This document shows positions 1-64,000 of a stretch of 64,000 nucleotides of DNA, one piece after another. The notes beneath the pieces are model-generated. The model saw nothing but the letters and a program-made list of their open reading frames with translations. It did not search any database and was not told the DNA's origin. Made by a program: the position numbers and the translations under genes. The DNA is from an uncultured bacterium (lineage in GTDB: Bacteria > Bacillota > Clostridia > Oscillospirales > Oscillospiraceae): contig CANRXB010000007.1 of NCBI GenBank assembly GCA_947643715.1, forward strand, positions 1-64,000, written 5' to 3'. Each line of letters starts with the position of its first letter. Within the stretch, counting starts at the first letter, position 1.

Positions 1-1
1 C

Positions 2-177
2 CGCCTGCTCTGGGCCCGCGCCAGGGCCGCCAATCTGGAGCGCCGCGGGGGAGGGTCGGTGGTCTGGGCGTACCGCAGGTTCAGCCCGCTGCCCTGTGTG
101 TTCGAGCTGTTCGCCGCCTGGATGCCCGGCTGGGCGTTCCGGCTGGCCATCGCCTGCGGGAAACTCGATCTGATATG
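2..177 (+). CDS. C-terminal fragment of a CDS truncated by the window edge (possible glycosyltransferase tail)
   Basis: Open frame from base 2 to TGA at 175-177 (…FELFAAWMPGWAFRLAIACGKLDLI*), 12 nt upstream of rfbD; family assignment is weak. Confidence 0.45.
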
Positions 178-188
178 AGGAGTCGCTT

Positions 189-1046
189 ATGAGGATATTG
201 GTCACCGGCGCCGGAGGCCAGCTCGGCTTCGACGTTTGCCGCGTCCTGGCCGATAGGGGGATGCAGTATCGGGGATCGCCCTCCCAGGCGCTGGACGTCA
301 CGGACCGGGTCGCCGTGTACGAGGAATTGACGGCATACCGTCCGGACGGAGTGATCAACTGCGCTGCCTATACGAAGGTGGATCGGGCGGAGGACGAGCC
401 GGAGGAATGCTGGGCGGTGAACGTGGACGGGGTCCGGAACCTGGCGGCGAGCTGCCGGGAGATCGGGGCGAAGCTGGTCCACCTCTCCACCGACTATGTG
501 TTCTCCGGCGATGGTGAGGGACCTTATGAGACGGAGGACGGCGGAGCACCCCGAAGCGTGTATGGGAAAAGCAAGCTGGCAGGAGAATTGGCGGCGCACA
601 GCCTGTTGCGGGAGTGTTTCGTCGTGCGCACCTCCTGGGCGTTCGGGAAAAGCGAGGCCAACTTCGTCAAGACCATGCTGAGGCTGGCGCAGGAGAGGAG
701 GGAGCTGGACGTGGTGTGCGACCAGATCGGCAGCCCCACCTATACGGCGGACCTGGCCCCGCTGCTGTGCGACATGATCGAGACGGAGCGGTATGGGACC
801 TATCACGCCACCAACGAGGGCGTTTGCTCCTGGGCGCAGTTCGCGCAGGAGATCTTCCGGCTGGCGGGCAAGGACGTCCGTGTCAACGCCGTGCCCACCA
901 GCCGGTATCCCACCAGGGCGGCGAGGCCGCTCAACTCCCGGATGAGCAAGGACAAGCTGGAGCGGATGGGCTTTTCCCGCCTGCCCACGTGGCAGGACGC
1001 TCTGGCGAGATATCTGACGGAAATAGAGGGAGCGCGATCGGTTTGA
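189..1046 (+). CDS. rfbD: dTDP-4-dehydrorhamnose reductase
   Basis: MRILVTGAGGQLGFDV Rossmann motif, STDYVFSGDGEGPYETEDGGAPRSVYGKSKLAGE, typical RfbD/RmlD. Confidence 0.93.
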   Translation: MRILVTGAGGQLGFDVCRVLADRGMQYRGSPSQALDVTDRVAVYEELTAYRPDGVINCAAYTKVDRAEDEPEECWAVNVDGVRNLAASCREIGAKLVHLSTDYVFSGDGEGPYETEDGGAPRSVYGKSKLAGELAAHSLLRECFVVRTSWAFGKSEANFVKTMLRLAQERRELDVVCDQIGSPTYTADLAPLLCDMIETERYGTYHATNEGVCSWAQFAQEIFRLAGKDVRVNAVPTSRYPTRAARPLNSRMSKDKLERMGFSRLPTWQDALARYLTEIEGARSV

Positions 1047-2497
1047 ACAGGAAAAAACTCCAGATGGGCTGTGCTGCGGCGTTGGCCGTATACCTCCTAT
1101 CGGCGGTCCTCTTCTATTGGATCGCGGGGGAACAGCTCCATTTTCGCGTGGAGGAGACCGCCGCAGTCACCCCGGCCCAGCCCATCGGGGAGCTGGTGCA
1201 GGGGATGGAGGTCCGCCAGCCCTTCACGGCGCAGTGCGACGAGGTGACGGGCGTCATGCTCCGCCTGTCCACGTATGGAAGGACGAACACCTGCCGTCTC
1301 ATAGTGAGCCTTTTGGACGGAGAGGGGAGCGTCTTGGCGCAGCAGATCCTCGCCGGAGAGGACATCGAGGACGGCGCCTTACAGAAGGTCTTTTTCGCCC
1401 AGCCCGTCCGTGTGGATCGTGGCAAGTGGTATGCGGTGGTGCTGGCCTCGCCGGACGGGACGCCGGGGAACGCCGTGACGGTCTGGCAGGGGAACACCAT
1501 ATCCGCCGCTCGGACAGAGATCCCGGTGGAGATCCCGGCGGGACAGGAGCTGCTGATCGACGGGGCGCCGCAATGGGGGATGCTGCATGTGACGGTACAG
1601 ACCCGCAGCCATATGCAGTTCGGGGCCTTCTATTGGTATTGGGCAGCGGGCGGCGGAGCGCTTCTGGCGTGTTACTGCGGATATCTGCTCTATGCGGTGG
1701 GGAAAGGGAAAGACGTCCTGATATTGCGTGTGATCTCCGCGTTCCGGCGATATGGCTATCTGATGCGCCAACTGATCGCCCGGGACTTCAAGACCAAGTA
1801 TAAACGCTCGGTGTTGGGCATCCTTTGGAGCTTCCTCAATCCGTTGCTGACCATGGCGGTGCAGTATGTGGTGTTCTCCACCATATTCAGATCGGACATC
1901 CCCAACTTCCCGCTCTATCTGCTGACGGGCATCGTGTGCTTCAACTTTTTCAGCGAAGCTTCCAGTATGGCGCTCCAGTCCATCGTGGGCAACGCGTCCC
2001 TGATCACGAAGGTATACGTCCCAAAGTATATCTATCCGGTGTCCCGGGTGCTGTCCTCCACGGTGAACCTGCTGCTGTCCCTGATCCCTCTGCTGGCGGT
2101 GATGCTGCTGACCGATACGCCGGTCCGGCCGGCCATCCTCCTGCTGCCCTTCGGGCTGGTGTGTCTGGTGGTCTTTTCCATCGGGGTCGGCTTCATCCTG
2201 TCCACGGCGATGGTGTTCTTCCGGGACACCCAGTTCTTATGGGGCGTAGTGTCGATGCTCTGGATGTACCTGACCCCGATCATCTATCCGGAGAGCATCA
2301 TCCCGGCGCAGTTCATGACGCTGTATAAATGCAACCCGCTCTATCACATCATCCGTTTCATCCGGATCGTGCTGATGGACGGCATCTCGCCGGAACCCAA
2401 GGCGTATGGGCTGTGCATGATTGCGAGCGTGGTGCCGTTTTTGATCGGCGCGGTGATATTCAAGAAGAACCAGGACAAATTCGTACTGAATCTGTGA
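1043..2497 (+). CDS. ABC-2 type polysaccharide export permease with N-terminal TM + extracytoplasmic domain
   Basis: Probable TTG start at 1043 overlapping the rfbD stop; C-terminal half LIARDFKTKYKRSVLGILWSFLNPLLTMAVQYVVFSTIF is a Wzm/TagG-type permease; ~200 aa extra N-terminus. Confidence 0.85.
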   Translation: MNRKKLQMGCAAALAVYLLSAVLFYWIAGEQLHFRVEETAAVTPAQPIGELVQGMEVRQPFTAQCDEVTGVMLRLSTYGRTNTCRLIVSLLDGEGSVLAQQILAGEDIEDGALQKVFFAQPVRVDRGKWYAVVLASPDGTPGNAVTVWQGNTISAARTEIPVEIPAGQELLIDGAPQWGMLHVTVQTRSHMQFGAFYWYWAAGGGALLACYCGYLLYAVGKGKDVLILRVISAFRRYGYLMRQLIARDFKTKYKRSVLGILWSFLNPLLTMAVQYVVFSTIFRSDIPNFPLYLLTGIVCFNFFSEASSMALQSIVGNASLITKVYVPKYIYPVSRVLSSTVNLLLSLIPLLAVMLLTDTPVRPAILLLPFGLVCLVVFSIGVGFILSTAMVFFRDTQFLWGVVSMLWMYLTPIIYPESIIPAQFMTLYKCNPLYHIIRFIRIVLMDGISPEPKAYGLCMIASVVPFLIGAVIFKKNQDKFVLNL

Positions 2498-2505
2498 GGT
2501 CGGGC

Positions 2506-3228
2506 ATGATCAAGGTTGAAAACGTATCGGTCTGCTATCGAATGAGCTTTGACCGGGTGAAGAGCATCAAAGAATACTTGGTGCAGAAGCTCCAGGGAAA
2601 GATCGGGTATGAGGAATTTTGGGCGTTGAAGGACGTTTCGTTCCAGGTGCGAAGGGGTGAGGTGCTGGGGATCGTGGGGCACAACGGGGCGGGGAAGTCC
2701 ACGCTGCTGAAGGTGATCTCCGGGATCCTGAAGCCCACGGGCGGGAGCGTCCAGGTGAAGGGGACGGTGGTGCCCATGCTGGAGCTGGGCAGCGGCTTCG
2801 ACTTCGACCTGACGGGCCGGGAGAACGTGTTCCTGAACGGGGCGATCCTGGGCTATTCCGAGCAGTTCCTGAAGGAAAAGTACCAGGAGATCGTGGACTT
2901 CTCCGAACTGGGCCAGTTCATCGACGTGCCGCTGCGCAACTACTCCTCCGGCATGGTGATGCGCCTGGCCTTCTCCATCGCGGCGATGGTGGATCCCGAC
3001 GTCCTGATCGTGGACGAGATCTTGGCGGTGGGCGACGCGCAGTTCCAAGAGAAGAGCAAGAAGCGGATGCTGGAGCTGATGAGCGGCGGCGCCACCGTCC
3101 TGTTCGTCTCCCACAGCATCGATCAGATCCGGGAGATGTGCGACCGGGTCTTGTGGCTGGAGCACGGAGAGATGAAGCGGATAGGCCGCACAGAGGAGGT
3201 ATGCTGTGCGTATGAACACAACAGATGA
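2506..3228 (+). CDS. Polysaccharide/teichoic acid ABC exporter ATP-binding protein (Wzt/TagH-type, no C-terminal glycan-binding domain)
   Basis: Walker A GHNGAGKST, signature NYSSGMVMRLAF, Walker B VLIVDEILAVGD; ends soon after the H-loop (240 aa). Confidence 0.92.
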   Translation: MIKVENVSVCYRMSFDRVKSIKEYLVQKLQGKIGYEEFWALKDVSFQVRRGEVLGIVGHNGAGKSTLLKVISGILKPTGGSVQVKGTVVPMLELGSGFDFDLTGRENVFLNGAILGYSEQFLKEKYQEIVDFSELGQFIDVPLRNYSSGMVMRLAFSIAAMVDPDVLIVDEILAVGDAQFQEKSKKRMLELMSGGATVLFVSHSIDQIREMCDRVLWLEHGEMKRIGRTEEVCCAYEHNR

Positions 3229-3241
3229 AGGAGGGACAGGG

Positions 3242-4093
3242 ATGAAGGTACTGGTGACCGGCGCCGGTGGATACATCGGCAGACATGTGGTGACGGCGCT
3301 GTGCGATATGGGCGCGGACGTGATCGCGGCGGATCTTCGCACAGATGGGATCGACGGCCGTGCTGCCGCAGTATCTTGCGATATCTTCAGCGGGAAGAAG
3401 GATCTGTATCAGGAGCTGGGCCGTCCGGACGCCTGCTTGCACATGGCGTGGCGGGACGGGTTCGTCCATGACTCCGACGCGCATATGGCGGACCTTTCCG
3501 GCCATTATGGATTCCTTCGGGACATGATCGACGGCGGACTGGGGCATCTGGCGGTGATGGGGACGATGCACGAGATCGGCTATTGGGAGGGCGCGATCGA
3601 TGAGCGCACGCCCTGCGACCCCAAGAGCATGTACGGGATCGCCAAGGACGCGCTGCGCCGCAGTATGTCCCTGCTGGCGGAGAAGCGGGGGATCTGCCTG
3701 CAATGGCTCCGGGCGTACTACATATATGGGGACGATCTGCGCAACCACTCCATCTTCACCAAGCTGTGCGAGGCGGAAAAGGCGGGCAAAAAGACCTTCC
3801 CCTTCACGTCGGGAAAGAACCTCTATGACTTCATCACGGTGGACGAGCTGGCCCGGCAGCTCGCAGCCTGCGTGATGCAGACCGAGACTGTGGGGATCGT
3901 CAACTGCTGCACCGGCCGGCCGGTGAGCCTGGCGGACAAGGTGGAGGCGTTCATCCGGGAGCATGGGTACGCCATCCGCCTGGAGTATGGCGCGTTCCCG
4001 GACCGGCCATATGATTCGCCCGGCGTCTGGGGGGACGCCTCCAAGATAAGAACGATCATGGATCGATCGAGAAGTGGGAGAGAGGACGCATGA
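3242..4093 (+). CDS. NAD-dependent epimerase/dehydratase
   Basis: MKVLVTGAGGYIGRHVV, YGIAKDALR (YxxxK), extended SDR family. Confidence 0.85.
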   Translation: MKVLVTGAGGYIGRHVVTALCDMGADVIAADLRTDGIDGRAAAVSCDIFSGKKDLYQELGRPDACLHMAWRDGFVHDSDAHMADLSGHYGFLRDMIDGGLGHLAVMGTMHEIGYWEGAIDERTPCDPKSMYGIAKDALRRSMSLLAEKRGICLQWLRAYYIYGDDLRNHSIFTKLCEAEKAGKKTFPFTSGKNLYDFITVDELARQLAACVMQTETVGIVNCCTGRPVSLADKVEAFIREHGYAIRLEYGAFPDRPYDSPGVWGDASKIRTIMDRSRSGREDA

Positions 4094-6003
4094 GATTGGA
4101 CGAGGGCAAAAAAGTCGAACGCTTGGCGATCTATTTCTTTTATGACGTGGATGGGATCGTGGACCGCTACGTCACCTCCATGTTGGAGGAGATGGAGCGC
4201 AATTGCAGCGAGCTGTTCGTGGTGTGCAACGGGAAGCTGGCTCCGGAGGGCCGGGAGACGTTCAAAAAGTTCACGCCTCACATCCTGGTGCGGGACAACG
4301 TGGGTTTCGATGTCTGGGCGTACAAAGAAGCCATGGAGCACTACGGCTGGGATGAGCTGGCGCGGTTCGACGAGGTGGTCATGATGAATTCCACCATCAT
4401 GGGTCCGCTGCGTCCGTTTTCCGAGATGTTCCAGGAGATGGACGGGCGGGATCTGGACTTTTGGGGGATCACGAAGCACCATGAGTGCCCGGTGGACCCC
4501 TTCCACAACATCTCCTACGGATACCTCCCGGAGCACATCCAATCTCATTTCATCGCCGTGCGCAGGTCGATGGTCTCCAGCCCTGAATTCCAGGACTATT
4601 GGGAGAGCCGCCCTGCGATCGCTTCCTATGACGAGGCGATCGGGCAGCATGAGGCGATCTTCACCAAGCGGTTCGAAGAGAAGGGATTCCGCTGGGAGAC
4701 CTATGTGGATACCTCCGATATGGAAGGGTTCGCCATCTACCCGCTCACGGCGGCTCCGGTGCGCTTGATCGACCGGTACCGCTGTCCGATCTTCAAGCGC
4801 AGGAGCTTTTTCCACGACTATCGCGACACCCTGACCACTTCCACCGGAGAGGCGGGCAGGGATCTGCTAGCCTATCTGGAGGAAAAGACGGATTATGACG
4901 TCAGCATGATTTGGGAGAACCTCTTGAGGACTTGCAACATGGCGGACATCAAGGCCAGTCTGAACCTGGAGTGGGTCCTGCCGGCCGGCGTCGCGGAGCG
5001 GCCGGATCGTCCGCGAAAGACCGCGCTGATCATCCATTCCTATTTCGAGGATCTGATCGACGATTGTTACGATCATGCGCTGTCCATGCCGGAGGGCAGC
5101 GACGTTTACATCACGACGAACACGAAGGAGAAGCAGGAAAAGATACAGGAGCGGTTCGCCGGCGGGCCCTGGGGCCGGCTCAAGGTCATGCAGATCGAGA
5201 ACAGGGGCCGGGACGTCAGTTCGCTGCTGGTCGCGGCGGCGCCTTATCTGGCGGGATATGACTATGTCTGCTTCATGCACGACAAAAAGGTGGGGCAGTT
5301 GGCCTATGGGGCCATAGGCCACGCCTTCTCGGAGCGGTGCTTCCGGAACCTTCTCGGCTCAAAGGAGCTGGTGCAGAACATCCTCTCCCTGTTCGACCGG
5401 CAGCCGCATCTGGGGATCTTATGCCCGCCCACCCCCAACCATTCGGACTATTATGGAGGGCTCGGCTGCGAGTGGGGGCCCAACTTCGACAACACCGAAA
5501 AGCTGATGGAACGGCTGGGGATATCCTGCCCGATGAGCCGGGACAAGGAGCCTGTGGCCCCGCTGGGGACGATGTTCTGGTTCCGCCCTGCGGCGCTGGA
5601 GAAGCTCACCTCCTTTGGATGGAGGTATGAGGATTTCCCCAAGGAGCCCAATGCGGTGGACGGCACCTTCCTGCACGCGGTGGAGCGCGTCTATCCGTTC
5701 GTGGCCCAGGCCGCGGGGTACTTCAGCGCGTGGGTCGTGTCGGACGATTATGCGCGCACGGAGCTGACCAACCTGACCTACATGCTGCGGGGCATCAACA
5801 CCAGGGCGGTGCAACTGTTCGGCTATAAAGATTACACGGGCCTGGTGCTGACGATGGACTATCTCATCGTTTCACCGAAGGGGCAGGTGGTAGACAAAAA
5901 GATCCGCTGGAAGCGAAAGCTCAAGGAAAAGATACCGGGACCCATTTGGGCCGTCATGAAGAAGGTCTACCATTTCTTCGGCGGGAAACGATGGGTCGGG
6001 TGA
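4090..6003 (+). CDS. Rhamnan synthesis F family protein (RgpF-like), two-module form
   Basis: YFFYDVDGIVDRYV…VVCNGKL…NVGFDVWAYKEAM…VMMNSTIMGPLRPFSEMF; second half carries YVCFMHDKK…GTMFWFRPAAL. Confidence 0.85.
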   Translation: MRLDEGKKVERLAIYFFYDVDGIVDRYVTSMLEEMERNCSELFVVCNGKLAPEGRETFKKFTPHILVRDNVGFDVWAYKEAMEHYGWDELARFDEVVMMNSTIMGPLRPFSEMFQEMDGRDLDFWGITKHHECPVDPFHNISYGYLPEHIQSHFIAVRRSMVSSPEFQDYWESRPAIASYDEAIGQHEAIFTKRFEEKGFRWETYVDTSDMEGFAIYPLTAAPVRLIDRYRCPIFKRRSFFHDYRDTLTTSTGEAGRDLLAYLEEKTDYDVSMIWENLLRTCNMADIKASLNLEWVLPAGVAERPDRPRKTALIIHSYFEDLIDDCYDHALSMPEGSDVYITTNTKEKQEKIQERFAGGPWGRLKVMQIENRGRDVSSLLVAAAPYLAGYDYVCFMHDKKVGQLAYGAIGHAFSERCFRNLLGSKELVQNILSLFDRQPHLGILCPPTPNHSDYYGGLGCEWGPNFDNTEKLMERLGISCPMSRDKEPVAPLGTMFWFRPAALEKLTSFGWRYEDFPKEPNAVDGTFLHAVERVYPFVAQAAGYFSAWVVSDDYARTELTNLTYMLRGINTRAVQLFGYKDYTGLVLTMDYLIVSPKGQVVDKKIRWKRKLKEKIPGPIWAVMKKVYHFFGGKRWVG

Positions 6004-6021
6004 CAGGAGCCGGGAGGGAAT

Positions 6022-7428
6022 ATGGTATTTTCATCGACGATCTTTCTGTTTTTCTTTCTGCCGGCGGTCCTTTTGGGCTATTATCTGATCCGCGCGGAGC
6101 TGCGCAACGCGTTCCTCCTGGTGATGAGCCTGCTGTTCTACGCAGTGGGAGAGCCCAGGTTCGTCTTTGTGATGATGGCGTCCATCGCCGCGAACTATCT
6201 GCTGGGACTGTGCATCTGGCGGGCACGGGACGCCGGGCTGTGGGTGAGGCGCGCGCTGTTGATAGCGACGATGGCGGTGGACCTTGGGATCTTGTTCTAC
6301 TACAAATATTATGATTTCACCATCGCGAACATCGACCGCCTCACCGGCGCGGGACTGCCCCTGCGCCACATCGCGCTGCCGATCGGGATCTCCTTCTTCA
6401 CCTTCCAGGGGATGAGCTATGTGCTGGACGTATACATGGGCAAGAGCGAGGTGCAGAAGGATCCCCTGAACGTGGCGCTCTACGTCGCGCTTTTCCCGCA
6501 GTTGATCGCCGGGCCTATCGTGCGATACAGCGACGTCGCCCGGGAGATCATGTCCAGGAAAGAGACCTTGGACGATTTCGCGTCCGGTGTCCAGCGGTTC
6601 GCGGTGGGCCTGGTGAAAAAGGTCATCCTGTCCAATCAGTTCGCCCTGCTGGCGGACCAAGCGTTTGGGACCGCTCCGGAGTCGTTGGGGGCGGGGCTGG
6701 CCTGGCTGGGCGCGATGGCGTACACGTTTCAGATCTATTTCGATTTTTCCGGATATTCGGATATGGCGATCGGTCTGGGACGCATGTTCGGCTTCCATTT
6801 CCAGGAGAATTTCGACTATCCGTATACGTCGGACAGCGTGACGGTGTTCTGGCGGAAGTGGCACATCTCGCTGTCTAGCTGGTTCCGGGACTATGTCTAT
6901 ATCCCCATGGGCGGCAACCGCCGGGGGAACGTATATCTGCATCTGCTGGCGGTGTTCTTCCTGACGGGCCTCTGGCATGGCGCATCCTGGAACTTCGTGG
7001 TCTGGGGACTTTGGCACGGGGCCTTCCTGATCGGGGAGAGGCTTTTGAGAGGCCGTAGTACTACGGCCTCACTGCCTTTGGCAGTGAGATGGATCTACAC
7101 GATGCTGGTGGTCGTGGTGGGCTGGGTGTTCTTCCGGGCGGCGGACCTGAGCGCGGCGCTGGAGTATCTCAAGTGCATGGCAGGCGCGTCGGGGGCCGGG
7201 GGGACGGAGGCGCTGTACGCCATCCAAGACTACGGCGTGACCTTCGCGGTGGGCGCGGTGGCGATGCTGCCGCTGGCAAAAGGATACCGCCGTTCCTGCG
7301 GCAGAAACGAGGCTTTGTCGAACGTGTCGAGGTTCCTGGAGCCGTTGGCCTGCGGGGCGCTGCTGCTGGTGGGGATCGCATATACGGTCTCGTCCACGTA
7401 CGACCCGTTCATCTATTTCAATTTCTGA
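6022..7428 (+). CDS. MBOAT family O-acyltransferase (AlgI/DltB-like)
   Basis: MVFSSTIFLFFFLPAVLLGYYLI, WRKWHISLSSWFRDYVYIPMGGNRRG, FLTGLWHGASWNFVVWGLWHG. Confidence 0.95.
   Translation: MVFSSTIFLFFFLPAVLLGYYLIRAELRNAFLLVMSLLFYAVGEPRFVFVMMASIAANYLLGLCIWRARDAGLWVRRALLIATMAVDLGILFYYKYYDFTIANIDRLTGAGLPLRHIALPIGISFFTFQGMSYVLDVYMGKSEVQKDPLNVALYVALFPQLIAGPIVRYSDVAREIMSRKETLDDFASGVQRFAVGLVKKVILSNQFALLADQAFGTAPESLGAGLAWLGAMAYTFQIYFDFSGYSDMAIGLGRMFGFHFQENFDYPYTSDSVTVFWRKWHISLSSWFRDYVYIPMGGNRRGNVYLHLLAVFFLTGLWHGASWNFVVWGLWHGAFLIGERLLRGRSTTASLPLAVRWIYTMLVVVVGWVFFRAADLSAALEYLKCMAGASGAGGTEALYAIQDYGVTFAVGAVAMLPLAKGYRRSCGRNEALSNVSRFLEPLACGALLLVGIAYTVSSTYDPFIYFNF
7049..7088. repeat. 22-bp palindrome overlapping a 9-bp-stem hairpin, inside the MBOAT CDS
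   Basis: GAGGCCGTAGTACTACGGCCTC (7049-7070) and CTCACTGCC-TTT-GGCAGTGAG (7068-7088). Confidence 0.9.
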
Positions 7429-7434
7429 TGTGGT

Positions 7435-8910
7435 ATGGGTGCTATGAAAAAAATATCTGATCCAAAAACATGGACGGCCCTCGTGTTCGTCGCGATGATC
7501 GCTCTGCCCATCCTATCCATCCGGTGGACCGGCGGAGAATACTCCCAGGCAGAAAAACGTTTCCTGGCCGGGTGGCCGGCGCTCTTTTCTCAGGACGGCA
7601 CGCTGGCTGCCGAGGCGGGCAGCTCGTTCAAGAGCTGGTTCGAGGACCATATCGGCTTTCGCGAGAAGCTGGTGGCCCTCCACGCTCAGGTCCGGTCCGG
7701 GCTGTTCCGGCTGTCCCCGTCCGACAGGGTCCACATCGGGAAGGACGGCTGGTATTACTATACCCTGGACGAGAACCTGGAGATATCCACAGGGAGATAT
7801 ACGCTCACACAGGAGACGCTGGAACAGATCCTCTCCCGGCATCTGGCGGTCCGGGACAAGCTGGCGGGCATGGGCATCGACTACGTGATCCTCCTGCCCA
7901 CGAGCAAGGTGAGCATCTATCCGGAATACATGCGCTATGGGGACGGACAGATACGGGAGACCCCGGTGGATATCGTGGCGGACTATCTGGAGGAACGCTC
8001 CGACCTGAAGGTCGTCCGCCTGAAGGAAGCGCTGCTGGAGGAAAAGAAGGACCGGCAGGTATATTTCAAGACCGACACGCACTGGACGCAGGAGGGGGCA
8101 TACGCAGCCTATCGCGAGATCGTCCGCAGGATGCAGGAGTGGGGCCTGTGCGAGACGGGGCCGATCGACGTCGCCTTCGCCGATACGACGTTCACAGGGG
8201 AGCTCGGCGCCATGATGGGACTGGAGCTGCCGGCGGAGCCTGCCAAGGAGATCGTGTTCCCGCGTAAGGATGCGGTGCTGGATCCTCCCACCCAGCGCAG
8301 CGCCCGGTTTTCCCAGGCGGTGGCCGCGGCGGGGGTCCACGATCCCTGCCGCCACTTCGAGAACGGCGCGGCGCAGGGGCCCAGTGTGCTGATGTTCGGG
8401 GACTCCATGTTCGGCGGATGGAACGCGACGGACCTGCTGGCGGAGCATTTCCCGGAATTCTCCTACGTTTGGAGCACGGACATCGACGGAGGCATCCTGG
8501 AGGCCATGGAGCCTGACGTCGTGATCTATGAGCTGACGGAGCGTTATTGGAACGTGTTCCCCAGCAAGAACCGGGGGTTCATCCAAACGGCCCTGGACGG
8601 CCATCAGGCCGAGGTGGTCTCGTATGAGTGGGAAGGAGAGACGCTGCGCGTGACCGTGCGCAACAGCAGCGCCTGGGCCTGGAGCGGCATGGATTGGATC
8701 CGCCTCGGGGTGTTCAAGGACGGGATGGATACCGGGCTGCGTGCGGACATGCCGGGGAGCGAGGTAGTGGATCCGGGGGAGGAGATCGTGTTCACAATCG
8801 ACCTGGAAGATGGGGCGACATCGTCTGGTGTCAAGGTGGAGGTCCAGATGCTCCAGGAGGGGATCTGCTATTTCGGGCAGAGAGTGCAGGTCGCCGGTGC
8901 GCCGGGGTGA
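7435..8910 (+). CDS. DHHW/AlgX-like protein, putative surface polysaccharide O-acetylation partner (start may be 7444)
   Basis: FKSWFEDHIGFREKLVALHAQVR, FKTDTHWTQEGAYAAYREI (DTHW), LMFGDSMFGGWN; follows MBOAT. Confidence 0.8.
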   Translation: MGAMKKISDPKTWTALVFVAMIALPILSIRWTGGEYSQAEKRFLAGWPALFSQDGTLAAEAGSSFKSWFEDHIGFREKLVALHAQVRSGLFRLSPSDRVHIGKDGWYYYTLDENLEISTGRYTLTQETLEQILSRHLAVRDKLAGMGIDYVILLPTSKVSIYPEYMRYGDGQIRETPVDIVADYLEERSDLKVVRLKEALLEEKKDRQVYFKTDTHWTQEGAYAAYREIVRRMQEWGLCETGPIDVAFADTTFTGELGAMMGLELPAEPAKEIVFPRKDAVLDPPTQRSARFSQAVAAAGVHDPCRHFENGAAQGPSVLMFGDSMFGGWNATDLLAEHFPEFSYVWSTDIDGGILEAMEPDVVIYELTERYWNVFPSKNRGFIQTALDGHQAEVVSYEWEGETLRVTVRNSSAWAWSGMDWIRLGVFKDGMDTGLRADMPGSEVVDPGEEIVFTIDLEDGATSSGVKVEVQMLQEGICYFGQRVQVAGAPG

Positions 8911-8960
8911 ACGCAGGCCCATCCGCTGGAGACGATAAAGATGGTTCGGAGGGGAGACAT

Positions 8961-9845
8961 ATGGAACGGCTGCTGATCTATTTCGTTTATGACAAAGACG
9001 GCACGATCGACGATTACATCCTTTTCGCGCTCGAGAAGCTGAGGCCATTCGTGGAAAAGCTCCTGGTGGTCGCCAACGGCAAGGTGTGCGAGAAGGGACA
9101 GAGGGATCTGGCGCGGTGGGCGGATGAGGTCACGATCAGGCCGAACACGGGCTTCGACGTGTGGGCGTACAAGACCGGAATCGAGTCGGTCGGCTGGGAT
9201 CGGCTGGAGGACTATGACGAGCTGATCCTGATGAACCACACGATCATGGGGCCTGTCTACGATCTGGAGGACATGTTCCGGGCGATGGAGTCGCGGGATC
9301 TGGACTTTTGGGGCATCACGAAATGCTTCGAGGAGAACGACCCGGCGGCGGTCGCCATGTGGAAGAACCCATACGGCTATATCCCGGAACATATACAGTC
9401 CAGTTTTTGCGCGTTCCGCAAGCGTTTGTTCAGTTCCGATGCGTTCCATGCGCTGTGGGACGGTATGCCGATGATCCAGTCCTATCATGAGTCCGGCGGG
9501 ACCTATGAGCAGGTCATCACCAAGAAGTTCGCCGACCTGGGTTATCGGTGGGACTGCTATACGGATCACAGCGGCCTGGATCCCAAGCACTATGGCTGCT
9601 GTCCGCTGATCACAGCGCCTTTGGTGATGGTCAGGGACTTGAAGTCGCCGTTCTTCAAAAGACGCTCCTTCTTCACATCGAAGCTCGAGTTCCCGTCCGC
9701 AGTGCCGTTCGTCCGCGACTTTTGGGATTTCCTGCGTGATGAGACGGAGTATGACACGGGTATGGTGATGAAGAACATGATCCGCTGCTGCAATCAGCGG
9801 GATATCGTCGAGTCCCTGCTGTTGTTCCATGTGATAGATGTCTAA
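8961..9845 (+). CDS. RgpF-like protein, N-module only
   Basis: YFVYDKDGTIDDYIL…VVANGKVC…NTGFDVWAYKTGIE…LILMNHTIMGPVYDLEDMF; ATG 8961; ends after the first module. Confidence 0.8.
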   Translation: MERLLIYFVYDKDGTIDDYILFALEKLRPFVEKLLVVANGKVCEKGQRDLARWADEVTIRPNTGFDVWAYKTGIESVGWDRLEDYDELILMNHTIMGPVYDLEDMFRAMESRDLDFWGITKCFEENDPAAVAMWKNPYGYIPEHIQSSFCAFRKRLFSSDAFHALWDGMPMIQSYHESGGTYEQVITKKFADLGYRWDCYTDHSGLDPKHYGCCPLITAPLVMVRDLKSPFFKRRSFFTSKLEFPSAVPFVRDFWDFLRDETEYDTGMVMKNMIRCCNQRDIVESLLLFHVIDV

Positions 9846-9847
9846 AA

Positions 9848-10834
9848 ATGACGGAGGAGGGGATGGCCGTGGCGAGGGGAGCAGCATGTAAAAAAGCGAT
9901 CTTCATCAATTCCGAGAACATCGTCCTCAAGGACAAGCTCGAAAGGGCCGTGAAGCAGTTCGATGGCTCGTACAGCGTTTTCGTCGGCACGCGATCGGAC
10001 AACGACCTGTCGTCGCTGTGCACAGGGACCGGCGCGTCCTATCGTGATCACGACTACATCGTGTGGATCGATCCGGAGTCGATCTCAAAAAATGAGGTGT
10101 TCCGGAACTATACGGCGAGGCAGGACTACCATGTGTTCGACCTTTTGGAGAGGCGCGAGGTGGTGGAACGGGCGATATCGATCATGGAACAGGACAGCTC
10201 GATCGGCGCGCTCTCTTTTCCCGTGGACTACCTGCAAGCTTCCAATTGGGATCAATACGAATGCTGGGCCGATTATTTCAAGCTGGTGGAGAGATGGATG
10301 CGGGTCAACGACATCGATGTGGGCATCGATATCGACAGACCTCCGGTCATCACCGCGGACGGCTGCTGCGTGATCCGGACGAAGGCCATCTGGGACCTGG
10401 AGGAGCTCCGATTCAAGCTCTATAATACGCAGTTCCTGGCCTTCGCGATCGCCATCATCTGCCAGAAGAACGGTTATCTGCCCCAGTACATGCTGACCAA
10501 GCGGATCTTGATCAACAACAGCTTTGGATATGAGACCTATACGAGCTGGATGCCGGATGTGCTCAAGGTGAAAAAGGAGTATTACAGGCAGCTCACGCAG
10601 TACAACAAGGAGAACCAGGAGTATTTCGAGCAGACCCTGCAATGCTTGAGGGACCAATTGGCGCAGGCCACGCAGTGCCACAGCGAGCGGGAAGCCTATT
10701 TGGAGCAGGTGCAGCAGTCCTTGCAGGGGCAGATCGCCCAGCAGCAGGAGACGATCGCCCAGCTTGGAGCGGAGCTGGAAGCGGCCCGGAGCCGCGCGAC
10801 GCTGCGCGGCAGGCTCCGGCGATTGTTCTCATGA
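9848..10834 (+). CDS. RgpF C-module-like protein with glutamine-rich coiled-coil tail
   Basis: YSVFVGTRSD…YRDHDYIVWIDPES…IICQKNGYLPQYMLTKRILINNSFGYETY resembles the second half of CDS 10831-13263; Q-rich tail; basic C-terminus RGRLRRLFS. Confidence 0.6.
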   Translation: MTEEGMAVARGAACKKAIFINSENIVLKDKLERAVKQFDGSYSVFVGTRSDNDLSSLCTGTGASYRDHDYIVWIDPESISKNEVFRNYTARQDYHVFDLLERREVVERAISIMEQDSSIGALSFPVDYLQASNWDQYECWADYFKLVERWMRVNDIDVGIDIDRPPVITADGCCVIRTKAIWDLEELRFKLYNTQFLAFAIAIICQKNGYLPQYMLTKRILINNSFGYETYTSWMPDVLKVKKEYYRQLTQYNKENQEYFEQTLQCLRDQLAQATQCHSEREAYLEQVQQSLQGQIAQQQETIAQLGAELEAARSRATLRGRLRRLFS

Positions 10835-13263
10835 CCACGACCGAAAGAGAGGGGACCGGCTTGGAGCAGACGGGAAAGAGACATCACACCCATAGGATCG
10901 GCATCTTCTTCTACTATGACGGGGAGGACAAGGTGGACCGGTATGTCGGCGATCTGCTGGACGCGGCCTGCGTCGGGATCGACCGGCTGCTGGTGGTGAG
11001 CAACGGTCCTCTCGACGCGCAGGCCCGCGAGCTCTTCCGGCGGTACGCGGCGAAGGGCGACATCCTCGTGCGTGAGAACCGGGGCTTCGACGTGTGGGCC
11101 TACAAAGCGGGGCTGGATCGCTTGGGTTGGGAGGAGATCGGCGGGTACGACGAGCTGATCCTCTTCAACCACACCATCATCCCCGTCGTTCCCAGCTTCG
11201 CCGGTGTCTTTGAAAAGATGGAGGCCAGGCAGGAGCTCGATTTCTGGGGCCTGACCGCGCATCATGGCTCGCCCAATAAGGACCCGTTCCACGGACCATA
11301 CGGATATCTTCCGGTCCACATCCAGTCGCATTTCCTCGCTTTTCGCAGGAGCGTCACATCCGCCGCCTCGTTCCGGCGCTTTTGGGACGAGCTGGTCCCG
11401 ATCGAAAGCTATGAGGACTCTGTTTCCAGGTTCGAGAGCTACATCACCAAGTGGCTGGAGGACCAGGGCTTCCGCTGGGACGTCTACATAGATATGAGCG
11501 CCCTGGTGAAGTACACGCCGTACCCCCTCTTCGACCTGCCCGTATATGCGGTGCGCGACCATGGCGCGCCCGTCGTGAAACGGAAGGGGTTCGTGATGGG
11601 GAACGAGCATTTCCTGCTCTCCGGCAACGATCCCCTGGTGAGCAGGGAACTGCTGGACTACCTGCGGGCCGAAGGCCGCTGCGACACGGAAAAGATCTAT
11701 GACAATATCATCCGGACCGCGCCGCAGCGGGAGATCTTTGAAAGCGCTGGCATGATGTACCCGGTGTCCCAAAACGCCGGAACACCGGGGCGCAGGCCGT
11801 CGGCTGCGGTGGCGATCGTCGTGGGCCGGGGCTGGGAGCTCGAGCTGGCGTCGTTCAAAGAGCTCGTTTCCCTGTACTCGGTGTTCGTGGTGGCGGAGCG
11901 GGAGTGGATCGAAGCGTTTGGCGACAGGGTCCCGGCGGAGGTCGTCCTCACGCAGAGCGGGACGATAAGGCCCTCTGCGCCCGACCTGTTCACCGGCGCG
12001 CCGTTCGACTATCGGGACTATGAGTTCGTCTGCGTGATCGATCCGCACCAAAAAGACGCCCCCGACGGGACGGTGGAGGCGCAGCAGATATGGAACATGG
12101 GGCAGCTCGTCTTGGTGAGGGAGGCCGTCAGATTACTGCTCACTACCCTCCGGGGGGGGGTTATAGAAACGATGACGGAGGCGCCCCACGTCGGCCTGCT
12201 GACGATCCCGCCGCGTTCCCAGCAGCTCGATCGTTCCGAGCTGATACACCTCTGGAGGACGCACAGAGAGCGGATCCTGGAGCACCTTGGAGGGGTCGAT
12301 CCCGCAGCGTTCACGGAAAAAAGCGTTCCGATGTACATCCAGAGCGGCGTTTTTTGGCTGCGCACCTGCGCAGTCGCAGGAGACGCGGAGCGGATGGAAC
12401 GCTTCTATGAGGACCTGGACGATCCGCGTTGTTTCCATCTGTTCCTGCCGCTGCTGATCCAAAAGAACGGATCCCTGCCCGGTATGGTCTGCGATGAGTC
12501 CATTTTGATGAGCAGGTATTTTGAATTCGGATATGAGGTGCGGCAGATGTATGAGCTCTTGGGGATGAAGAACGAGATGGATCAGATCCGGCAGATATAT
12601 CTGTGCGAAAAGGACGAGCTGGACCAGATCCGGCAGATATACCTGGACGAGAAGGACGAGCTGGACCAGATCCGGCGGATATACCTGGGCGAAAAGGACG
12701 AGCTGGACCAGATCCGGCGGATATACCTGGACGAGAAGGATGAGCTGGGCCAGATCCGGCGGATATACCTGGACGAGAAGGACGAGCTGGACCAGATCCG
12801 GCGGATATACCTGGACGAAAAGGACGAACTGGACCAGATCCGGCGGATATACCTGGATGAAAAAGACGAGCTGGACCAGATCCGGCGGACATATCTGGGC
12901 GAGAAGGACGAGCTGGGCCAGATCCGGCGGATATACCTGGATGAAAAAGACGAGCTGGACCAGATCCGGCGGATATATCTGGACGAGAAGGCGGGATTGG
13001 AACAGCTCCGGTATGGATGCTTGGGCGAGCGGGAGGAGTTGGACCAGATCCGCCAGGCGTATCTCCGCCAGATGGACGCTTTGTCGGCGGCATTGCAGGA
13101 GTGCAGGGAGAGGACGGAGCGCAGCCTGACGGCCAGGGCCGGCCGGGCCTGCAAGAAGATCTGGGCGCGGCTGAAAAGGTGGCTCGGGAGAGCGGACCCG
13201 ACGCCGGCAGGGGCCGATGCGGGCGGGACGGGCCATGATGGGGACCCGGGCAAAGGAGCGTGA
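10831..13263 (+). CDS. RgpF-like two-module protein with 14-aa tandem repeat domain
   Basis: FFYYDGEDKVDRYVG…VVSNGPLD…NRGFDVWAYKAGLD…LILFNHTII; C-terminal (DELDQIRRIYLDEK)n. Confidence 0.8.
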   Translation: MTTTEREGTGLEQTGKRHHTHRIGIFFYYDGEDKVDRYVGDLLDAACVGIDRLLVVSNGPLDAQARELFRRYAAKGDILVRENRGFDVWAYKAGLDRLGWEEIGGYDELILFNHTIIPVVPSFAGVFEKMEARQELDFWGLTAHHGSPNKDPFHGPYGYLPVHIQSHFLAFRRSVTSAASFRRFWDELVPIESYEDSVSRFESYITKWLEDQGFRWDVYIDMSALVKYTPYPLFDLPVYAVRDHGAPVVKRKGFVMGNEHFLLSGNDPLVSRELLDYLRAEGRCDTEKIYDNIIRTAPQREIFESAGMMYPVSQNAGTPGRRPSAAVAIVVGRGWELELASFKELVSLYSVFVVAEREWIEAFGDRVPAEVVLTQSGTIRPSAPDLFTGAPFDYRDYEFVCVIDPHQKDAPDGTVEAQQIWNMGQLVLVREAVRLLLTTLRGGVIETMTEAPHVGLLTIPPRSQQLDRSELIHLWRTHRERILEHLGGVDPAAFTEKSVPMYIQSGVFWLRTCAVAGDAERMERFYEDLDDPRCFHLFLPLLIQKNGSLPGMVCDESILMSRYFEFGYEVRQMYELLGMKNEMDQIRQIYLCEKDELDQIRQIYLDEKDELDQIRRIYLGEKDELDQIRRIYLDEKDELGQIRRIYLDEKDELDQIRRIYLDEKDELDQIRRIYLDEKDELDQIRRTYLGEKDELGQIRRIYLDEKDELDQIRRIYLDEKAGLEQLRYGCLGEREELDQIRQAYLRQMDALSAALQECRERTERSLTARAGRACKKIWARLKRWLGRADPTPAGADAGGTGHDGDPGKGA
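12571..13074 (+). repeat. 42-bp in-frame tandem repeat, 12 units (units 2-10 nearly identical, outer units diverged)
   Basis: Units start at 12571, 12613, 12655, 12697, 12739, 12781, 12823, 12865, 12907, 12949, 12991, 13033; consensus DELDQIRRIYLDEK. Confidence 0.95.
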
Positions 13264-13267
13264 GACC

Positions 13268-14692
13268 ATGGAAAAGAAGGACTGGAAAAAGATATCGTTC
13301 CTCATGATCGGCGTGGTCATGGCGGGGATCTATCCGCTGGTGTTCCTGTGGACGGCCAACGCCGCTATGATCGTCCAGGTGGGCGGCATCCTGATGACGC
13401 TGGCCGGTCTGGCGGCGGCAGCGGCGGGGGCGTTCTTCCTGCTCGTTTGGATCGGCAAGAAGCCCTCATCGGCGGCGCTGGCGTCGTTCGTCCTGATCCT
13501 GCTGTTCGAGAACGGGGCGTTCCTGCACGAAGCCATGGTCTGGGCCGTCCCTCGGCTGCGCTATTGGCATACGGCCGCGCTGCTGGCGGTCTTTGGGGGC
13601 GCAGCCGCATATCTCATGTTCAAGCTCAAGGAGACCGCCGCGGACACGGTGGCGTTGGTCGTTTCCCTGATGTTCACGGCGCTGGTCTGCTTCAATGCGA
13701 TCGGGGCGGTCCCGGCCGCGATCTCGGCGCAGAGCGCCTCGACGCCGTCCGACGGAAAGACGCCCCAGGGAGAAGGGGAGACCGCCGGGCGGAACATCTA
13801 CTGGCTGCTGTTCGATGAATATTCCAGCGATTACGTGTTCCAAAAGTATTTCGACTACGACAACAGTGCGTTCACCGGCGCGCTGGAGGAGATGGGGTTC
13901 GATATCTCTCGCACGTCGGTGAATGAGTGCAACAAAACAGCCGTCATCACCGCCAATATCGCCAATCTGGGCTACGTCGCGGCGTATAGCGATGACAGGA
14001 CGGCACAGGAGGACTGGGCGCTGGTATTGGAGGCGCGTAAGTCCGGCGTGATCGTTCCGATGGCTGAAAGCCATGGATATGAAGTGGTGGGCATCGGCAG
14101 TGCCGATTACTATGGATATACGGGTGAACCTGTGGCGGCCAAGTCGGACAGCGGCGTGACCATGGATGGGGAAAACGTGCCGGTGCTGTTCTGGAAGCAG
14201 ACCATACTTTTCCCCTTTACGACGATCGACGCAGATGTGCAGGCCAAAACGATCCTGTCTCAGTTGAGATACCTCCAAGACCCGGAAAACATCCCAAAGG
14301 GGAACACGTTCGTCCTGTCGCACATCAATTCGCCCCATACACCGTTCTTGTTCGACCGGGACGGGAAGCTGCTGCCGGCGAACGTCTCGCGTGATGCGGC
14401 GTATTACATTGGGCAATGCCAGTTCTTGAATGGCGAGATCCTCAAGATAGTGAGGACGATCGTCGAGAACGATCCGGAAGCGATGATCGCAGTCATTTCG
14501 GACCATGGGCGAAGAGGCGGGGTCCCATATGACGATGATAGGAGGATCTATGCGGCCTTGTACGATGCGGGGAACGAGGTGGATATAGAAGGTCTGAGCG
14601 GTATGAACATCATGATCGAGATGCTCAATGGGGTGTTTGGGACGGACATCGAGCATGTCGAGCCCATCGTTTTGGAGGAGGTGTCCCATTGA
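13268..14692 (+). CDS. Membrane-anchored sulfatase-fold hydrolase/phosphotransferase
   Basis: Multiple N-terminal TMs, then NIYWLLFDEYSSDYVFQKYFDYDNSAF…ANIANLGYV…VISDHGRRGG. Confidence 0.75.
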   Translation: MEKKDWKKISFLMIGVVMAGIYPLVFLWTANAAMIVQVGGILMTLAGLAAAAAGAFFLLVWIGKKPSSAALASFVLILLFENGAFLHEAMVWAVPRLRYWHTAALLAVFGGAAAYLMFKLKETAADTVALVVSLMFTALVCFNAIGAVPAAISAQSASTPSDGKTPQGEGETAGRNIYWLLFDEYSSDYVFQKYFDYDNSAFTGALEEMGFDISRTSVNECNKTAVITANIANLGYVAAYSDDRTAQEDWALVLEARKSGVIVPMAESHGYEVVGIGSADYYGYTGEPVAAKSDSGVTMDGENVPVLFWKQTILFPFTTIDADVQAKTILSQLRYLQDPENIPKGNTFVLSHINSPHTPFLFDRDGKLLPANVSRDAAYYIGQCQFLNGEILKIVRTIVENDPEAMIAVISDHGRRGGVPYDDDRRIYAALYDAGNEVDIEGLSGMNIMIEMLNGVFGTDIEHVEPIVLEEVSH

Positions 14693-16053
14693 TGCGCAGA
14701 ACTGTGAAGATAGTATCGCTAGTCATCCTGGGGACTGTGTTCCTCCTGTGGATGACATGCTCGACCGAGCTGATCGCGCGATGGAGGAGCACTTCAAAGA
14801 TCGTGGAAATCGGACCGCTTGGTGAGGAAATGATGGGGCTCTCTTTTTATCAGGCTGCGAACTTCGAGCAATTGGATACGTTGTTCGACACCATGCGGTT
14901 GGAAGGGTATGTCTACAACATCTCACATGCCACCGATGACGAGGCGACCAGGAGCTTATTGCTGGCGTCGGAAAAGGGCTGTTATCAGATAGAGCTGGAA
15001 GAATTGGTGAACGTCGCGAAGATATATTACACCAAATTTGACGAGACACCGAAATCATACACTGGGTTCGGCCTGGACTTTTGCCCGCTGGGGCTGGAGG
15101 ACGGCTCGTATGAGCTGCTCCTCCAGGTAGAGGAGAACGGCACGCCTGTCACCCGAGTGCCAACGGGCTATGTGATCGAAAAGGTGGATGGCTATTCCAC
15201 CCTGCGATACCGGCCGTCCGATCCGGCGCCGGAGATCTTGGAGGCTTCGGGCTGGGCGAACGCGGGCATCGATCGATCGGAGCTGAGTGAGGACGGGACC
15301 TTGGAGCTGTCAGGCTGGGCCATCGTGGACGGGGTGGGCTCCACCGAGGAGACGAACGTCTTTTTAGAGGTGTCCAGCGGCGGGGAGGCGGTCGGGACCT
15401 TCAGCACGACGAAGGAGAACATCACCTACATCGCGGACTATTTCGGGAACGAGGGCCTGTATTCGGCGGGGTTCCGGGCGTGCGTCCCCGGCGTCTCGGC
15501 GGACGGCCTGGAGGTCAGGGTGTTCGTGGAGCATCAGGGCACGTTCTACAAGTGCTCGTATCATTTCGAGCCTGATGCCGGACTGGAGGGCATGGTGTCC
15601 GTATCGGATCTGACCGGGACGCCGGTGGAGGACGAGTGGGCGCAGACGCAGGCCGTAGAGATGGAGGACGTCCAGGAGGCCCTTGGCTGGGCGAACGCGG
15701 GGCTGAGCCGGTTCGAGCTGAGCGAGGACGGGACGCTGCGCCTGGCCGGCTGGGGGATCGTGGACGGGGTGGGTTCCGCCGAGGAGACGGAGGTCTATGT
15801 CCAGCTCTGCGATGGGACAGGCTCTTTGGGGACGTACCAGACGAAAAAGGAGCCTGCCGCCTATATCGCGGAGTATTTCGACAACGACGGCTATCAGATG
15901 TCGGGGTTCCGGGTCTCGATCCCCGGGGTCGGCACGAAAGAGGTGGAGATCAGGGTGTTCGTGGGATATCACGGTGGGATCTACCGCTGTGCGTACCATT
16001 TCGAGTACGATGAGGGCAGTGGAGGGCCGATCTCCGTCTCCGATCTGGAGTAA
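14689..16053 (+). CDS. Membrane-anchored extracytoplasmic protein with two tandem ~120-aa GWANAG domains
   Basis: N-terminal TM; GWANAGIDRSELSEDGTLELSGWAIVDGVGSTEET and GWANAGLSRFELSEDGTLRLAGWGIVDGVGSAEET copies. Confidence 0.75.
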   Translation: MMRRTVKIVSLVILGTVFLLWMTCSTELIARWRSTSKIVEIGPLGEEMMGLSFYQAANFEQLDTLFDTMRLEGYVYNISHATDDEATRSLLLASEKGCYQIELEELVNVAKIYYTKFDETPKSYTGFGLDFCPLGLEDGSYELLLQVEENGTPVTRVPTGYVIEKVDGYSTLRYRPSDPAPEILEASGWANAGIDRSELSEDGTLELSGWAIVDGVGSTEETNVFLEVSSGGEAVGTFSTTKENITYIADYFGNEGLYSAGFRACVPGVSADGLEVRVFVEHQGTFYKCSYHFEPDAGLEGMVSVSDLTGTPVEDEWAQTQAVEMEDVQEALGWANAGLSRFELSEDGTLRLAGWGIVDGVGSAEETEVYVQLCDGTGSLGTYQTKKEPAAYIAEYFDNDGYQMSGFRVSIPGVGTKEVEIRVFVGYHGGIYRCAYHFEYDEGSGGPISVSDLE

Positions 16054-16057
16054 AGGG

Positions 16058-16168
16058 GCCGATCTGGTCGAAGTGCAAAAAAGCAGATGTGCACAGAGCA
16101 TACTCTATGCGCATCTGCGATCGATGTCCCTCATGGCACGATACGATTACTTATTCGACCAGATCGGC
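16058..16168. repeat. Perfect 15-bp inverted repeat enclosing an inner 16-bp near-perfect hairpin
   Basis: GCCGATCTGGTCGAA (16058-16072) vs TTCGACCAGATCGGC (16154-16168); inner GCAGATGTGCACAGAG/CTCTATGCGCATCTGC (16083-16098/16103-16118). Confidence 0.85.
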
Positions 16169-16216
16169 AAAAATATAACCCCATATCTGAAATTTTTCGA
16201 CTAAGGGCAACATGAT

Positions 16217-16261
16217 CAAAAAGTATACTTTTTGCACACCTTGCCGAAAGGCAAGGTGTGC
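16217..16261. repeat. 18-bp palindrome fused to a 12-bp-stem GAAA-loop hairpin
   Basis: CAAAAAGTATACTTTTTG (16217-16234) directly joined to GCACACCTTGCC-GAAA-GGCAAGGTGTGC (16234-16261). Confidence 0.9.
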
Positions 16262-16312
16262 CATCCCTATTTTTGGATACGAGATATCCCGACGATCAGG
16301 AGGCGGTCTCGA

Positions 16313-18187
16313 TTGCTTGAGCAGATATTGGGCATGCCGTTGGGGCATGTGTTGAGCTGGTGCATCTCGGTATGCGGGAGCTACACGGCGGCCATCGTGC
16401 TGTTCACGGCGGTGACGAAGGTGGCGCTGTTCCCGGTGGCGATGTGGACGAACCGGAACGGGCTGAAGATGGTGGCGTTGATGCCGGAGCTGGACCGGCT
16501 GAAGATCGAGCACTACGGGGACAAAGAGGCGGTGGCGGAGCAGACCCAGGCGCTGTACCGCCGAGAGGGGTATCATCCCCTGGCCGGGACCGTGCCGATG
16601 ATCGTGCAGCTCGTGCTGCTGGTGGGCGTGATCGGCGCGGTACGGGAGGCGCTCGAGGGCGCGCAGAGCATGTTGAGCGTCTATCCCGTCCAGGCGGGCG
16701 GGGCGGCGCTGCTGATGCCTCTGGCGGCGGGGGGCGCCGCGCTGGTGCTGGGCCTGGCGCAAAACCGGCTCAACCCCCTCCAGCGGGAGCAGAGCAGGGC
16801 GTCCCAGTGGATGACCAACGGGCTGTCGATCGGGGTGTCGCTGGCGTTAGGGGCTTTCGTGCCCATGGGCGTGGGGGTGTACTGGATCGCCAGCAACCTG
16901 CTGACCATCGTACAGCAAGTGGCGCTCAACGCGCTGATGCCGCCGTCGCGATATGTGGACTACGAGAAGCTGGCCAAGAGCCGGCAGGAGCTGGCGGGGA
17001 TGGACGCGCTGTCGGCCCACGTGTCCAAGGAGGACCAGCGCAGGGAGAAGGAGGACTACAAGCGGTTCTTCTCCATCGCCAACAAGCACCTGGTGTTCTA
17101 TTCGGAGAGCAGCGGCTTCTACAAATACTTCAAGGGTCTGATCCAGGAGCTGCTCCGGCGCACCAACCTCACGATCCATTATATCACTAGCGATCCGAAG
17201 GACCAGATCTTCGCCATCGCCAAAGAGCAGCCCAGGATCCAGCCCTATTACATAGGTGAGAAGCGGCTGATCACCCTGATGATGAAGATGGACGCGGACA
17301 TGGTGGTCATGACCATGCCGGACCTGGAGAACTTCCACATCAAGCGCAGCTATGTACGCAAGGACATCGAATACGTCTACATGTTCCACTATCCGCTGAG
17401 CACGCACATGGTGCTCCACACCGGCGCGCTGGATCACTATGACACCATCCTGTGTGTCGGCCAGTTCCAGTTCGACGAGATCCGGTACTGTGAGAAGCTG
17501 CACGGTCTGCCGGAAAAGAAGCTGGTGGGGTTCGGCTACGGGCTGTTGGAGGACCTGCGTGACCAGTACGATCGGGATCCTCCTGCGCCCCGGGCGCGCA
17601 AAAAGATCCTGATCGCCCCATCCTGGCAGACGGACAATATCCTGGATAGCTGTATCACGGAAGTGCTCGATCAGCTTTTGGGGCGAGGTTATCAGGTCGT
17701 GGTCCGGCCCCATCCGGAGTATCTGAAGCGCTACCGCCCGCGGATGGATCGGCTGGTGCAGCGTTACGCCGGATATGAGGGCAGCGACCTTGAGTTCGAG
17801 CTGGACTTCACCAGCAGCCGGTCCATCTACGACTCGGACGTGGTGGTGACGGATTGGTCGGGCACGGCTTACGAGTTCGCGTTCGTTACGGGCAAGCCGG
17901 CGGTGTTCATCGATACGCCGCCCAAGATACACAACAGCGAGTACGATCGGTATCCGATGCAGCCGCTGGAGCTGACGCTGCGTTCCCAGGTGGGAGTGGC
18001 GCTGGGCACGGCGGAGCTGGACCAGCTCGCCGCGCGGGTGGAAGAGCTGCTCCAGCATCCGAAGGAATACGAAGAGAGGATCGGCCATGTGTTGGCGGAC
18101 ACGATCTCCAACTTCGGCAGCAGTGCCGGCGTGGGCGCTTCGTATATCATCTCACGATTGAAGGAGAGACAGCAACATGGACGCTGA
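16313..18187 (+). CDS. Fusion: YidC/Oxa1-type membrane insertase domain + CDP-glycerol glycerophosphotransferase (TagB/TagF-like) domain
   Basis: TTG start with RBS AGGAGG 9 nt upstream; N-part GSYTAAIVLFTAVTKVALFPVAMWTNRNGLKMVALMPELDRLKIEHYGDKEAVAEQT…YREGYHPLAGTVPMIVQ; C-part VVVRPHPEYLKRY and DSDVVVTDWSGTAYEFAFVTGKPAVFI. Confidence 0.88.
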   Translation: MLEQILGMPLGHVLSWCISVCGSYTAAIVLFTAVTKVALFPVAMWTNRNGLKMVALMPELDRLKIEHYGDKEAVAEQTQALYRREGYHPLAGTVPMIVQLVLLVGVIGAVREALEGAQSMLSVYPVQAGGAALLMPLAAGGAALVLGLAQNRLNPLQREQSRASQWMTNGLSIGVSLALGAFVPMGVGVYWIASNLLTIVQQVALNALMPPSRYVDYEKLAKSRQELAGMDALSAHVSKEDQRREKEDYKRFFSIANKHLVFYSESSGFYKYFKGLIQELLRRTNLTIHYITSDPKDQIFAIAKEQPRIQPYYIGEKRLITLMMKMDADMVVMTMPDLENFHIKRSYVRKDIEYVYMFHYPLSTHMVLHTGALDHYDTILCVGQFQFDEIRYCEKLHGLPEKKLVGFGYGLLEDLRDQYDRDPPAPRARKKILIAPSWQTDNILDSCITEVLDQLLGRGYQVVVRPHPEYLKRYRPRMDRLVQRYAGYEGSDLEFELDFTSSRSIYDSDVVVTDWSGTAYEFAFVTGKPAVFIDTPPKIHNSEYDRYPMQPLELTLRSQVGVALGTAELDQLAARVEELLQHPKEYEERIGHVLADTISNFGSSAGVGASYIISRLKERQQHGR

Positions 18188-19304
18188 GCTTTTTTTGAGT
18201 CTCGTAGAGGGGCTGGGCGTGGACTTTTTCGCTGGCGTACCGGATTCCCTGCTGGCCCCATTGTGCGACACCCTGTATCGCAGGTATGGCGCGAAGCACC
18301 GGCGGCACGTGGTCGCCGCCAATGAGGGCGGGGCGGTAGGACTGGCCGCGGGCCACTATATCGCCACCGGCCGTCCCGGACTGGTGTACATGCAGAACAG
18401 CGGGATCGGGAACGCGGTGAACCCGATCGCCTCGCTGCTCCATGAGGACATCTACAAGATCCCCTGCCTGTTCGTGGTGGGCTGGCGGGGCCAGCCGGGC
18501 ATAGCGGACGAGCCCCAGCACAGGTTCCAGGGGAAGATCACGGTGGAGCTGTTGGAGCTGCTGGGGATCGAGACCTTCGTGCTGAAAAAGCAGGCGTCCC
18601 CGGACGAGGCGGGAGCGATCCTCGCTCAGTGCGGCGCTTTGCTGGAGGAGCGCCGCTGTGCGGCCGTCGTGGTGGAGAAAGGCGCATTGACGCAGTCGGA
18701 GAAGGCGGACTATCGGAACGGGCACAGCATGGCCCGGGAGCGGGCGCTGGAGCTGATCCTGGGCGCGGCCGGAACGGATGACATCTTCGTGTCCACCACG
18801 GGGAAAGCCTCCCGGGAGCTGTTCGAGCTGCGGGAGAAGCGGGGAGAAGGGCATGAGCGGGACTTCCTCACCGTCGGTTCTATGGGACATGCCCTGATGA
18901 TCGCCCTGGCGACGGCCATGGAGCGGTCGGAGCGCACCGTGTGGTGCATCGACGGGGACGGGGCGGCGCTGATGCACCTGGGCGGCCTGCGGCTGGCCGC
19001 AGGGATGGACTGTCCCAACCTGATCCATGTGGTGCTGAACAACGGCGCCCACGAGAGCGTAGGCGGTATGCCTGTGGCGGGCGGGACGTGCGGCTTCGCC
19101 CCGCTGGCGCGGAGCGCGGGATATCGGACGGTGTCCTGCGCCGGCAGCGAGCAGGAGCTGGCTCAGGAGCTGCCCAAGCTGCTGGCTGGGCAGGGGAGCC
19201 GGTTCATCGAGATCGAGGTGGCCTTGGGTTCCCGGGGAGACCTGGGCCGGCCCACGGTGTCCCCCCAGGAAGACCTGGCGTCGTTGAGGGAGTGTTTGAA
19301 ATGA
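18177..19304 (+). CDS. Phosphonopyruvate decarboxylase (TPP enzyme)
   Basis: VYMQNSGIGNAVNPIASLLH; GSMGHALMIALATAMERSERTVWCIDGDGAALMHLGGL…VVLNNGAHESVGG. Confidence 0.9.
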   Translation: MDAELFLSLVEGLGVDFFAGVPDSLLAPLCDTLYRRYGAKHRRHVVAANEGGAVGLAAGHYIATGRPGLVYMQNSGIGNAVNPIASLLHEDIYKIPCLFVVGWRGQPGIADEPQHRFQGKITVELLELLGIETFVLKKQASPDEAGAILAQCGALLEERRCAAVVVEKGALTQSEKADYRNGHSMARERALELILGAAGTDDIFVSTTGKASRELFELREKRGEGHERDFLTVGSMGHALMIALATAMERSERTVWCIDGDGAALMHLGGLRLAAGMDCPNLIHVVLNNGAHESVGGMPVAGGTCGFAPLARSAGYRTVSCAGSEQELAQELPKLLAGQGSRFIEIEVALGSRGDLGRPTVSPQEDLASLRECLK

Positions 19305-21313
19305 GAGCATTGATCTTGAATTCCGGCATGGGGCGGCGGATGGGGCCCCTCACGCAATGTCTGCCGAAGTGCATGACGCCCATCGGGGCGGGGCATACCA
19401 TCGTGAGCTGGCAGCTCGAGATGCTGAAACGGGCAGGGGTGACGGACGTGGTGATGACCACCGGCCCCTTCGACGGCACGCTGCGGGAGCACGCCTCGGC
19501 CCGTATGCCAGACGTGCGGTACGTACATAATCCGTCGTACCAGGAGACGAACTACATCTATTCCATGTATCTGGCGCGGGAGTGGCTGGACGACGACGTG
19601 CTGCTGCTCCATGGCGATCTGGTGATGGAGGAGTCGGTGCTGCGGGATCTGATCCAGGCCCCGCACAGCGCGGTGGCCGTGGAGGAGGACGCGCCGCTTC
19701 CCCAAAAGGATTTCAAAGCGCGCAGGAAGGACGGCCGCGTCGCCCAGATCGGGGTGGAGCTCTTCGGCCCGGACTGCGTGGCCAGCCAGCCGGCGTACAA
19801 ACTGCTTCGCTCGGACATGGCGGTCTGGCTGGAGACGATCGGGGCGTTCTGCGACCGGGGAGAGCGGGGCGTCTACGCGGAGGATGCCTTGAACACTGTG
19901 CTCGAGGATGTGGCTCTGTATCCGCTGCCGCTGGGCGGACGTCTGTGCAGGGAGATCGACAGCCCGGAGGATCTGGCGGACGTCACGGCAGACTTCCAGC
20001 GGTATCAGGCGGACCAGCCCAGGAAGCAAGTCTATATGTGCTTCGGCACGGATCTGATCCATCCCGGCCACCTGCGCATCATCCAAAAGGCGTCCGGTCT
20101 GGGCGAGCTCACTGCCGGCGTCCTGACGGACGAGGTGGTGGCGTCCTACAAGCGGTATCCGCTCATCCCGCTCAGCGAACGGCTGGAGATGTTCTCCGCG
20201 ATCAGAGGGGTCAGCCGGGTGGTGGTGCAGGATCAGCTCTCTTACGAAAAGGTGCTGCGGGAGCTGCGCCCCGATGTGGTGGTGCACGGCGACGACTGGA
20301 GGACGGGGCGTCAGGCCGGGATACGCCGGGAGGTCATCGAGCTCCTGTCCGAGTGGGGCGGAGAGCTGGTGGAGTATCCGTACACGAATTCAGAGACGGA
20401 CGAGGCTCTGGGGAACCTGGGCCGGCTGCTCAGCCTGCCGGAGAACAGGCGGCCCAGGCTGAAGAAGCTGCTGACGTATAAGCCGTGCCTGTCGGTGCTG
20501 GAGGCGCACAACGGACTGACCGGGCTCATCGTGGAAAAGACGGCGGTGGAGCGGCCCGGAGGGATCAAACAGTTCGACGCGATGTGGGTGTCCAGTCTGT
20601 GTGATTCCACGGCCAAGGGCAAGCCGGACATCGAGTTGGTGGACATGACGTCCCGGGTCAAGACGCTGGAAGAGATCATGGAGGTGACCACCAAGCCGAT
20701 CATCCTGGACGGGGACACCGGGGGGCTGACGGAGCATTTCGTGTTCAACATCCGCACGCTGGAGCGCATCGGCGTGTCGGCTGTGGTCATCGAGGACAAG
20801 AAGGGGCTGAAAAAGAATTCTCTTTTCGGCACGTCCGTGCAGCAGACACAGGACACGATAGAGGACTTCTGCGCGAAGCTCCGGGCAGGCAAGGAGGCAT
20901 TGAAGACGAAGGACTTCATGATCTTTGCCCGGTGTGAGAGCCTGATCCTGGAGCAGGGGATGCAGGACGCGTTGGAGCGGTGCTTCGCTTATGTCAAAGC
21001 CGGAGCGGACGGGATCATGATCCATTCCCGGCGCAAGGAGCCGGACGAGATCTTCGAGTTCTGCCGGAGGTTCCGGGAAGTGGAGCGGGACGTGCCCCTG
21101 GTGGTAGTGCCGACGACCTTCAACACCGTGACGGAAGAGGAGTTCGCGAAGGCCGGGGTGAACATCGTGATCCATGCCAACCACATGATCCGCAGCGCGT
21201 TCCCGGCCATGCAGCGCTGCGCGGAGATGATCTTGGAGAACTCCCGCTCCCGGGAAGCGGACAGCGTTTGTATGCCAATCGGCCAGGTCCTGACGCTGAT
21301 CGAGGACAAGTGA
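19301..21313 (+). CDS. Trimodular NTP transferase - HxGH cytidylyltransferase - phosphoenolpyruvate mutase
   Basis: LILNSGMGRRMGPLTQCLPKCMTPIG; CFGTDLIHPGHLRII (HxGH); PEP mutase motif EDKKGLKKNS. Confidence 0.92.
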   Translation: MRALILNSGMGRRMGPLTQCLPKCMTPIGAGHTIVSWQLEMLKRAGVTDVVMTTGPFDGTLREHASARMPDVRYVHNPSYQETNYIYSMYLAREWLDDDVLLLHGDLVMEESVLRDLIQAPHSAVAVEEDAPLPQKDFKARRKDGRVAQIGVELFGPDCVASQPAYKLLRSDMAVWLETIGAFCDRGERGVYAEDALNTVLEDVALYPLPLGGRLCREIDSPEDLADVTADFQRYQADQPRKQVYMCFGTDLIHPGHLRIIQKASGLGELTAGVLTDEVVASYKRYPLIPLSERLEMFSAIRGVSRVVVQDQLSYEKVLRELRPDVVVHGDDWRTGRQAGIRREVIELLSEWGGELVEYPYTNSETDEALGNLGRLLSLPENRRPRLKKLLTYKPCLSVLEAHNGLTGLIVEKTAVERPGGIKQFDAMWVSSLCDSTAKGKPDIELVDMTSRVKTLEEIMEVTTKPIILDGDTGGLTEHFVFNIRTLERIGVSAVVIEDKKGLKKNSLFGTSVQQTQDTIEDFCAKLRAGKEALKTKDFMIFARCESLILEQGMQDALERCFAYVKAGADGIMIHSRRKEPDEIFEFCRRFREVERDVPLVVVPTTFNTVTEEEFAKAGVNIVIHANHMIRSAFPAMQRCAEMILENSRSREADSVCMPIGQVLTLIEDK

Positions 21314-21314
21314 G

Positions 21315-22448
21315 ATGGAGGGACATGGGGAGTTCCGGGCGTTTTGCAGCGCCGAGGTCCGGCTGCTGGGGCTGGAGGAGGGCCGGGAACGGCTGCGGGG
21401 ATCGCTGGAGGATCCGGAGGGCACGGTCCTGGTGGCCAGCTCGGGGACCGTGTCCCGCCTGGGGATGGAGGCGCTCGCGCCGGAAGGGATCCGGATCGTG
21501 TCCGGCTTTTCGTCCGATCCGACGGTGGACGATCTGCGCGGCTGCCTGACCGCGCTGAGCGGCCGCAAGGTGGGACGGCTCGTCTGCGTCGGGGGAGGCA
21601 GCACGATCGACATGGGAAAGGCGCTGTGCGCCATGCTGGGCATGGAGGGCGGAGCGCCGGAGAGCTACGACGGGCTGTGTGAGGCGATCCAAAACAAGCG
21701 GTACGTCAGGGCGGACAGGGGCATAGAGCTGATCGCGTTCCCCACGACGGCGGGGACGGGCTCTGAGGTGACGCCGTGGGCGACCATCTGGGACCTGCGC
21801 GGCGGCCGGAAGCTGTCCGTGGACATGCCGGCCCTGACGCCGGATTTGGCTGCAATCGTACCGGGGTTCACGACACATATGCCAGCCCGGCTCACACTGT
21901 CCACGGGGCTGGACGCGCTGGCCCAGGCCATGGAATCGTTTTGGTCCCGGGCACGGGACCCGCTGTGCCAGGCCCTGGCGCTGGAGGGCGTCCGGCGGAT
22001 CCGCACACATCTGCCGGCGGCATTGTCCCGGCCAGGGGAGATGGAGCATCGGGAGGGGATGTGCCTGGGGGCGCTGCTGTCCGGGCTGGCCTTTTCCCGG
22101 ACCAGGACGACCGCCTGTCATTCCATATCCTACCCCATCACCATACGGCATGGGGTGGAGCATGGTCTGGCCGTCGCCGTGACGCTGGAAGAGGTGGCCC
22201 GGATCGATCGCAGTGCGGTGCCGGAGATCGAACAGATCTATGATATCTTCGGAGGGCCCCAGGGGCTGCATCGCTGGCTGGAGGAGACGTCCCGGCCGAT
22301 CCAGCCGTTGCGTCTGTCTGCGATGGGCATCACCGAGCAGGATCTGCCCGCGCTGGTGGATGGGGCCTTCACACAGGGCAGGATGGACAACAACCCCGTA
22401 CCTTTGGGGCGGGAAGACGTGGAGGGGATCCTCCGCCGGGTCCTGTGA
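21315..22448 (+). CDS. Iron-containing alcohol dehydrogenase, predicted phosphonoacetaldehyde reductase
   Basis: VGGGSTIDMGKAL, FPTTAGTGSEVTPWA, HSISYPITIRHGVEHGLAVA; context after PepM/Ppd. Confidence 0.8.
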   Translation: MEGHGEFRAFCSAEVRLLGLEEGRERLRGSLEDPEGTVLVASSGTVSRLGMEALAPEGIRIVSGFSSDPTVDDLRGCLTALSGRKVGRLVCVGGGSTIDMGKALCAMLGMEGGAPESYDGLCEAIQNKRYVRADRGIELIAFPTTAGTGSEVTPWATIWDLRGGRKLSVDMPALTPDLAAIVPGFTTHMPARLTLSTGLDALAQAMESFWSRARDPLCQALALEGVRRIRTHLPAALSRPGEMEHREGMCLGALLSGLAFSRTRTTACHSISYPITIRHGVEHGLAVAVTLEEVARIDRSAVPEIEQIYDIFGGPQGLHRWLEETSRPIQPLRLSAMGITEQDLPALVDGAFTQGRMDNNPVPLGREDVEGILRRVL

Positions 22449-22490
22449 CGGATGGGACCGATGGTATGACGATATAAGGAGTGTTTGATG

Positions 22491-22727
22491 ATGGAGAACA
22501 TGATGTATGCCCTGACTTCGCTGCCCTGTGTGGCCGGTTATCTGGACCCCAGCGTGATGACCTACGCCATCCAGGTGGTGGCGGGGGTAGTAGTGGCGGT
22601 GGGCGCCGTGGCGGGGATCTACTGGCGCAAGGCCAAGCGCAAGCTCCAAGACAAGCTGGGCATCGATGAGGACGCGAAGAAGCAGGTCGAGGACGATGTG
22701 ATCGAGCTGAAAGACGAGGACAAGTGA
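22491..22727 (+). CDS. Small single-TM protein with charged C-terminal tail (YLDP motif)
   Basis: MENMMYALTSLPCVAGYLDPSVMTYAIQVVAGVVVAVGAVAGIYWRKAKRKLQDKLGIDEDAKK…; RBS AAGGAG upstream. Confidence 0.7.
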   Translation: MENMMYALTSLPCVAGYLDPSVMTYAIQVVAGVVVAVGAVAGIYWRKAKRKLQDKLGIDEDAKKQVEDDVIELKDEDK

Positions 22728-22806
22728 TCCAAGCCCCAGGGATGGGGCGGGATGCTCCCTGCGATCGTGCGGGAGCCGCAGCGGACCGCAGTACGTCGCA
22801 TATATA

Positions 22807-22838
22807 CCAAGCCCCGGGAGGTCTCTCCCGGGGCTTGG
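22807..22838. terminator. Bidirectional intrinsic terminator
   Basis: CCAAGCCCCGGGAG-GTCT-CTCCCGGGGCTTGG between convergent genes. Confidence 0.8.
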
Positions 22839-22856
22839 TCCGTTTTCAGCACGAGA

Positions 22857-24944
22857 TCAGTTGAACAGCTCCTCGTTGTCTTTGAACAGCTCCCGGACCC
22901 GGCGCTTGAGCAGTCTGTGGGAGGACTTGCGCAGTTCCGGGTCGCTGGCGATGAGCGCTTCCGCTGCGGACCGGGCCTCCTTCAAAAGCTCGATGTCGGC
23001 GGCGAAATCGGCGACCTTGAGCTGAGGAAGGCCGTGCTGGCGTTTGCCGAAGAAATCGCCGGGTCCGCGCAGCCGCAGATCCTCTTCCGCGATCTGGAAG
23101 CCGTCATTGGTGGCACACAGCGCCCGCAGCCGCTCCCGGGCGGTCTCGCTCCGGCTGGAGGTCACCAGCACACAGTAGCTTTGATGCTTCCCCCGGCCTA
23201 CCCGGCCCCGGAGCTGGTGGAGCTGGCTCAGGCCGAACCGTTCCGCGTTCTCCACGATCATCAGGGACGCGTTGGGGACGTCCACGCCCACCTCGACGAC
23301 GGTGGTGGATACCAGCACGTCCAGCTCCCCTCCGGCGAAGCCGGCCATCACCGCCTCTTTTTCCTTGGGCCTCAGCTTGCCGTGGACGAAACCGATCCGC
23401 AGCTCGGGGAACACCTCTTCCTGGAGCTGCTTGGCGTAGGTGGTCACCGCCTTCAGGTCCATGGGCGCTCCACTGGGCTCGCCCCACTCGGGAAGGTCCC
23501 CGGACTCCTCCACGGAGGGGCACACGATATACACCTGGCGCCCTTCAGCCACCTGCTTTCGGACGAAGCCGTACATCCGCTGCCGTTTGTTTTCCCCGAT
23601 TATGAAGGTGGACACCGGGGTCCGGCCGGGGGGCAGCTCGTCCATGACGGAGACGTCCAGGTCGCCGTAGATGATGAGGGCCAGCGTCCGGGGGATGGGG
23701 GTGGCGGACATGACCAGCACATGAGGCGACACCGACCCGCTCTTTTCCGCCAGCGCGGCCCGCTGGGCCACGCCGAAGCGGTGCTGTTCGTCGGCGATGA
23801 CCAGTCCCAGGTCCCGATAGTCTACGCCCAGGGAGAACAGCGCGTGAGTGCCCACGATGAGGTCCAGGTCTCCCGAGGCCAGCGCCGCCAGGACCTCTTT
23901 TTTCGCCGAGCCCTTCACCGACCCGGTGAGCAGCCCGACGCGGATCCCGGCAGGCGCGAGCAGGGCGCTCAACGTCCGGGCGTGCTGCTCCGCCAGCAGC
24001 TCGGTGGGGGCCATGAGAGCGCATTGCACGGCGTTTTTTGCCGCGATCCACGCCCCGAAAGCGGCCACCGCCGTCTTTCCGGAGCCCACATCTCCCTGTA
24101 CCAGCCGGTTCATGGCACGGCCCGAGCACAGGTCTGCGGCGATGTCCTCCATGGCTCGCCGCTGGGCCCCCGTGGGGGCGAAGGGGAGCAATGCGGCGAA
24201 TTCGTCCGGCGAGCCGGTCAAGATCCGCCCCTCTCCCTGGGCCCGCCGGTCCTTCAGCCGGGCCAGGCCGCAGGTGAGGACGAACAGCTCCTCGAACACC
24301 AGCCGCCGCCGGGCGATGGCCAGCTCCTCGAAGGAGCCAGGGTAGTGGATGTTTTTTCGGGCATATCGAGTCTGGCAGAGCTGATGCTCCCGCCGCACCT
24401 GGCCGGGGAGCACTTCGGGCAGGCCGTCCAGGCATTCGTCCACCGCCCGGCGGGTGAGTCCGGCCAAGAGATTGTTGGAGATGCCCGCCGTCAAGGGGTA
24501 GACCGGCATGATCAGCCCTGTGGTCCGCTGAGCTCCTTCCCGTTCGAATACGGGATTGGTCATGGCGTAGCTGCCGCCCTGACGTTCCACTACGCCGTAA
24601 AATACATAGCTGTCTCCGCGATGCAGCACTTCCCGGATGTAATCCTGATTGAAAAAGGTGACGTTCACTGTCCCGGTGTCGTCCACGGCTTTCACTTTCA
24701 CCAGTGACAGGCCCCGCCGGACGTAACTGATCCGTGGGGTCTCTGCTATCAGGACGGAGACACAGCAGGGCTGATCAGAGGGCGCGTCCTGAAGGGAGCA
24801 GGATCCCCGCCGGTCCTCATAGCGTTGAGGCAGGTGGTCCAAGAGGTCGCCCATGGTGGACAGCCCCAGCTTTTCCAGCTTTTTGCCCCGCGCCGGGCCG
24901 ACCCCGGGCAGGTCGGTCAGGGAAGTATCTCTGCTCAGCTCCAT
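22857..24944 (-). CDS. recG: ATP-dependent DNA helicase RecG
   Basis: RLVQGDVGSGKTAVA, DEQHRFGV, QLRGRVGRGKHQS, LRGPGDFFGKRQHG. Confidence 0.97.
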   Translation of the reverse strand: MELSRDTSLTDLPGVGPARGKKLEKLGLSTMGDLLDHLPQRYEDRRGSCSLQDAPSDQPCCVSVLIAETPRISYVRRGLSLVKVKAVDDTGTVNVTFFNQDYIREVLHRGDSYVFYGVVERQGGSYAMTNPVFEREGAQRTTGLIMPVYPLTAGISNNLLAGLTRRAVDECLDGLPEVLPGQVRREHQLCQTRYARKNIHYPGSFEELAIARRRLVFEELFVLTCGLARLKDRRAQGEGRILTGSPDEFAALLPFAPTGAQRRAMEDIAADLCSGRAMNRLVQGDVGSGKTAVAAFGAWIAAKNAVQCALMAPTELLAEQHARTLSALLAPAGIRVGLLTGSVKGSAKKEVLAALASGDLDLIVGTHALFSLGVDYRDLGLVIADEQHRFGVAQRAALAEKSGSVSPHVLVMSATPIPRTLALIIYGDLDVSVMDELPPGRTPVSTFIIGENKRQRMYGFVRKQVAEGRQVYIVCPSVEESGDLPEWGEPSGAPMDLKAVTTYAKQLQEEVFPELRIGFVHGKLRPKEKEAVMAGFAGGELDVLVSTTVVEVGVDVPNASLMIVENAERFGLSQLHQLRGRVGRGKHQSYCVLVTSSRSETARERLRALCATNDGFQIAEEDLRLRGPGDFFGKRQHGLPQLKVADFAADIELLKEARSAAEALIASDPELRKSSHRLLKRRVRELFKDNEELFN

Positions 24945-25099
24945 GTCCTCACCTCCGACGGCTGTATTATCAAGAGTATACCACATCTCACAGGGGAAAA
25001 CGATCCCTTCCAGGCGCTTTGACGATCTTTATCTCAGCGTGCCCGTGGCGTCCCCGCGTTTGAGCGGCCCTGGCCGGGAGCCGCCGCGGTCCATCCCAT

Positions 25100-25134
25100 A
25101 AAACGGACCTGCCGCATCGCGGCAGGTCCGTTTT
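25100..25134. terminator. Bidirectional intrinsic terminator
   Basis: AAAACGGACCTGCCGC-ATC-GCGGCAGGTCCGTTTT. Confidence 0.85.
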
Positions 25135-25149
25135 CCTATCATGCCGGGG

Positions 25150-26979
25150 TCACGCGCCCAACACCTTCGCCGCGTTCTCCTCAGCGAACTGCTTGCTGTA
25201 CAGATCGTGATAATATCCCCGTGCTCTCAGCAAGCTCTGGTGGGTGCCCTGTTCCACGATCTTCCCGTCCCGGACCACCAGGATCATGTCCGCTTTACGG
25301 ATGGTGGACAGGCGGTGGGCGATGAGGAACGATGTGCGGTCCCGCAGCAGATGGTCGATGGCGTTTTGGATATACTGCTCGGTCTGCGTGTCGATGGAGG
25401 AGGTGGCCTCGTCCAGCACGAAGATGCGCGGATCGGCCAGCACGGCCCGGGCGAAGGAGATGAGCTGCTTCTCGCCGGTGGACAGGCGGTCGCCCTCCTC
25501 GCCCACGTCGCTGTCCCAGCCCTGCTCCAGCTTGGCCACCACCTTGTCCGCAGACACGGCCCGTGCCGCAGCCTCCACCTCCGCGTCGGTGGCGTCCAGC
25601 CGGCCGTAGCGGATGTTCTCCCGCACGGAGCCGGAGAACAGGTGAGGGCTTTGCAGCACATAACCGATGCTGGAATGGAGCCAGAGCTGGCTGCGCTCCC
25701 GGTAGTCCCGGCCGTCGATCAGGATCTTCCCCTTGGTCGGCTCGAAGAACCGGCAGGCCAGGTTCACCAGGGTGGACTTGCCAGCCCCCGTCTCACCGAC
25801 GATGGCCACAGTGGTGCCCGCAGGGATGTGCAGGTCGAAATGCTCCAACACATCGTCCCCGCCGTCCGGGTAGCGGAAGGTCACGTCCTTGAATTCGATC
25901 TCGCCTTGGATCGGCTCCCAGTTCTCCCGCTTGGGCGAGAAGGAGTCGCCGTACTTCTCGACGACCTCCGGAGCGTCGGTGATCTGGGGCTCTTCCGACA
26001 AAAGGCCGGTGACCCGTTCGATGGACGCCTGGAGGGCGATGAATTCCGCCAGATTGCCCGTCAGGTTCTGGACCGGCTCGAAGATGCCCATGGCGTAGGT
26101 GATGAACACGGACAGGGTGGCGATCTCCAGCGCCTGCTCCTGCACCAGCCATCCCCCCCGGAGCAGCACGATGGCCACGGTCAGGGTGGAGAAGAACAGC
26201 GTCACGGGGATATACACCGCGTTGAGCCGGGCGGCCCGGGTGGCGGAGCTGCGCATGGTATCGGTGAGTCCCTGGAACGCGCCGATGTTCCGATCCTCGA
26301 TGACCAGGGTCTTGGAGGTCTTGGCGCCGGTGATGCCCTCGTTGAAGGCCCCTGTGATCTTGGAGTTGATCTTGCGCACCTTGCGGGTCCAGTGGAGGAT
26401 CCTGGGCTGGAAATATCCGGTCAGGACGGCCACGAAGGGCACCACCAGGATGACCACCAGGGCGAGCTGCCAGTTCAGCAGCAGCATGGCCACGAAAGTG
26501 CCAGACACATAGAACAGCGCGTCCACGATGTCCATCAGCCCCCAGGCGATGTTCCCGGCGATGCGGTTGGTGTCGTTCGTCACCCGGGTGAGGAGATAGC
26601 CCACGGGGGTGACGTTGTAGAACGAGAGGGACAGCACCTGTAGGTGCTCGAACAGGTCTTTGCGCAGGTCCCGGCCCATATACATCTCGATGTGCATGGA
26701 GGCCCTGGTGCAGCCGATGCACAGCAGGCTCATGACCACGATGGCCCCTGCGTAGCACAGCACGAAAGGAGCCAGGCCGTCCAGGGCGCCGGCCGTGATG
26801 AAGTGGCTGATGGCGTATTTTTGGAACAAGGGGAGAGACACGTCCACCACGGCGGACAGGGCGCAGAAGCCGATCATCCCGAAGATATATCGCTTGAACC
26901 GGCCCAAGATGGGCAGCAGGCGCTTCCAGATGGACAAGTCGAAGGACTTGGTATATTCTTTTTCGTCGAACGCGGCCAT
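25150..26979 (-). CDS. ABC exporter half-transporter (permease/ATPase)
   Basis: GETGAGKSTLVNL, STGEKQLISFARAVL, FVLDEATSSID; six-TM N-terminus. Confidence 0.95.
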   Translation of the reverse strand: MAAFDEKEYTKSFDLSIWKRLLPILGRFKRYIFGMIGFCALSAVVDVSLPLFQKYAISHFITAGALDGLAPFVLCYAGAIVVMSLLCIGCTRASMHIEMYMGRDLRKDLFEHLQVLSLSFYNVTPVGYLLTRVTNDTNRIAGNIAWGLMDIVDALFYVSGTFVAMLLLNWQLALVVILVVPFVAVLTGYFQPRILHWTRKVRKINSKITGAFNEGITGAKTSKTLVIEDRNIGAFQGLTDTMRSSATRAARLNAVYIPVTLFFSTLTVAIVLLRGGWLVQEQALEIATLSVFITYAMGIFEPVQNLTGNLAEFIALQASIERVTGLLSEEPQITDAPEVVEKYGDSFSPKRENWEPIQGEIEFKDVTFRYPDGGDDVLEHFDLHIPAGTTVAIVGETGAGKSTLVNLACRFFEPTKGKILIDGRDYRERSQLWLHSSIGYVLQSPHLFSGSVRENIRYGRLDATDAEVEAAARAVSADKVVAKLEQGWDSDVGEEGDRLSTGEKQLISFARAVLADPRIFVLDEATSSIDTQTEQYIQNAIDHLLRDRTSFLIAHRLSTIRKADMILVVRDGKIVEQGTHQSLLRARGYYHDLYSKQFAEENAAKVLGA

Positions 26980-28820
26980 TATGCCTCGCCTCCTTCCACG
27001 ATGAGGGCACGATCGTCGCTGCTCATCTGGATGTCGTAGATCTCCTTATAGATCCCCGGCCTGGAGATGAGCTGCGCGTGTGTGCCGATGTCCGATACGC
27101 GGCCCGCGTCCAGCACCAGGATGCGGTCGGCCTGCATCAAGGTGGTCACCCGGTGGGAGATGAGGATGACGGTGGCCTGGGCCATGCGGTCCTTCAGAGC
27201 GGCCCGGATCTTGGCGTCCGTCTCCGCGTCCACAGCGGACAGCGAGTCGTCGAACACCATGATCGGAGCGTTTTGCAGCAGCATCCGGGCGATGGCCACC
27301 CGCTGCTTCTGTCCGCCGGACAGGGTGACCCCCCGTTCTCCCACGATGGTGTCATAGCCGTTGGGGAGGTCCGCGATGGCCTCGTCCACACAGGCGATCT
27401 GTGCGCACCGGCGCAGCTCCTCGTCGGAGGCGTCCGGACGGGTGGCGGCGATGTTCTCCCGGATGGTCTGAGAGAACAGGAAGGGCTCCTGGAGGACCAA
27501 GCCGATCTGACTGCGGAGGCTGTCCCGGCGGATCTCCCGAAGGTCCACTCCGCCGATGGTGATGGATCCCTGGTCCTCGCCCAGATCGTACAGCCGGTCG
27601 AGCAGGTGGACCAGGGTGGATTTCCCGGAGCCTGTGCCGCCGAGGATGGCGAAGGTGCTCCCCTGGGGGATGGTGAAGGAGGCGTCGTCCAGGACGTTCT
27701 GCCCCTCGTAGCCGAAGGTGACGTGGTCGAACACGATATCGCCGCTCAGCTCCACGTCTTTGGCCGCGGGACCGTCCTGTTCCTCCGAAGCGTTGAGGAT
27801 ATAGCCCACCCGGTCCATGGACACGCCGGCCTTGCTCATCTCGGACAGCACACGCCCCAGGGAGCGCACCGGCCATGCCATGGCGCTGTTGTAGATGATG
27901 AACGCCTGGAACTCTCCCAGAGAGATGCTGCCGTTCACCGCCGCCACGGTCCCGACCACCACCACCGCCATGATCTGGAGGCAGACGAGCAGGACCCCGG
28001 AGGCCCAGTATACGCTGAGCACCTTGCCCAGCTCTACCCAGAGGGCGGAGAAGCGGTCGTTCTTCTGAGCGAAGCGGTCGATCTCGAACCGCTCCCGGCC
28101 GAAGGCCCGCACCACCCGGACGCCGGTGAGGTTCTCCTGCGCGCAGGTGGTCAATGCCCCCTCGGCCTCGTCGGCGGTCTTGAACCGGGAGGATATCTTG
28201 CCATAGAACACTCCGGAGGCGAGCGCGGTGATCGGGAGGAACGCCAGGGAGACCAACGCCAGCCGCCAGTTCATGAACAACATGATGCCGATATACAGCG
28301 CCACCAGGAACACGGTGCGCAGCACCTCCACGAGCTGGTTACAGACGAAGGTGCGGATGACCTCCACGTCGGAGGTGCATCGTTGGATGATATCGCCGGT
28401 GGCGTGGGCGGTGTGCCAGTCGAAGCTCAGGCGCATGATATGGCTGTATAGACCGTCCCGGAGCTTTTTCACGAAGCCCTCGGAGCCTTTGGCCAGATGG
28501 ATGCGCATCCCGTAGATGCATATGCCCCGTATAGCGGCGGCCAGTACCACAGCTCCCGCCGCCAGCCACAGCGCACGGTATGGATCGGCCCGAAGCTGCT
28601 CCAATGGCAGTAGCTGTTCGATCGGGCGGGGCAAGTTGGGCTCCTTGGTCCCCAGCACCGAGTCCACGGTGACGCTGATAATCTGCGGGATGAGGGCGTT
28701 GCATACGGTGTTCATGTACGCCAAGAAGATCGCTCCGGCGAAATAGCCTTGATTTCCTTGCAAATGACGCAAGATCAGGCTTATTTTGTCCCGTCGGGAC
28801 AGTTTGGTCTGTGATCCCAT
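26979..28820 (-). CDS. ABC exporter half-transporter (permease/ATPase), heterodimer partner
   Basis: GGTGSGKSTLVHLL, LSGGQKQRVAIARML, VFDDSLSAVD (degenerate catalytic D-D). Confidence 0.95.
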   Translation of the reverse strand: MGSQTKLSRRDKISLILRHLQGNQGYFAGAIFLAYMNTVCNALIPQIISVTVDSVLGTKEPNLPRPIEQLLPLEQLRADPYRALWLAAGAVVLAAAIRGICIYGMRIHLAKGSEGFVKKLRDGLYSHIMRLSFDWHTAHATGDIIQRCTSDVEVIRTFVCNQLVEVLRTVFLVALYIGIMLFMNWRLALVSLAFLPITALASGVFYGKISSRFKTADEAEGALTTCAQENLTGVRVVRAFGRERFEIDRFAQKNDRFSALWVELGKVLSVYWASGVLLVCLQIMAVVVVGTVAAVNGSISLGEFQAFIIYNSAMAWPVRSLGRVLSEMSKAGVSMDRVGYILNASEEQDGPAAKDVELSGDIVFDHVTFGYEGQNVLDDASFTIPQGSTFAILGGTGSGKSTLVHLLDRLYDLGEDQGSITIGGVDLREIRRDSLRSQIGLVLQEPFLFSQTIRENIAATRPDASDEELRRCAQIACVDEAIADLPNGYDTIVGERGVTLSGGQKQRVAIARMLLQNAPIMVFDDSLSAVDAETDAKIRAALKDRMAQATVILISHRVTTLMQADRILVLDAGRVSDIGTHAQLISRPGIYKEIYDIQMSSDDRALIVEGGEA

Positions 28821-28860
28821 GACCTCTCCTTTCTTTCCGGCTCATACCGGCTATGGACGC

Positions 28861-28891
28861 AAAAAAGCGCCCCTCTTGGACAGAGGGACGC
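28861..28891 (-). terminator. Intrinsic terminator/attenuator between leader ORF and ABC pair
   Basis: Minus strand GCGTCCCTCT-GTCCA-AGAGGGGCGCTTTTTT, 40 nt upstream of the ABC start. Confidence 0.75.
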
Positions 28892-28922
28892 AACGAGCCT
28901 AAAAAACAGCGTGAGGAGAAGC

Positions 28923-29021
28923 CTACCCCACTCCATAGGCGTGCAAATATCCCGACTGTCCCCTGTTCTCCACAGCGGCTGCCACATCGTCCGTCTTGAA
29001 CATGATCTTGGTATCCATCAT
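28923..29021 (-). CDS. 32-aa candidate leader peptide upstream of ABC exporter pair
   Basis: MMDTKIMFKTDDVAAAVENRGQSGYLHAYGVG with RBS GGGAGG 8 nt upstream of ATG; own promoter. Confidence 0.6.
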   Translation of the reverse strand: MMDTKIMFKTDDVAAAVENRGQSGYLHAYGVG

Positions 29022-29054
29022 TTTGCACGCCTCCCTTCGTTCGATATCTTGCAC

Positions 29055-29083
29055 AGTATATCCCTTTTGGAAGGGATCGTCAA
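29055..29083 (-). promoter_or_regulatory. SigA-type promoter with palindromic operator in the spacer
   Basis: Minus strand TTGACG-N17-TATACT; spacer contains ATCCCTT-CCAA-AAGGGAT. Confidence 0.75.
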
Positions 29084-29167
29084 GCCCCGATCGCAAGATT
29101 TTTGACAGCGCTGCCCAGGATCCGTGCGGGGGCAGGGCAGGCGCAGGCGTCCGGCACGAAAAGATCC

Positions 29168-29197
29168 TTGACAAAAAGGCGTCCGGCAGAGTATAAT
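29168..29197 (+). promoter_or_regulatory. SigA-type promoter of the leuA T-box leader
   Basis: TTGACA-N18-TATAAT. Confidence 0.8.
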
Positions 29198-29209
29198 GAC
29201 ATCCAAGTA

Positions 29210-29472
29210 AAAGGCGTCGATGGGAACAAGACGTGGCATTCCTCCACTCAGAGAGCCGGTGGTCGGTGTGAACCGGTGTGGGGAACTGCGTGTATACTGG
29301 CCCCGGAGCCGCCGGCCTGAACTCCATCAGTAGGGCCGGACGGGAGGACCCCGTTACAGGTCATGGCCTTGTTGGAGGCCGAGAGCGCGCATCGGGTGAC
29401 CGTGCGCGGAACTAGGGTGGTACCGCGTAAGTTTTTACGCCCCTGACTGGATGTCGGGGGCGTTTTTTCGTT
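29210..29472 (+). ncRNA. T-box leader, predicted Leu specificity
   Basis: AGAGAGCCGGTGGTCGGTGTGAACCGG, AGGGTGGTACCGCG antiterminator box, terminator ACGCCCC…GGGGGCGTTTTTT; upstream of leuA; CTG at specifier position 29297-29299 by alignment with the second T-box in the window. Confidence 0.92.
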
Positions 29473-29500
29473 CCCGAACGAGCAAAAGGAGGAAAGAACC

Positions 29501-31195
29501 ATGAAGCTGAGACCCGGACCCGAGAAATACGTACCTTTTGCCCCACAGCCCATCGAATGCCGCACCTGGCCGGACAATACCGTCACGAAGGCCCCCGTAT
29601 GGTGCTCTGTGGACCTGCGGGACGGCAACCAGGCGCTCATCGACCCCATGGATCTCCAGGAGAAGCTGGAGTATTTCCACACCCTGGTGGACATCGGGGT
29701 GAAAGAGATCGAGATCGGTTTCCCTTCCGCCAGCGAGACGGAATATGAGATCTGCCGGGAGCTGATCGAAGGGGGCCACATCCCCGAGGACGTGACCATC
29801 CAGGTGCTGGTCCAGGCCCGGGAGCACCTGATCCGCAAGACCTTCCAGGCCATCGAAGGCGCGAAGAACGTGATCTTGCACTTTTACAACTCCACCTCCA
29901 CCCTCCAGCGCAAGGTGGTGTTCCAAATGGATCGGGCGGGCATCACCAAGATCGCCACCGATGCGGCGGACCTCATCTACGAGATGGCGCAGCCTGCGAT
30001 CGCTCGGGGCATGGCCCTGCGGTATGAGTACTCTCCTGAGTCGTTCATGGGCACCGAGATGGACTATGCCGTGGAGATATGCGCCGCTGTGCTGGACCAT
30101 CTCCACGCTACGGCGGAAGACAAGGTCATCCTCAACCTGCCCACCACGGTGGAGAATTGTATGCCCAACCAATTCGCCGACATGCTGGAGTATTTCATCC
30201 GCAAGCTGCCTGGGCGGGAGCGGGCCATCATCTCCCTGCATCCCCACAACGACCGGGGCACCGGCGTGGCCACCACCGAGATGGGCCTGCTGGCAGGCGC
30301 GGAGCGGGTGGAGGCCACCCTGTTCGGCAACGGGGAACGCACCGGCAACGTGGACATGGTGACCCTGGCCATGAACATGTGGACGCAGGGCGTGGACCCG
30401 AAGCTGGACTTCCATGACATCAACAAGGTGCGGGACATGTACGAGCGGTGCACCAAGATGAGGGTGGGGGAGCGGCAGCCCTATGCCGGGGAGCTCGTGT
30501 TCACCGCCTTCTCCGGCAGCCATCAGGACGCCATCAACAAGGGCGTGCATTATATGAACGAGAGCGGGACGGACATGTGGGAGGTGCCCTATCTGCCCAT
30601 CGACCCGGCGGACGTGGGGCGGCAGTATGAGCCCATCATCCGCATCAACTCCCAGTCGGGGAAGGGCGGCGCGGCTTTCGTCATGATGCAGAGCTTTGGC
30701 TACGACATGCCCAAGGCCATGCACGCGGAGTTCGGCGCGGTGGTGCAGAAGGAGTCCGACCGGGTGGGCACGGAATTGAAGCCGGAGCAGATCTTCGCCC
30801 TGTTCGACCACGAGTATCTGTCCGCGCCAAAGACCTATCAATTGGAGCGGCACAGCTTCCAGGAGGACGCCCGCCATGGCGACGCGAGCTGGGTGGCCTT
30901 CGACGGGGAAGTGGGCTACAAGGGGAAGGTGATGGACGCCCATGGCGAGGGCAACGGTCCGATCGACGCCTTCTTCAACGCGCTGCACGACTTGCCCGAG
31001 GGGCATATCGAGGGCTACCATTTCGTGGACTACAAAGAGCACGCCATCGCCTCCGGTTCGGATACCCAGGCGGTGTGCTATATCCACCTGCGAGATCCCA
31101 AAGGACGGGACGTGTTCGGCGTGGGCAAGAGCCACAACATCAACCGGGCGTCCCTGCGGGCCATCCTGTGCGCCATCAACCGGTCGCTGATGTGA
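29501..31195 (+). CDS. leuA: 2-isopropylmalate synthase
   Basis: VWCSVDLRDGNQALIDPM, LHPHNDRGTGVA, long-form LeuA. Confidence 0.95.
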   Translation: MKLRPGPEKYVPFAPQPIECRTWPDNTVTKAPVWCSVDLRDGNQALIDPMDLQEKLEYFHTLVDIGVKEIEIGFPSASETEYEICRELIEGGHIPEDVTIQVLVQAREHLIRKTFQAIEGAKNVILHFYNSTSTLQRKVVFQMDRAGITKIATDAADLIYEMAQPAIARGMALRYEYSPESFMGTEMDYAVEICAAVLDHLHATAEDKVILNLPTTVENCMPNQFADMLEYFIRKLPGRERAIISLHPHNDRGTGVATTEMGLLAGAERVEATLFGNGERTGNVDMVTLAMNMWTQGVDPKLDFHDINKVRDMYERCTKMRVGERQPYAGELVFTAFSGSHQDAINKGVHYMNESGTDMWEVPYLPIDPADVGRQYEPIIRINSQSGKGGAAFVMMQSFGYDMPKAMHAEFGAVVQKESDRVGTELKPEQIFALFDHEYLSAPKTYQLERHSFQEDARHGDASWVAFDGEVGYKGKVMDAHGEGNGPIDAFFNALHDLPEGHIEGYHFVDYKEHAIASGSDTQAVCYIHLRDPKGRDVFGVGKSHNINRASLRAILCAINRSLM

Positions 31196-31205
31196 GGGAT
31201 AGAAA

Positions 31206-31242
31206 GGAAGTACCGGCCCACCAGAAGTGGGCCGGTACTTCC
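31206..31242. terminator. Bidirectional intrinsic terminator
   Basis: GGAAGTACCGGCCCAC-CAGAA-GTGGGCCGGTACTTCC. Confidence 0.85.
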
Positions 31243-31243
31243 A

Positions 31244-31468
31244 TCACTTTTTGAACAGGCCGCCCAGGCCCTTCAGCGCATCGCCCAGGTCATCGGCAGT
31301 GAGCTTGGCCTTCACGCCGGCCACGATGCCCTCGATCTGCTCGGTGGGGATGTCGATGCCGGTGAGCGTCTCGAGCGCCTTCACAGGATCGCTGAGGAAT
31401 TGCTTTTGCAGATCCTCATCCTCCTTGATCTTGGTCACGATGTCCTCGATGATCTTCTTGATGTCCAT
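31244..31468 (-). CDS. Small conserved-looking acidic/helical protein, unknown function
   Basis: MDIKKIIEDIVTKIKEDEDLQKQFLSDPVKALETLTGIDIPTEQIEGIVAGVKAKLTADDLGDALKGLGGLFKK; strong RBS GAGGAGGG. Confidence 0.75.
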   Translation of the reverse strand: MDIKKIIEDIVTKIKEDEDLQKQFLSDPVKALETLTGIDIPTEQIEGIVAGVKAKLTADDLGDALKGLGGLFKK

Positions 31469-31593
31469 AAAGATCCCTCCTCTCTAGATCCTGCCTATCA
31501 TACAGGATTTTGGGGGACTTGTCAATTTCAAGTTGCAGATCCGCCGGGCAAGATCTATAATGGGGGAAATCGAACGAGAGGATGTGGAAGGGC

Positions 31594-32418
31594 ATGGAAA
31601 AAGTCGCGTTCATCGGTGTGGGGAACATGGGCGGCGCGCTGGCCCGAGCGGCGTGTAAGGCCGTGGGGCCAGATCGTGTGGTGTTGGCGAACCGGACCGC
31701 GGCCAAGGCGTCGGCGTTGGCCGCAGAGCTGGGCTGCGCTGTGGCGAAAGACAGCCAGGAGGCCGTCCGGATGGCCAGGTATGTGTTCCTGTGCGTCAAG
31801 CCCCAGGGGATGGGCGAGCTGCTGCGGGGAACGGTGCCCACGCTGAGCCAGTGCCACGAGGCCGGAGCGGACAAGGTGCTGGTCTCTGTGGCAGCGGGCC
31901 TGCGGCTGGACAGCCTGCAGGCGGAGTTGGAGGGGGCTGGGTATCGAGTGCCTTTGCTCCGCGTCATGCCCAACACCTGTGTGGCGATCGGCAGGGGCAT
32001 GACCGCCCTGTGTGCCCGAGAAGGGGAGGACGAGACTCACGTCAGGGGCGTGGAGGAGATCCTGCGTGAGACGGGGCAGGTGGAGCGCTTGCCCGAGCAT
32101 ATGATGGATCGGTTCGCGGCGGTGGCAGGGTGCGGCCCGGCCTTCGTCTATCCGTTCATCGAGGCGCTGGCGGACGGCGGCGTGGCGGCGGGCTTGCCTC
32201 GGGGGCAGGCGCTGGCCTATGCGGCCCAGACCGTGCTGGGCGCTGCGGCCATGGTGCTGGAGACGGGGAAGCATCCGGGACAGCTCAAAGACGAGGTGTG
32301 TTCCCCCGGCGGGTCCACCATCGCCGGAGTGGCGGAGTTGGAGCGCAGGGGCTTTCGGGGCGCGGCCATGCCCGCGGTGTTGGCGGCCTGGCGGCGCAAC
32401 ATAGCTCTCGGTGGTTGA
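31594..32418 (+). CDS. proC: Pyrroline-5-carboxylate reductase
   Basis: VAFIGVGNMGGALA, CSPGGSTIAGVAELERRGFRGA. Confidence 0.95.
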   Translation: MEKVAFIGVGNMGGALARAACKAVGPDRVVLANRTAAKASALAAELGCAVAKDSQEAVRMARYVFLCVKPQGMGELLRGTVPTLSQCHEAGADKVLVSVAAGLRLDSLQAELEGAGYRVPLLRVMPNTCVAIGRGMTALCAREGEDETHVRGVEEILRETGQVERLPEHMMDRFAAVAGCGPAFVYPFIEALADGGVAAGLPRGQALAYAAQTVLGAAAMVLETGKHPGQLKDEVCSPGGSTIAGVAELERRGFRGAAMPAVLAAWRRNIALGG

Positions 32419-32458
32419 GAAGAGCCCCCGGCCACGACGGGGCCGGGGGCTCTTCTCA
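32416..32458. terminator. Bidirectional intrinsic terminator
   Basis: TGAGAAGAGCCCCCGGCC…GGCCGGGGGCTCTTCTCA, overlaps the proC stop region. Confidence 0.85.
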
Positions 32459-33181
32459 GTTGTCCCAGTTGTGCCAGACGTTCTGTACGTCGTCGTTGTC
32501 CTCCATCATGTCGATGAGCTTCTCCATGTTCTGGATGTCCTTCTCGTCGCTCAGAGACACATAGTTCTGGGGCACCATCTCGACCTTGGCGGAAGCGAAC
32601 ACATAGCCCTTTTCCTCCATGGCGGCCAGCACGCTGCCGAACGCGTCGGGGTCGGTATAGACGGTGAAGCAGTCCTCGTCGGCCTCGAAGTCTGCGGCGC
32701 CGCAGTCCAGGGCGTCCATCATGGAGACCTCTTCGTCCAGGTCCTCCCGCTCGATGACCAACACGCCCTTTTGATCGAAGGACCAGGAGACGCAGCCGGT
32801 GGCGCCCAGATTGCCGCCGAATTTATCGAAGTAGTGGCGCACGTCGGAGGCGGTCCGGTTGCGGTTGTCGGTGAGGGTCTCCACGATGACCGCGACGCCG
32901 CCGGGGCCGTATCCCTCATAGGTGATGGCCTCGTAGTCGTTGGCATTGCCCGAGCCGACGGCCTTCTCGATGGTGCGCTTGATGTTGTCGTTGGGCATAT
33001 TGGCGGCCCGGGCCTTGGCGATGACGGTGGCCAGGCGGGAATTGTTGTTGGGGTCTCCGCTGCCGCCGGTCTTGACCGCGACGATGATCTCCCGAGCGAT
33101 CTTCGTGAACGCCTGAGAGCGTTTCGCATCCGCCGCGCCCTTGGTCTTTTGGATGTTATGCCACTTGGAATGTCCTGACAT
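32456..33181 (-). CDS. YebC/PmpR family regulator
   Basis: MSGHSKWHNIQKTKGAADAKRSQAFTKIAREI. Confidence 0.97.
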   Translation of the reverse strand: MSGHSKWHNIQKTKGAADAKRSQAFTKIAREIIVAVKTGGSGDPNNNSRLATVIAKARAANMPNDNIKRTIEKAVGSGNANDYEAITYEGYGPGGVAVIVETLTDNRNRTASDVRHYFDKFGGNLGATGCVSWSFDQKGVLVIEREDLDEEVSMMDALDCGAADFEADEDCFTVYTDPDAFGSVLAAMEEKGYVFASAKVEMVPQNYVSLSDEKDIQNMEKLIDMMEDNDDVQNVWHNWDN

Positions 33182-33366
33182 GATGATATCGTTCCCTTCT
33201 TGTAAGGTGGTGTGGTCCGTAAAGTCTGAAAACGCACCCATCAATATAGCATATTTCTTCCGGTTTTGCAAGCCCCGGCGTCGCCGGTCCACTTAGAAGA
33301 AGGTGCTGCTGGACCATACCTTCGCCGGTCTTCATAAAAGTACGTCGATATACCGGAGGCCCTGTA

Positions 33367-34128
33367 TCACACTTTTTGTGAAGACGGGTCATATATGAGC
33401 TCCAGCGCCGCTGTCCCTCCCACCACGATGACTGCCGGGGGACGGATCTTCGCTGCGTGAGCCTTCGCGGCGATGTCCGCCAGCGTCCCGCGCAGGCTGG
33501 CGGGGCAGGGGGCGTTCCCGCCGGAGAGGACTGCGGCAGGGGTGTCCGGCGCTTTGCCCGCCGCCATGAGCCGTTGGGCGATCTGTTCCAGCCTGGACAG
33601 CCCCATGAGGAACACCAATGTCCCAGGCAGGGACGCCAGACGGTCGAAATAGGAGGGGAGTCCGTCTTTGGTGTCCGCGGTGTGGGCGGTGACGATGTGG
33701 ACGCTCTGGCTCAGCCCGCGGTGGGTCACGGGCACACCGGCCAGAGCAGGTATGGCGATGGCGGAGGTCACACCGGGGACCACCTGGAAGGGGATCCCTG
33801 CTGCCTGGAGGGCCAGGATCTCCTCGCCTCCCCGACCGAACACGAAGGGATCGCCCCCCTTCAGACGCACCACAGCCCTGCCCTCGCGGGCCTTTTCCAC
33901 CAACAGGGCGCAGATCTCGTCCTGAGAGGCGCTGTGCCGTCCCTGCCGTTTGCCCATGTAGAGCCGTTGGGCATGTGCCGGGACGGCATCCAACAGCGCG
34001 GGGTCGATGAGGTCGTCATACACCACGACGCCGCAGCTTTTCAGCAGCTCCAGGCCGCGCACGGTGATGAGGTCGGCCTGCCCACAGCCCGCGCCCACCA
34101 GATAGACCGTTCCGGGCGCGGCGGTCAT
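33367..34128 (-). CDS. cobA: Uroporphyrinogen-III C-methyltransferase
   Basis: VYLVGAGCGQADLITVRGLELL, VVRLKGGDPFVFGRGGEE, VVPGVTSAIA. Confidence 0.95.
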   Translation of the reverse strand: MTAAPGTVYLVGAGCGQADLITVRGLELLKSCGVVVYDDLIDPALLDAVPAHAQRLYMGKRQGRHSASQDEICALLVEKAREGRAVVRLKGGDPFVFGRGGEEILALQAAGIPFQVVPGVTSAIAIPALAGVPVTHRGLSQSVHIVTAHTADTKDGLPSYFDRLASLPGTLVFLMGLSRLEQIAQRLMAAGKAPDTPAAVLSGGNAPCPASLRGTLADIAAKAHAAKIRPPAVIVVGGTAALELIYDPSSQKV

Positions 34129-34748
34129 CGTGTCCCCTCCACTGGGAGACGGAGCAGGCGTTCCAGCTCCGTCCGTTCCAGCGGCCAGCCTTTGGTGAGG
34201 CATGAATCGAACAGGGCGGCGAACACGGCGGACCGGGCCTGCTCGTCGGGGACGGCCGCCCGGACCGTTTCCCGCAGACTGCCCAGATAGTCCAGCATGG
34301 CTCCGGTATCCGGTGGGATCGTCTGTGCGATGCGCTGCTTCCAATAGACGGCCGCGCTGGGGCTGGTCCCTCCCGTGGAGATGCCCACGCACAATGGGCC
34401 CTGCTTCACCAATGCGGGGAACAGGAAGGTGCAGGAGTCCCGGTCGTCCACCACATTGATGGGCACATGCTTCTCCCGGCACAGGGCAGCGATCTGCCGG
34501 TTCAGCGCGCCGTCCCCGGCAGCGGCGATGACGAAGAGCTTGCCCTCCGCCATGGACGGCTCGAAGGGCCGGCGCAGCAGCGTCAGGCCGGGGACAGCTT
34601 CGATTTCGGGCAGCAGCTCCGGGGCGCAGACGGTGAGCCGGGCGCCATACTCCAGCAGCTTTTCGATCTTCCGCAGGGCCACGGCGCCGCCGCCCACGAT
34701 GAGGCCGTCTCCAGCGGACAGGTCCATGAAAAAGGGGAAGTGAGCCAT
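34125..34748 (-). CDS. Precorrin-2 dehydrogenase/sirohydrochlorin ferrochelatase (CysG N-terminal-like)
   Basis: MAHFPFFMDLSAGDGLIVGGGAVALRKIEKLLEYGARLTVCAPE. Confidence 0.92.
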   Translation of the reverse strand: MAHFPFFMDLSAGDGLIVGGGAVALRKIEKLLEYGARLTVCAPELLPEIEAVPGLTLLRRPFEPSMAEGKLFVIAAAGDGALNRQIAALCREKHVPINVVDDRDSCTFLFPALVKQGPLCVGISTGGTSPSAAVYWKQRIAQTIPPDTGAMLDYLGSLRETVRAAVPDEQARSAVFAALFDSCLTKGWPLERTELERLLRLPVEGTR

Positions 34749-34758
34749 CACGCGCCTC

Positions 34759-35514
34759 CTAACCGTAATAGTACTGCCAGCCGCTGTCCGTCTCCATCCG
34801 GCGCAGGGCGATGCCGAACGTCCGGTCCAGCTCACCGGAAGCGTAGACCTGTTCCGCTGTGCCATGGGCGGCCAGCCGTCCGCCGGACAGCAGCGCGATG
34901 TCGTCCGCCCAGCGCATCGCCAGACACAGGTCGTGGAGCACCATCACCACGGAGCGGCCATCCTGGGCCAAACGCCGGGCCAGGGCCATGACTTCGAGCT
35001 GGTGGCCTATGTCCAGGAAGGTGGTGGGCTCGTCCATGAGGATGGTAGGGGCGTCCTGGGCCAGAGCCATGGCCAGATAGACCTTTTGCCGCTGCCCGCC
35101 GCTCAGCTCCCCCATGTGGCGGTGGGCCACCCCGGAGGCGTCCGCCAGCTCGAGGGCGCGGTCCACGGCGGCATGGTCCTCCTGGCGGTAACGGCGGGGA
35201 TAGGATAGATGGGGGAAGCGTCCATGGAGCACCATGCGCCGGGCGGTGATGTTGGGCACGGCTCTGGATTGGGGGAGATAAGCGGCCTTTTTCGCCCGAT
35301 CCCGGAGGGAGAGGGCCTCCAGCGGCACGCCGTCTATCGATACCTGTCCGCCGCTGCTGGGTCCGAGGCCCAGAGCGGTGCGCAGCAAGGTGCTTTTCCC
35401 GCAGCCATTGGGCCCTAACAGGGCCAGCACCCGGCCCGGAGGGAAGGAGAGGGAGATACCGTGGATCACGTCCCTCCCGCCGTATCCGGCGGAGAGGTCA
35501 TGCAGCTCGATCAT
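34759..35514 (-). CDS. Fe-siderophore/cobalamin-type ABC importer ATPase
   Basis: LLGPNGCGKSTLLRTALGL, ELSGGQRQKVYLAMALAQD, ILMDEPTTFLDIGHQ. Confidence 0.93.
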   Translation of the reverse strand: MIELHDLSAGYGGRDVIHGISLSFPPGRVLALLGPNGCGKSTLLRTALGLGPSSGGQVSIDGVPLEALSLRDRAKKAAYLPQSRAVPNITARRMVLHGRFPHLSYPRRYRQEDHAAVDRALELADASGVAHRHMGELSGGQRQKVYLAMALAQDAPTILMDEPTTFLDIGHQLEVMALARRLAQDGRSVVMVLHDLCLAMRWADDIALLSGGRLAAHGTAEQVYASGELDRTFGIALRRMETDSGWQYYYG

Positions 35515-36526
35515 GGCTCCGGCCTCCTCTCTGCCGCAGGAGCAGCCAGATGAAGAAGGGCCCGCCCGCCAGGGACAGCACGATGCCCACCGGCAGCTCG
35601 TAAGGGGCGAACAGCAGCCGGGCCAGCAGGTCGCACAGGGTGAGGATCGCCGCGCCCCCCAGGGCGCAGCCCGCCAACAGAGGTCGGCTCTCCTCGCCGA
35701 TGAGGCGGCGCATGATGTGGGGCACGATGAGCCCTACGAAGCCCAGCAGGCCGGAAAAGCTGACGGCGGCCCCCGCCAGAGCGGCGGCGAGGGCCAGGAG
35801 GGCCAGCCGAAGGGGCTTGGCCCGCAAGCCAAGGCTCTGGGCCGTATCCGCGCCCAGAAGGAGCACGTCCAGGTCCCCGGCCAGGGAGAAGATCAGTGCC
35901 ATGGCGGCCAGGACGATCCAGAAAGCCGGGACGATCCGGCTCATAGCCAGGTTGGCCAGCCCGCCGATGCGGAAGTCGGAATAGCCGTTGAGGGCGTCGG
36001 GCACGAAGGTGACCACCGCGTCGATGCCCGCGCTGAACATGCCGGACACCGCCGCCCCCGCCAGCACCAGGGTGAGCTTCGACGCACCGGTCCTTTCCGC
36101 GATGGTCAGCACCAGCAGCATCCCCAGCAGTGCTCCGGCGAAGGCGGCGGCGGGGGAAGCTGCCGCCATGGTGGGGGCCAGGGCCCCGAACAGAGCCACC
36201 CCGAACCCGGCTCCGGAGCTCACGCCGATGATGTTGGGCGCGGCCAGGGGGTTGCCCAGCACGCTTTGGATCACCCCGCCGGAGACCGCCAGCGCGGCCC
36301 CCGCCAGCAGGCATCCGCAGGTGCGGGGCAGACGGGCATAGCGCACGATCTGCGCCGTCGCGCCTTGGGGCGCTTCCAGCAGAGCGGAGAGGACCTCTCC
36401 AGGGGGGATGGCCACTGCGCCCAGACACATGCTCAGCAGGGCGCAGAGCAGGACCGCGGCGAACAGCGCGGCGAACAGGGCGGGACGGTCATCGTGCGGG
36501 GTAGAGGATGTCCGCGAGTTTTTCAT
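35498..36526 (-). CDS. FecCD-family ABC importer permease
   Basis: RLPRTCGCLLAGAALAVSGGVIQSVLGNPLAAPNIIGVSSGAGFG, FVGLIVPHIMRRLIG. Confidence 0.95.
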   Translation of the reverse strand: MKNSRTSSTPHDDRPALFAALFAAVLLCALLSMCLGAVAIPPGEVLSALLEAPQGATAQIVRYARLPRTCGCLLAGAALAVSGGVIQSVLGNPLAAPNIIGVSSGAGFGVALFGALAPTMAAASPAAAFAGALLGMLLVLTIAERTGASKLTLVLAGAAVSGMFSAGIDAVVTFVPDALNGYSDFRIGGLANLAMSRIVPAFWIVLAAMALIFSLAGDLDVLLLGADTAQSLGLRAKPLRLALLALAAALAGAAVSFSGLLGFVGLIVPHIMRRLIGEESRPLLAGCALGGAAILTLCDLLARLLFAPYELPVGIVLSLAGGPFFIWLLLRQRGGRSHDRAA

Positions 36527-37457
36527 AGGCTTCCCCCCATCGCGCATTGGGTTTCAGGTTGTAGAGGGTGTGGTCCAGGGTGTGGAACCGGCCCTCTTTT
36601 ACGGCACGCAGGCCGCTCCACGCGGGGTTGGACAGCAGCGTGGCCTCCAGCGTGGCCTGGGCCTTTTCCTTGTCGGAACCCTGTAGGACGGCGAAGATGA
36701 AGTCCGGGTCGGCGGCGATGATCCCCTCCAGGCTGAGCTCGTCCAGGAGCGAGCCGCCGTCCGCTACGTTGACGCAGCCCAGGGCGGCGAGCATCTCGCC
36801 CAGTACGCTGCCCTCGCTCCCCTTCACCTTACAGCTCGAGCCGGACGAGCGGATATAGAGCACCGTGGGGGCGGAGCCGTCCTGCCGGGCCACGGCCCGC
36901 TCCACCTGGGATCGCACCTGGACGCCGTAGCGCTCGTAGTTCTCGGGACATCCCGTGAGCCGGGAGCATATCTCCAGCATCCGGAGGTAGTCCTCGAAGC
37001 TGTCCACCTCGAAATAGGCGGCGGGTATGCCCGCGGTTTGGAACGTTTCCAGGAGCTCCAGGTCTGCCGCTGTATTGCAGCTCGCAAGGATGAGGTCGGG
37101 CTCGCACGCCAGCAGGAGTTCCAGGTTAGGCTCCTTCACCGACCCGAGATCGACCACGGCCTCGCTCAGACCGAGGTCGAAATTGGTCCACGTGTCCCCA
37201 GCGGCCGCAGCCAGAGCGTCTTTGCCGCCGGCCAGGCACCAGATGTCGGCAAAGCTGCCGATGAGGGCGGCGGCCCGTTTGGGCGGGACGATCTCCAGCT
37301 CCCGGCCAAGGTCGTCGGTGAAGGACACGGTCTCGGAGCGTCCCTCCGGCGGGCCGTAGGGACCTGCCGCAGCGCTGGGGCTGGGAGCGGCGGGCCGGGC
37401 GGCACAGCCGGTGAGGAACAGGGCGAACGAAAGAAGGGCGCAATAGATACGTCTCAT
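36489..37457 (-). CDS. Periplasmic-binding-type lipoprotein of Fe/B12 ABC importer
   Basis: Lipobox LFLTGCAA; PPKRAAALIGSFADIWCLAGGKD…EPDLILASCNT. Confidence 0.92.
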   Translation of the reverse strand: MRRIYCALLSFALFLTGCAARPAAPSPSAAAGPYGPPEGRSETVSFTDDLGRELEIVPPKRAAALIGSFADIWCLAGGKDALAAAAGDTWTNFDLGLSEAVVDLGSVKEPNLELLLACEPDLILASCNTAADLELLETFQTAGIPAAYFEVDSFEDYLRMLEICSRLTGCPENYERYGVQVRSQVERAVARQDGSAPTVLYIRSSGSSCKVKGSEGSVLGEMLAALGCVNVADGGSLLDELSLEGIIAADPDFIFAVLQGSDKEKAQATLEATLLSNPAWSGLRAVKEGRFHTLDHTLYNLKPNARWGEAYEKLADILYPAR

Positions 37458-37709
37458 GACCGATCCTTTCCCGCTTCGAGCGGTCTCATGATGGAGGGGA
37501 CGGGGCTTCGATGCCGGTATCCGGATATGGTGGCATTATAGCAGATACTGGCAACATATGCAAACGGCAGACGGGGCCTTTCGATCCGACTTTTCCGAGG
37601 AAGGGATATTGCCATTTTTGCCTAAGGGAATTATAATAGAAAAAACCGCCGTGTAAACAGGCCGCGTGAAGATCTGCGGCCCGGCGCCGACAGGAAAGGG
37701 GAGCGGACC

Positions 37710-38681
37710 ATGACCGTTGGTAAAGGATTCGATGTGACCGCATTGGGAGAGCTGCTCATGGATCTCACGCAGAACGGCTTGAGCAGCCAGGGGAACGGGC
37801 TGTTCGAGGCGAATCCCGGAGGGGCGCCCTGCAATGTATTGGCTATGCTGAAAAAGCTGGGCCGTTCCTGCGCTTTTGTGGGCAAGGTGGGGGACGATAT
37901 GTTCGGCCGTCTTTTGCGGGACGTGGGGGAAGAGGCGGGCATCTGCATGGACCATCTGGCGTTCAGCAAAGATGTGCGCACCACGCTGGCGTTCGTCAAG
38001 ACCTTCGACAACGGGGACCGGGACTTCTCGTTCTACCGCGATCCTGGTGCGGATATGATGCTCACAGAGGATGAACTGCCGCTGGACGTCATCGCCGGCA
38101 GCCGGATCTTCCACTTCGGCTCTTTGTCCATGACCCACGAGGCGGTCCGCAAAGCGACGTATAAGGCGGTGGAGTGTGCGCAGGAGGGCGGCGCGCTCAT
38201 CTCCTTCGACCCCAACCTGCGTCCGCCCCTGTGGAGCAGTATGGAGCAGGCCCGGGAACAGATCGCCTATGGCCTGGCCCGGTGCGATATCCTGAAGATC
38301 GCAGACGATGAGCTGGAATTCATGACCGGCGAGACGGATCTGGACAAGGGCGCGAAGATCTTACGGGAAAGATACCCCGATATCCGGCTGTTCAACGTGA
38401 CGGCGGGGGCGCGGGGGAGCTGTTCCTATCATGGGGACGAGCGGGTGTTCGTGTCCGCCTGCAAGCTGGGCGGTACCATCGAGACCACCGGCGCGGGGGA
38501 CACCTTCTGCGCCAGCGTGTTGGACTTCGTGCTGGAGCACGGCCTGGACGGCCTGACACGGGAGGACCTGACGGACATGCTCCGCTTTGCCAACGCGGCG
38601 GCCTACCTGGTGACGACGCGGAAAGGGGCGATCCGTTCCATGCCGGAGCGCGCTGAGGTGGAGGCGCTGCTGCGGGGATGA
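37710..38681 (+). CDS. PfkB-family carbohydrate kinase (fructokinase-like)
   Basis: GGAPCNVLAMLKKLG, TTGAGDTFCASVLDFVL. Confidence 0.93.
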   Translation: MTVGKGFDVTALGELLMDLTQNGLSSQGNGLFEANPGGAPCNVLAMLKKLGRSCAFVGKVGDDMFGRLLRDVGEEAGICMDHLAFSKDVRTTLAFVKTFDNGDRDFSFYRDPGADMMLTEDELPLDVIAGSRIFHFGSLSMTHEAVRKATYKAVECAQEGGALISFDPNLRPPLWSSMEQAREQIAYGLARCDILKIADDELEFMTGETDLDKGAKILRERYPDIRLFNVTAGARGSCSYHGDERVFVSACKLGGTIETTGAGDTFCASVLDFVLEHGLDGLTREDLTDMLRFANAAAYLVTTRKGAIRSMPERAEVEALLRG

Positions 38682-38839
38682 GGACATGATCCCGAGCGTG
38701 GCGCAACGGCGGGAGGCGCGCGTCCCCCTGCCGTTCCGCCTGTCCTCACAAAAATGTAAAAAGTTGCCGAAACCTGTAGGAATTTGGAATCGACTGTCTA
38801 TACTGCTGGAAATGATTTTTCAGGATGCCCATCTACAGA

Positions 38840-38868
38840 TTGATTTGCGGCCATCTTTATGGTAAGAT
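38840..38868 (+). promoter_or_regulatory. Candidate SigA promoter for PAS gene
   Basis: TTGATT-N17-TAAGAT. Confidence 0.5.
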
Positions 38869-38900
38869 ATACATATCGATCGAGAGAGCCATATGGAGGG

Positions 38901-40070
38901 ATGGACTTGGAGAGCAGAGATTTTGAAAAGATACTCGACGCGATGCCGGAGACGGGAGTCTACGTCGTCCGGGAGGAGGATCGTGGGATCCTCTATTTTA
39001 ATGAACGGGCCAGAAAGGCGTCGCCTGATGCGCGTTTGGGCATCCCGTGTCACGAGGTCTGGGGCGGGGCGTGCGGCGGCTGTCCGCTGTTGGCCATGGG
39101 CGATCGGAGGGAGAGCCGGTCCGTAGGGTACAACAGCGCGTATGGCGGGATGGTGGATATCACCGCGGTCAGGACCGTTTGGGAGGACAGCGTGCCCGCG
39201 TTCGTGGTCACGGTGACGCCGCGGATCGACAGCGGCGGGTACACCTATCGGAAGATCCTGCATGTGGACCTGGAGGCGGATCGCTGCGATGTGCTCAGGT
39301 CCGACCCGGAGGGCTGGCAGCCGGACAAAAGGTCTCTCACCGCCCAGTTGGAGCAGTTCGCGATGAGTGGAGCGGTCCACCCGGAGGACATAGAACGGTT
39401 CGTCACGTTCACCAGTCTGGAGAACCTTCGCCGTGCGCCCCAGCCGGGACAGGAGACGCTCGGCTTGATCTACCGCCGCCGGTCGGGGGACGATTTCCGC
39501 TGGAACTTGATGGAGGTGGTCCCGAACCGGGACGATGGGACACCCTTCGTGATCTTGTGTGTCAAGGATGTCCACGACGTGCTGCGGGAGGGGCTGGAAC
39601 GGGAAGGCGTGATGGCCCGGCTCCAAGCCATGGAGGAGCACGCTTACATCATCAGCAGCCTGAGCACCCTGTTTTTCTGTACATATTACCTGGACTTGGA
39701 GCAGGACACCTTCCGTGCGGTCACACAGCTCCGCCGGGTAGGGGTCACGCTGGGAGACGAGGTGAACTGCACCGCCGGGCTGCAGCTCTACGCGAACCAT
39801 TTCATCCATCCGGACGACCGGGAAGAGTATCTGCGGGTGATGAACGTGGACAGCCTGCGGCAAAAGCTGCGGTGGTGGCAGCCCTGCGTAGCGGTGGAAT
39901 ATCGCAGGTCGTCGGAGGAGCCGGGCACGGGGCACGCTACCTGGAGCTGGGTGCGCGCCACAGCCGTCCTGGCCCGCACCGGAGAGGACGACGTGCCCAA
40001 GACGGCAGTGTATGTTGCCCAGGACATCACCGACGGCAAACGCAGGACGGAAGAGACCTCCGGCCTTTGA
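38901..40070 (+). CDS. PAS-domain sensor protein without an obvious output domain
   Basis: FEKILDAMPETGVYVVREEDRGILYFNERARK…GIPCHEVWGGACGGCPLL; two further repeated Y-x-DLE-x-D…HP(E/D)D segments. Confidence 0.7.
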   Translation: MDLESRDFEKILDAMPETGVYVVREEDRGILYFNERARKASPDARLGIPCHEVWGGACGGCPLLAMGDRRESRSVGYNSAYGGMVDITAVRTVWEDSVPAFVVTVTPRIDSGGYTYRKILHVDLEADRCDVLRSDPEGWQPDKRSLTAQLEQFAMSGAVHPEDIERFVTFTSLENLRRAPQPGQETLGLIYRRRSGDDFRWNLMEVVPNRDDGTPFVILCVKDVHDVLREGLEREGVMARLQAMEEHAYIISSLSTLFFCTYYLDLEQDTFRAVTQLRRVGVTLGDEVNCTAGLQLYANHFIHPDDREEYLRVMNVDSLRQKLRWWQPCVAVEYRRSSEEPGTGHATWSWVRATAVLARTGEDDVPKTAVYVAQDITDGKRRTEETSGL

Positions 40071-40121
40071 AGATGGGGCCGTGTCGGTCGTTGTGTAGAA
40101 AGTCGATAAGAGGGAGACTGT

Positions 40122-41039
40122 ATGGATAAGATACTGGTGATAGATGACAGCCCTGTACAAAGTGAGTTTTTGTGCTCGATCCTGAAAGACGACTATGAGA
40201 TGACGGCTTGCCACACCGCTCAGGAGGGGCTGGAGGCCGCCCGGAGAGGGAGCTTCTCCCTGATCTTGCTGGACGTGGTCATGCCGGGGATGGACGGCTT
40301 CATGCTGCTGCAGGAGTTGAAGTCCGCGGACCTGACCAAGTATGTCCCCGTGATCCTGATCACCAGCTTGGCGGACGTGCAGTACGAGGAGCGGGGATTG
40401 CTGCTGGGAGCGGTGGATTACGTCACGAAGCCGTTCAGCCCTGTGATCATCAAAGCGCGGGTGAACACGCACATCCAGCTCTATCATTACCAGATGCAGT
40501 TCAAGGAGCAGGCGATGGTGGACGAACTCACGGGCGTGGCGAACCGGCGGCGGTATGAGGGCGAGAGCATGGCCCGCTGGCGGGAAGCCATACGGTTCGA
40601 GCTGCCCTTTTCCGTTTGCATGTTCGACATCGATAAGTTCAAGATGTACAACGACATGTTCGGCCACCCGGCGGGAGACCAGGTGATTGCCGGTGTGGCA
40701 AAAACGGCGTCCGCCTTTTTCCAGCGCTCCACCGATCTCTTTGCCCGGTACGGCGGAGAGGAGTTCGTGGCGGTGTTCGTGGGCAGCGACGCTCAGCCCG
40801 CTTATGAGTTCATGAAGAGCGTGCGGCAGGCGGTGGAGGATCTGCACATCCCCCACGACCCCTCGGTGAGCCAATGGGTGACCATCAGCGCAGGGGGCGT
40901 CACCATCGTGCCCAAGGCGGAGGACAAGTTCGATACCTATTTGAAGCTGGCGGACGCCATGCTGTATGACGCGAAGCGGTTTGGCCGGAACATGGTGGTG
41001 TGGTCCAACCAGAACCGGGAGCAGTGGCGGGAACGCTGA
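40122..41039 (+). CDS. Response regulator receiver - GGDEF diguanylate cyclase
   Basis: ILVIDDSPVQ, LILLDVVMPGMDGF; DELTGVANRR, FARYGGEEFVAVF (GGEEF). Confidence 0.95.
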   Translation: MDKILVIDDSPVQSEFLCSILKDDYEMTACHTAQEGLEAARRGSFSLILLDVVMPGMDGFMLLQELKSADLTKYVPVILITSLADVQYEERGLLLGAVDYVTKPFSPVIIKARVNTHIQLYHYQMQFKEQAMVDELTGVANRRRYEGESMARWREAIRFELPFSVCMFDIDKFKMYNDMFGHPAGDQVIAGVAKTASAFFQRSTDLFARYGGEEFVAVFVGSDAQPAYEFMKSVRQAVEDLHIPHDPSVSQWVTISAGGVTIVPKAEDKFDTYLKLADAMLYDAKRFGRNMVVWSNQNREQWRER

Positions 41040-41182
41040 GCGCCCCAGGCGGCGAGGAGCTGCGGGCGCCGGCCGGACGACCTGCATGACAGTACGAAAG
41101 GAACGGGCGCAGCCGGACATGGCTGTGCCCGTTCTCGCGTCCGGACGGACAGCGTGGGGCCGCAGCGCGATCGAACGGGAAA

Positions 41183-41209
41183 GGCCCCACAGGTCATGCC
41201 TGTGGGGCC
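41183..41209. terminator. Intrinsic terminator
   Basis: GGCCCCACAGG-TCATG-CCTGTGGGGCC followed by AAAAAG (minus-strand U-less; plus/minus usage uncertain). Confidence 0.6.
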
Positions 41210-41238
41210 AAAAAGCGACGCATGTGGAAAGGACGGGG

Positions 41239-42306
41239 TCACTCGATGGGGAGGGTCCAGCCGTAGGGGTCGGGCTGGGTGCCCCACTGGATGCCGGTGA
41301 GGGTGTCGTACAGCTTCTGGGTCAGTGCGCCGATGCCGCCGCCGCTGACCTCCACCTTGCGATCCTCCCAGGCCAACAGCCCGATGGGGGACACCACCGC
41401 TGCTGTGCCGGTGCCCCAAGCCTCCTCCAGCGTGCCCGCCTGGGCGGCGTCGAACAGCTCCTGTACGGAGATGCGCCGTTCCTCCACCGGGATGCCCCAG
41501 CTCCGGATGAGCTCCAAGCAGCTCTTGCGGGTGATGCCGGGGAGCACGGAACCGCTGAGTTCCGGAGTGACCACGGTGCCGCCGATCTTGAACATCACGT
41601 TCATGGAGCCCACTTCTTCGATATATTTGCGGTGAACGCCATCTAGCCAGAGCACCTGGGAGAAGCCCTGCCCCTCCGCCCGCTCTCCGGCTCGGATGGA
41701 GGCAGCGTAGTTGCCGCCGCACTTGGTGAAGCCCGTCCCGCCCTTGACGGCGCGCACGTCCTCGTCCTCCACGTAGATCTTCACGGGATCGATCCCTTCC
41801 GGGTAATAGGCGCCCACGGGGCAGCAGATGACGGCGAACAGATAGCTGTGGGAGGCGTGCACGCCCAGGCCGTTGTCCGTGGCGATGATGAAGGGACGGA
41901 TATAGAGGGAGGTGCCCACCTTGTTCGGCACCCACGCCCGATCCGCCTCCACCACGGCCTTGACGGCCTGGACGAAGTCGTCCTCGGGGATCTCGGGGAT
42001 GCACATGCGGAGGCAGGAGGAAGCCATCCGCTTCGCATTCTCATATGGGCGGAAAAGCTGCACCTTGCCGTCGGGGGTGCGGTAGGCTTTCATACCTTCG
42101 AAGATCTCCTGGGCATAATGGAACACCATGCAGGACAGCTCGAAGGGCAGGGGAGCATACGGGACGACCCGGGGATCGTGCCAGCCCTGACCGGTGTGAT
42201 AGTCCATCAGGAACATGTGGTCGGTGAAGGTCTTGCCGAACACGAGAGTGTCGGGATCGGGATGAGGTTTGAGGTGGTCGGCATGGGTGATCTTGATATC
42301 CAGCAT
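41239..42306 (-). CDS. ilvE: Branched-chain amino acid aminotransferase
   Basis: CMVFHYAQEIFEGMKAYRTPDGKVQLFRPYENAKRM, GTGTAAVVSPIG. Confidence 0.95.
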   Translation of the reverse strand: MLDIKITHADHLKPHPDPDTLVFGKTFTDHMFLMDYHTGQGWHDPRVVPYAPLPFELSCMVFHYAQEIFEGMKAYRTPDGKVQLFRPYENAKRMASSCLRMCIPEIPEDDFVQAVKAVVEADRAWVPNKVGTSLYIRPFIIATDNGLGVHASHSYLFAVICCPVGAYYPEGIDPVKIYVEDEDVRAVKGGTGFTKCGGNYAASIRAGERAEGQGFSQVLWLDGVHRKYIEEVGSMNVMFKIGGTVVTPELSGSVLPGITRKSCLELIRSWGIPVEERRISVQELFDAAQAGTLEEAWGTGTAAVVSPIGLLAWEDRKVEVSGGGIGALTQKLYDTLTGIQWGTQPDPYGWTLPIE

Positions 42307-42505
42307 AAGGATCGGCTCCTTTTCCGATGTAAAGTACTGATATTATATCAGCCCGGACGCTCCGGTGCAATGGTGATTTTGCTGAAATCGAGCTCCCGAC
42401 GCCCGATGAGGAAGAGCGAGGGCCGTGTCCCAAAGGACACGGCCCTGTTCCTGCCGGTATGGAGGCCGGCGGTGTGCGCTACTTTGGGGATCCGGCGACC
42501 CGCGT

Positions 42506-43558
42506 TCATCCGGGCGGGCTCGATCCATCGCCTAGGTCCCCGATGAACATAGCGTCGCCGAAGGAGAAGAAGCGATAGCCTTCCTGCACCGCGTTCGCGT
42601 AGGCGGACAGGACATGTTCCCTGCCTGCCAGGGCGGACACCAGCATGATGAGGGTGGACTCGGGCAGGTGGAAATTGGTGATGAGCGCATCCAGTACCTT
42701 GAAGCGGTAGCCGGGATAGATGAAGATATTGGTCCAGCCCGCCGACGCGGTCAGAGTGCCGTCCTCCCGCGCCCAGCTCTCGATGGTGCGGCAGGAGGTG
42801 GTGCCGACACAGATCACACGGCCTCCGTCCCGTTTGGTCTGGCCGATGATATCGGCGGTCTCCTGGGGGATGACGCAGTACTCCGAGTGCATCTCGTGCT
42901 GGTCCAGCTCTTCCGCTTTCACGGGCCGGAAGGTGCCCAGGCCCACATGGAGGGTCACATAACCGATCCGTACCCCCATGGCCTGGATGTCCTCCAACAG
43001 TTGGGGGGTGAAGTGCAGCCCCGCTGTGGGGGCGGCGGCGGAGCCGGCCACCTTGGAATAGACGGTCTGATACCGCTCCCCATCCTCCAGCTCGGTCTTG
43101 ATATAGGGAGGGAGGGGCATCTTGCCCAGCCGCTCCAGCACCTCCAGGAAGATGCCCTCGTGATCGAAACGGACCAGCCGGTTGCCGCCCTCCACTTCGC
43201 CCACCACTTCGGCGGACAGCTCGTCGTCGCCAAAGGTGAGCTTTGCGCCGGTGCGCAGCTTTTTGCCCGGACGGACCAGACATTCCCATACCTTGTCGCC
43301 CCGGTCGATGAGCAAGAGCACCTCGGCCGCGCCGCCCCCCGCCCTGCGGCCGATGAGCCGTGCGGGCAATACCCGGCTGTCGTTGAGCACCAGGCAGTCC
43401 CCGGGGCGCAGCAGGGAGGGGAGGTCGCAGAAATGGAGGTGGCGCATGTCCCCGGTGGCCTTGTCCAAGGCCAGCAGCCGGGAGGCGTCGCGTCGCTCCA
43501 GAGGGGTCTGAGCGATGAGCTCAGGGGGAAGATCGAAATAAAAATCTGAGGTTTTCAC
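42506..43558 (-). CDS. queA: S-adenosylmethionine:tRNA ribosyltransferase-isomerase
   Basis: GTG start; [40 protein letters not shown]. Confidence 0.96.
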
Positions 43559-45324
43559 ATATATCCCACCGTGATGCCAGTATAGTAGAATTGGAGGATC
43601 TCCAGGTAAGTATACCCCTGTTGGGCCATGGCATAAGCGCCCCACTGGCTCATGCCGATGTTATGGCCTGAGCCCCTGCCTGCAAAGGTGATGGAGCCGT
43701 TCACCGCTGTGGCGGAATCCGCCCAACTGCTGGGGGGCTGCACTGCGCCTCCCTGTTGGCCCTGGTCCAGCGTGGATATGCCGCTGTCGGTGATCACGCA
43801 GATCTCTCCGCCCCCCAATGGGAGCATGGAGCCATATCCGTCGATGGCATAAAGGCCGGATATGCTGTCCACCGTGCTGGAGCCGTTGATGGACACGCTG
43901 CCGGAGGGTGTGGAGGGCGGCTGTGGGGTGGGCTGGCTGGACGTCCCGGAGCCTTCGAAGCCGAAGCGGAAGGAGGGCAGGCCAAGGTTCTTGAAAACGC
44001 TGGCGCTGCTCACCGTGAAGTTCTTCCCGGTGCTGTCGGTGAAAGTGATGGTCTTGGGGTTCCCGGTGGCGGTATGAGCGGTCACGGCCGCCGATACGAT
44101 GGAACCGCTGACGTTGTACTGCGACAGCACCCGAGAGATGATCTGGGAGCTGGTGAAGGTGCGGGTCCAGCTATTGTTCAGGCTGGTGAGGTAGGCCTCA
44201 TGAGGATCGACGACGCCCACCAGATAGGGATATGTGGCCTGATTGCTGCTCCACACGGTGGAGACGCTCTCGCTGGCTCCGCCGTTGCTGGAGTAATAGA
44301 AGGTCTGCGCGGTCTGACCGCCGCTGATGGCCACCTGCCCGGCGGTGAGGTCCACCGCCGCGTCGGAGTTGGCGCCCGCCATCGTCCGCCCGGAATAGGC
44401 TTGACAGTCTACGGAGTAGCACACGTCGAAATGATGGGCGCCGTGCTTGCCCAGCGAGGTGAGGGCATAGCTCCGGACGGCCACGGCCTGGGCCTTCAGT
44501 GCCTCCATGGGCCAGTCGTCGCCCATCTCGAAGGGGACCACCCCTTTCACGTAATCGTCCAGCCCCAGGATGTTCACGACCGTCATCTTCCCGCCGTTGA
44601 TGCGCTCGAAACGGAAACCACCGCTGTACTGATAGCCCTTGCTCCAGGTGACGTGCTGCCCGCCGGTGTCGAACTGGTTGGGCTCCACGCCCAGGCCGGT
44701 GCCCTGGCCCAGATCGTCGTACTGGAACAGGATGGTGCTGGTACCGGTGATCACCGCATTGACGCCGTAGGACGAGGTGCCCACCAGCGTCGTGGTCACG
44801 CCTTGGGCGGCCAGCGCCGACTGAGCGGCCACGGCCCGGTCGCGGACGGTGTAGTTGCCGATCCTGGCGCGAAAGACTCCGCCGATGCAGGCGGGGAAGC
44901 CGCCGTCATAGGCGCTCGCCGCGAGCTGGGCCTCGGCGAAGGTGCCGTATGTCCCCGGCAGCTCCAGGTGGTACTCACCCACCGCGACAGAGGAGGCGGT
45001 GAGGGCCGTGTGATAGCTGGAATAGCCGTCATAGGTGCCGTAGTAGACGTTCATGGTCTCCGCCACGGAGATGGCCTGCTGGGGAGTGGAGCCCAGCTCT
45101 ACGAACTGTTCCGATCTGTCATAATAGCCGAAACGGAAGCCGGAGCCCTCTTTGTTCTCCAGGTTCAGCCCTTCCATGGCCCCGGTGCCGTAATGGAGGC
45201 CCACGCGGATGATGCGCTGCGCCGTCGCGGCAGGGACGGCATATGCCTGTTCCCCCGCTGCGCAGACGAGCAAAAGGGCGGCAGCGAGACAGGACGCTGC
45301 AATTTGCACGAATTTACGCTTCAT
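43555..45324 (-). CDS. SpoIID/LytB-domain protein
   Basis: [65 protein letters not shown]. Confidence 0.93.
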
Positions 45325-45363
45325 TGGCTGCTCCATTTCTCCACATCCGGTGGCAACGCGAAA

Positions 45364-45392
45364 TTGACACTTTAACGCGTCGATGTTATAGT
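45364..45392 (+). promoter_or_regulatory. SigA promoter for asd-dapA-dapB
   Basis: TTGACA-N17-TATAGT. Confidence 0.8.
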
Positions 45393-45520
45393 GATATATA
45401 CCATACTCTCAGAGCGAGAGCGCGTATTTCGACATTATTCTCATATTATAGCGTATCCGCCGTCAGGCCGCAAGACCCAAATTCTCCAGAAGCTGGGCGG
45501 TGGGCAGGAGGTAGAAAGAC

Positions 45521-46606
45521 ATGGAAAAATATAAAGTCGGCGTCATCGGCGCCACAGGCATGGTGGGGCAGCGCTTCGTCACTCTGCTGGAGGGCCATCC
45601 CTGGTTCCAGCTCACCGTGGTGGCCGCCAGTCCCCGCTCTGCGGGCAAGCGTTATGAGGAGGCGGTGGCCGGCCGCTGGGCCATGGACACGCCCATCCCC
45701 GGCGAGGCCAAGGACCTCGTGCTGCTCAGCGCCCAGGACGATGTGGAGAAGATCGCGTCCATGGTGGACTTCGTGTTCTCTGCGGTGGACATGAAGAAGG
45801 AGGAGATCAAGGCTCTGGAGGAGGACTACGCCCGCCACGAGTGCCCGGTGGTGTCCAACAACTCCGCCCATCGCTGGACCCCCGACGTGCCCATGGTCAT
45901 CCCCGAGGTGAACCCGGAGCACATCCAGGTCATCGAGGCCCAGCGCCGGCGGCTGGGCACGCAGCGCGGCTTCATCGCAGTGAAATCCAACTGCTCCATC
46001 CAGAGCTATGTCCCGGCCCTGTCCCCGCTGCGGGAGTTCGGCATCGAGAAGGTACTGGTGTGCACCTATCAGGCCATCTCCGGCGCGGGCAAGACGTTCC
46101 AGACCTGGCCCGAGATGGTGGATAACCTCATCCCCTATATCGGCGGCGAGGAGGAGAAGAGCGAGCAGGAGCCGCTGAAGGTGTGGGGGCGTGTGGAGGA
46201 CGGCGTCATCGTCAACGCAGAGGGCATCTCCATCACCGCCCAGTGCCTGCGTGTGCCCGTGTCCAACGGCCACACCGCCGCGGCCTTCGTCACCTTCCGC
46301 AACAAGCCCACCATGGAGCAGATGAAGCAGGCGTGGGAGCAGTTCAAGGGCCGGGCCCAGGAGCTGGAGCTGCCCACCGCGCCCAAGCAGTTCCTGAACT
46401 ATTTCGAGCAGCCGGACCGGCCCCAGGCCAAGCTGGACCGGGACCTGGAGGGCGGGATGGCCGTGAGCATCGGCCGTCTGCGCCCGGACACGCAATACGA
46501 TTATAGGTTCGTCTCTCTGTCCCACAACACCCTGCGGGGCGCCGCCGGAGGCGGCGTGCTGCTGGCGGAGCTGCTGTGTGCCGAGGGATATATCGAGCAT
46601 AAATGA
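45521..46606 (+). CDS. asd: Aspartate-semialdehyde dehydrogenase
   Basis: VGVIGATGMVGQRFVTLL, VKSNCSIQSYVPALSPL. Confidence 0.96.
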   Translation: MEKYKVGVIGATGMVGQRFVTLLEGHPWFQLTVVAASPRSAGKRYEEAVAGRWAMDTPIPGEAKDLVLLSAQDDVEKIASMVDFVFSAVDMKKEEIKALEEDYARHECPVVSNNSAHRWTPDVPMVIPEVNPEHIQVIEAQRRRLGTQRGFIAVKSNCSIQSYVPALSPLREFGIEKVLVCTYQAISGAGKTFQTWPEMVDNLIPYIGGEEEKSEQEPLKVWGRVEDGVIVNAEGISITAQCLRVPVSNGHTAAAFVTFRNKPTMEQMKQAWEQFKGRAQELELPTAPKQFLNYFEQPDRPQAKLDRDLEGGMAVSIGRLRPDTQYDYRFVSLSHNTLRGAAGGGVLLAELLCAEGYIEHK

Positions 46607-46623
46607 GGAAAGGATGCTGCCCA

Positions 46624-47511
46624 ATGAGAACACCTGTCTTTACCGGCTCCTGTCCCGCCCTGGTCACACCTTTCGACCGGAACAACATCATCGACTACGA
46701 TGCGTTCGGCAAGCTCATCGACGCCCAGATCGAGGCTGGGGTGGACGCGGTGTGTGTGTGCGGCACCACTGGGGAGTCCGCCACCATGTCCATCCGGGAG
46801 CACATCGCCGCCGTGGAGTTCTGCGTGAAGCGGGTGGACCACCGGGTGAAGGTGATCGCCGGGGCGGGGAGCAACGACACCTCCGCCGCCGTCTACCTGT
46901 CCCAGCACGCCCAGGACTCCGGCGCGGACGCGCTGCTCCATGTCACCCCCTATTACAACAAGGCCAGCCAGACCGGGCTCATCAAGCACTATGAGTATAT
47001 CGCCGAGCGGGTGGAGATCCCGATCATCTTGTACAACGTGCCCGGGCGCACCGGGGTGTCGTTCACCGCTGAGACGTACAAGGTGCTCAGCCAAGACCCC
47101 AAGATCAACGGGGTGAAGGAGGCCAGCGGCAATTTCTCCCTATTGGCCCACACCCGTTTCCTGTGCGGGGAAGATTTCTACATCTGGTCCGGCAACGACG
47201 ATCAGGTGGTGCCCATGATGGCGCTGGGGGCCAAGGGGGTCATCTCGGTGGCTTCCAACATCATCCCGGAGGTGATGGTGGAGATGACCCGGCTGTGTTT
47301 GGACAATGACTTCGCCGCGGCCTCCAAGCTGCAGATCCAGTACATGGACCTCATCGACGCGCTGTTCACCGAGGTCAATCCCATCCCCATCAAAGCTGCC
47401 ATGAACCTGCTGGGGATGCAGGCGGGCCCTCTGCGCCTGCCGCTGTGCGACATCTCGGAAAAGAACCTGGAGGTCCTCCGCCGGGCCATGGCCCGGGCGG
47501 GCCTGCTGTAA
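46624..47511 (+). CDS. dapA: 4-hydroxy-tetrahydrodipicolinate synthase
   Basis: VCGTTGESATMSIREH, YYNKASQTGLIKHY, YNVPGRTGV. Confidence 0.97.
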   Translation: MRTPVFTGSCPALVTPFDRNNIIDYDAFGKLIDAQIEAGVDAVCVCGTTGESATMSIREHIAAVEFCVKRVDHRVKVIAGAGSNDTSAAVYLSQHAQDSGADALLHVTPYYNKASQTGLIKHYEYIAERVEIPIILYNVPGRTGVSFTAETYKVLSQDPKINGVKEASGNFSLLAHTRFLCGEDFYIWSGNDDQVVPMMALGAKGVISVASNIIPEVMVEMTRLCLDNDFAAASKLQIQYMDLIDALFTEVNPIPIKAAMNLLGMQAGPLRLPLCDISEKNLEVLRRAMARAGLL

Positions 47512-47523
47512 GGAGTCCCCGCG

Positions 47524-48279
47524 ATGCGAAAGATGATCATTTCCGGCTGCTGCGGCCATATGGGCCGGGTGGTGGCGGACATCTGCGCCAACGACCCGGA
47601 GGTGGAGGCGGTGGCGGGCATCGACCTGCTGCCGCAGCCCATGGACGGCTTCCCGGTGTTCTCTACCCCTGCCGCCTGCACTGTGGAGGGGGACGTGGCG
47701 ATCGACTTTTCCCATCCCGCTGCCCTGGGGGGGCTGCTGGACTTCTGTGTCCAGCGCAGGATGCCCGCCGTGCTGGCCACCACCGGCTATTCGGAGGAGC
47801 AGTTGGCGCAGATCCAGGAGGCGGCCAGGTCCATCCCCCTGTTCCGCTCCGCCAACATGTCCTTGGGCATCAACGTACTGATGGACCTCGTCCGCCGTGC
47901 TGCGGCCCTGCTGGGCGAGGACTTCGACGTGGAGATCGAGGAGCGCCACCACCGCCGCAAGCTGGACGCGCCCAGCGGCACCGCCCTGATGCTGGCGGAC
48001 GCTGCGGCCCAGGCCCTGCCGTATGAGCCGGGCTACGTCTATGACCGCCATGAGCGCCGCAAGCCGAGGGACTTCCGGGAGATCGGCATCTCCTCCCTGC
48101 GGGGCGGGACCATCGTGGGCGACCATACGGTGGTGTTCGCCGGGCGGGACGAGGTGATCGAGCTGAGCCACCACGCCGCCAGCCGGGAGGTGTTCGCCGT
48201 GGGCGCGGTGAAAGCGGCGAAGTTCCTGGCGGGAGTGGAAGAGCCTGGCCTATACGATATGTCCCACCTCATCGGCTGA
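47524..48279 (+). CDS. dapB: 4-hydroxy-tetrahydrodipicolinate reductase
   Basis: EERHHRRKLDAPSGTALMLADA. Confidence 0.96.
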   Translation: MRKMIISGCCGHMGRVVADICANDPEVEAVAGIDLLPQPMDGFPVFSTPAACTVEGDVAIDFSHPAALGGLLDFCVQRRMPAVLATTGYSEEQLAQIQEAARSIPLFRSANMSLGINVLMDLVRRAAALLGEDFDVEIEERHHRRKLDAPSGTALMLADAAAQALPYEPGYVYDRHERRKPRDFREIGISSLRGGTIVGDHTVVFAGRDEVIELSHHAASREVFAVGAVKAAKFLAGVEEPGLYDMSHLIG

Positions 48280-48293
48280 GGGGACGGACGGCT

Positions 48294-48721
48294 GTGGATA
48301 TCTGGGAACGGCTCTATCTGGAGGCCAAGGAGCAGTATCGCCCTCAGGAGATCTCTCCGTTCATGTACGCCCACCATGTGGTGTGCGCGCTGGAGAGCGA
48401 GGACGGCCGGATCTTCACCGGCTTCTGCTTCGAGAGCTGCTGCGGCGTGCTGGACCTGTGCGCCGAGCGGTAGCGGCCCTCAGTATGTATAAGGACAGCG
48501 GACAGACCGTGGTGAAGCGGCTGATCGTGTTCCGGGATCGGCCGCCCTGCGGCGGGGGCAGCGGGATGCCCTGCGGCGCCTGCCGGGAGTTCTTCATGCA
48601 GCTCTCCCTCCGGAACCGGGACATGGAGATCATGACGGACTATGCCGCCCGCAAGACGGTGACATTGGGAGAGCTCATGCCGGACTGGTGGGGCATGGAA
48701 CGGTACGAGAACAACAGATGA
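48294..48721 (+). pseudogene. Cytidine deaminase-like gene interrupted by an apparent 1-nt deletion
   Basis: Frame 1 …GFCFESCCGVLDLCAER* (TAG 48471) continues in another frame as …AALSMYKDSGQTVVKRLIVFRDRPPCGGGSGMPCGACREFFMQ. Confidence 0.75.
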
Positions 48722-48764
48722 AAAAAGCGAGGCAGTCCAAGTTCGGGACTGCCTCGCTTTTTTT
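48721..48764. terminator. Bidirectional intrinsic terminator
   Basis: AAAAAAGCGAGGCAGTCC-AAGTTC-GGGACTGCCTCGCTTTTTTT. Confidence 0.85.
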
Positions 48765-49024
48765 CATATCGTTCCGACCTGCCACTCGTCCTCGTACACG
48801 ATCTTGCCAGGGTGGTCCGTCAGGACGACGTCGTATGGGACGTCATAACGGTCCAGCAGATCGATCAGCGGCTGGATGTGCTCGAGCATCTCGCCGCACT
48901 GCGCGGTCTTGAACCATGTGATCGCGCCGTCAGGATCGTCGTTGTCCGTACCATAGAAGGGAGACTCCGGAAGGTTTTCCACGAACCATCGGCGTGTCTC
49001 CTGATACAGCGCCTCGTCGGTCAC
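48764..49024 (-). CDS. 86-aa protein of unknown function, overlapping the tyrS stop codon
   Basis: MTDEALYQETRRWFVENLPESPFYGTDNDDPDGAITWFKTAQCGEMLEHIQPLIDLLDRYDVPYDVVL…; ATGA overlap with tyrS. Confidence 0.65.
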   Translation of the reverse strand: MTDEALYQETRRWFVENLPESPFYGTDNDDPDGAITWFKTAQCGEMLEHIQPLIDLLDRYDVPYDVVLTDHPGKIVYEDEWQVGTI

Positions 49025-50253
49025 GCCAGGACGGCCCGATGGAACACCTTTTTTCCTTTTTTGATGATGACGCCCTCACCGGCGAACATTTCCTTGGAGA
49101 ACTGAGCGGCGGGATCGGACATCTTCTCATCGCCCATGGCCACGCCGCCCTGCTGGATGAGCCGCCGGGCCTCTCCGTTGGAGGCGGCCAGGCCGCACTT
49201 CACCAGCAGCGTCAGCGCGCCGATGGAGCCGTCGGGGAAATCGCCGTCAGCGAGCTGGGTGGAGGGCATATCGGTCGCGTTCCCGCCGGTGGAGAACAGG
49301 GCGCGGGCTGCGGCTTGGGCTTTGTCCGCCTCCTCCTTGCCGTGGACCATGTTGGTCAGCTCCCAGGCCAGGATCTCCTTGGCCCGGTTGAGCTGGGCGT
49401 CCTTCCACCGATCCATCTCGTCGATCTGCTCCAAGGGGAGGAAGGTGAGCCAGCGGATACATTTCAGCACGTCCGCGTCCCCTACGTTGCGCCAGTACTG
49501 GTAGAAGTCGTAAGGACTGGTCTTGTTGGGGTCCAGCCACACGGCGTTGCCCGCGGTCTTGCCCATCTTGTTCCCCTGGGAGTCGGTGAGCAGGTTGATG
49601 GTCATGCAGTGGGAATCCTTTCCCAGCTTGCGCCGGATGAGCTCCGTGCCCCCCAGCATGTTGGACCACTGGTCGTTGCCCCCGCACTGGAGGTTGCAGC
49701 CCACGGTCTGGAACATGTGGTAGAAGTCGTAGGACTGCATGATCATATAGTTGAACTCCAGGAAGGAGAGCCCCTTCTCCATGCGCTGCTTGTAGCAGTC
49801 CGCCCGGAGCATGTTGTTCACCGAGAAGCAGGCGCCCACCTCCCGCAGCAGGTCCACATAGTTGAGGCTGAGCAGCCAGTCGGCGTTGTTGAGCATCATG
49901 GCCTGTCCGGGACCCTCGCCGAAGTCGATGAACCGCTCCATTTGCTTTTTGAAGCACTCGGCGTTGTGGTCGATGTCCTCCCGAGTGAGCATCTTCCGCA
50001 TGTCGGTGCGGCCGGAGGGGTCGCCGATGGTGGTGGTGCCGCCGCCGATGAGAGCGATGGGCTTGTTGCCCGCCTGCTGGAGCCGCTTCATCAGGGTGAG
50101 GGTCACGAAATGTCCCGCCGTCAGGCTGTCCGCCGTACAGTCGTAGCCGATGTAGAACGTGGCCTTGCCGTTGTTGATGAGGTCCTTGACCTCGTCCTCA
50201 CTGGTGACCTGGGCCACCAGGCCCCGGGCCACGAGTTCATCGTAAATTGTCAT
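49021..50253 (-). CDS. tyrS: Tyrosyl-tRNA synthetase
   Basis: YIGYDCTADSLTAGHFVTLTLMKRLQQAGNKPIALIGGGTTTIGDPSGR; KMGKT motif. Confidence 0.97.
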   Translation of the reverse strand: MTIYDELVARGLVAQVTSEDEVKDLINNGKATFYIGYDCTADSLTAGHFVTLTLMKRLQQAGNKPIALIGGGTTTIGDPSGRTDMRKMLTREDIDHNAECFKKQMERFIDFGEGPGQAMMLNNADWLLSLNYVDLLREVGACFSVNNMLRADCYKQRMEKGLSFLEFNYMIMQSYDFYHMFQTVGCNLQCGGNDQWSNMLGGTELIRRKLGKDSHCMTINLLTDSQGNKMGKTAGNAVWLDPNKTSPYDFYQYWRNVGDADVLKCIRWLTFLPLEQIDEMDRWKDAQLNRAKEILAWELTNMVHGKEEADKAQAAARALFSTGGNATDMPSTQLADGDFPDGSIGALTLLVKCGLAASNGEARRLIQQGGVAMGDEKMSDPAAQFSKEMFAGEGVIIKKGKKVFHRAVLA

Positions 50254-50723
50254 GGTTTTTTCTCCTTTTTTCGTTTTTGATAAAGTTCCCAGGCCATTTC
50301 CACCGCCCAGGACTGGTAGTCCAACGCCATTTTCTCCCGGCACTCCTCCACCGGAAGCCAGACCAGCTCACGGCCCGGCTCCCCCTGGGTCGCCTTCTCC
50401 CCCAGCTCCATCAGGTAGATGTGGCCGATGGGGTGGAAAGGGACTTGCCCCTGCCGGGTGAAGGTATACTCCTCGCCCACGCACACTTTTTCACCTACCG
50501 TGGCCGAGTACCCAATCTCCTCCATGATCTCCCGGCGGACGCACTCCGCCTCACTCTCCCCCGGCTCTATCCCGCCGCCCAGCAGGATATACACCGAGCT
50601 GTCCGCAAAATGCACGAACACCATCCCCACCCGGCCCGCGTCATCAAAGGCCACGCCATAAGCCCCTGGCCGGGCCCCGTAGTCCACGCCGGGCCTGGGC
50701 GCGCCAAATACCCTGTGCTCCAT
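50250..50723 (-). CDS. NUDIX hydrolase
   Basis: GGGIEPGESEAECVRREIMEEIGY Nudix box. Confidence 0.92.
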   Translation of the reverse strand: MEHRVFGAPRPGVDYGARPGAYGVAFDDAGRVGMVFVHFADSSVYILLGGGIEPGESEAECVRREIMEEIGYSATVGEKVCVGEEYTFTRQGQVPFHPIGHIYLMELGEKATQGEPGRELVWLPVEECREKMALDYQSWAVEMAWELYQKRKKEKKP

Positions 50724-50739
50724 CTTATTGCTCCTTTCT

Positions 50740-51025
50740 GCATCAAAACGCCCCCTGTCCCTTTGGGACAGAGGGCGAACATTCGCGGTACCACCTCTGC
50801 TTTGCCGCCTTCTCACGAAGACGGCCTCAGGGGGTCCCCAACAGGACCCCGGCGCTGTACCGGGCGCACCCGTCCGGCCCTAATAGGGATACGTCCTCCC
50901 GTTCAGGCGGCTGCTCCGAGGCGTATTCACCAATGGCTCCTGGCCCCCTTCCACCAAACTGGGGGCTCTCTGTGCAGGAGAACAGCGGCTACTGGTCCTC
51001 ATCCTCGCATTGGGAGGATGATATC
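50740..51025 (-). ncRNA. T-box leader, predicted Tyr specificity
   Basis: Minus strand …GGTGAATACGCCTCGGAGC… (specifier TAC, plus coords 50923-50925), AGGTGGTACCGCG antiterminator box, terminator GCCCTCTGTCCC-AAAG-GGGACAGGGGGCGTTTT. Confidence 0.93.
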
Positions 51026-51114
51026 ATAAACGGCCCGTGTTGTCAAACTTTTTTTGCTGTGCATAGAAGAGATGAGCCGGAGGGCCATCAGGCCCTCCGG
51101 CGTGAGCGGTCCGT

Positions 51115-53124
51115 TCAGACCCCCAGTTCGATCCAAAGGCTGTTGTACAGCGCCCGGGTAGCGGGGGGGAGCACCGTATACATCTCGCACCGTTCCAGCA
51201 CGTCGGCAGGGACGGCCATGATCTCATACAGCTCTGGGTCCAGCTCCTCGCCGTACAGCTCCTGATAATAGGCGGGGTACTGTTCCAACGCCTCCCGGTT
51301 GGGAGAGGCATACCAGATATAGTCCATGTTGGCCAGATTGGCCTCAGTGGAGGCGATGAAATCGATCCACTGCATGGCTTCGTCGTAATGAGGGGCGTCC
51401 TTCAATACGCACATCGCGTCCACGAACCAGTTGGAGCCCTCCTCCGGGATGACGAACCGCAGATCCACGTCTTCCGCCTGATTGTCCAGCATGGACAGGA
51501 AGTCCCCGGCGTAATAGGCGGCGATGGCGGCGTTGCCGCCCTCCATCTTTTGGAACACTTGGTCCATGACCTTGCCCTGGAACACGCCCCGCCGGTTGGC
51601 GTCGGCGATGAGCTCATAGGCTTGACGGATCTCGGCTTCATCGGTGGTGTTCACCGAATGGCCCAGGTGGATGAGGGCCGCGGCCAAGGCGTCCCGGGAG
51701 TTGTTGATGAGCAGGACGTTGCCCGCGTTCCGGCTGTCGTACAGAGCGCTCCAGCTATCCGGCTCTTCCTCCACCATGTTGGCATTATAGATGAGACCCA
51801 GGGTGCCCCAGGTGTAGGGGACGGTGTAACGGTTCTCGGGGTCGAAGGGCAGGTCTTTGAAACGCTCGTCGATGAGGGAATAGTTGGGGATCCTGCTGTA
51901 GTCCAGTTCCTCCAGCATCCCCTCCTCGATGAGCTGGGAGATCATATAGTCGGAGGGGACGATGACGTCATAGTCCGCGCCGCCGCTCTTGAGCAGGGAA
52001 TAGAGGGCCTCATTGCTCTCTGCGGTCTGATAGTTCACCCGGATGCCGGTAGCGTCCTCGAACTGTGTGATGAGGTCCTCGTCGATATACTCGCCCCAAC
52101 TGCACACGTTCACCACCGGCTGGGAGCTGGTGGCCCCGGTGAGCAGCATCACCACGACGATGAAAACGCAGGCCATGGCCCCGGCCACCGCCCGGCGGGC
52201 CCACTGCCAGGAGGGCTGGGAGAAGCGCAAGGACAGCCGTTCCAGCCGGGAGGGCTCGTGCACCTCCTGGTGCACGGCACGGCGCTCCTGGCGGATCTCG
52301 CGGACGTTGTTGGCCACCAGAAGGATCAGCACGGACAGGAACAGCAGGGTGGACACCGCGTTGACCTCCGGAGTGATCCGCTTTTTGGTCATGCTATAGA
52401 TGCGCATGGCCAAGGTGGAGGTGGACGACCCGGCGGTGAAGTAGGAGATGACGAAGTCGTCGATGGACATGGTGAAGGCGATGAGCGCGCCGGACACGAT
52501 GCCGGGCTTGATCTCGGGCAGGATCACCTTCCAGAACGCCTGCATCCAGGTGCATCCCAGGTCCTGCGCAGCGTCCACCAGGTTCTTGTCCATCTGCCGC
52601 AGCTTGGGCGCCACGTTCAGGATGACATAGGGGATATCGAACGCGATGTGGGCCAGCAGCATGGTGGTGAAGCCCAGGGTGAGCCGGGTGGGCAGCTCCA
52701 CCAGGCCCTGTATGCCGTTGAACCATGTGGCGAACGCGCCCCAGCCCTGGAAGAAGGCCACGAAGAAGAGGCACAGGCTGACGCCGGTGACGATGTCGGC
52801 GTTCATCATGGGGATGTCGTTCACCACCAGCAGGGCGTCCCGCTTCCGGCGGCTCAGGGAATACAGGCCGATGGCGGCGAAGGTGCCGGCCACGGTAGCG
52901 ATGGCGGTGGCCAGCAGGGAGACCAGCAGGGTGGTGTACAGGCTCTCCATGATGAGCCGGTTTTGGAACAGGGAGACGTACCAGTCCAGAGAGAAGCCCT
53001 TCCACACCGCGCTGCTGTCCCCGGCGTTGAAGGAGAACACGATCAACAGGAAGATGGGCAGGTACAGGAACAGGAACACGAGCCCGATGAACAGGCGGCT
53101 CCCCACTCGGTTTTGCTTTCTCAT
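51115..53124 (-). CDS. Spermidine/putrescine ABC transporter permease fused to substrate-binding domain (PotC-PotD)
   Basis: N-part PotC permease (IPMMNADIVTGVSLCLFF…DFVISYFTAG); C-part after extra TM: VNVCSWGEYIDEDLITQFEDATGIRVNYQTAESNE. Confidence 0.93.
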   Translation of the reverse strand: MRKQNRVGSRLFIGLVFLFLYLPIFLLIVFSFNAGDSSAVWKGFSLDWYVSLFQNRLIMESLYTTLLVSLLATAIATVAGTFAAIGLYSLSRRKRDALLVVNDIPMMNADIVTGVSLCLFFVAFFQGWGAFATWFNGIQGLVELPTRLTLGFTTMLLAHIAFDIPYVILNVAPKLRQMDKNLVDAAQDLGCTWMQAFWKVILPEIKPGIVSGALIAFTMSIDDFVISYFTAGSSTSTLAMRIYSMTKKRITPEVNAVSTLLFLSVLILLVANNVREIRQERRAVHQEVHEPSRLERLSLRFSQPSWQWARRAVAGAMACVFIVVVMLLTGATSSQPVVNVCSWGEYIDEDLITQFEDATGIRVNYQTAESNEALYSLLKSGGADYDVIVPSDYMISQLIEEGMLEELDYSRIPNYSLIDERFKDLPFDPENRYTVPYTWGTLGLIYNANMVEEEPDSWSALYDSRNAGNVLLINNSRDALAAALIHLGHSVNTTDEAEIRQAYELIADANRRGVFQGKVMDQVFQKMEGGNAAIAAYYAGDFLSMLDNQAEDVDLRFVIPEEGSNWFVDAMCVLKDAPHYDEAMQWIDFIASTEANLANMDYIWYASPNREALEQYPAYYQELYGEELDPELYEIMAVPADVLERCEMYTVLPPATRALYNSLWIELGV

Positions 53125-53972
53125 AGCATCACCGCCTGTTCTTCGCCCTCACCGAAGTGGTTCATGACGACCATGCACACGACCACGATCACCATCATCA
53201 CCATGGAGATGGCCGCGCCCAGGTGGGGGTTGTATGCTCCGCCCAGGAACTGCAACTCGATCAGGTCGCCCAGCATCAGTTGGTTGCCGCCCCCCAGAAG
53301 ATTGGATATGGCGAAGGTGGACACGGATGGGACGAACACCATGGTCACGCCGGATAGGATGCCCGGCAGGGACAGGGGGAAGATGACCTTGAGGAACACC
53401 CGCGCCGAGTCCGCGCCCAGATCCCGGGCGGCTTCCAGCAGGGAGCCGTCCAGCTTGACGATCACGGAGTAGATGGGCAGGATCATGAAGGGCAGGTAGT
53501 TGTACACCATGCCCAGCACCACCGCGCCGGAGGTGCCGATCATCTGGATGTGGTCCACTGCCAGCAGGTCCAGCAGCCCGACGGCCCGGAAGAGCTGGTT
53601 GAGCAGGCCGTTGTTCTCCAGGATGGACATCCAGGAATAGGTGCGCAGCAGGAAGTTCATCCACATGGGCAGCATGATGAGGGCCATGGCGACGCGCTGG
53701 AACCGGGGGCCCTCCTTGGCCATCCAATAGGACACGGGGTAGCCGATGAGGAAGCACACCAGGGTGGCCAGCAAAGCCAGCCAGAAGGAGCGCAGGAACA
53801 CGGAGAGGTAGACGCCCATCCGGGTGAAGTTCTCCGCGGTGATCTGGGAGGCGTTGGTGACAGGGTCGATGGCGGTGAACGCGTAGGCCACCATGATGAG
53901 GATGGGGACGACCACGAACAGGGCCATCCAGATCACATAGGGAACGGCGAACAAGGAGCGCTTATTCTTCAT
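53121..53972 (-). CDS. potB: Spermidine/putrescine ABC transporter permease
   Basis: [40 protein letters not shown]. Confidence 0.93.
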
Positions 53973-55143
53973 GGCCGTCCTCCCGGGAGCCGTCCACCTC
54001 CCCGTCCTCGGGCTCCGCCGCGTCCAGCTCCTCATACTCCTCGGAGTAGGAGGAATAGTCCCCGAACATCCCGGAGTAGTGGCTCTTCTTCATCACGTGG
54101 ATGCCGTCCGGATCGATCTTGATGCCGATGCGGCTGTCCACGGGGCAGAAGTCGGTGGTCTGGATGAGCCATTTGAAGCCGTAGAAGTCTACGATGGTGT
54201 CGTAATGGACCCCCTTGAAGGTGACGGAGGTGACGGTGCCGCGCAGTTGCCCTGCCGCCTCGTCCACGATGTCCACGTCCTCGGGACGGATCACCACGTC
54301 CACCGGCTCGTCCTTGCCGAAGCCTTTGTCTAGGCACTGGAACCTGCGGTTGAAGATCTCCACGACGCCGTCTGCACGCATCACGCCGTCGATGATGTTG
54401 GACTCGCCGATGAAGTCCGCCACGAAAGCGTTCTTCGGCTCGTTATAGATGTCCTCTGGAGTGCCGATCTGCTGGATGCGCCCGCCGTCCATCACCACCA
54501 CGGTGTCGGACATGGCGAGGGCCTCCTCCTGGTCGTGCGTCACATAGATGAAGGTGATCTCCATCTCCTGCTGGATGCGCTTGAGCTCGTTCTGCATATC
54601 CTTCCGCAGACGCATGTCCAGCGCGCCCAAAGGCTCGTCCAACAGCAGTACCTTGGGCCGGTTCACCAGGGCCCGGGCGATGGCCACCCGCTGCTGCTGT
54701 CCGCCGGACAGGGCGGACACCGGGCGCTTCTCGAACCCCTTCAGGTTGACGACCTCGAGCATCTCCATCACACGGGCGTGGATCTCCTGCTCTGGGAGCT
54801 TCACCTTCCGCCCGCTCTCATCCGCCTTGGGGATGCGCAGGCCAAAGGCCACGTTCTCGAACACGTTCAGGTGGGGGAACAGGGCGTATCGCTGGAACAC
54901 CGTGTTCACCGCCCGCTGATGGGGAGGGACATCATTGATCCTCACGCCGTCGAACAAAACGTCCCCGGCGGTCGGCGACAAGAACCCACCTATGATACGA
55001 AGTGTGGTCGTCTTGCCGCACCCACTGGGGCCCAGCAGCGTGAGGAATTCCTTATCATTGATATACAGATCGATGTGGTCGAGCACGAGCTCGTTGCCGT
55101 AGGACATGACGCAGTCCGACAGGCGGATCAGCTCCTTGGACAT
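53962..55143 (-). CDS. potA: Spermidine/putrescine ABC transporter ATPase
   Basis: [51 protein letters not shown]. Confidence 0.95.
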
Positions 55144-55266
55144 GTATCCTCCCCCATTTCTAATGATGAGTGTTTTGTCAGCTCCCTCGTTATATTTCCC
55201 GGCGAGTGCCCTCCACGATGGACAGCCGGATCGGACCGGCCCGGGGTTTCACGGATAGCGAGATAC

Positions 55267-55295
55267 ACTATAGCGGATCGCTTTGCCTTTGTCAA
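55267..55295 (-). promoter_or_regulatory. SigA promoter for potABCD
   Basis: Minus strand TTGACA-N17-TATAGT. Confidence 0.75.
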
Positions 55296-55404
55296 TCGTT
55301 TTGGTGGAATTTTATCAGAAAATGGGGATGGATCTTTTGGTAGCTTTCGACGGGACGCTGTGATAGAATAGAAAGACCAAGATCAGGAGAACGGAGGGAG
55401 CGGA

Positions 55405-56193
55405 TTGAAGATCGCCTACCTGGGCATCGACCTGTTGGGATCGGTGCTGGACGCACTGCTGCTGGAGGGGTGTGAAGTGTTGGAGCTGTTCACCTGCCCG
55501 GTGGACGGAGTGACGGAGTCCAATGCCGGAGTCATCCGGACAGCGCAGGAACGGGGCGTCCCTTACACGCTGGAGCGGATCGGTGTGACGGACCTGGAGG
55601 AGCTGGCGGCCCGGGGCTGTGAGATGCTGGTGTGCGCCGGCTATTATCACCGCGCTCCGGTGACGGAGGCTTTCCCTATGGTGAACTTCCACCCCACCTT
55701 GCTGCCGGTGGGCCGGGGGTCGTGGCCGATGCCCAAGCTCATTTTGGATAGAGCGCAGTTCGGCGGTGTCACGGCCCATAAGATGGCGGCGGATTTCGAT
55801 ACCGGGGACATCTTGGTCCAGGAGCGGTTCCGCCTGGACGAGCGGGAGGACCATCAGACCTATATGGAAAAGGTGTATGAGAAGATCCCCGGCATGGTCC
55901 ATAGGCTGGTGACGGATCTGCCTGGGGTACTGGCCCGGGCGGTCCCCCAGGGAGAAGGGGAGTACTGGCCTTTGCCCACCTGGGAGGATCGGACGGTGGG
56001 CCCGGATATGGACGCGGCCCAGGCGGACCTGATCCTCCGGGCGTTTTATGGATATGAGTGCATCTACCGGGGCAAAGGCCGAGGGATCGAGCTGATCGGG
56101 GGCCGGGTGGTCCCTGGAGATCCAACGGGGAAGCCTTTCCCGGTCCGGGGCGGCTATGTCACGGCGGACAAGCTCAGGCTCCTTCGCCGGTAG
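55405..56193 (+). CDS. Stand-alone formyltransferase-fold protein (Fmt/ArnA N-terminal-like)
   Basis: TTG start; VNFHPTLLPVGRG, GGVTAHKMAADFDTGDILVQERF. Confidence 0.75.
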   Translation: MKIAYLGIDLLGSVLDALLLEGCEVLELFTCPVDGVTESNAGVIRTAQERGVPYTLERIGVTDLEELAARGCEMLVCAGYYHRAPVTEAFPMVNFHPTLLPVGRGSWPMPKLILDRAQFGGVTAHKMAADFDTGDILVQERFRLDEREDHQTYMEKVYEKIPGMVHRLVTDLPGVLARAVPQGEGEYWPLPTWEDRTVGPDMDAAQADLILRAFYGYECIYRGKGRGIELIGGRVVPGDPTGKPFPVRGGYVTADKLRLLRR

Positions 56194-56250
56194 AGCGCGC
56201 CCCGGTGCTGGCAGGGGATCGTGCAGGAGAGGAGACCGTTCAGACGAGCC

Positions 56251-56284
56251 GAGGGAGCCACGCGCCGCTGCGCGTGGCTCCCTC
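56251..56284. terminator. Bidirectional intrinsic terminator
   Basis: GAGGGAGCCACGCG-CCGCTG-CGCGTGGCTCCCTC between convergent genes. Confidence 0.75.
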
Positions 56285-56291
56285 TTGTCGG

Positions 56292-56642
56292 TCAATACAC
56301 CGGATCGTCTACTTCCACCTTGTCCGCTTCCTGGAAAGGGGCGAGGGTGGAGACCATCTTCACCGGCTGGCGGTAGGGGTTGTTCACATAGTGGACCTCT
56401 TTGGGCTCGATATGGATGAGATCGCCGGGGGAGAGCACATGCTTCACTCCGTCCACCACGATATCCACCTTGCCCTCCAGGATGAAGAAGTCCTCCTCCA
56501 TCACTTCGTGGTAATGGGCCCGAAAATCTTCGCCGGGCCGGAAACGGACCAGGGCGAAGTTCATCCGGGGGCCTTTCATCAGGTATTTGGGGCCGCTCTC
56601 CCCAAAGCGGTACTCCCGTTCCGACTCGTTGACGATAAACAT
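56292..56642 (-). CDS. Cupin-domain protein
   Basis: RFRPGEDFRAHYHEVMEEDFFILEGKVDIVVDGVKHVLSPGDLIHIEPKEVHYVNN. Confidence 0.88.
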   Translation of the reverse strand: MFIVNESEREYRFGESGPKYLMKGPRMNFALVRFRPGEDFRAHYHEVMEEDFFILEGKVDIVVDGVKHVLSPGDLIHIEPKEVHYVNNPYRQPVKMVSTLAPFQEADKVEVDDPVY

Positions 56643-56676
56643 ACGCGTTCCCTCCTGTCTAAGATCTGCCGCCGCA

Positions 56677-58239
56677 TCAGAGGCCGGGGGCGGTCCACAT
56701 GTTCCGGGTCAGGCCCTGGCTGCACAGTGCGAGCTGGGCGGAGTAGATCTTTTTCCAATCCTCGTACAGCTTGCCGTACACTCCGCTGACGGACGGGTCG
56801 GGCCGGTAGGTCCGCTCCCACTTCACTGTGCGCTCCGCGGCCTGCTCCACGCTGTCATACAGCCCGACGCCCACGCCGGCCAGGATGGCCGCGCCCAGAG
56901 CGGTGGCCTCCTTCACCACGGGAACTTTCACGGGCTTGCCGGTGACGTCCGCCAGGATCTGGCTCCACAAAGGGCTCTTGGAGGCGCCTCCGGCGAAGAT
57001 GAGCTCATCCGGGCTGCTGCCTGCGGCCTCCTGCACCAGCTCGATGTGGCTGCGCACCAGCAGAGCGGTGTTCTCGAGGATGGCCCGGTAGAACGTGTAC
57101 TTGTTGGACCGCTCCGGATCGAGCAGGAAATCTGTGAAGGTGGGGCTGGCGTGCCTCCAGTCGATGTAGTCCATGGTGTCGCTGAAGCAGCACTGCATCC
57201 CGTAGCAGCCTGCCGGGACGTCTTTGGCCTTTTCGTTCATCAGGTCGTAGGGGTCCCGGCCGGTGCGCCGTGCCTGCTCCACTTCCTGCTGGCAGAAGCC
57301 GTCCCGGAACCAGCGCATCACCAGGCCGGGCTTGAAGGCCAGGGCCTCATACTGCCACAGGCCGGGTACGGCGTGGCAGTTCACGCGCACCCGGCAGTCC
57401 GGATCGGTCCGCGGTAGGGAGGTATTGTATTCATATTGCCAGAAGCTGCCGCCGAAAACGGCGGCTTGGCCCGCTTTGCAGGCGCCTGTGCCGATGGAGC
57501 CGAGCTGGCAGTCGCCCCCTCCCACCACCACCGGAGTGCCCTCCAGGAGCCCGGTGCCGCAGGCTCCGCTGGCGCTCACCAGGGCGAGAGCGGTCCCGCA
57601 CTCCACCACGGCAGGGAAGATATCGGAGCGCAGGCCGCATCGCTCCGCGATTTCCGGCAGCCAATCCCGGCTTTGCAGGTCCATGATGCCGGTGGTGCTG
57701 CCGTTGCTGGGCTCCACCGCCAGCTTTCCAGTGAGCTTGTAGATGAGCCAGTCGTTGAACATGCCGACAGCGGCGGCTTTCTCATACACCTCGGGCAGAG
57801 TGTCCCGCACCCACAAGAGCCGGGGCAGGGCCCCGAGCGCGAAGGTCTGGCCGGACTTGGAGTAGATCTCTTTTTCCAGGCCGGGGTCCAGCCTTTTGAG
57901 CTGGCCCACCTGGTCCCCGCTCCGGGCGTCCACGTTGGCGCAGGCCCAGATCTCGTTGCCGGCCTCGTCGTAGAGCAGGATGCCCTCCCGCATACAGGTG
58001 GTGGATACGGCGGCGATGTCGCCGGGATCGATGCCGGTCTGTTCCAACACGCCCCGGATACAGCCTCGGGCCAGATCCCAGTTATGCGCCCAGTCGAAGT
58101 CCATGCTGCCGGGCCAACGGGGGTCCTCCCGGTGGGACCATTCCCGTTGGATGCAGCCGATCTGACGTCCGTCCGGGGAAAAGACCACGGCCCGGACGCT
58201 GCCGGTGCCCGCGTCCACCGCCATCAGGTATTTTGCCAT
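56677..58239 (-). CDS. lsrK: FGGY kinase, autoinducer-2 kinase-like
   Basis: YLMAVDAGTGSVRAVVF, STTCMREGILLYDEAGNEIWACANVDAR, PVVVGGGDCQLGSIGTGACKAGQAAVFGGSFWQ closely resembles remembered E. coli LsrK. Confidence 0.85.
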   Translation of the reverse strand: MAKYLMAVDAGTGSVRAVVFSPDGRQIGCIQREWSHREDPRWPGSMDFDWAHNWDLARGCIRGVLEQTGIDPGDIAAVSTTCMREGILLYDEAGNEIWACANVDARSGDQVGQLKRLDPGLEKEIYSKSGQTFALGALPRLLWVRDTLPEVYEKAAAVGMFNDWLIYKLTGKLAVEPSNGSTTGIMDLQSRDWLPEIAERCGLRSDIFPAVVECGTALALVSASGACGTGLLEGTPVVVGGGDCQLGSIGTGACKAGQAAVFGGSFWQYEYNTSLPRTDPDCRVRVNCHAVPGLWQYEALAFKPGLVMRWFRDGFCQQEVEQARRTGRDPYDLMNEKAKDVPAGCYGMQCCFSDTMDYIDWRHASPTFTDFLLDPERSNKYTFYRAILENTALLVRSHIELVQEAAGSSPDELIFAGGASKSPLWSQILADVTGKPVKVPVVKEATALGAAILAGVGVGLYDSVEQAAERTVKWERTYRPDPSVSGVYGKLYEDWKKIYSAQLALCSQGLTRNMWTAPGL

Positions 58240-58433
58240 AGGGATACCTCCTTCATGATAAAGTGAACGTTCCTCCTGTGCTCCTGCGCCCGGCGCGGTA
58301 TGTGAACTCGGGACACGGCGGGCCAGGGGCTGGGTGTCCATGGACCTAGTATAACATCGGAGCATATACGCCGTCAAATGGAAGCATGGGGGTCTGCGAG
58401 CCGGTGGGACGTGCGGGGGGAGCCTCGCCGCAG

Positions 58434-58462
58434 TTGACAAGCGCGGGAAAAGAATTTATGAT
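58434..58462 (+). promoter_or_regulatory. SigA promoter for lsrF
   Basis: TTGACA-N17-TATGAT; divergent minus promoter TTGACG-N18-TATACT at 58348-58377. Confidence 0.75.
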
Positions 58463-58521
58463 GAAAAGGACGAACGCCGGGGGACGCGCTTCGCAGCGTC
58501 TGGCCTGCCGGCGGCGATCCA

Positions 58522-59421
58522 ATGATGGGAGGATATGTCATGGCTGATCTGGAAGGTGTGAAGGTCTCAAAAGACTACCATGTGGAGATCCCCTTTGCCA
58601 ATCAGAAGGGATTTTTTCTCAAAGGCATCAACGCTTTGGACTGGGGCATGAAGAGGCGGATGGCCAATATCTTCGATCCGAAGAGCGGCAACACCGTCAT
58701 GTTCGCGTTCGACCACGGTTATTTCATGGGCTCCACCGCCGGTCTGGAGCGGCTGGACCTGCTGCTGCCCCAGCTCGCCCCATATGTGGACTGCTTCATG
58801 GGCACCCGGGGCGCTCTGCGTACCTGTGTGCCCCCTGAGACCGTGAAGAGCGTAGCGCTGCGGGTCACCTCCGGCTCGTCCATGCTCCAGGAGGATCTGA
58901 GCCATGAGGTGGTGGCGGTGGACATCGAGGACGCCATCCGCATGGACGCCGACTGCATGGCGGTGCAGACCTTCATCGGCGCGGACGGACAGCTCTCCAG
59001 CCTGGACAACCTGAACCGGGTCGTGGATGCCGGGATGCGCTATTCGATCCCCACCATGGGTGTGTGTGCCGTCGGGAAGGACATGGCCCGTACCGACCGC
59101 TTTTTCAAGCTGGCCACCCGCATCATCGCCGAGATGGGCGTACAGGTGGTCAAGACCTACGACTGTGAGAGATTTGAAGAGGTGGTGGCGGCGTGCCCGG
59201 TGCCCATCGTGGTGGCCGGCGGCAAGAAGCAGTCCGAGCCTGATGCGTTGAAGTTGGCTTACGGCGTGATCCAGAAGGGGGCCCATGGCGTGGACATGGG
59301 CCGGAACATCTTCCAGAGCGCCCATCCGGCGGCGATGGCCCAGGCGGTCTCCATGATCGTCCACCATGGGGCCACGGACAAGGAGGCCCTGGAGTTCTTC
59401 CAGGACAAGATCCACGAATGA
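58522..59421 (+). CDS. lsrF: Class I aldolase, LsrF-like (phospho-AI-2 degradation thiolase)
   Basis: NTVMFAFDHGYFMGSTAGLERLD, GVCAVGKDMARTDRFF, VVKTYDCERFEEVVAACPVPIVVAGGKK. Confidence 0.87.
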   Translation: MMGGYVMADLEGVKVSKDYHVEIPFANQKGFFLKGINALDWGMKRRMANIFDPKSGNTVMFAFDHGYFMGSTAGLERLDLLLPQLAPYVDCFMGTRGALRTCVPPETVKSVALRVTSGSSMLQEDLSHEVVAVDIEDAIRMDADCMAVQTFIGADGQLSSLDNLNRVVDAGMRYSIPTMGVCAVGKDMARTDRFFKLATRIIAEMGVQVVKTYDCERFEEVVAACPVPIVVAGGKKQSEPDALKLAYGVIQKGAHGVDMGRNIFQSAHPAAMAQAVSMIVHHGATDKEALEFFQDKIHE

Positions 59422-59483
59422 GGAAACGTGGGCCGGGGCGGTCGCCGGTCCAAAGCGATGGACACCTGATGAATGCGAAAAGG

Positions 59484-59515
59484 AAAGCCGCCATACCCAT
59501 CGGTATGGCGGCTTT
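59484..59515. terminator. Bidirectional intrinsic terminator
   Basis: AAAGCCGCCATACC-CATC-GGTATGGCGGCTTT. Confidence 0.85.
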
Positions 59516-59524
59516 TTCGTGGTA

Positions 59525-60784
59525 TCAGAACGCCCGGCCGATGTCGGTCCGGAAGTGCATCCCGGTGAAGGAGATGAGGCTGGCGGCGGCATAAGCGTTG
59601 TTGATGGCTTGCTCCAGGGTGTCGCCCAGGGCGGTCACACCCAGTACGCGGCCGCCGTTGGTGAGCAGCTCGCCGTCCTCGCCCGATTTGGTGCCCGCGT
59701 GGAACACCATGGCGGAACGGCCGGCATCCTCCAGGCCGGAGATGGGATAGCCCTTCTGATAGTCCAGCGGATAGCCGCCGGAGGCCAGGACCAGGCAGCA
59801 GGCGGCCTGATCTTTCCAGCGGAAGTCCACCTGGTCCAGCGTCCCCTCCCGGCAGGCCAGGAAGATGTCCAGCAGGTCTGCGTCCAGCAGGGACAGCACG
59901 GCCTGGCATTCCGGGTCGCCGAAGCGGGCATTGTACTCGACGACCTTCGGTCCGTCGGGCGTGAGCATCAGGCCGAAGTAGATGACCCCCTGGAAGGGAC
60001 GTCCCTCCGCCTTCAGCGCGGCGATGGTAGGCAGGAAGATCTCGTCCATGCACCGCCGGGCGATGTCCGGCGTGTACTGAGGGGGAGGGGAGATGGCGCC
60101 CATACCGCCGGTGTTAGGGCCGCAGTTGCCGTCGTAGGCCCGCTTGTGGTCCTGGCTGGCAGGCATGGGGCGGACATGTTCGCCGTCCGCGAAAGCCAGC
60201 ACGGTGACCTCCGGCCCGGTCATGCAATCCTCGATGACCACGGTGGAGCCGGATGCGCCGAACTTTTTGTCCGCCATCATCTCCCGTGCGGCCTGTTTGG
60301 CCTCATCTACGGTGGCGGCCACCACCACGCCCTTGCCCAAGGCCAAGCCGTCCGCCTTGACCACGATGGGCGCGCCGTGTCCCTCGATGTAGGCCAAGGC
60401 GCGGTCTAGGTCGGTGAAGGTCTCGTAGCCCGCCGTGGGGATGTGGTATCGTCTCATCAGTTCCTTGGAGAAGGCTTTGCTGGCTTCGATGACGGCGGCG
60501 TTGGCCCGAGGCCCGAAGGCGGGGATGCCTGCCGCCTCTAGGGCGTCCACCATGCCCAGGGCCAGGGGATCGTCCGGAGCCACCACCACGAAGTCCATGG
60601 CGTTGTCCCGCGCCCAGGCCACCATGCCGTCCACATCGGTGGCCTTCACGTCCACACAGGTGGCGAGCTGCGCGATGCCCGCGTTGCCGGGAGCGCAGTA
60701 AAGCTTATCGACCTTGGGCGACTGGGCCAGCTTCCAGCAGATGGCGTGCTCCCGTCCGCCGCTCCCTACCACTAATACTTTCAT
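59525..60784 (-). CDS. purD: Phosphoribosylamine-glycine ligase
   Basis: MKVLVVGSGGREHAICWKLAQSPKVDKLYCAPGNAG. Confidence 0.97.
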   Translation of the reverse strand: MKVLVVGSGGREHAICWKLAQSPKVDKLYCAPGNAGIAQLATCVDVKATDVDGMVAWARDNAMDFVVVAPDDPLALGMVDALEAAGIPAFGPRANAAVIEASKAFSKELMRRYHIPTAGYETFTDLDRALAYIEGHGAPIVVKADGLALGKGVVVAATVDEAKQAAREMMADKKFGASGSTVVIEDCMTGPEVTVLAFADGEHVRPMPASQDHKRAYDGNCGPNTGGMGAISPPPQYTPDIARRCMDEIFLPTIAALKAEGRPFQGVIYFGLMLTPDGPKVVEYNARFGDPECQAVLSLLDADLLDIFLACREGTLDQVDFRWKDQAACCLVLASGGYPLDYQKGYPISGLEDAGRSAMVFHAGTKSGEDGELLTNGGRVLGVTALGDTLEQAINNAYAAASLISFTGMHFRTDIGRAF

Positions 60785-60873
60785 CGATCGTTACCCCCGT
60801 TTTCCATGGCCGACACGTCGATCGGACCGTGATCTTTGTAAGTTTGACCGTTTGGCCCGCTCTCCGGCCCTCG

Positions 60874-62052
60874 TCAATGGTGGAACAGGCGCACACCGGT
60901 GAACGCCATCACCATGCCGTATCTATCGGCGGTGGCGATGACCTGATCGTCCCGGATGGAGCCGCCGGGCTGGGCGATGTACTTCACCCCGGACTGGTGG
61001 GCCCGGTCCACATTGTCCCCGAAGGGGAAGAACGCGTCGGAGCCCAAAGTGACGCCGCTGAGGTGCTGGGAGATCCACTCGGTCTTATCGGCGGGAGTGA
61101 GCTCTTTGGGGCGGACGCTGAAAAGCGTCTCCCATCCGCCGTCCTGGATGAGGGCGGCGGAGTCGGCGATATACAGGTCGATGGCGTTGTCCCGGTCGGG
61201 GCGGCGGACGTCCTGTTTGAACTGCAGATCCAGCACATAGGGGTGCTGGCGCAGCCACCAGATGTCCGCTTTGTTCCCCGCCAGCCGGGTGCAGTGGATG
61301 CGGCTCTGCTGGCCCGCACCCACGCCGATGGTCATGCCGTCTTTCACATAACACACAGAATTGGACTGGGTGTATTTCAGTGTGATGAGGGCCAGCAGCA
61401 TGTCGTGCTTGGCCGGTTGGGGCAGCTCCTTGTTCTGGGTCACGATGTCGCCCAGCATCTTCTCGTCGATGGCGAGGTCGTTGTAGCCCTGCTCGAAGGT
61501 GATGCCGAAGATGTTGCGCCGCTCGATGGGGGCGGGCTGGTAATCCGGATCGATGCGGACCACGTTATAACCGCCCTTCTTCTTCGCTTTGAGGATGGAC
61601 AGCGCCTCGTCGGTATAGCCGGGGGCGATCACGCCGTCGGACACCTCCGGGGCCAAGGCCCTGGCGGTATCGGCGTTGCAGGTGTCGCTCAGCGCGGCCC
61701 AGTCGCCGAAGGAGCAAAGCCGGTCCGCGCCTCTGGCCCGGATGTAGGCGCAGGCGATGGGGGAGAGGGGGCCCTCCGGGGCGAAGTAGATCTTCCGCTC
61801 CACATCGCTCAGGGGCAGGCCCAGGGCCGCCCCGGCGGGGGAGACGTGCTTGAAGGAAGCGGCGGCGGGCAGGCCGGTGGCCTTTTTCAGCGCACGCACG
61901 AGCTGCCAGGAGTTCAGTGCGTCCATGAAGTTGATATAACCCGGCTTGCCGTTGAGCACTTCCAGAGGCAGTTCGCCCTCTTCCATGAAGATGCGGGCGG
62001 GTCGTTGATTGGGATTACAGCCGTATTTCAGCTCCAGCTCGGTCATGTTCAA
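60874..62052 (-). CDS. AICAR transformylase domain protein (PurH C-terminal half only)
   Basis: LKYGCNPNQRPARIFM, AAASFKHVSPAGAALG, GSDAFFPFGDNVDRAHQSGVKYIAQPGGSIRDDQVI; no MGS-like IMP cyclohydrolase half. Confidence 0.9.
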   Translation of the reverse strand: MNMTELELKYGCNPNQRPARIFMEEGELPLEVLNGKPGYINFMDALNSWQLVRALKKATGLPAAASFKHVSPAGAALGLPLSDVERKIYFAPEGPLSPIACAYIRARGADRLCSFGDWAALSDTCNADTARALAPEVSDGVIAPGYTDEALSILKAKKKGGYNVVRIDPDYQPAPIERRNIFGITFEQGYNDLAIDEKMLGDIVTQNKELPQPAKHDMLLALITLKYTQSNSVCYVKDGMTIGVGAGQQSRIHCTRLAGNKADIWWLRQHPYVLDLQFKQDVRRPDRDNAIDLYIADSAALIQDGGWETLFSVRPKELTPADKTEWISQHLSGVTLGSDAFFPFGDNVDRAHQSGVKYIAQPGGSIRDDQVIATADRYGMVMAFTGVRLFHH

Positions 62053-62097
62053 ACCTCCCAGTGTGTGCTGGCGTCTGCGCTCCGAGGTGGGCGCGGC

Positions 62098-62808
62098 TCA
62101 CCAGTGCTTGTTGATGATGGACGTCTCGTCGTCGCCGGTCTCCAGATCGACGTAACGCACGAACAGGGACACCTTGTTGTCGTCGTCCAGCGCCAGCCAC
62201 AGGTCGCTGGCCAGGGTCTCCGCGTCGGGAGCGGAGATCTCCACCCGCCGGGGCTCCCCTTCGAAAGAGGGAAGGGGGTCGCCGTCGTTCTCGTAGGTGT
62301 GGATGAAATGGCCCACCCCCGCCTTGGGCGCGTCGTACTCGAAGAAATAGCGGCAGGCACAGGACGGATCGCCGTCCAAGCTTTTGAGGATGGACAAATT
62401 ATAGGAGCCGTTGGGCTTCACCACCCCGGAGATGCGGGGCGTGTAGTTGGGGCCGTCCGGCTCGAAGGTACGGGCGTTCAGGGCGTGGCGGTAACAATGG
62501 CCCTCCAGGAGAGCATCCCGGATGGTGTCGGTCTGGTCGCCGTTGGTGACGATGGTCAGGCCGCTGTCCAGCCGCCGAACAGGGTGGTAGATGATCAGGG
62601 AAGGGTCGGTCATCTTGGACTCGTCGAAGGCGCGGGTGCGGATGCCGTCGTCCGTCTCTTCAAAGACCCGGTTGCGGCTGTTCTCGCTGCGGCCCATGAT
62701 GAAGTAGGCGATGACGGCGCACTTGCCGTCGGCGGAACGGCCCAGCATGATGCCCCGTCCGGGATAGGGATCGGCGCGGAGCAGATCGGTGAGCGTTTGA
62801 ACTTGCAT
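62098..62808 (-). CDS. PurO-type IMP cyclohydrolase
   Basis: GRGIMLGRSADGKCAVIAYFIMGRSENSRNRVF…YHPVRRLDSGLTIVTNGDQTDTI, resembles IMP_cyclohyd/PurO family. Confidence 0.82.
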   Translation of the reverse strand: MQVQTLTDLLRADPYPGRGIMLGRSADGKCAVIAYFIMGRSENSRNRVFEETDDGIRTRAFDESKMTDPSLIIYHPVRRLDSGLTIVTNGDQTDTIRDALLEGHCYRHALNARTFEPDGPNYTPRISGVVKPNGSYNLSILKSLDGDPSCACRYFFEYDAPKAGVGHFIHTYENDGDPLPSFEGEPRRVEISAPDAETLASDLWLALDDDNKVSLFVRYVDLETGDDETSIINKHW

Positions 62809-62886
62809 GGGATTGACCTCCTTTGATAGATAGCTCGTAGAGAGCGCGTCTGGCAGATCGCCCGTTGGGGCGGTGGATGCAAGGTC

Positions 62887-63189
62887 TTAGACCGGCTTCG
62901 TGGGATCGACTTCCTGGATGGTGACGGCGACGGTGTCGCCGGGCTGCTTCCCGATCCTCTCGCGGATATCCTTGCGTATGCCGATGATATGGCAGACGGA
63001 GCCGTCGGCATTGCGCACGCCCATGTTGACGAGGCTCCCGTCGTAGACCACGCCGTCGAAGGTGGCCCGGACCTTCACACGGCCCTTCCCGAATTCTTTC
63101 CGCACGTCATATGGGAAGCGCACGTATGCCCCGCCCTTGTCCGGGACGGCCTCGATCGCGGCCTGGAAGCGGTAGATCGTTTGCGCCAT
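62887..63189 (-). CDS. DUF1905-domain protein
   Basis: FQAAIEAVPDKGGAYVRFPYDVRKEFGKGRVKVRATFDGVVYDGSLVNMG. Confidence 0.8.
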   Translation of the reverse strand: MAQTIYRFQAAIEAVPDKGGAYVRFPYDVRKEFGKGRVKVRATFDGVVYDGSLVNMGVRNADGSVCHIIGIRKDIRERIGKQPGDTVAVTIQEVDPTKPV

Positions 63190-63207
63190 GGGTGTGGGCT
63201 CCTTTCG

Positions 63208-63840
63208 TCAAGCGTCCAGGATGCGGACGGTACGTCCTTCCACCTTCAGCCGCCCCTGACAGAACAGGGACACAGCCTGTGGCAGTATGACCCACTCGGC
63301 CTGCTCCATGATGCGGCGCTGGAGGGTCTCCGGGGTGTCGTCCTCCTCCACGGCCACTGCCTTTTGGAGCACGATGGGCCCGCCGTCGCACTCCTCGCTG
63401 ACGAAGTGGACGGTGGCGCCGGAAACCTTCACACCGTATCCCAGCGCCCGTTGGTGGACGTGGAGGCCATAGAAGCCTTCACCGCAAAAAGAGGGGATGA
63501 GGGCGGGGTGGACGTTCAGGATGGCGTTGGGGAAGGCTTCCACCATCTCTTGGGTGAGGATGACCATGAAGCCGGCCAGCACCACGAGGTCGATGTCCAG
63601 CGACTTCAGATTGTCCACCAGCGCCAGAGTCATGGCCTGGTTGGAGGGATGATCCTTCCGGGCCACGACGTAGCCGGGGATGCCCGCTTTGGCCGCCCGT
63701 TCCAGGGCATAGGCCCCAGGCTTGGAGGAGATGACGGCGGTGAGCTTTCCGCCCACGATCTCTCCCCGGCGCTGCGCGTCGATGAGGGCTTGCAGGTTGG
63801 TCCCGCCGCCGGAGACCAGCACGGCGATGCGCTTGCTCAT
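63208..63840 (-). CDS. purN: Phosphoribosylglycinamide formyltransferase
   Basis: RIAVLVSGGGTNLQALID, LNVHPALIPSFCG. Confidence 0.96.
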   Translation of the reverse strand: MSKRIAVLVSGGGTNLQALIDAQRRGEIVGGKLTAVISSKPGAYALERAAKAGIPGYVVARKDHPSNQAMTLALVDNLKSLDIDLVVLAGFMVILTQEMVEAFPNAILNVHPALIPSFCGEGFYGLHVHQRALGYGVKVSGATVHFVSEECDGGPIVLQKAVAVEEDDTPETLQRRIMEQAEWVILPQAVSLFCQGRLKVEGRTVRILDA

Positions 63841-64000
63841 AGAAGCTCTACGCCTCCGTCGCCGGAGACCACCTCGCCGATGACATGTGCGTCATGGCCC
63901 TTGCCGGCGAGGGCGGACACCGCCTGGTCCACATCGTCCTTGTCCACGATGAGCACCATGCCGGTGCCCATATTGAAGGTGTTGAACATGTCCCGCTCCG
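63837..64000 (-). CDS. purM: Phosphoribosylformylglycinamidine cyclo-ligase, C-terminus (truncated by window)
   Basis: Minus-strand ERDMFNTFNMGTGMVLIVDKDDVDQAVSALAGKGHDAHVIGEVVSGDGGVELL*, ATGA overlap with purN. Confidence 0.92.
   Translation of the reverse strand, partial: ERDMFNTFNMGTGMVLIVDKDDVDQAVSALAGKGHDAHVIGEVVSGDGGVELL

Follow-up and report, generated by a model that had tools for sequence, protein, structure and literature searches.

A 42-bp repeat array in an RgpF-type glycosyltransferase gene of an uncultured Clostridia bacterium encodes a candidate rod between enzyme and membrane

An uncultured bacterium of the Oscillospiraceae carries a gene whose 810-aa product consists of an RgpF-type head, a rod of 14-aa repeats and a basic amphipathic C-terminal helix (10831..13263; PF05045, 221 bits). 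The gene lies in the window, by which is meant the whole stretch of 64,000 nucleotides that was analysed, and all genes and elements given below with window coordinates are on its forward strand. We lean towards the reading in which the array encodes a rod that sets the distance between the enzyme and the membrane in the manner of the WbdD ruler. Coiled-coil rulers that set how long a glycan becomes have been described for a few O-antigens of Gram-negative bacteria. Interpreting the array as a ruler or a stalk is reasonable and fits this known kind, and the combination of such a head with a rod built of repeats is new.

The array comprises 12 units of 42 bp at 12571-13074, as obtained by cutting the sequence from 12571 in 42-bp steps, and is the strongest array in the window (TRF: period 42, 10.1 copies, 89% matches, score 666). 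The unit consensus GACGAGCTGGACCAGATCCGGCGGATATACCTGGACGAGAAG encodes the 14-aa peptide DELDQIRRIYLDEK. Units 1-10 (12571..12990) are near-identical and match the consensus at 34-42 of 42 bases, and they are followed by the degenerate units 11 and 12 (12991..13074), which match it at 25 and 29 bases (17 and 13 differences). The initial annotation had described twelve in-frame units of 14 aa, nine of them almost identical and the outer ones degenerate, in an RgpF-like protein, and had proposed a recent expansion. TRF and the stepwise register, which runs from 12571 to 13074, bear out the twelve units and their frame, and the nine near-identical copies are units 2-10, at 38-42 of 42 bases (0-4 differences). 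Degeneracy of the outer units holds for units 11 and 12, and is milder for unit 1, which is somewhat diverged at 8 bases off the consensus (34/42). Units 7 and 9 have GATGAAAAA in common, units 8 and 10 have TAT in common, and the longest exact repeat inside the array is 56 bp at a distance of 84; these shared variants and this repeat indicate an 84-bp duplication of two units and so support the recent expansion. Units 1-10 differ from one another by 15 synonymous and 11 non-synonymous changes, at ~9.3 and ~32.7 sites per unit, which corresponds to a pS of ~0.16, a pN of ~0.034 and a ratio of ~0.2 for changes that are not independent of one another. Because synonymous changes exceed amino-acid changes, the repeat peptide looks conserved, as under purifying selection on the unit. 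Antisense open reading frames of up to 395 aa cross the array and probably reflect GC-rich coding DNA.

The mechanically called open reading frame of the repeat gene opens at 10642. The ATG at 10831 is the likelier start because it forms an ATGA overlap with the upstream open reading frame ending at 10834 and coincides with the point where homology begins. The RgpF-like identity is well founded, as the PF05045 match lies far above the cut-off of 25 bits (3e-65, profile positions 1-461 of 503); in the whole-genome search, profile positions 1-261 alone were matched. Two tandem GT-A-like domains span residues ~21-575 (10891..12555), of which the first is conserved and the second has diverged, with IDPHQK in place of the HDKK of the paralogues. 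An AlphaFold model built from 47 sequences, which supersedes a poor earlier model from four sequences, has a mean pLDDT of 76.8 and a pTM of 0.71. Residues 20-575 are mostly well modelled, with pLDDT mostly above 85 and a weaker stretch at residues ~310-440, and helices continue with low confidence from the GT body through residue 784. The top Foldseek matches are K4 chondroitin polymerase (E 5e-6, with a low whole-chain TM) and other GT-A enzymes. Downstream of the array, RACKKIWARLKRWLGR (13144..13191) is a basic amphipathic helix with a net charge of +7 and a hydrophobic moment of 0.74 at 100 degrees, falls within a low-confidence helix of the model and is a probable membrane attachment. 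Basic C-terminal tails are common among RgpF relatives, and since many of these have the tail without a rod, the rod here follows the GT body and precedes the usual tail. This agrees with the earlier proposal of a stalk or ruler, as the array is placed between an enzyme head and a membrane-type helix.

Whether the rod is a coiled coil was addressed with the model and with the heptad pattern of the unit. If all 12 units form one helix, the array is predicted to extend over ~25 nm. The coiled coil put forward in the initial annotation is upheld in part: the array is helical in the AlphaFold model at low confidence (rod pLDDT about 44-74), but the heptad core, which consists of L, I, Y and E in the best register, is imperfect, and its 3.5-residue moment is matched or exceeded by 23% of shuffled units. 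The heptad evidence is thus moderate, and a coiled coil is plausible, not strong.

The gene belongs to a cluster that combines rhamnose synthesis, ABC export and several RgpF paralogues. It includes an RmlD-type gene for dTDP-rhamnose synthesis (189..1046; PF04321, 327 bits), an open reading frame with an ABC-2 membrane domain of the Wzm type (614..2497; PF01061, residues 384-587 of the mechanical call), whose true start probably lies farther downstream, and a 299-aa open reading frame for a Wzt-type ABC ATPase (2329..3228; PF00005). A profile search of this ATPase up to an E of 0.1 did not find the C-terminal cap-binding domain (Wzt_C), which makes cap-coupled export of the O9a kind unlikely. 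These genes are followed by a full-length RgpF paralogue that aligns without a coil (4090..6003; PF05045, 642 bits) and an MBOAT O-acyltransferase gene without a poly-G tract (6022..7428; PF03062); an epimerase and an AlgX-like protein were also recognised by Pfam. Directly upstream of the repeat gene, RgpF is split over two genes. The first half (8961..9845, start approximate; PF05045 positions 1-254) has the N-terminal GT domain, and the second half (9848..10834), from its alignment with the repeat protein, has the second GT domain, a coil of ~75 aa without exact repeats and a basic tail. A Clostridiales MAG (L045) keeps the same two-gene arrangement, its first gene being of similar size and 59% identical, with 30% identity over 214 aa between the second halves; the split is therefore natural. 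The repeat gene is followed by two genes without Pfam matches and then by phosphonate genes, namely those for PEP mutase and phosphonopyruvate decarboxylase. Beside these phosphonate genes, one open reading frame (16232-18187) fuses a YidC/Oxa1-like domain with a weak match to CDP-glycerol glycerophosphotransferase.

From these features a mechanism can be proposed. The product of the array would be a helical rod, most probably a parallel coiled coil, and this rod would keep the two-domain RgpF-type glycosyltransferase ~25 nm off the membrane if the 12 units form one helix; the basic C-terminal helix would dock there, close to the ABC exporter and the remaining glycosyltransferases. A head at such a distance would act on long chains and so serve as a late or terminating transferase, and growth of the array by units of 14 aa (two heptads, ~2 nm) would alter the rod length while keeping both the frame and the helical phase. 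What is observed is the array, the head, the tail, the genes around them and the surplus of synonymous over amino-acid changes between units; the oligomerisation of the helix, the membrane docking, the late-acting role and the effect of length are inferred. Support comes from the order of head, coil and basic tail that WbdD shares, from the rhamnose and Wzm/Wzt genes clustered with the repeat gene, from the independent coil arrays in other Clostridia, from the excess of synonymous changes between units and from the non-repetitive coil that the adjacent paralogue (9848..10834) has at the same place. Against it count the GT head in place of a kinase/methyltransferase, the low model confidence of the rod, the lack of a significant heptad enrichment among the arrays surveyed and the constant length of WbdD among the E. 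coli matches listed. The weakest steps are the evidence for the coil and the cap-binding Wzt that was not found.

The main rival to the ruler is a simple stalk, in which the rod would serve for oligomerisation and membrane tethering and its exact length would be irrelevant, drifting by slippage under weak constraint. We regard this as a serious possibility that falls short of probable. Glycan enzymes of several kinds bear coils with basic tails, the coil of the neighbouring paralogue is shorter, a cap-recognising Wzt was not found in the profile search, and purifying selection on the unit is just as compatible with a stalk. A stalk, however, requires neither units that are exact multiples of the heptad nor a rod about as long as that of WbdD, and in the experiments with WbdD the length of the coil matters (PMC5082667). 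Improbable, in our estimate, is that the repeats arose neutrally, through replication slippage and unequal crossing-over, in a GC-rich gene that merely tolerates them. The genome contains much slippage-prone sequence, in the form of G9-G15 tracts and a pentanucleotide run, and the central units are homogenised while the outer ones are degenerate; yet, per site, synonymous changes between units are ~5 times as frequent as amino-acid changes, and other lineages also have a coil placed between head and tail. Least probable is an array length produced by the assembly. The genome is a draft of 93 contigs and a comparable array in another genome (L068) runs into Ns, but the units are told apart by diagnostic bases, and short-read collapse or expansion is unlikely, since a read of ~100 bp spans the longest exact repeat of 56 bp.

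Searches of the genus (36 genomes), the order (149 genomes), viral contigs and the public genome collections, among them the GTDB species collection, gave no orthologue of the repeat protein, and a search of plasmids returned distant RgpF heads only. RgpF is itself rare in the order (2/149 genomes). A phylum-wide search with the repeat alone gave as its best match a short coil protein that carries ATKDELGQI repeats (L019), is unrelated and was judged convergent, and TAL-effector matches in a PDB profile search were dismissed as repeat artefacts with no single significant stretch. In-frame coil arrays were also surveyed at 79 RgpF loci from named genomes. One is on RgpF itself (L052, 28 aa x 2.5), and a genus search around that locus found no like coil. 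Others are on a pyruvyltransferase (L047, 14 aa x 3.2), on a gene that appears kinase-like by eye (L077, 14 aa x 2.1) and, in a Clostridia MAG, on a methyltransferase directly upstream of RgpF (L068:6470-7759, 28 aa x 3.2, the array that runs into Ns), which is a WbdD-like arrangement; a further array has an 18-aa basic unit in a gene without a Pfam family (L102). The coil arrays in Clostridia are independent of one another and are found on RgpF or on neighbouring enzymes, most of them with units of 14 or 28 aa. Over all arrays surveyed, heptad-multiple periods are not significantly enriched (6/10 coil-like arrays vs 13/36, p = 0.16); in a post hoc comparison of units of at least 14 aa, the period is a heptad multiple in 4/5 coil-like arrays and in 0/8 others.

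The repeat gene contains a second element that may be prone to slippage; the initial annotation had mentioned neither this element nor the amphipathic C-terminus nor the WbdD-like order. A G9 homopolymer (12152..12160), a candidate slippage switch, lies at the end of an 8-residue insertion (residues ~434-441) that has a gap fraction of 1.00, being absent from every aligned relative that covers the site. It is the sole G9/C9 run in the window, where shuffles predict ~4. It is a homopolymer of at least 8 bases in coding sequence at which slippage by one base loses the frame: with a G gained or lost, the protein would end at 526 or 444 aa, before the rod. The 10-bp sequence CACTACCCTC precedes the tract with one C between, and it directly precedes a G11 tract (C23:14257-14267) on contig C23, where a second RgpF cluster includes an MBOAT gene (L016:12889-14352) that contains this tract. 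As assembled, the C-terminus of that MBOAT is out of frame with its paralogue in the window (contig C7), and it matches with one G fewer. The combination of CACTACCCTC with poly-G occurs at two sites of this genome and in 0/98 relatives. Within another RgpF paralogue of the C23 cluster there is a perfect (AGGAC) x 11 run (L016:4077-4132), at which slippage by 5 bp would shift the frame.

Four acyltransferase-3 genes, two on contig C13 (L150) and one each on C38 (L149) and C56 (L148), have poly-G tracts of 10-15 inside them or at their end, and both genes on C13 appear frame-shifted at the tract. Several poly-G or poly-C tracts near contig ends were excluded, as they look like low-quality assembly ends. 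The sequence of the poly-G genes suggests contingency genes of a phase-variable glycan system, and the O-acyltransferase genes among them may possibly form a set for phase-variable O-acylation. A broader and rather speculative proposal, which we rate as unlikely, is that one gene would carry two slippage devices on a glycan ruler, the G9 as an on/off switch and the heptad-phased 42-bp array as the setting of rod length, and would belong to a poly-G contingency set, mostly of O-acyltransferases, that diversifies surface glycans. The repeat gene resembles poly-G contingency genes such as the pilus slippage switch of Bifidobacterium breve (PMC9187656) in having a slippage-prone run in a gene for a surface structure, and differs in being known from one assembly.

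If the ruler reading is true, the ruler principle would extend to another class of glycan, by way of a repeat rod on an RgpF-type enzyme in Clostridia-like bacteria, and ruler length would evolve through in-frame duplication of heptad-multiple units. The arrays on methyltransferase, kinase-like and pyruvyltransferase genes by RgpF in other Clostridia suggest a repeated origin, and together with the poly-G tracts the gene offers a testable case of surface glycans that are both switchable and tunable in an uncultured bacterium.

Among the closest systems known is WbdD of E. coli O9/O9a, which has an N-terminal catalytic head, a long coil and a C-terminal membrane-associated amphipathic region, the coil and the membrane role being predicted in the repeat protein; this order of head, coil and basic tail has been described for coil terminators (PMC11231755; PMC5082667). 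WbdD of E. coli HS, taken from the annotated locus beside wbdA, wzt and wzm, likewise ends in a coil, the motif SRSWRMTKGYR and a basic tail. Both proteins are encoded in ABC-transporter glycan clusters (here the PF01061 and PF00005 genes), and the rod lengths are close, as the WbdD head is held ~20 nm from the membrane (PMC5082667) and the rod here may reach 25 nm. Changes in the WbdD coil shift the modal chain length, so that coil length matters in experiments (PMC5082667; PMC11231755). The WbdD ruler appears to be without length variation in E. coli, since all 48 of the 48 full-length matches listed, down to 90% identity, are 2127 bp. The heads are not homologous, WbdD having a methyltransferase plus a kinase and the repeat protein an RgpF-type double GT head, and unlike that of WbdD the coil here is built of near-identical DNA repeats; the cluster also differs from O9a in its Wzt, on which the cap-binding domain was not found. 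The methyltransferase and kinase heads borne on coils in L068 and L077 follow the WbdD pattern. With RgpF, the rhamnan synthesis protein F of streptococci and Lactococcus (PF05045), the repeat protein shares the profile, the motifs of the N-terminal domain and the adjacent ABC exporter; most RgpF members compared have a short basic tail without a rod, whereas the repeat protein has a rod and a diverged second domain. WbbB of Klebsiella O12 and the O4/O7 coil terminators differ in their Kdo-transferase or methyltransferase-kinase heads and in belonging to Gram-negative O-antigen loci (PMC11231755). In those systems, as would be the case here, a coil parts the terminal enzyme from the membrane-proximal polymerising modules, and in systems of the WbbB type a glycosyltransferase can serve as the terminator (PMC11231755).
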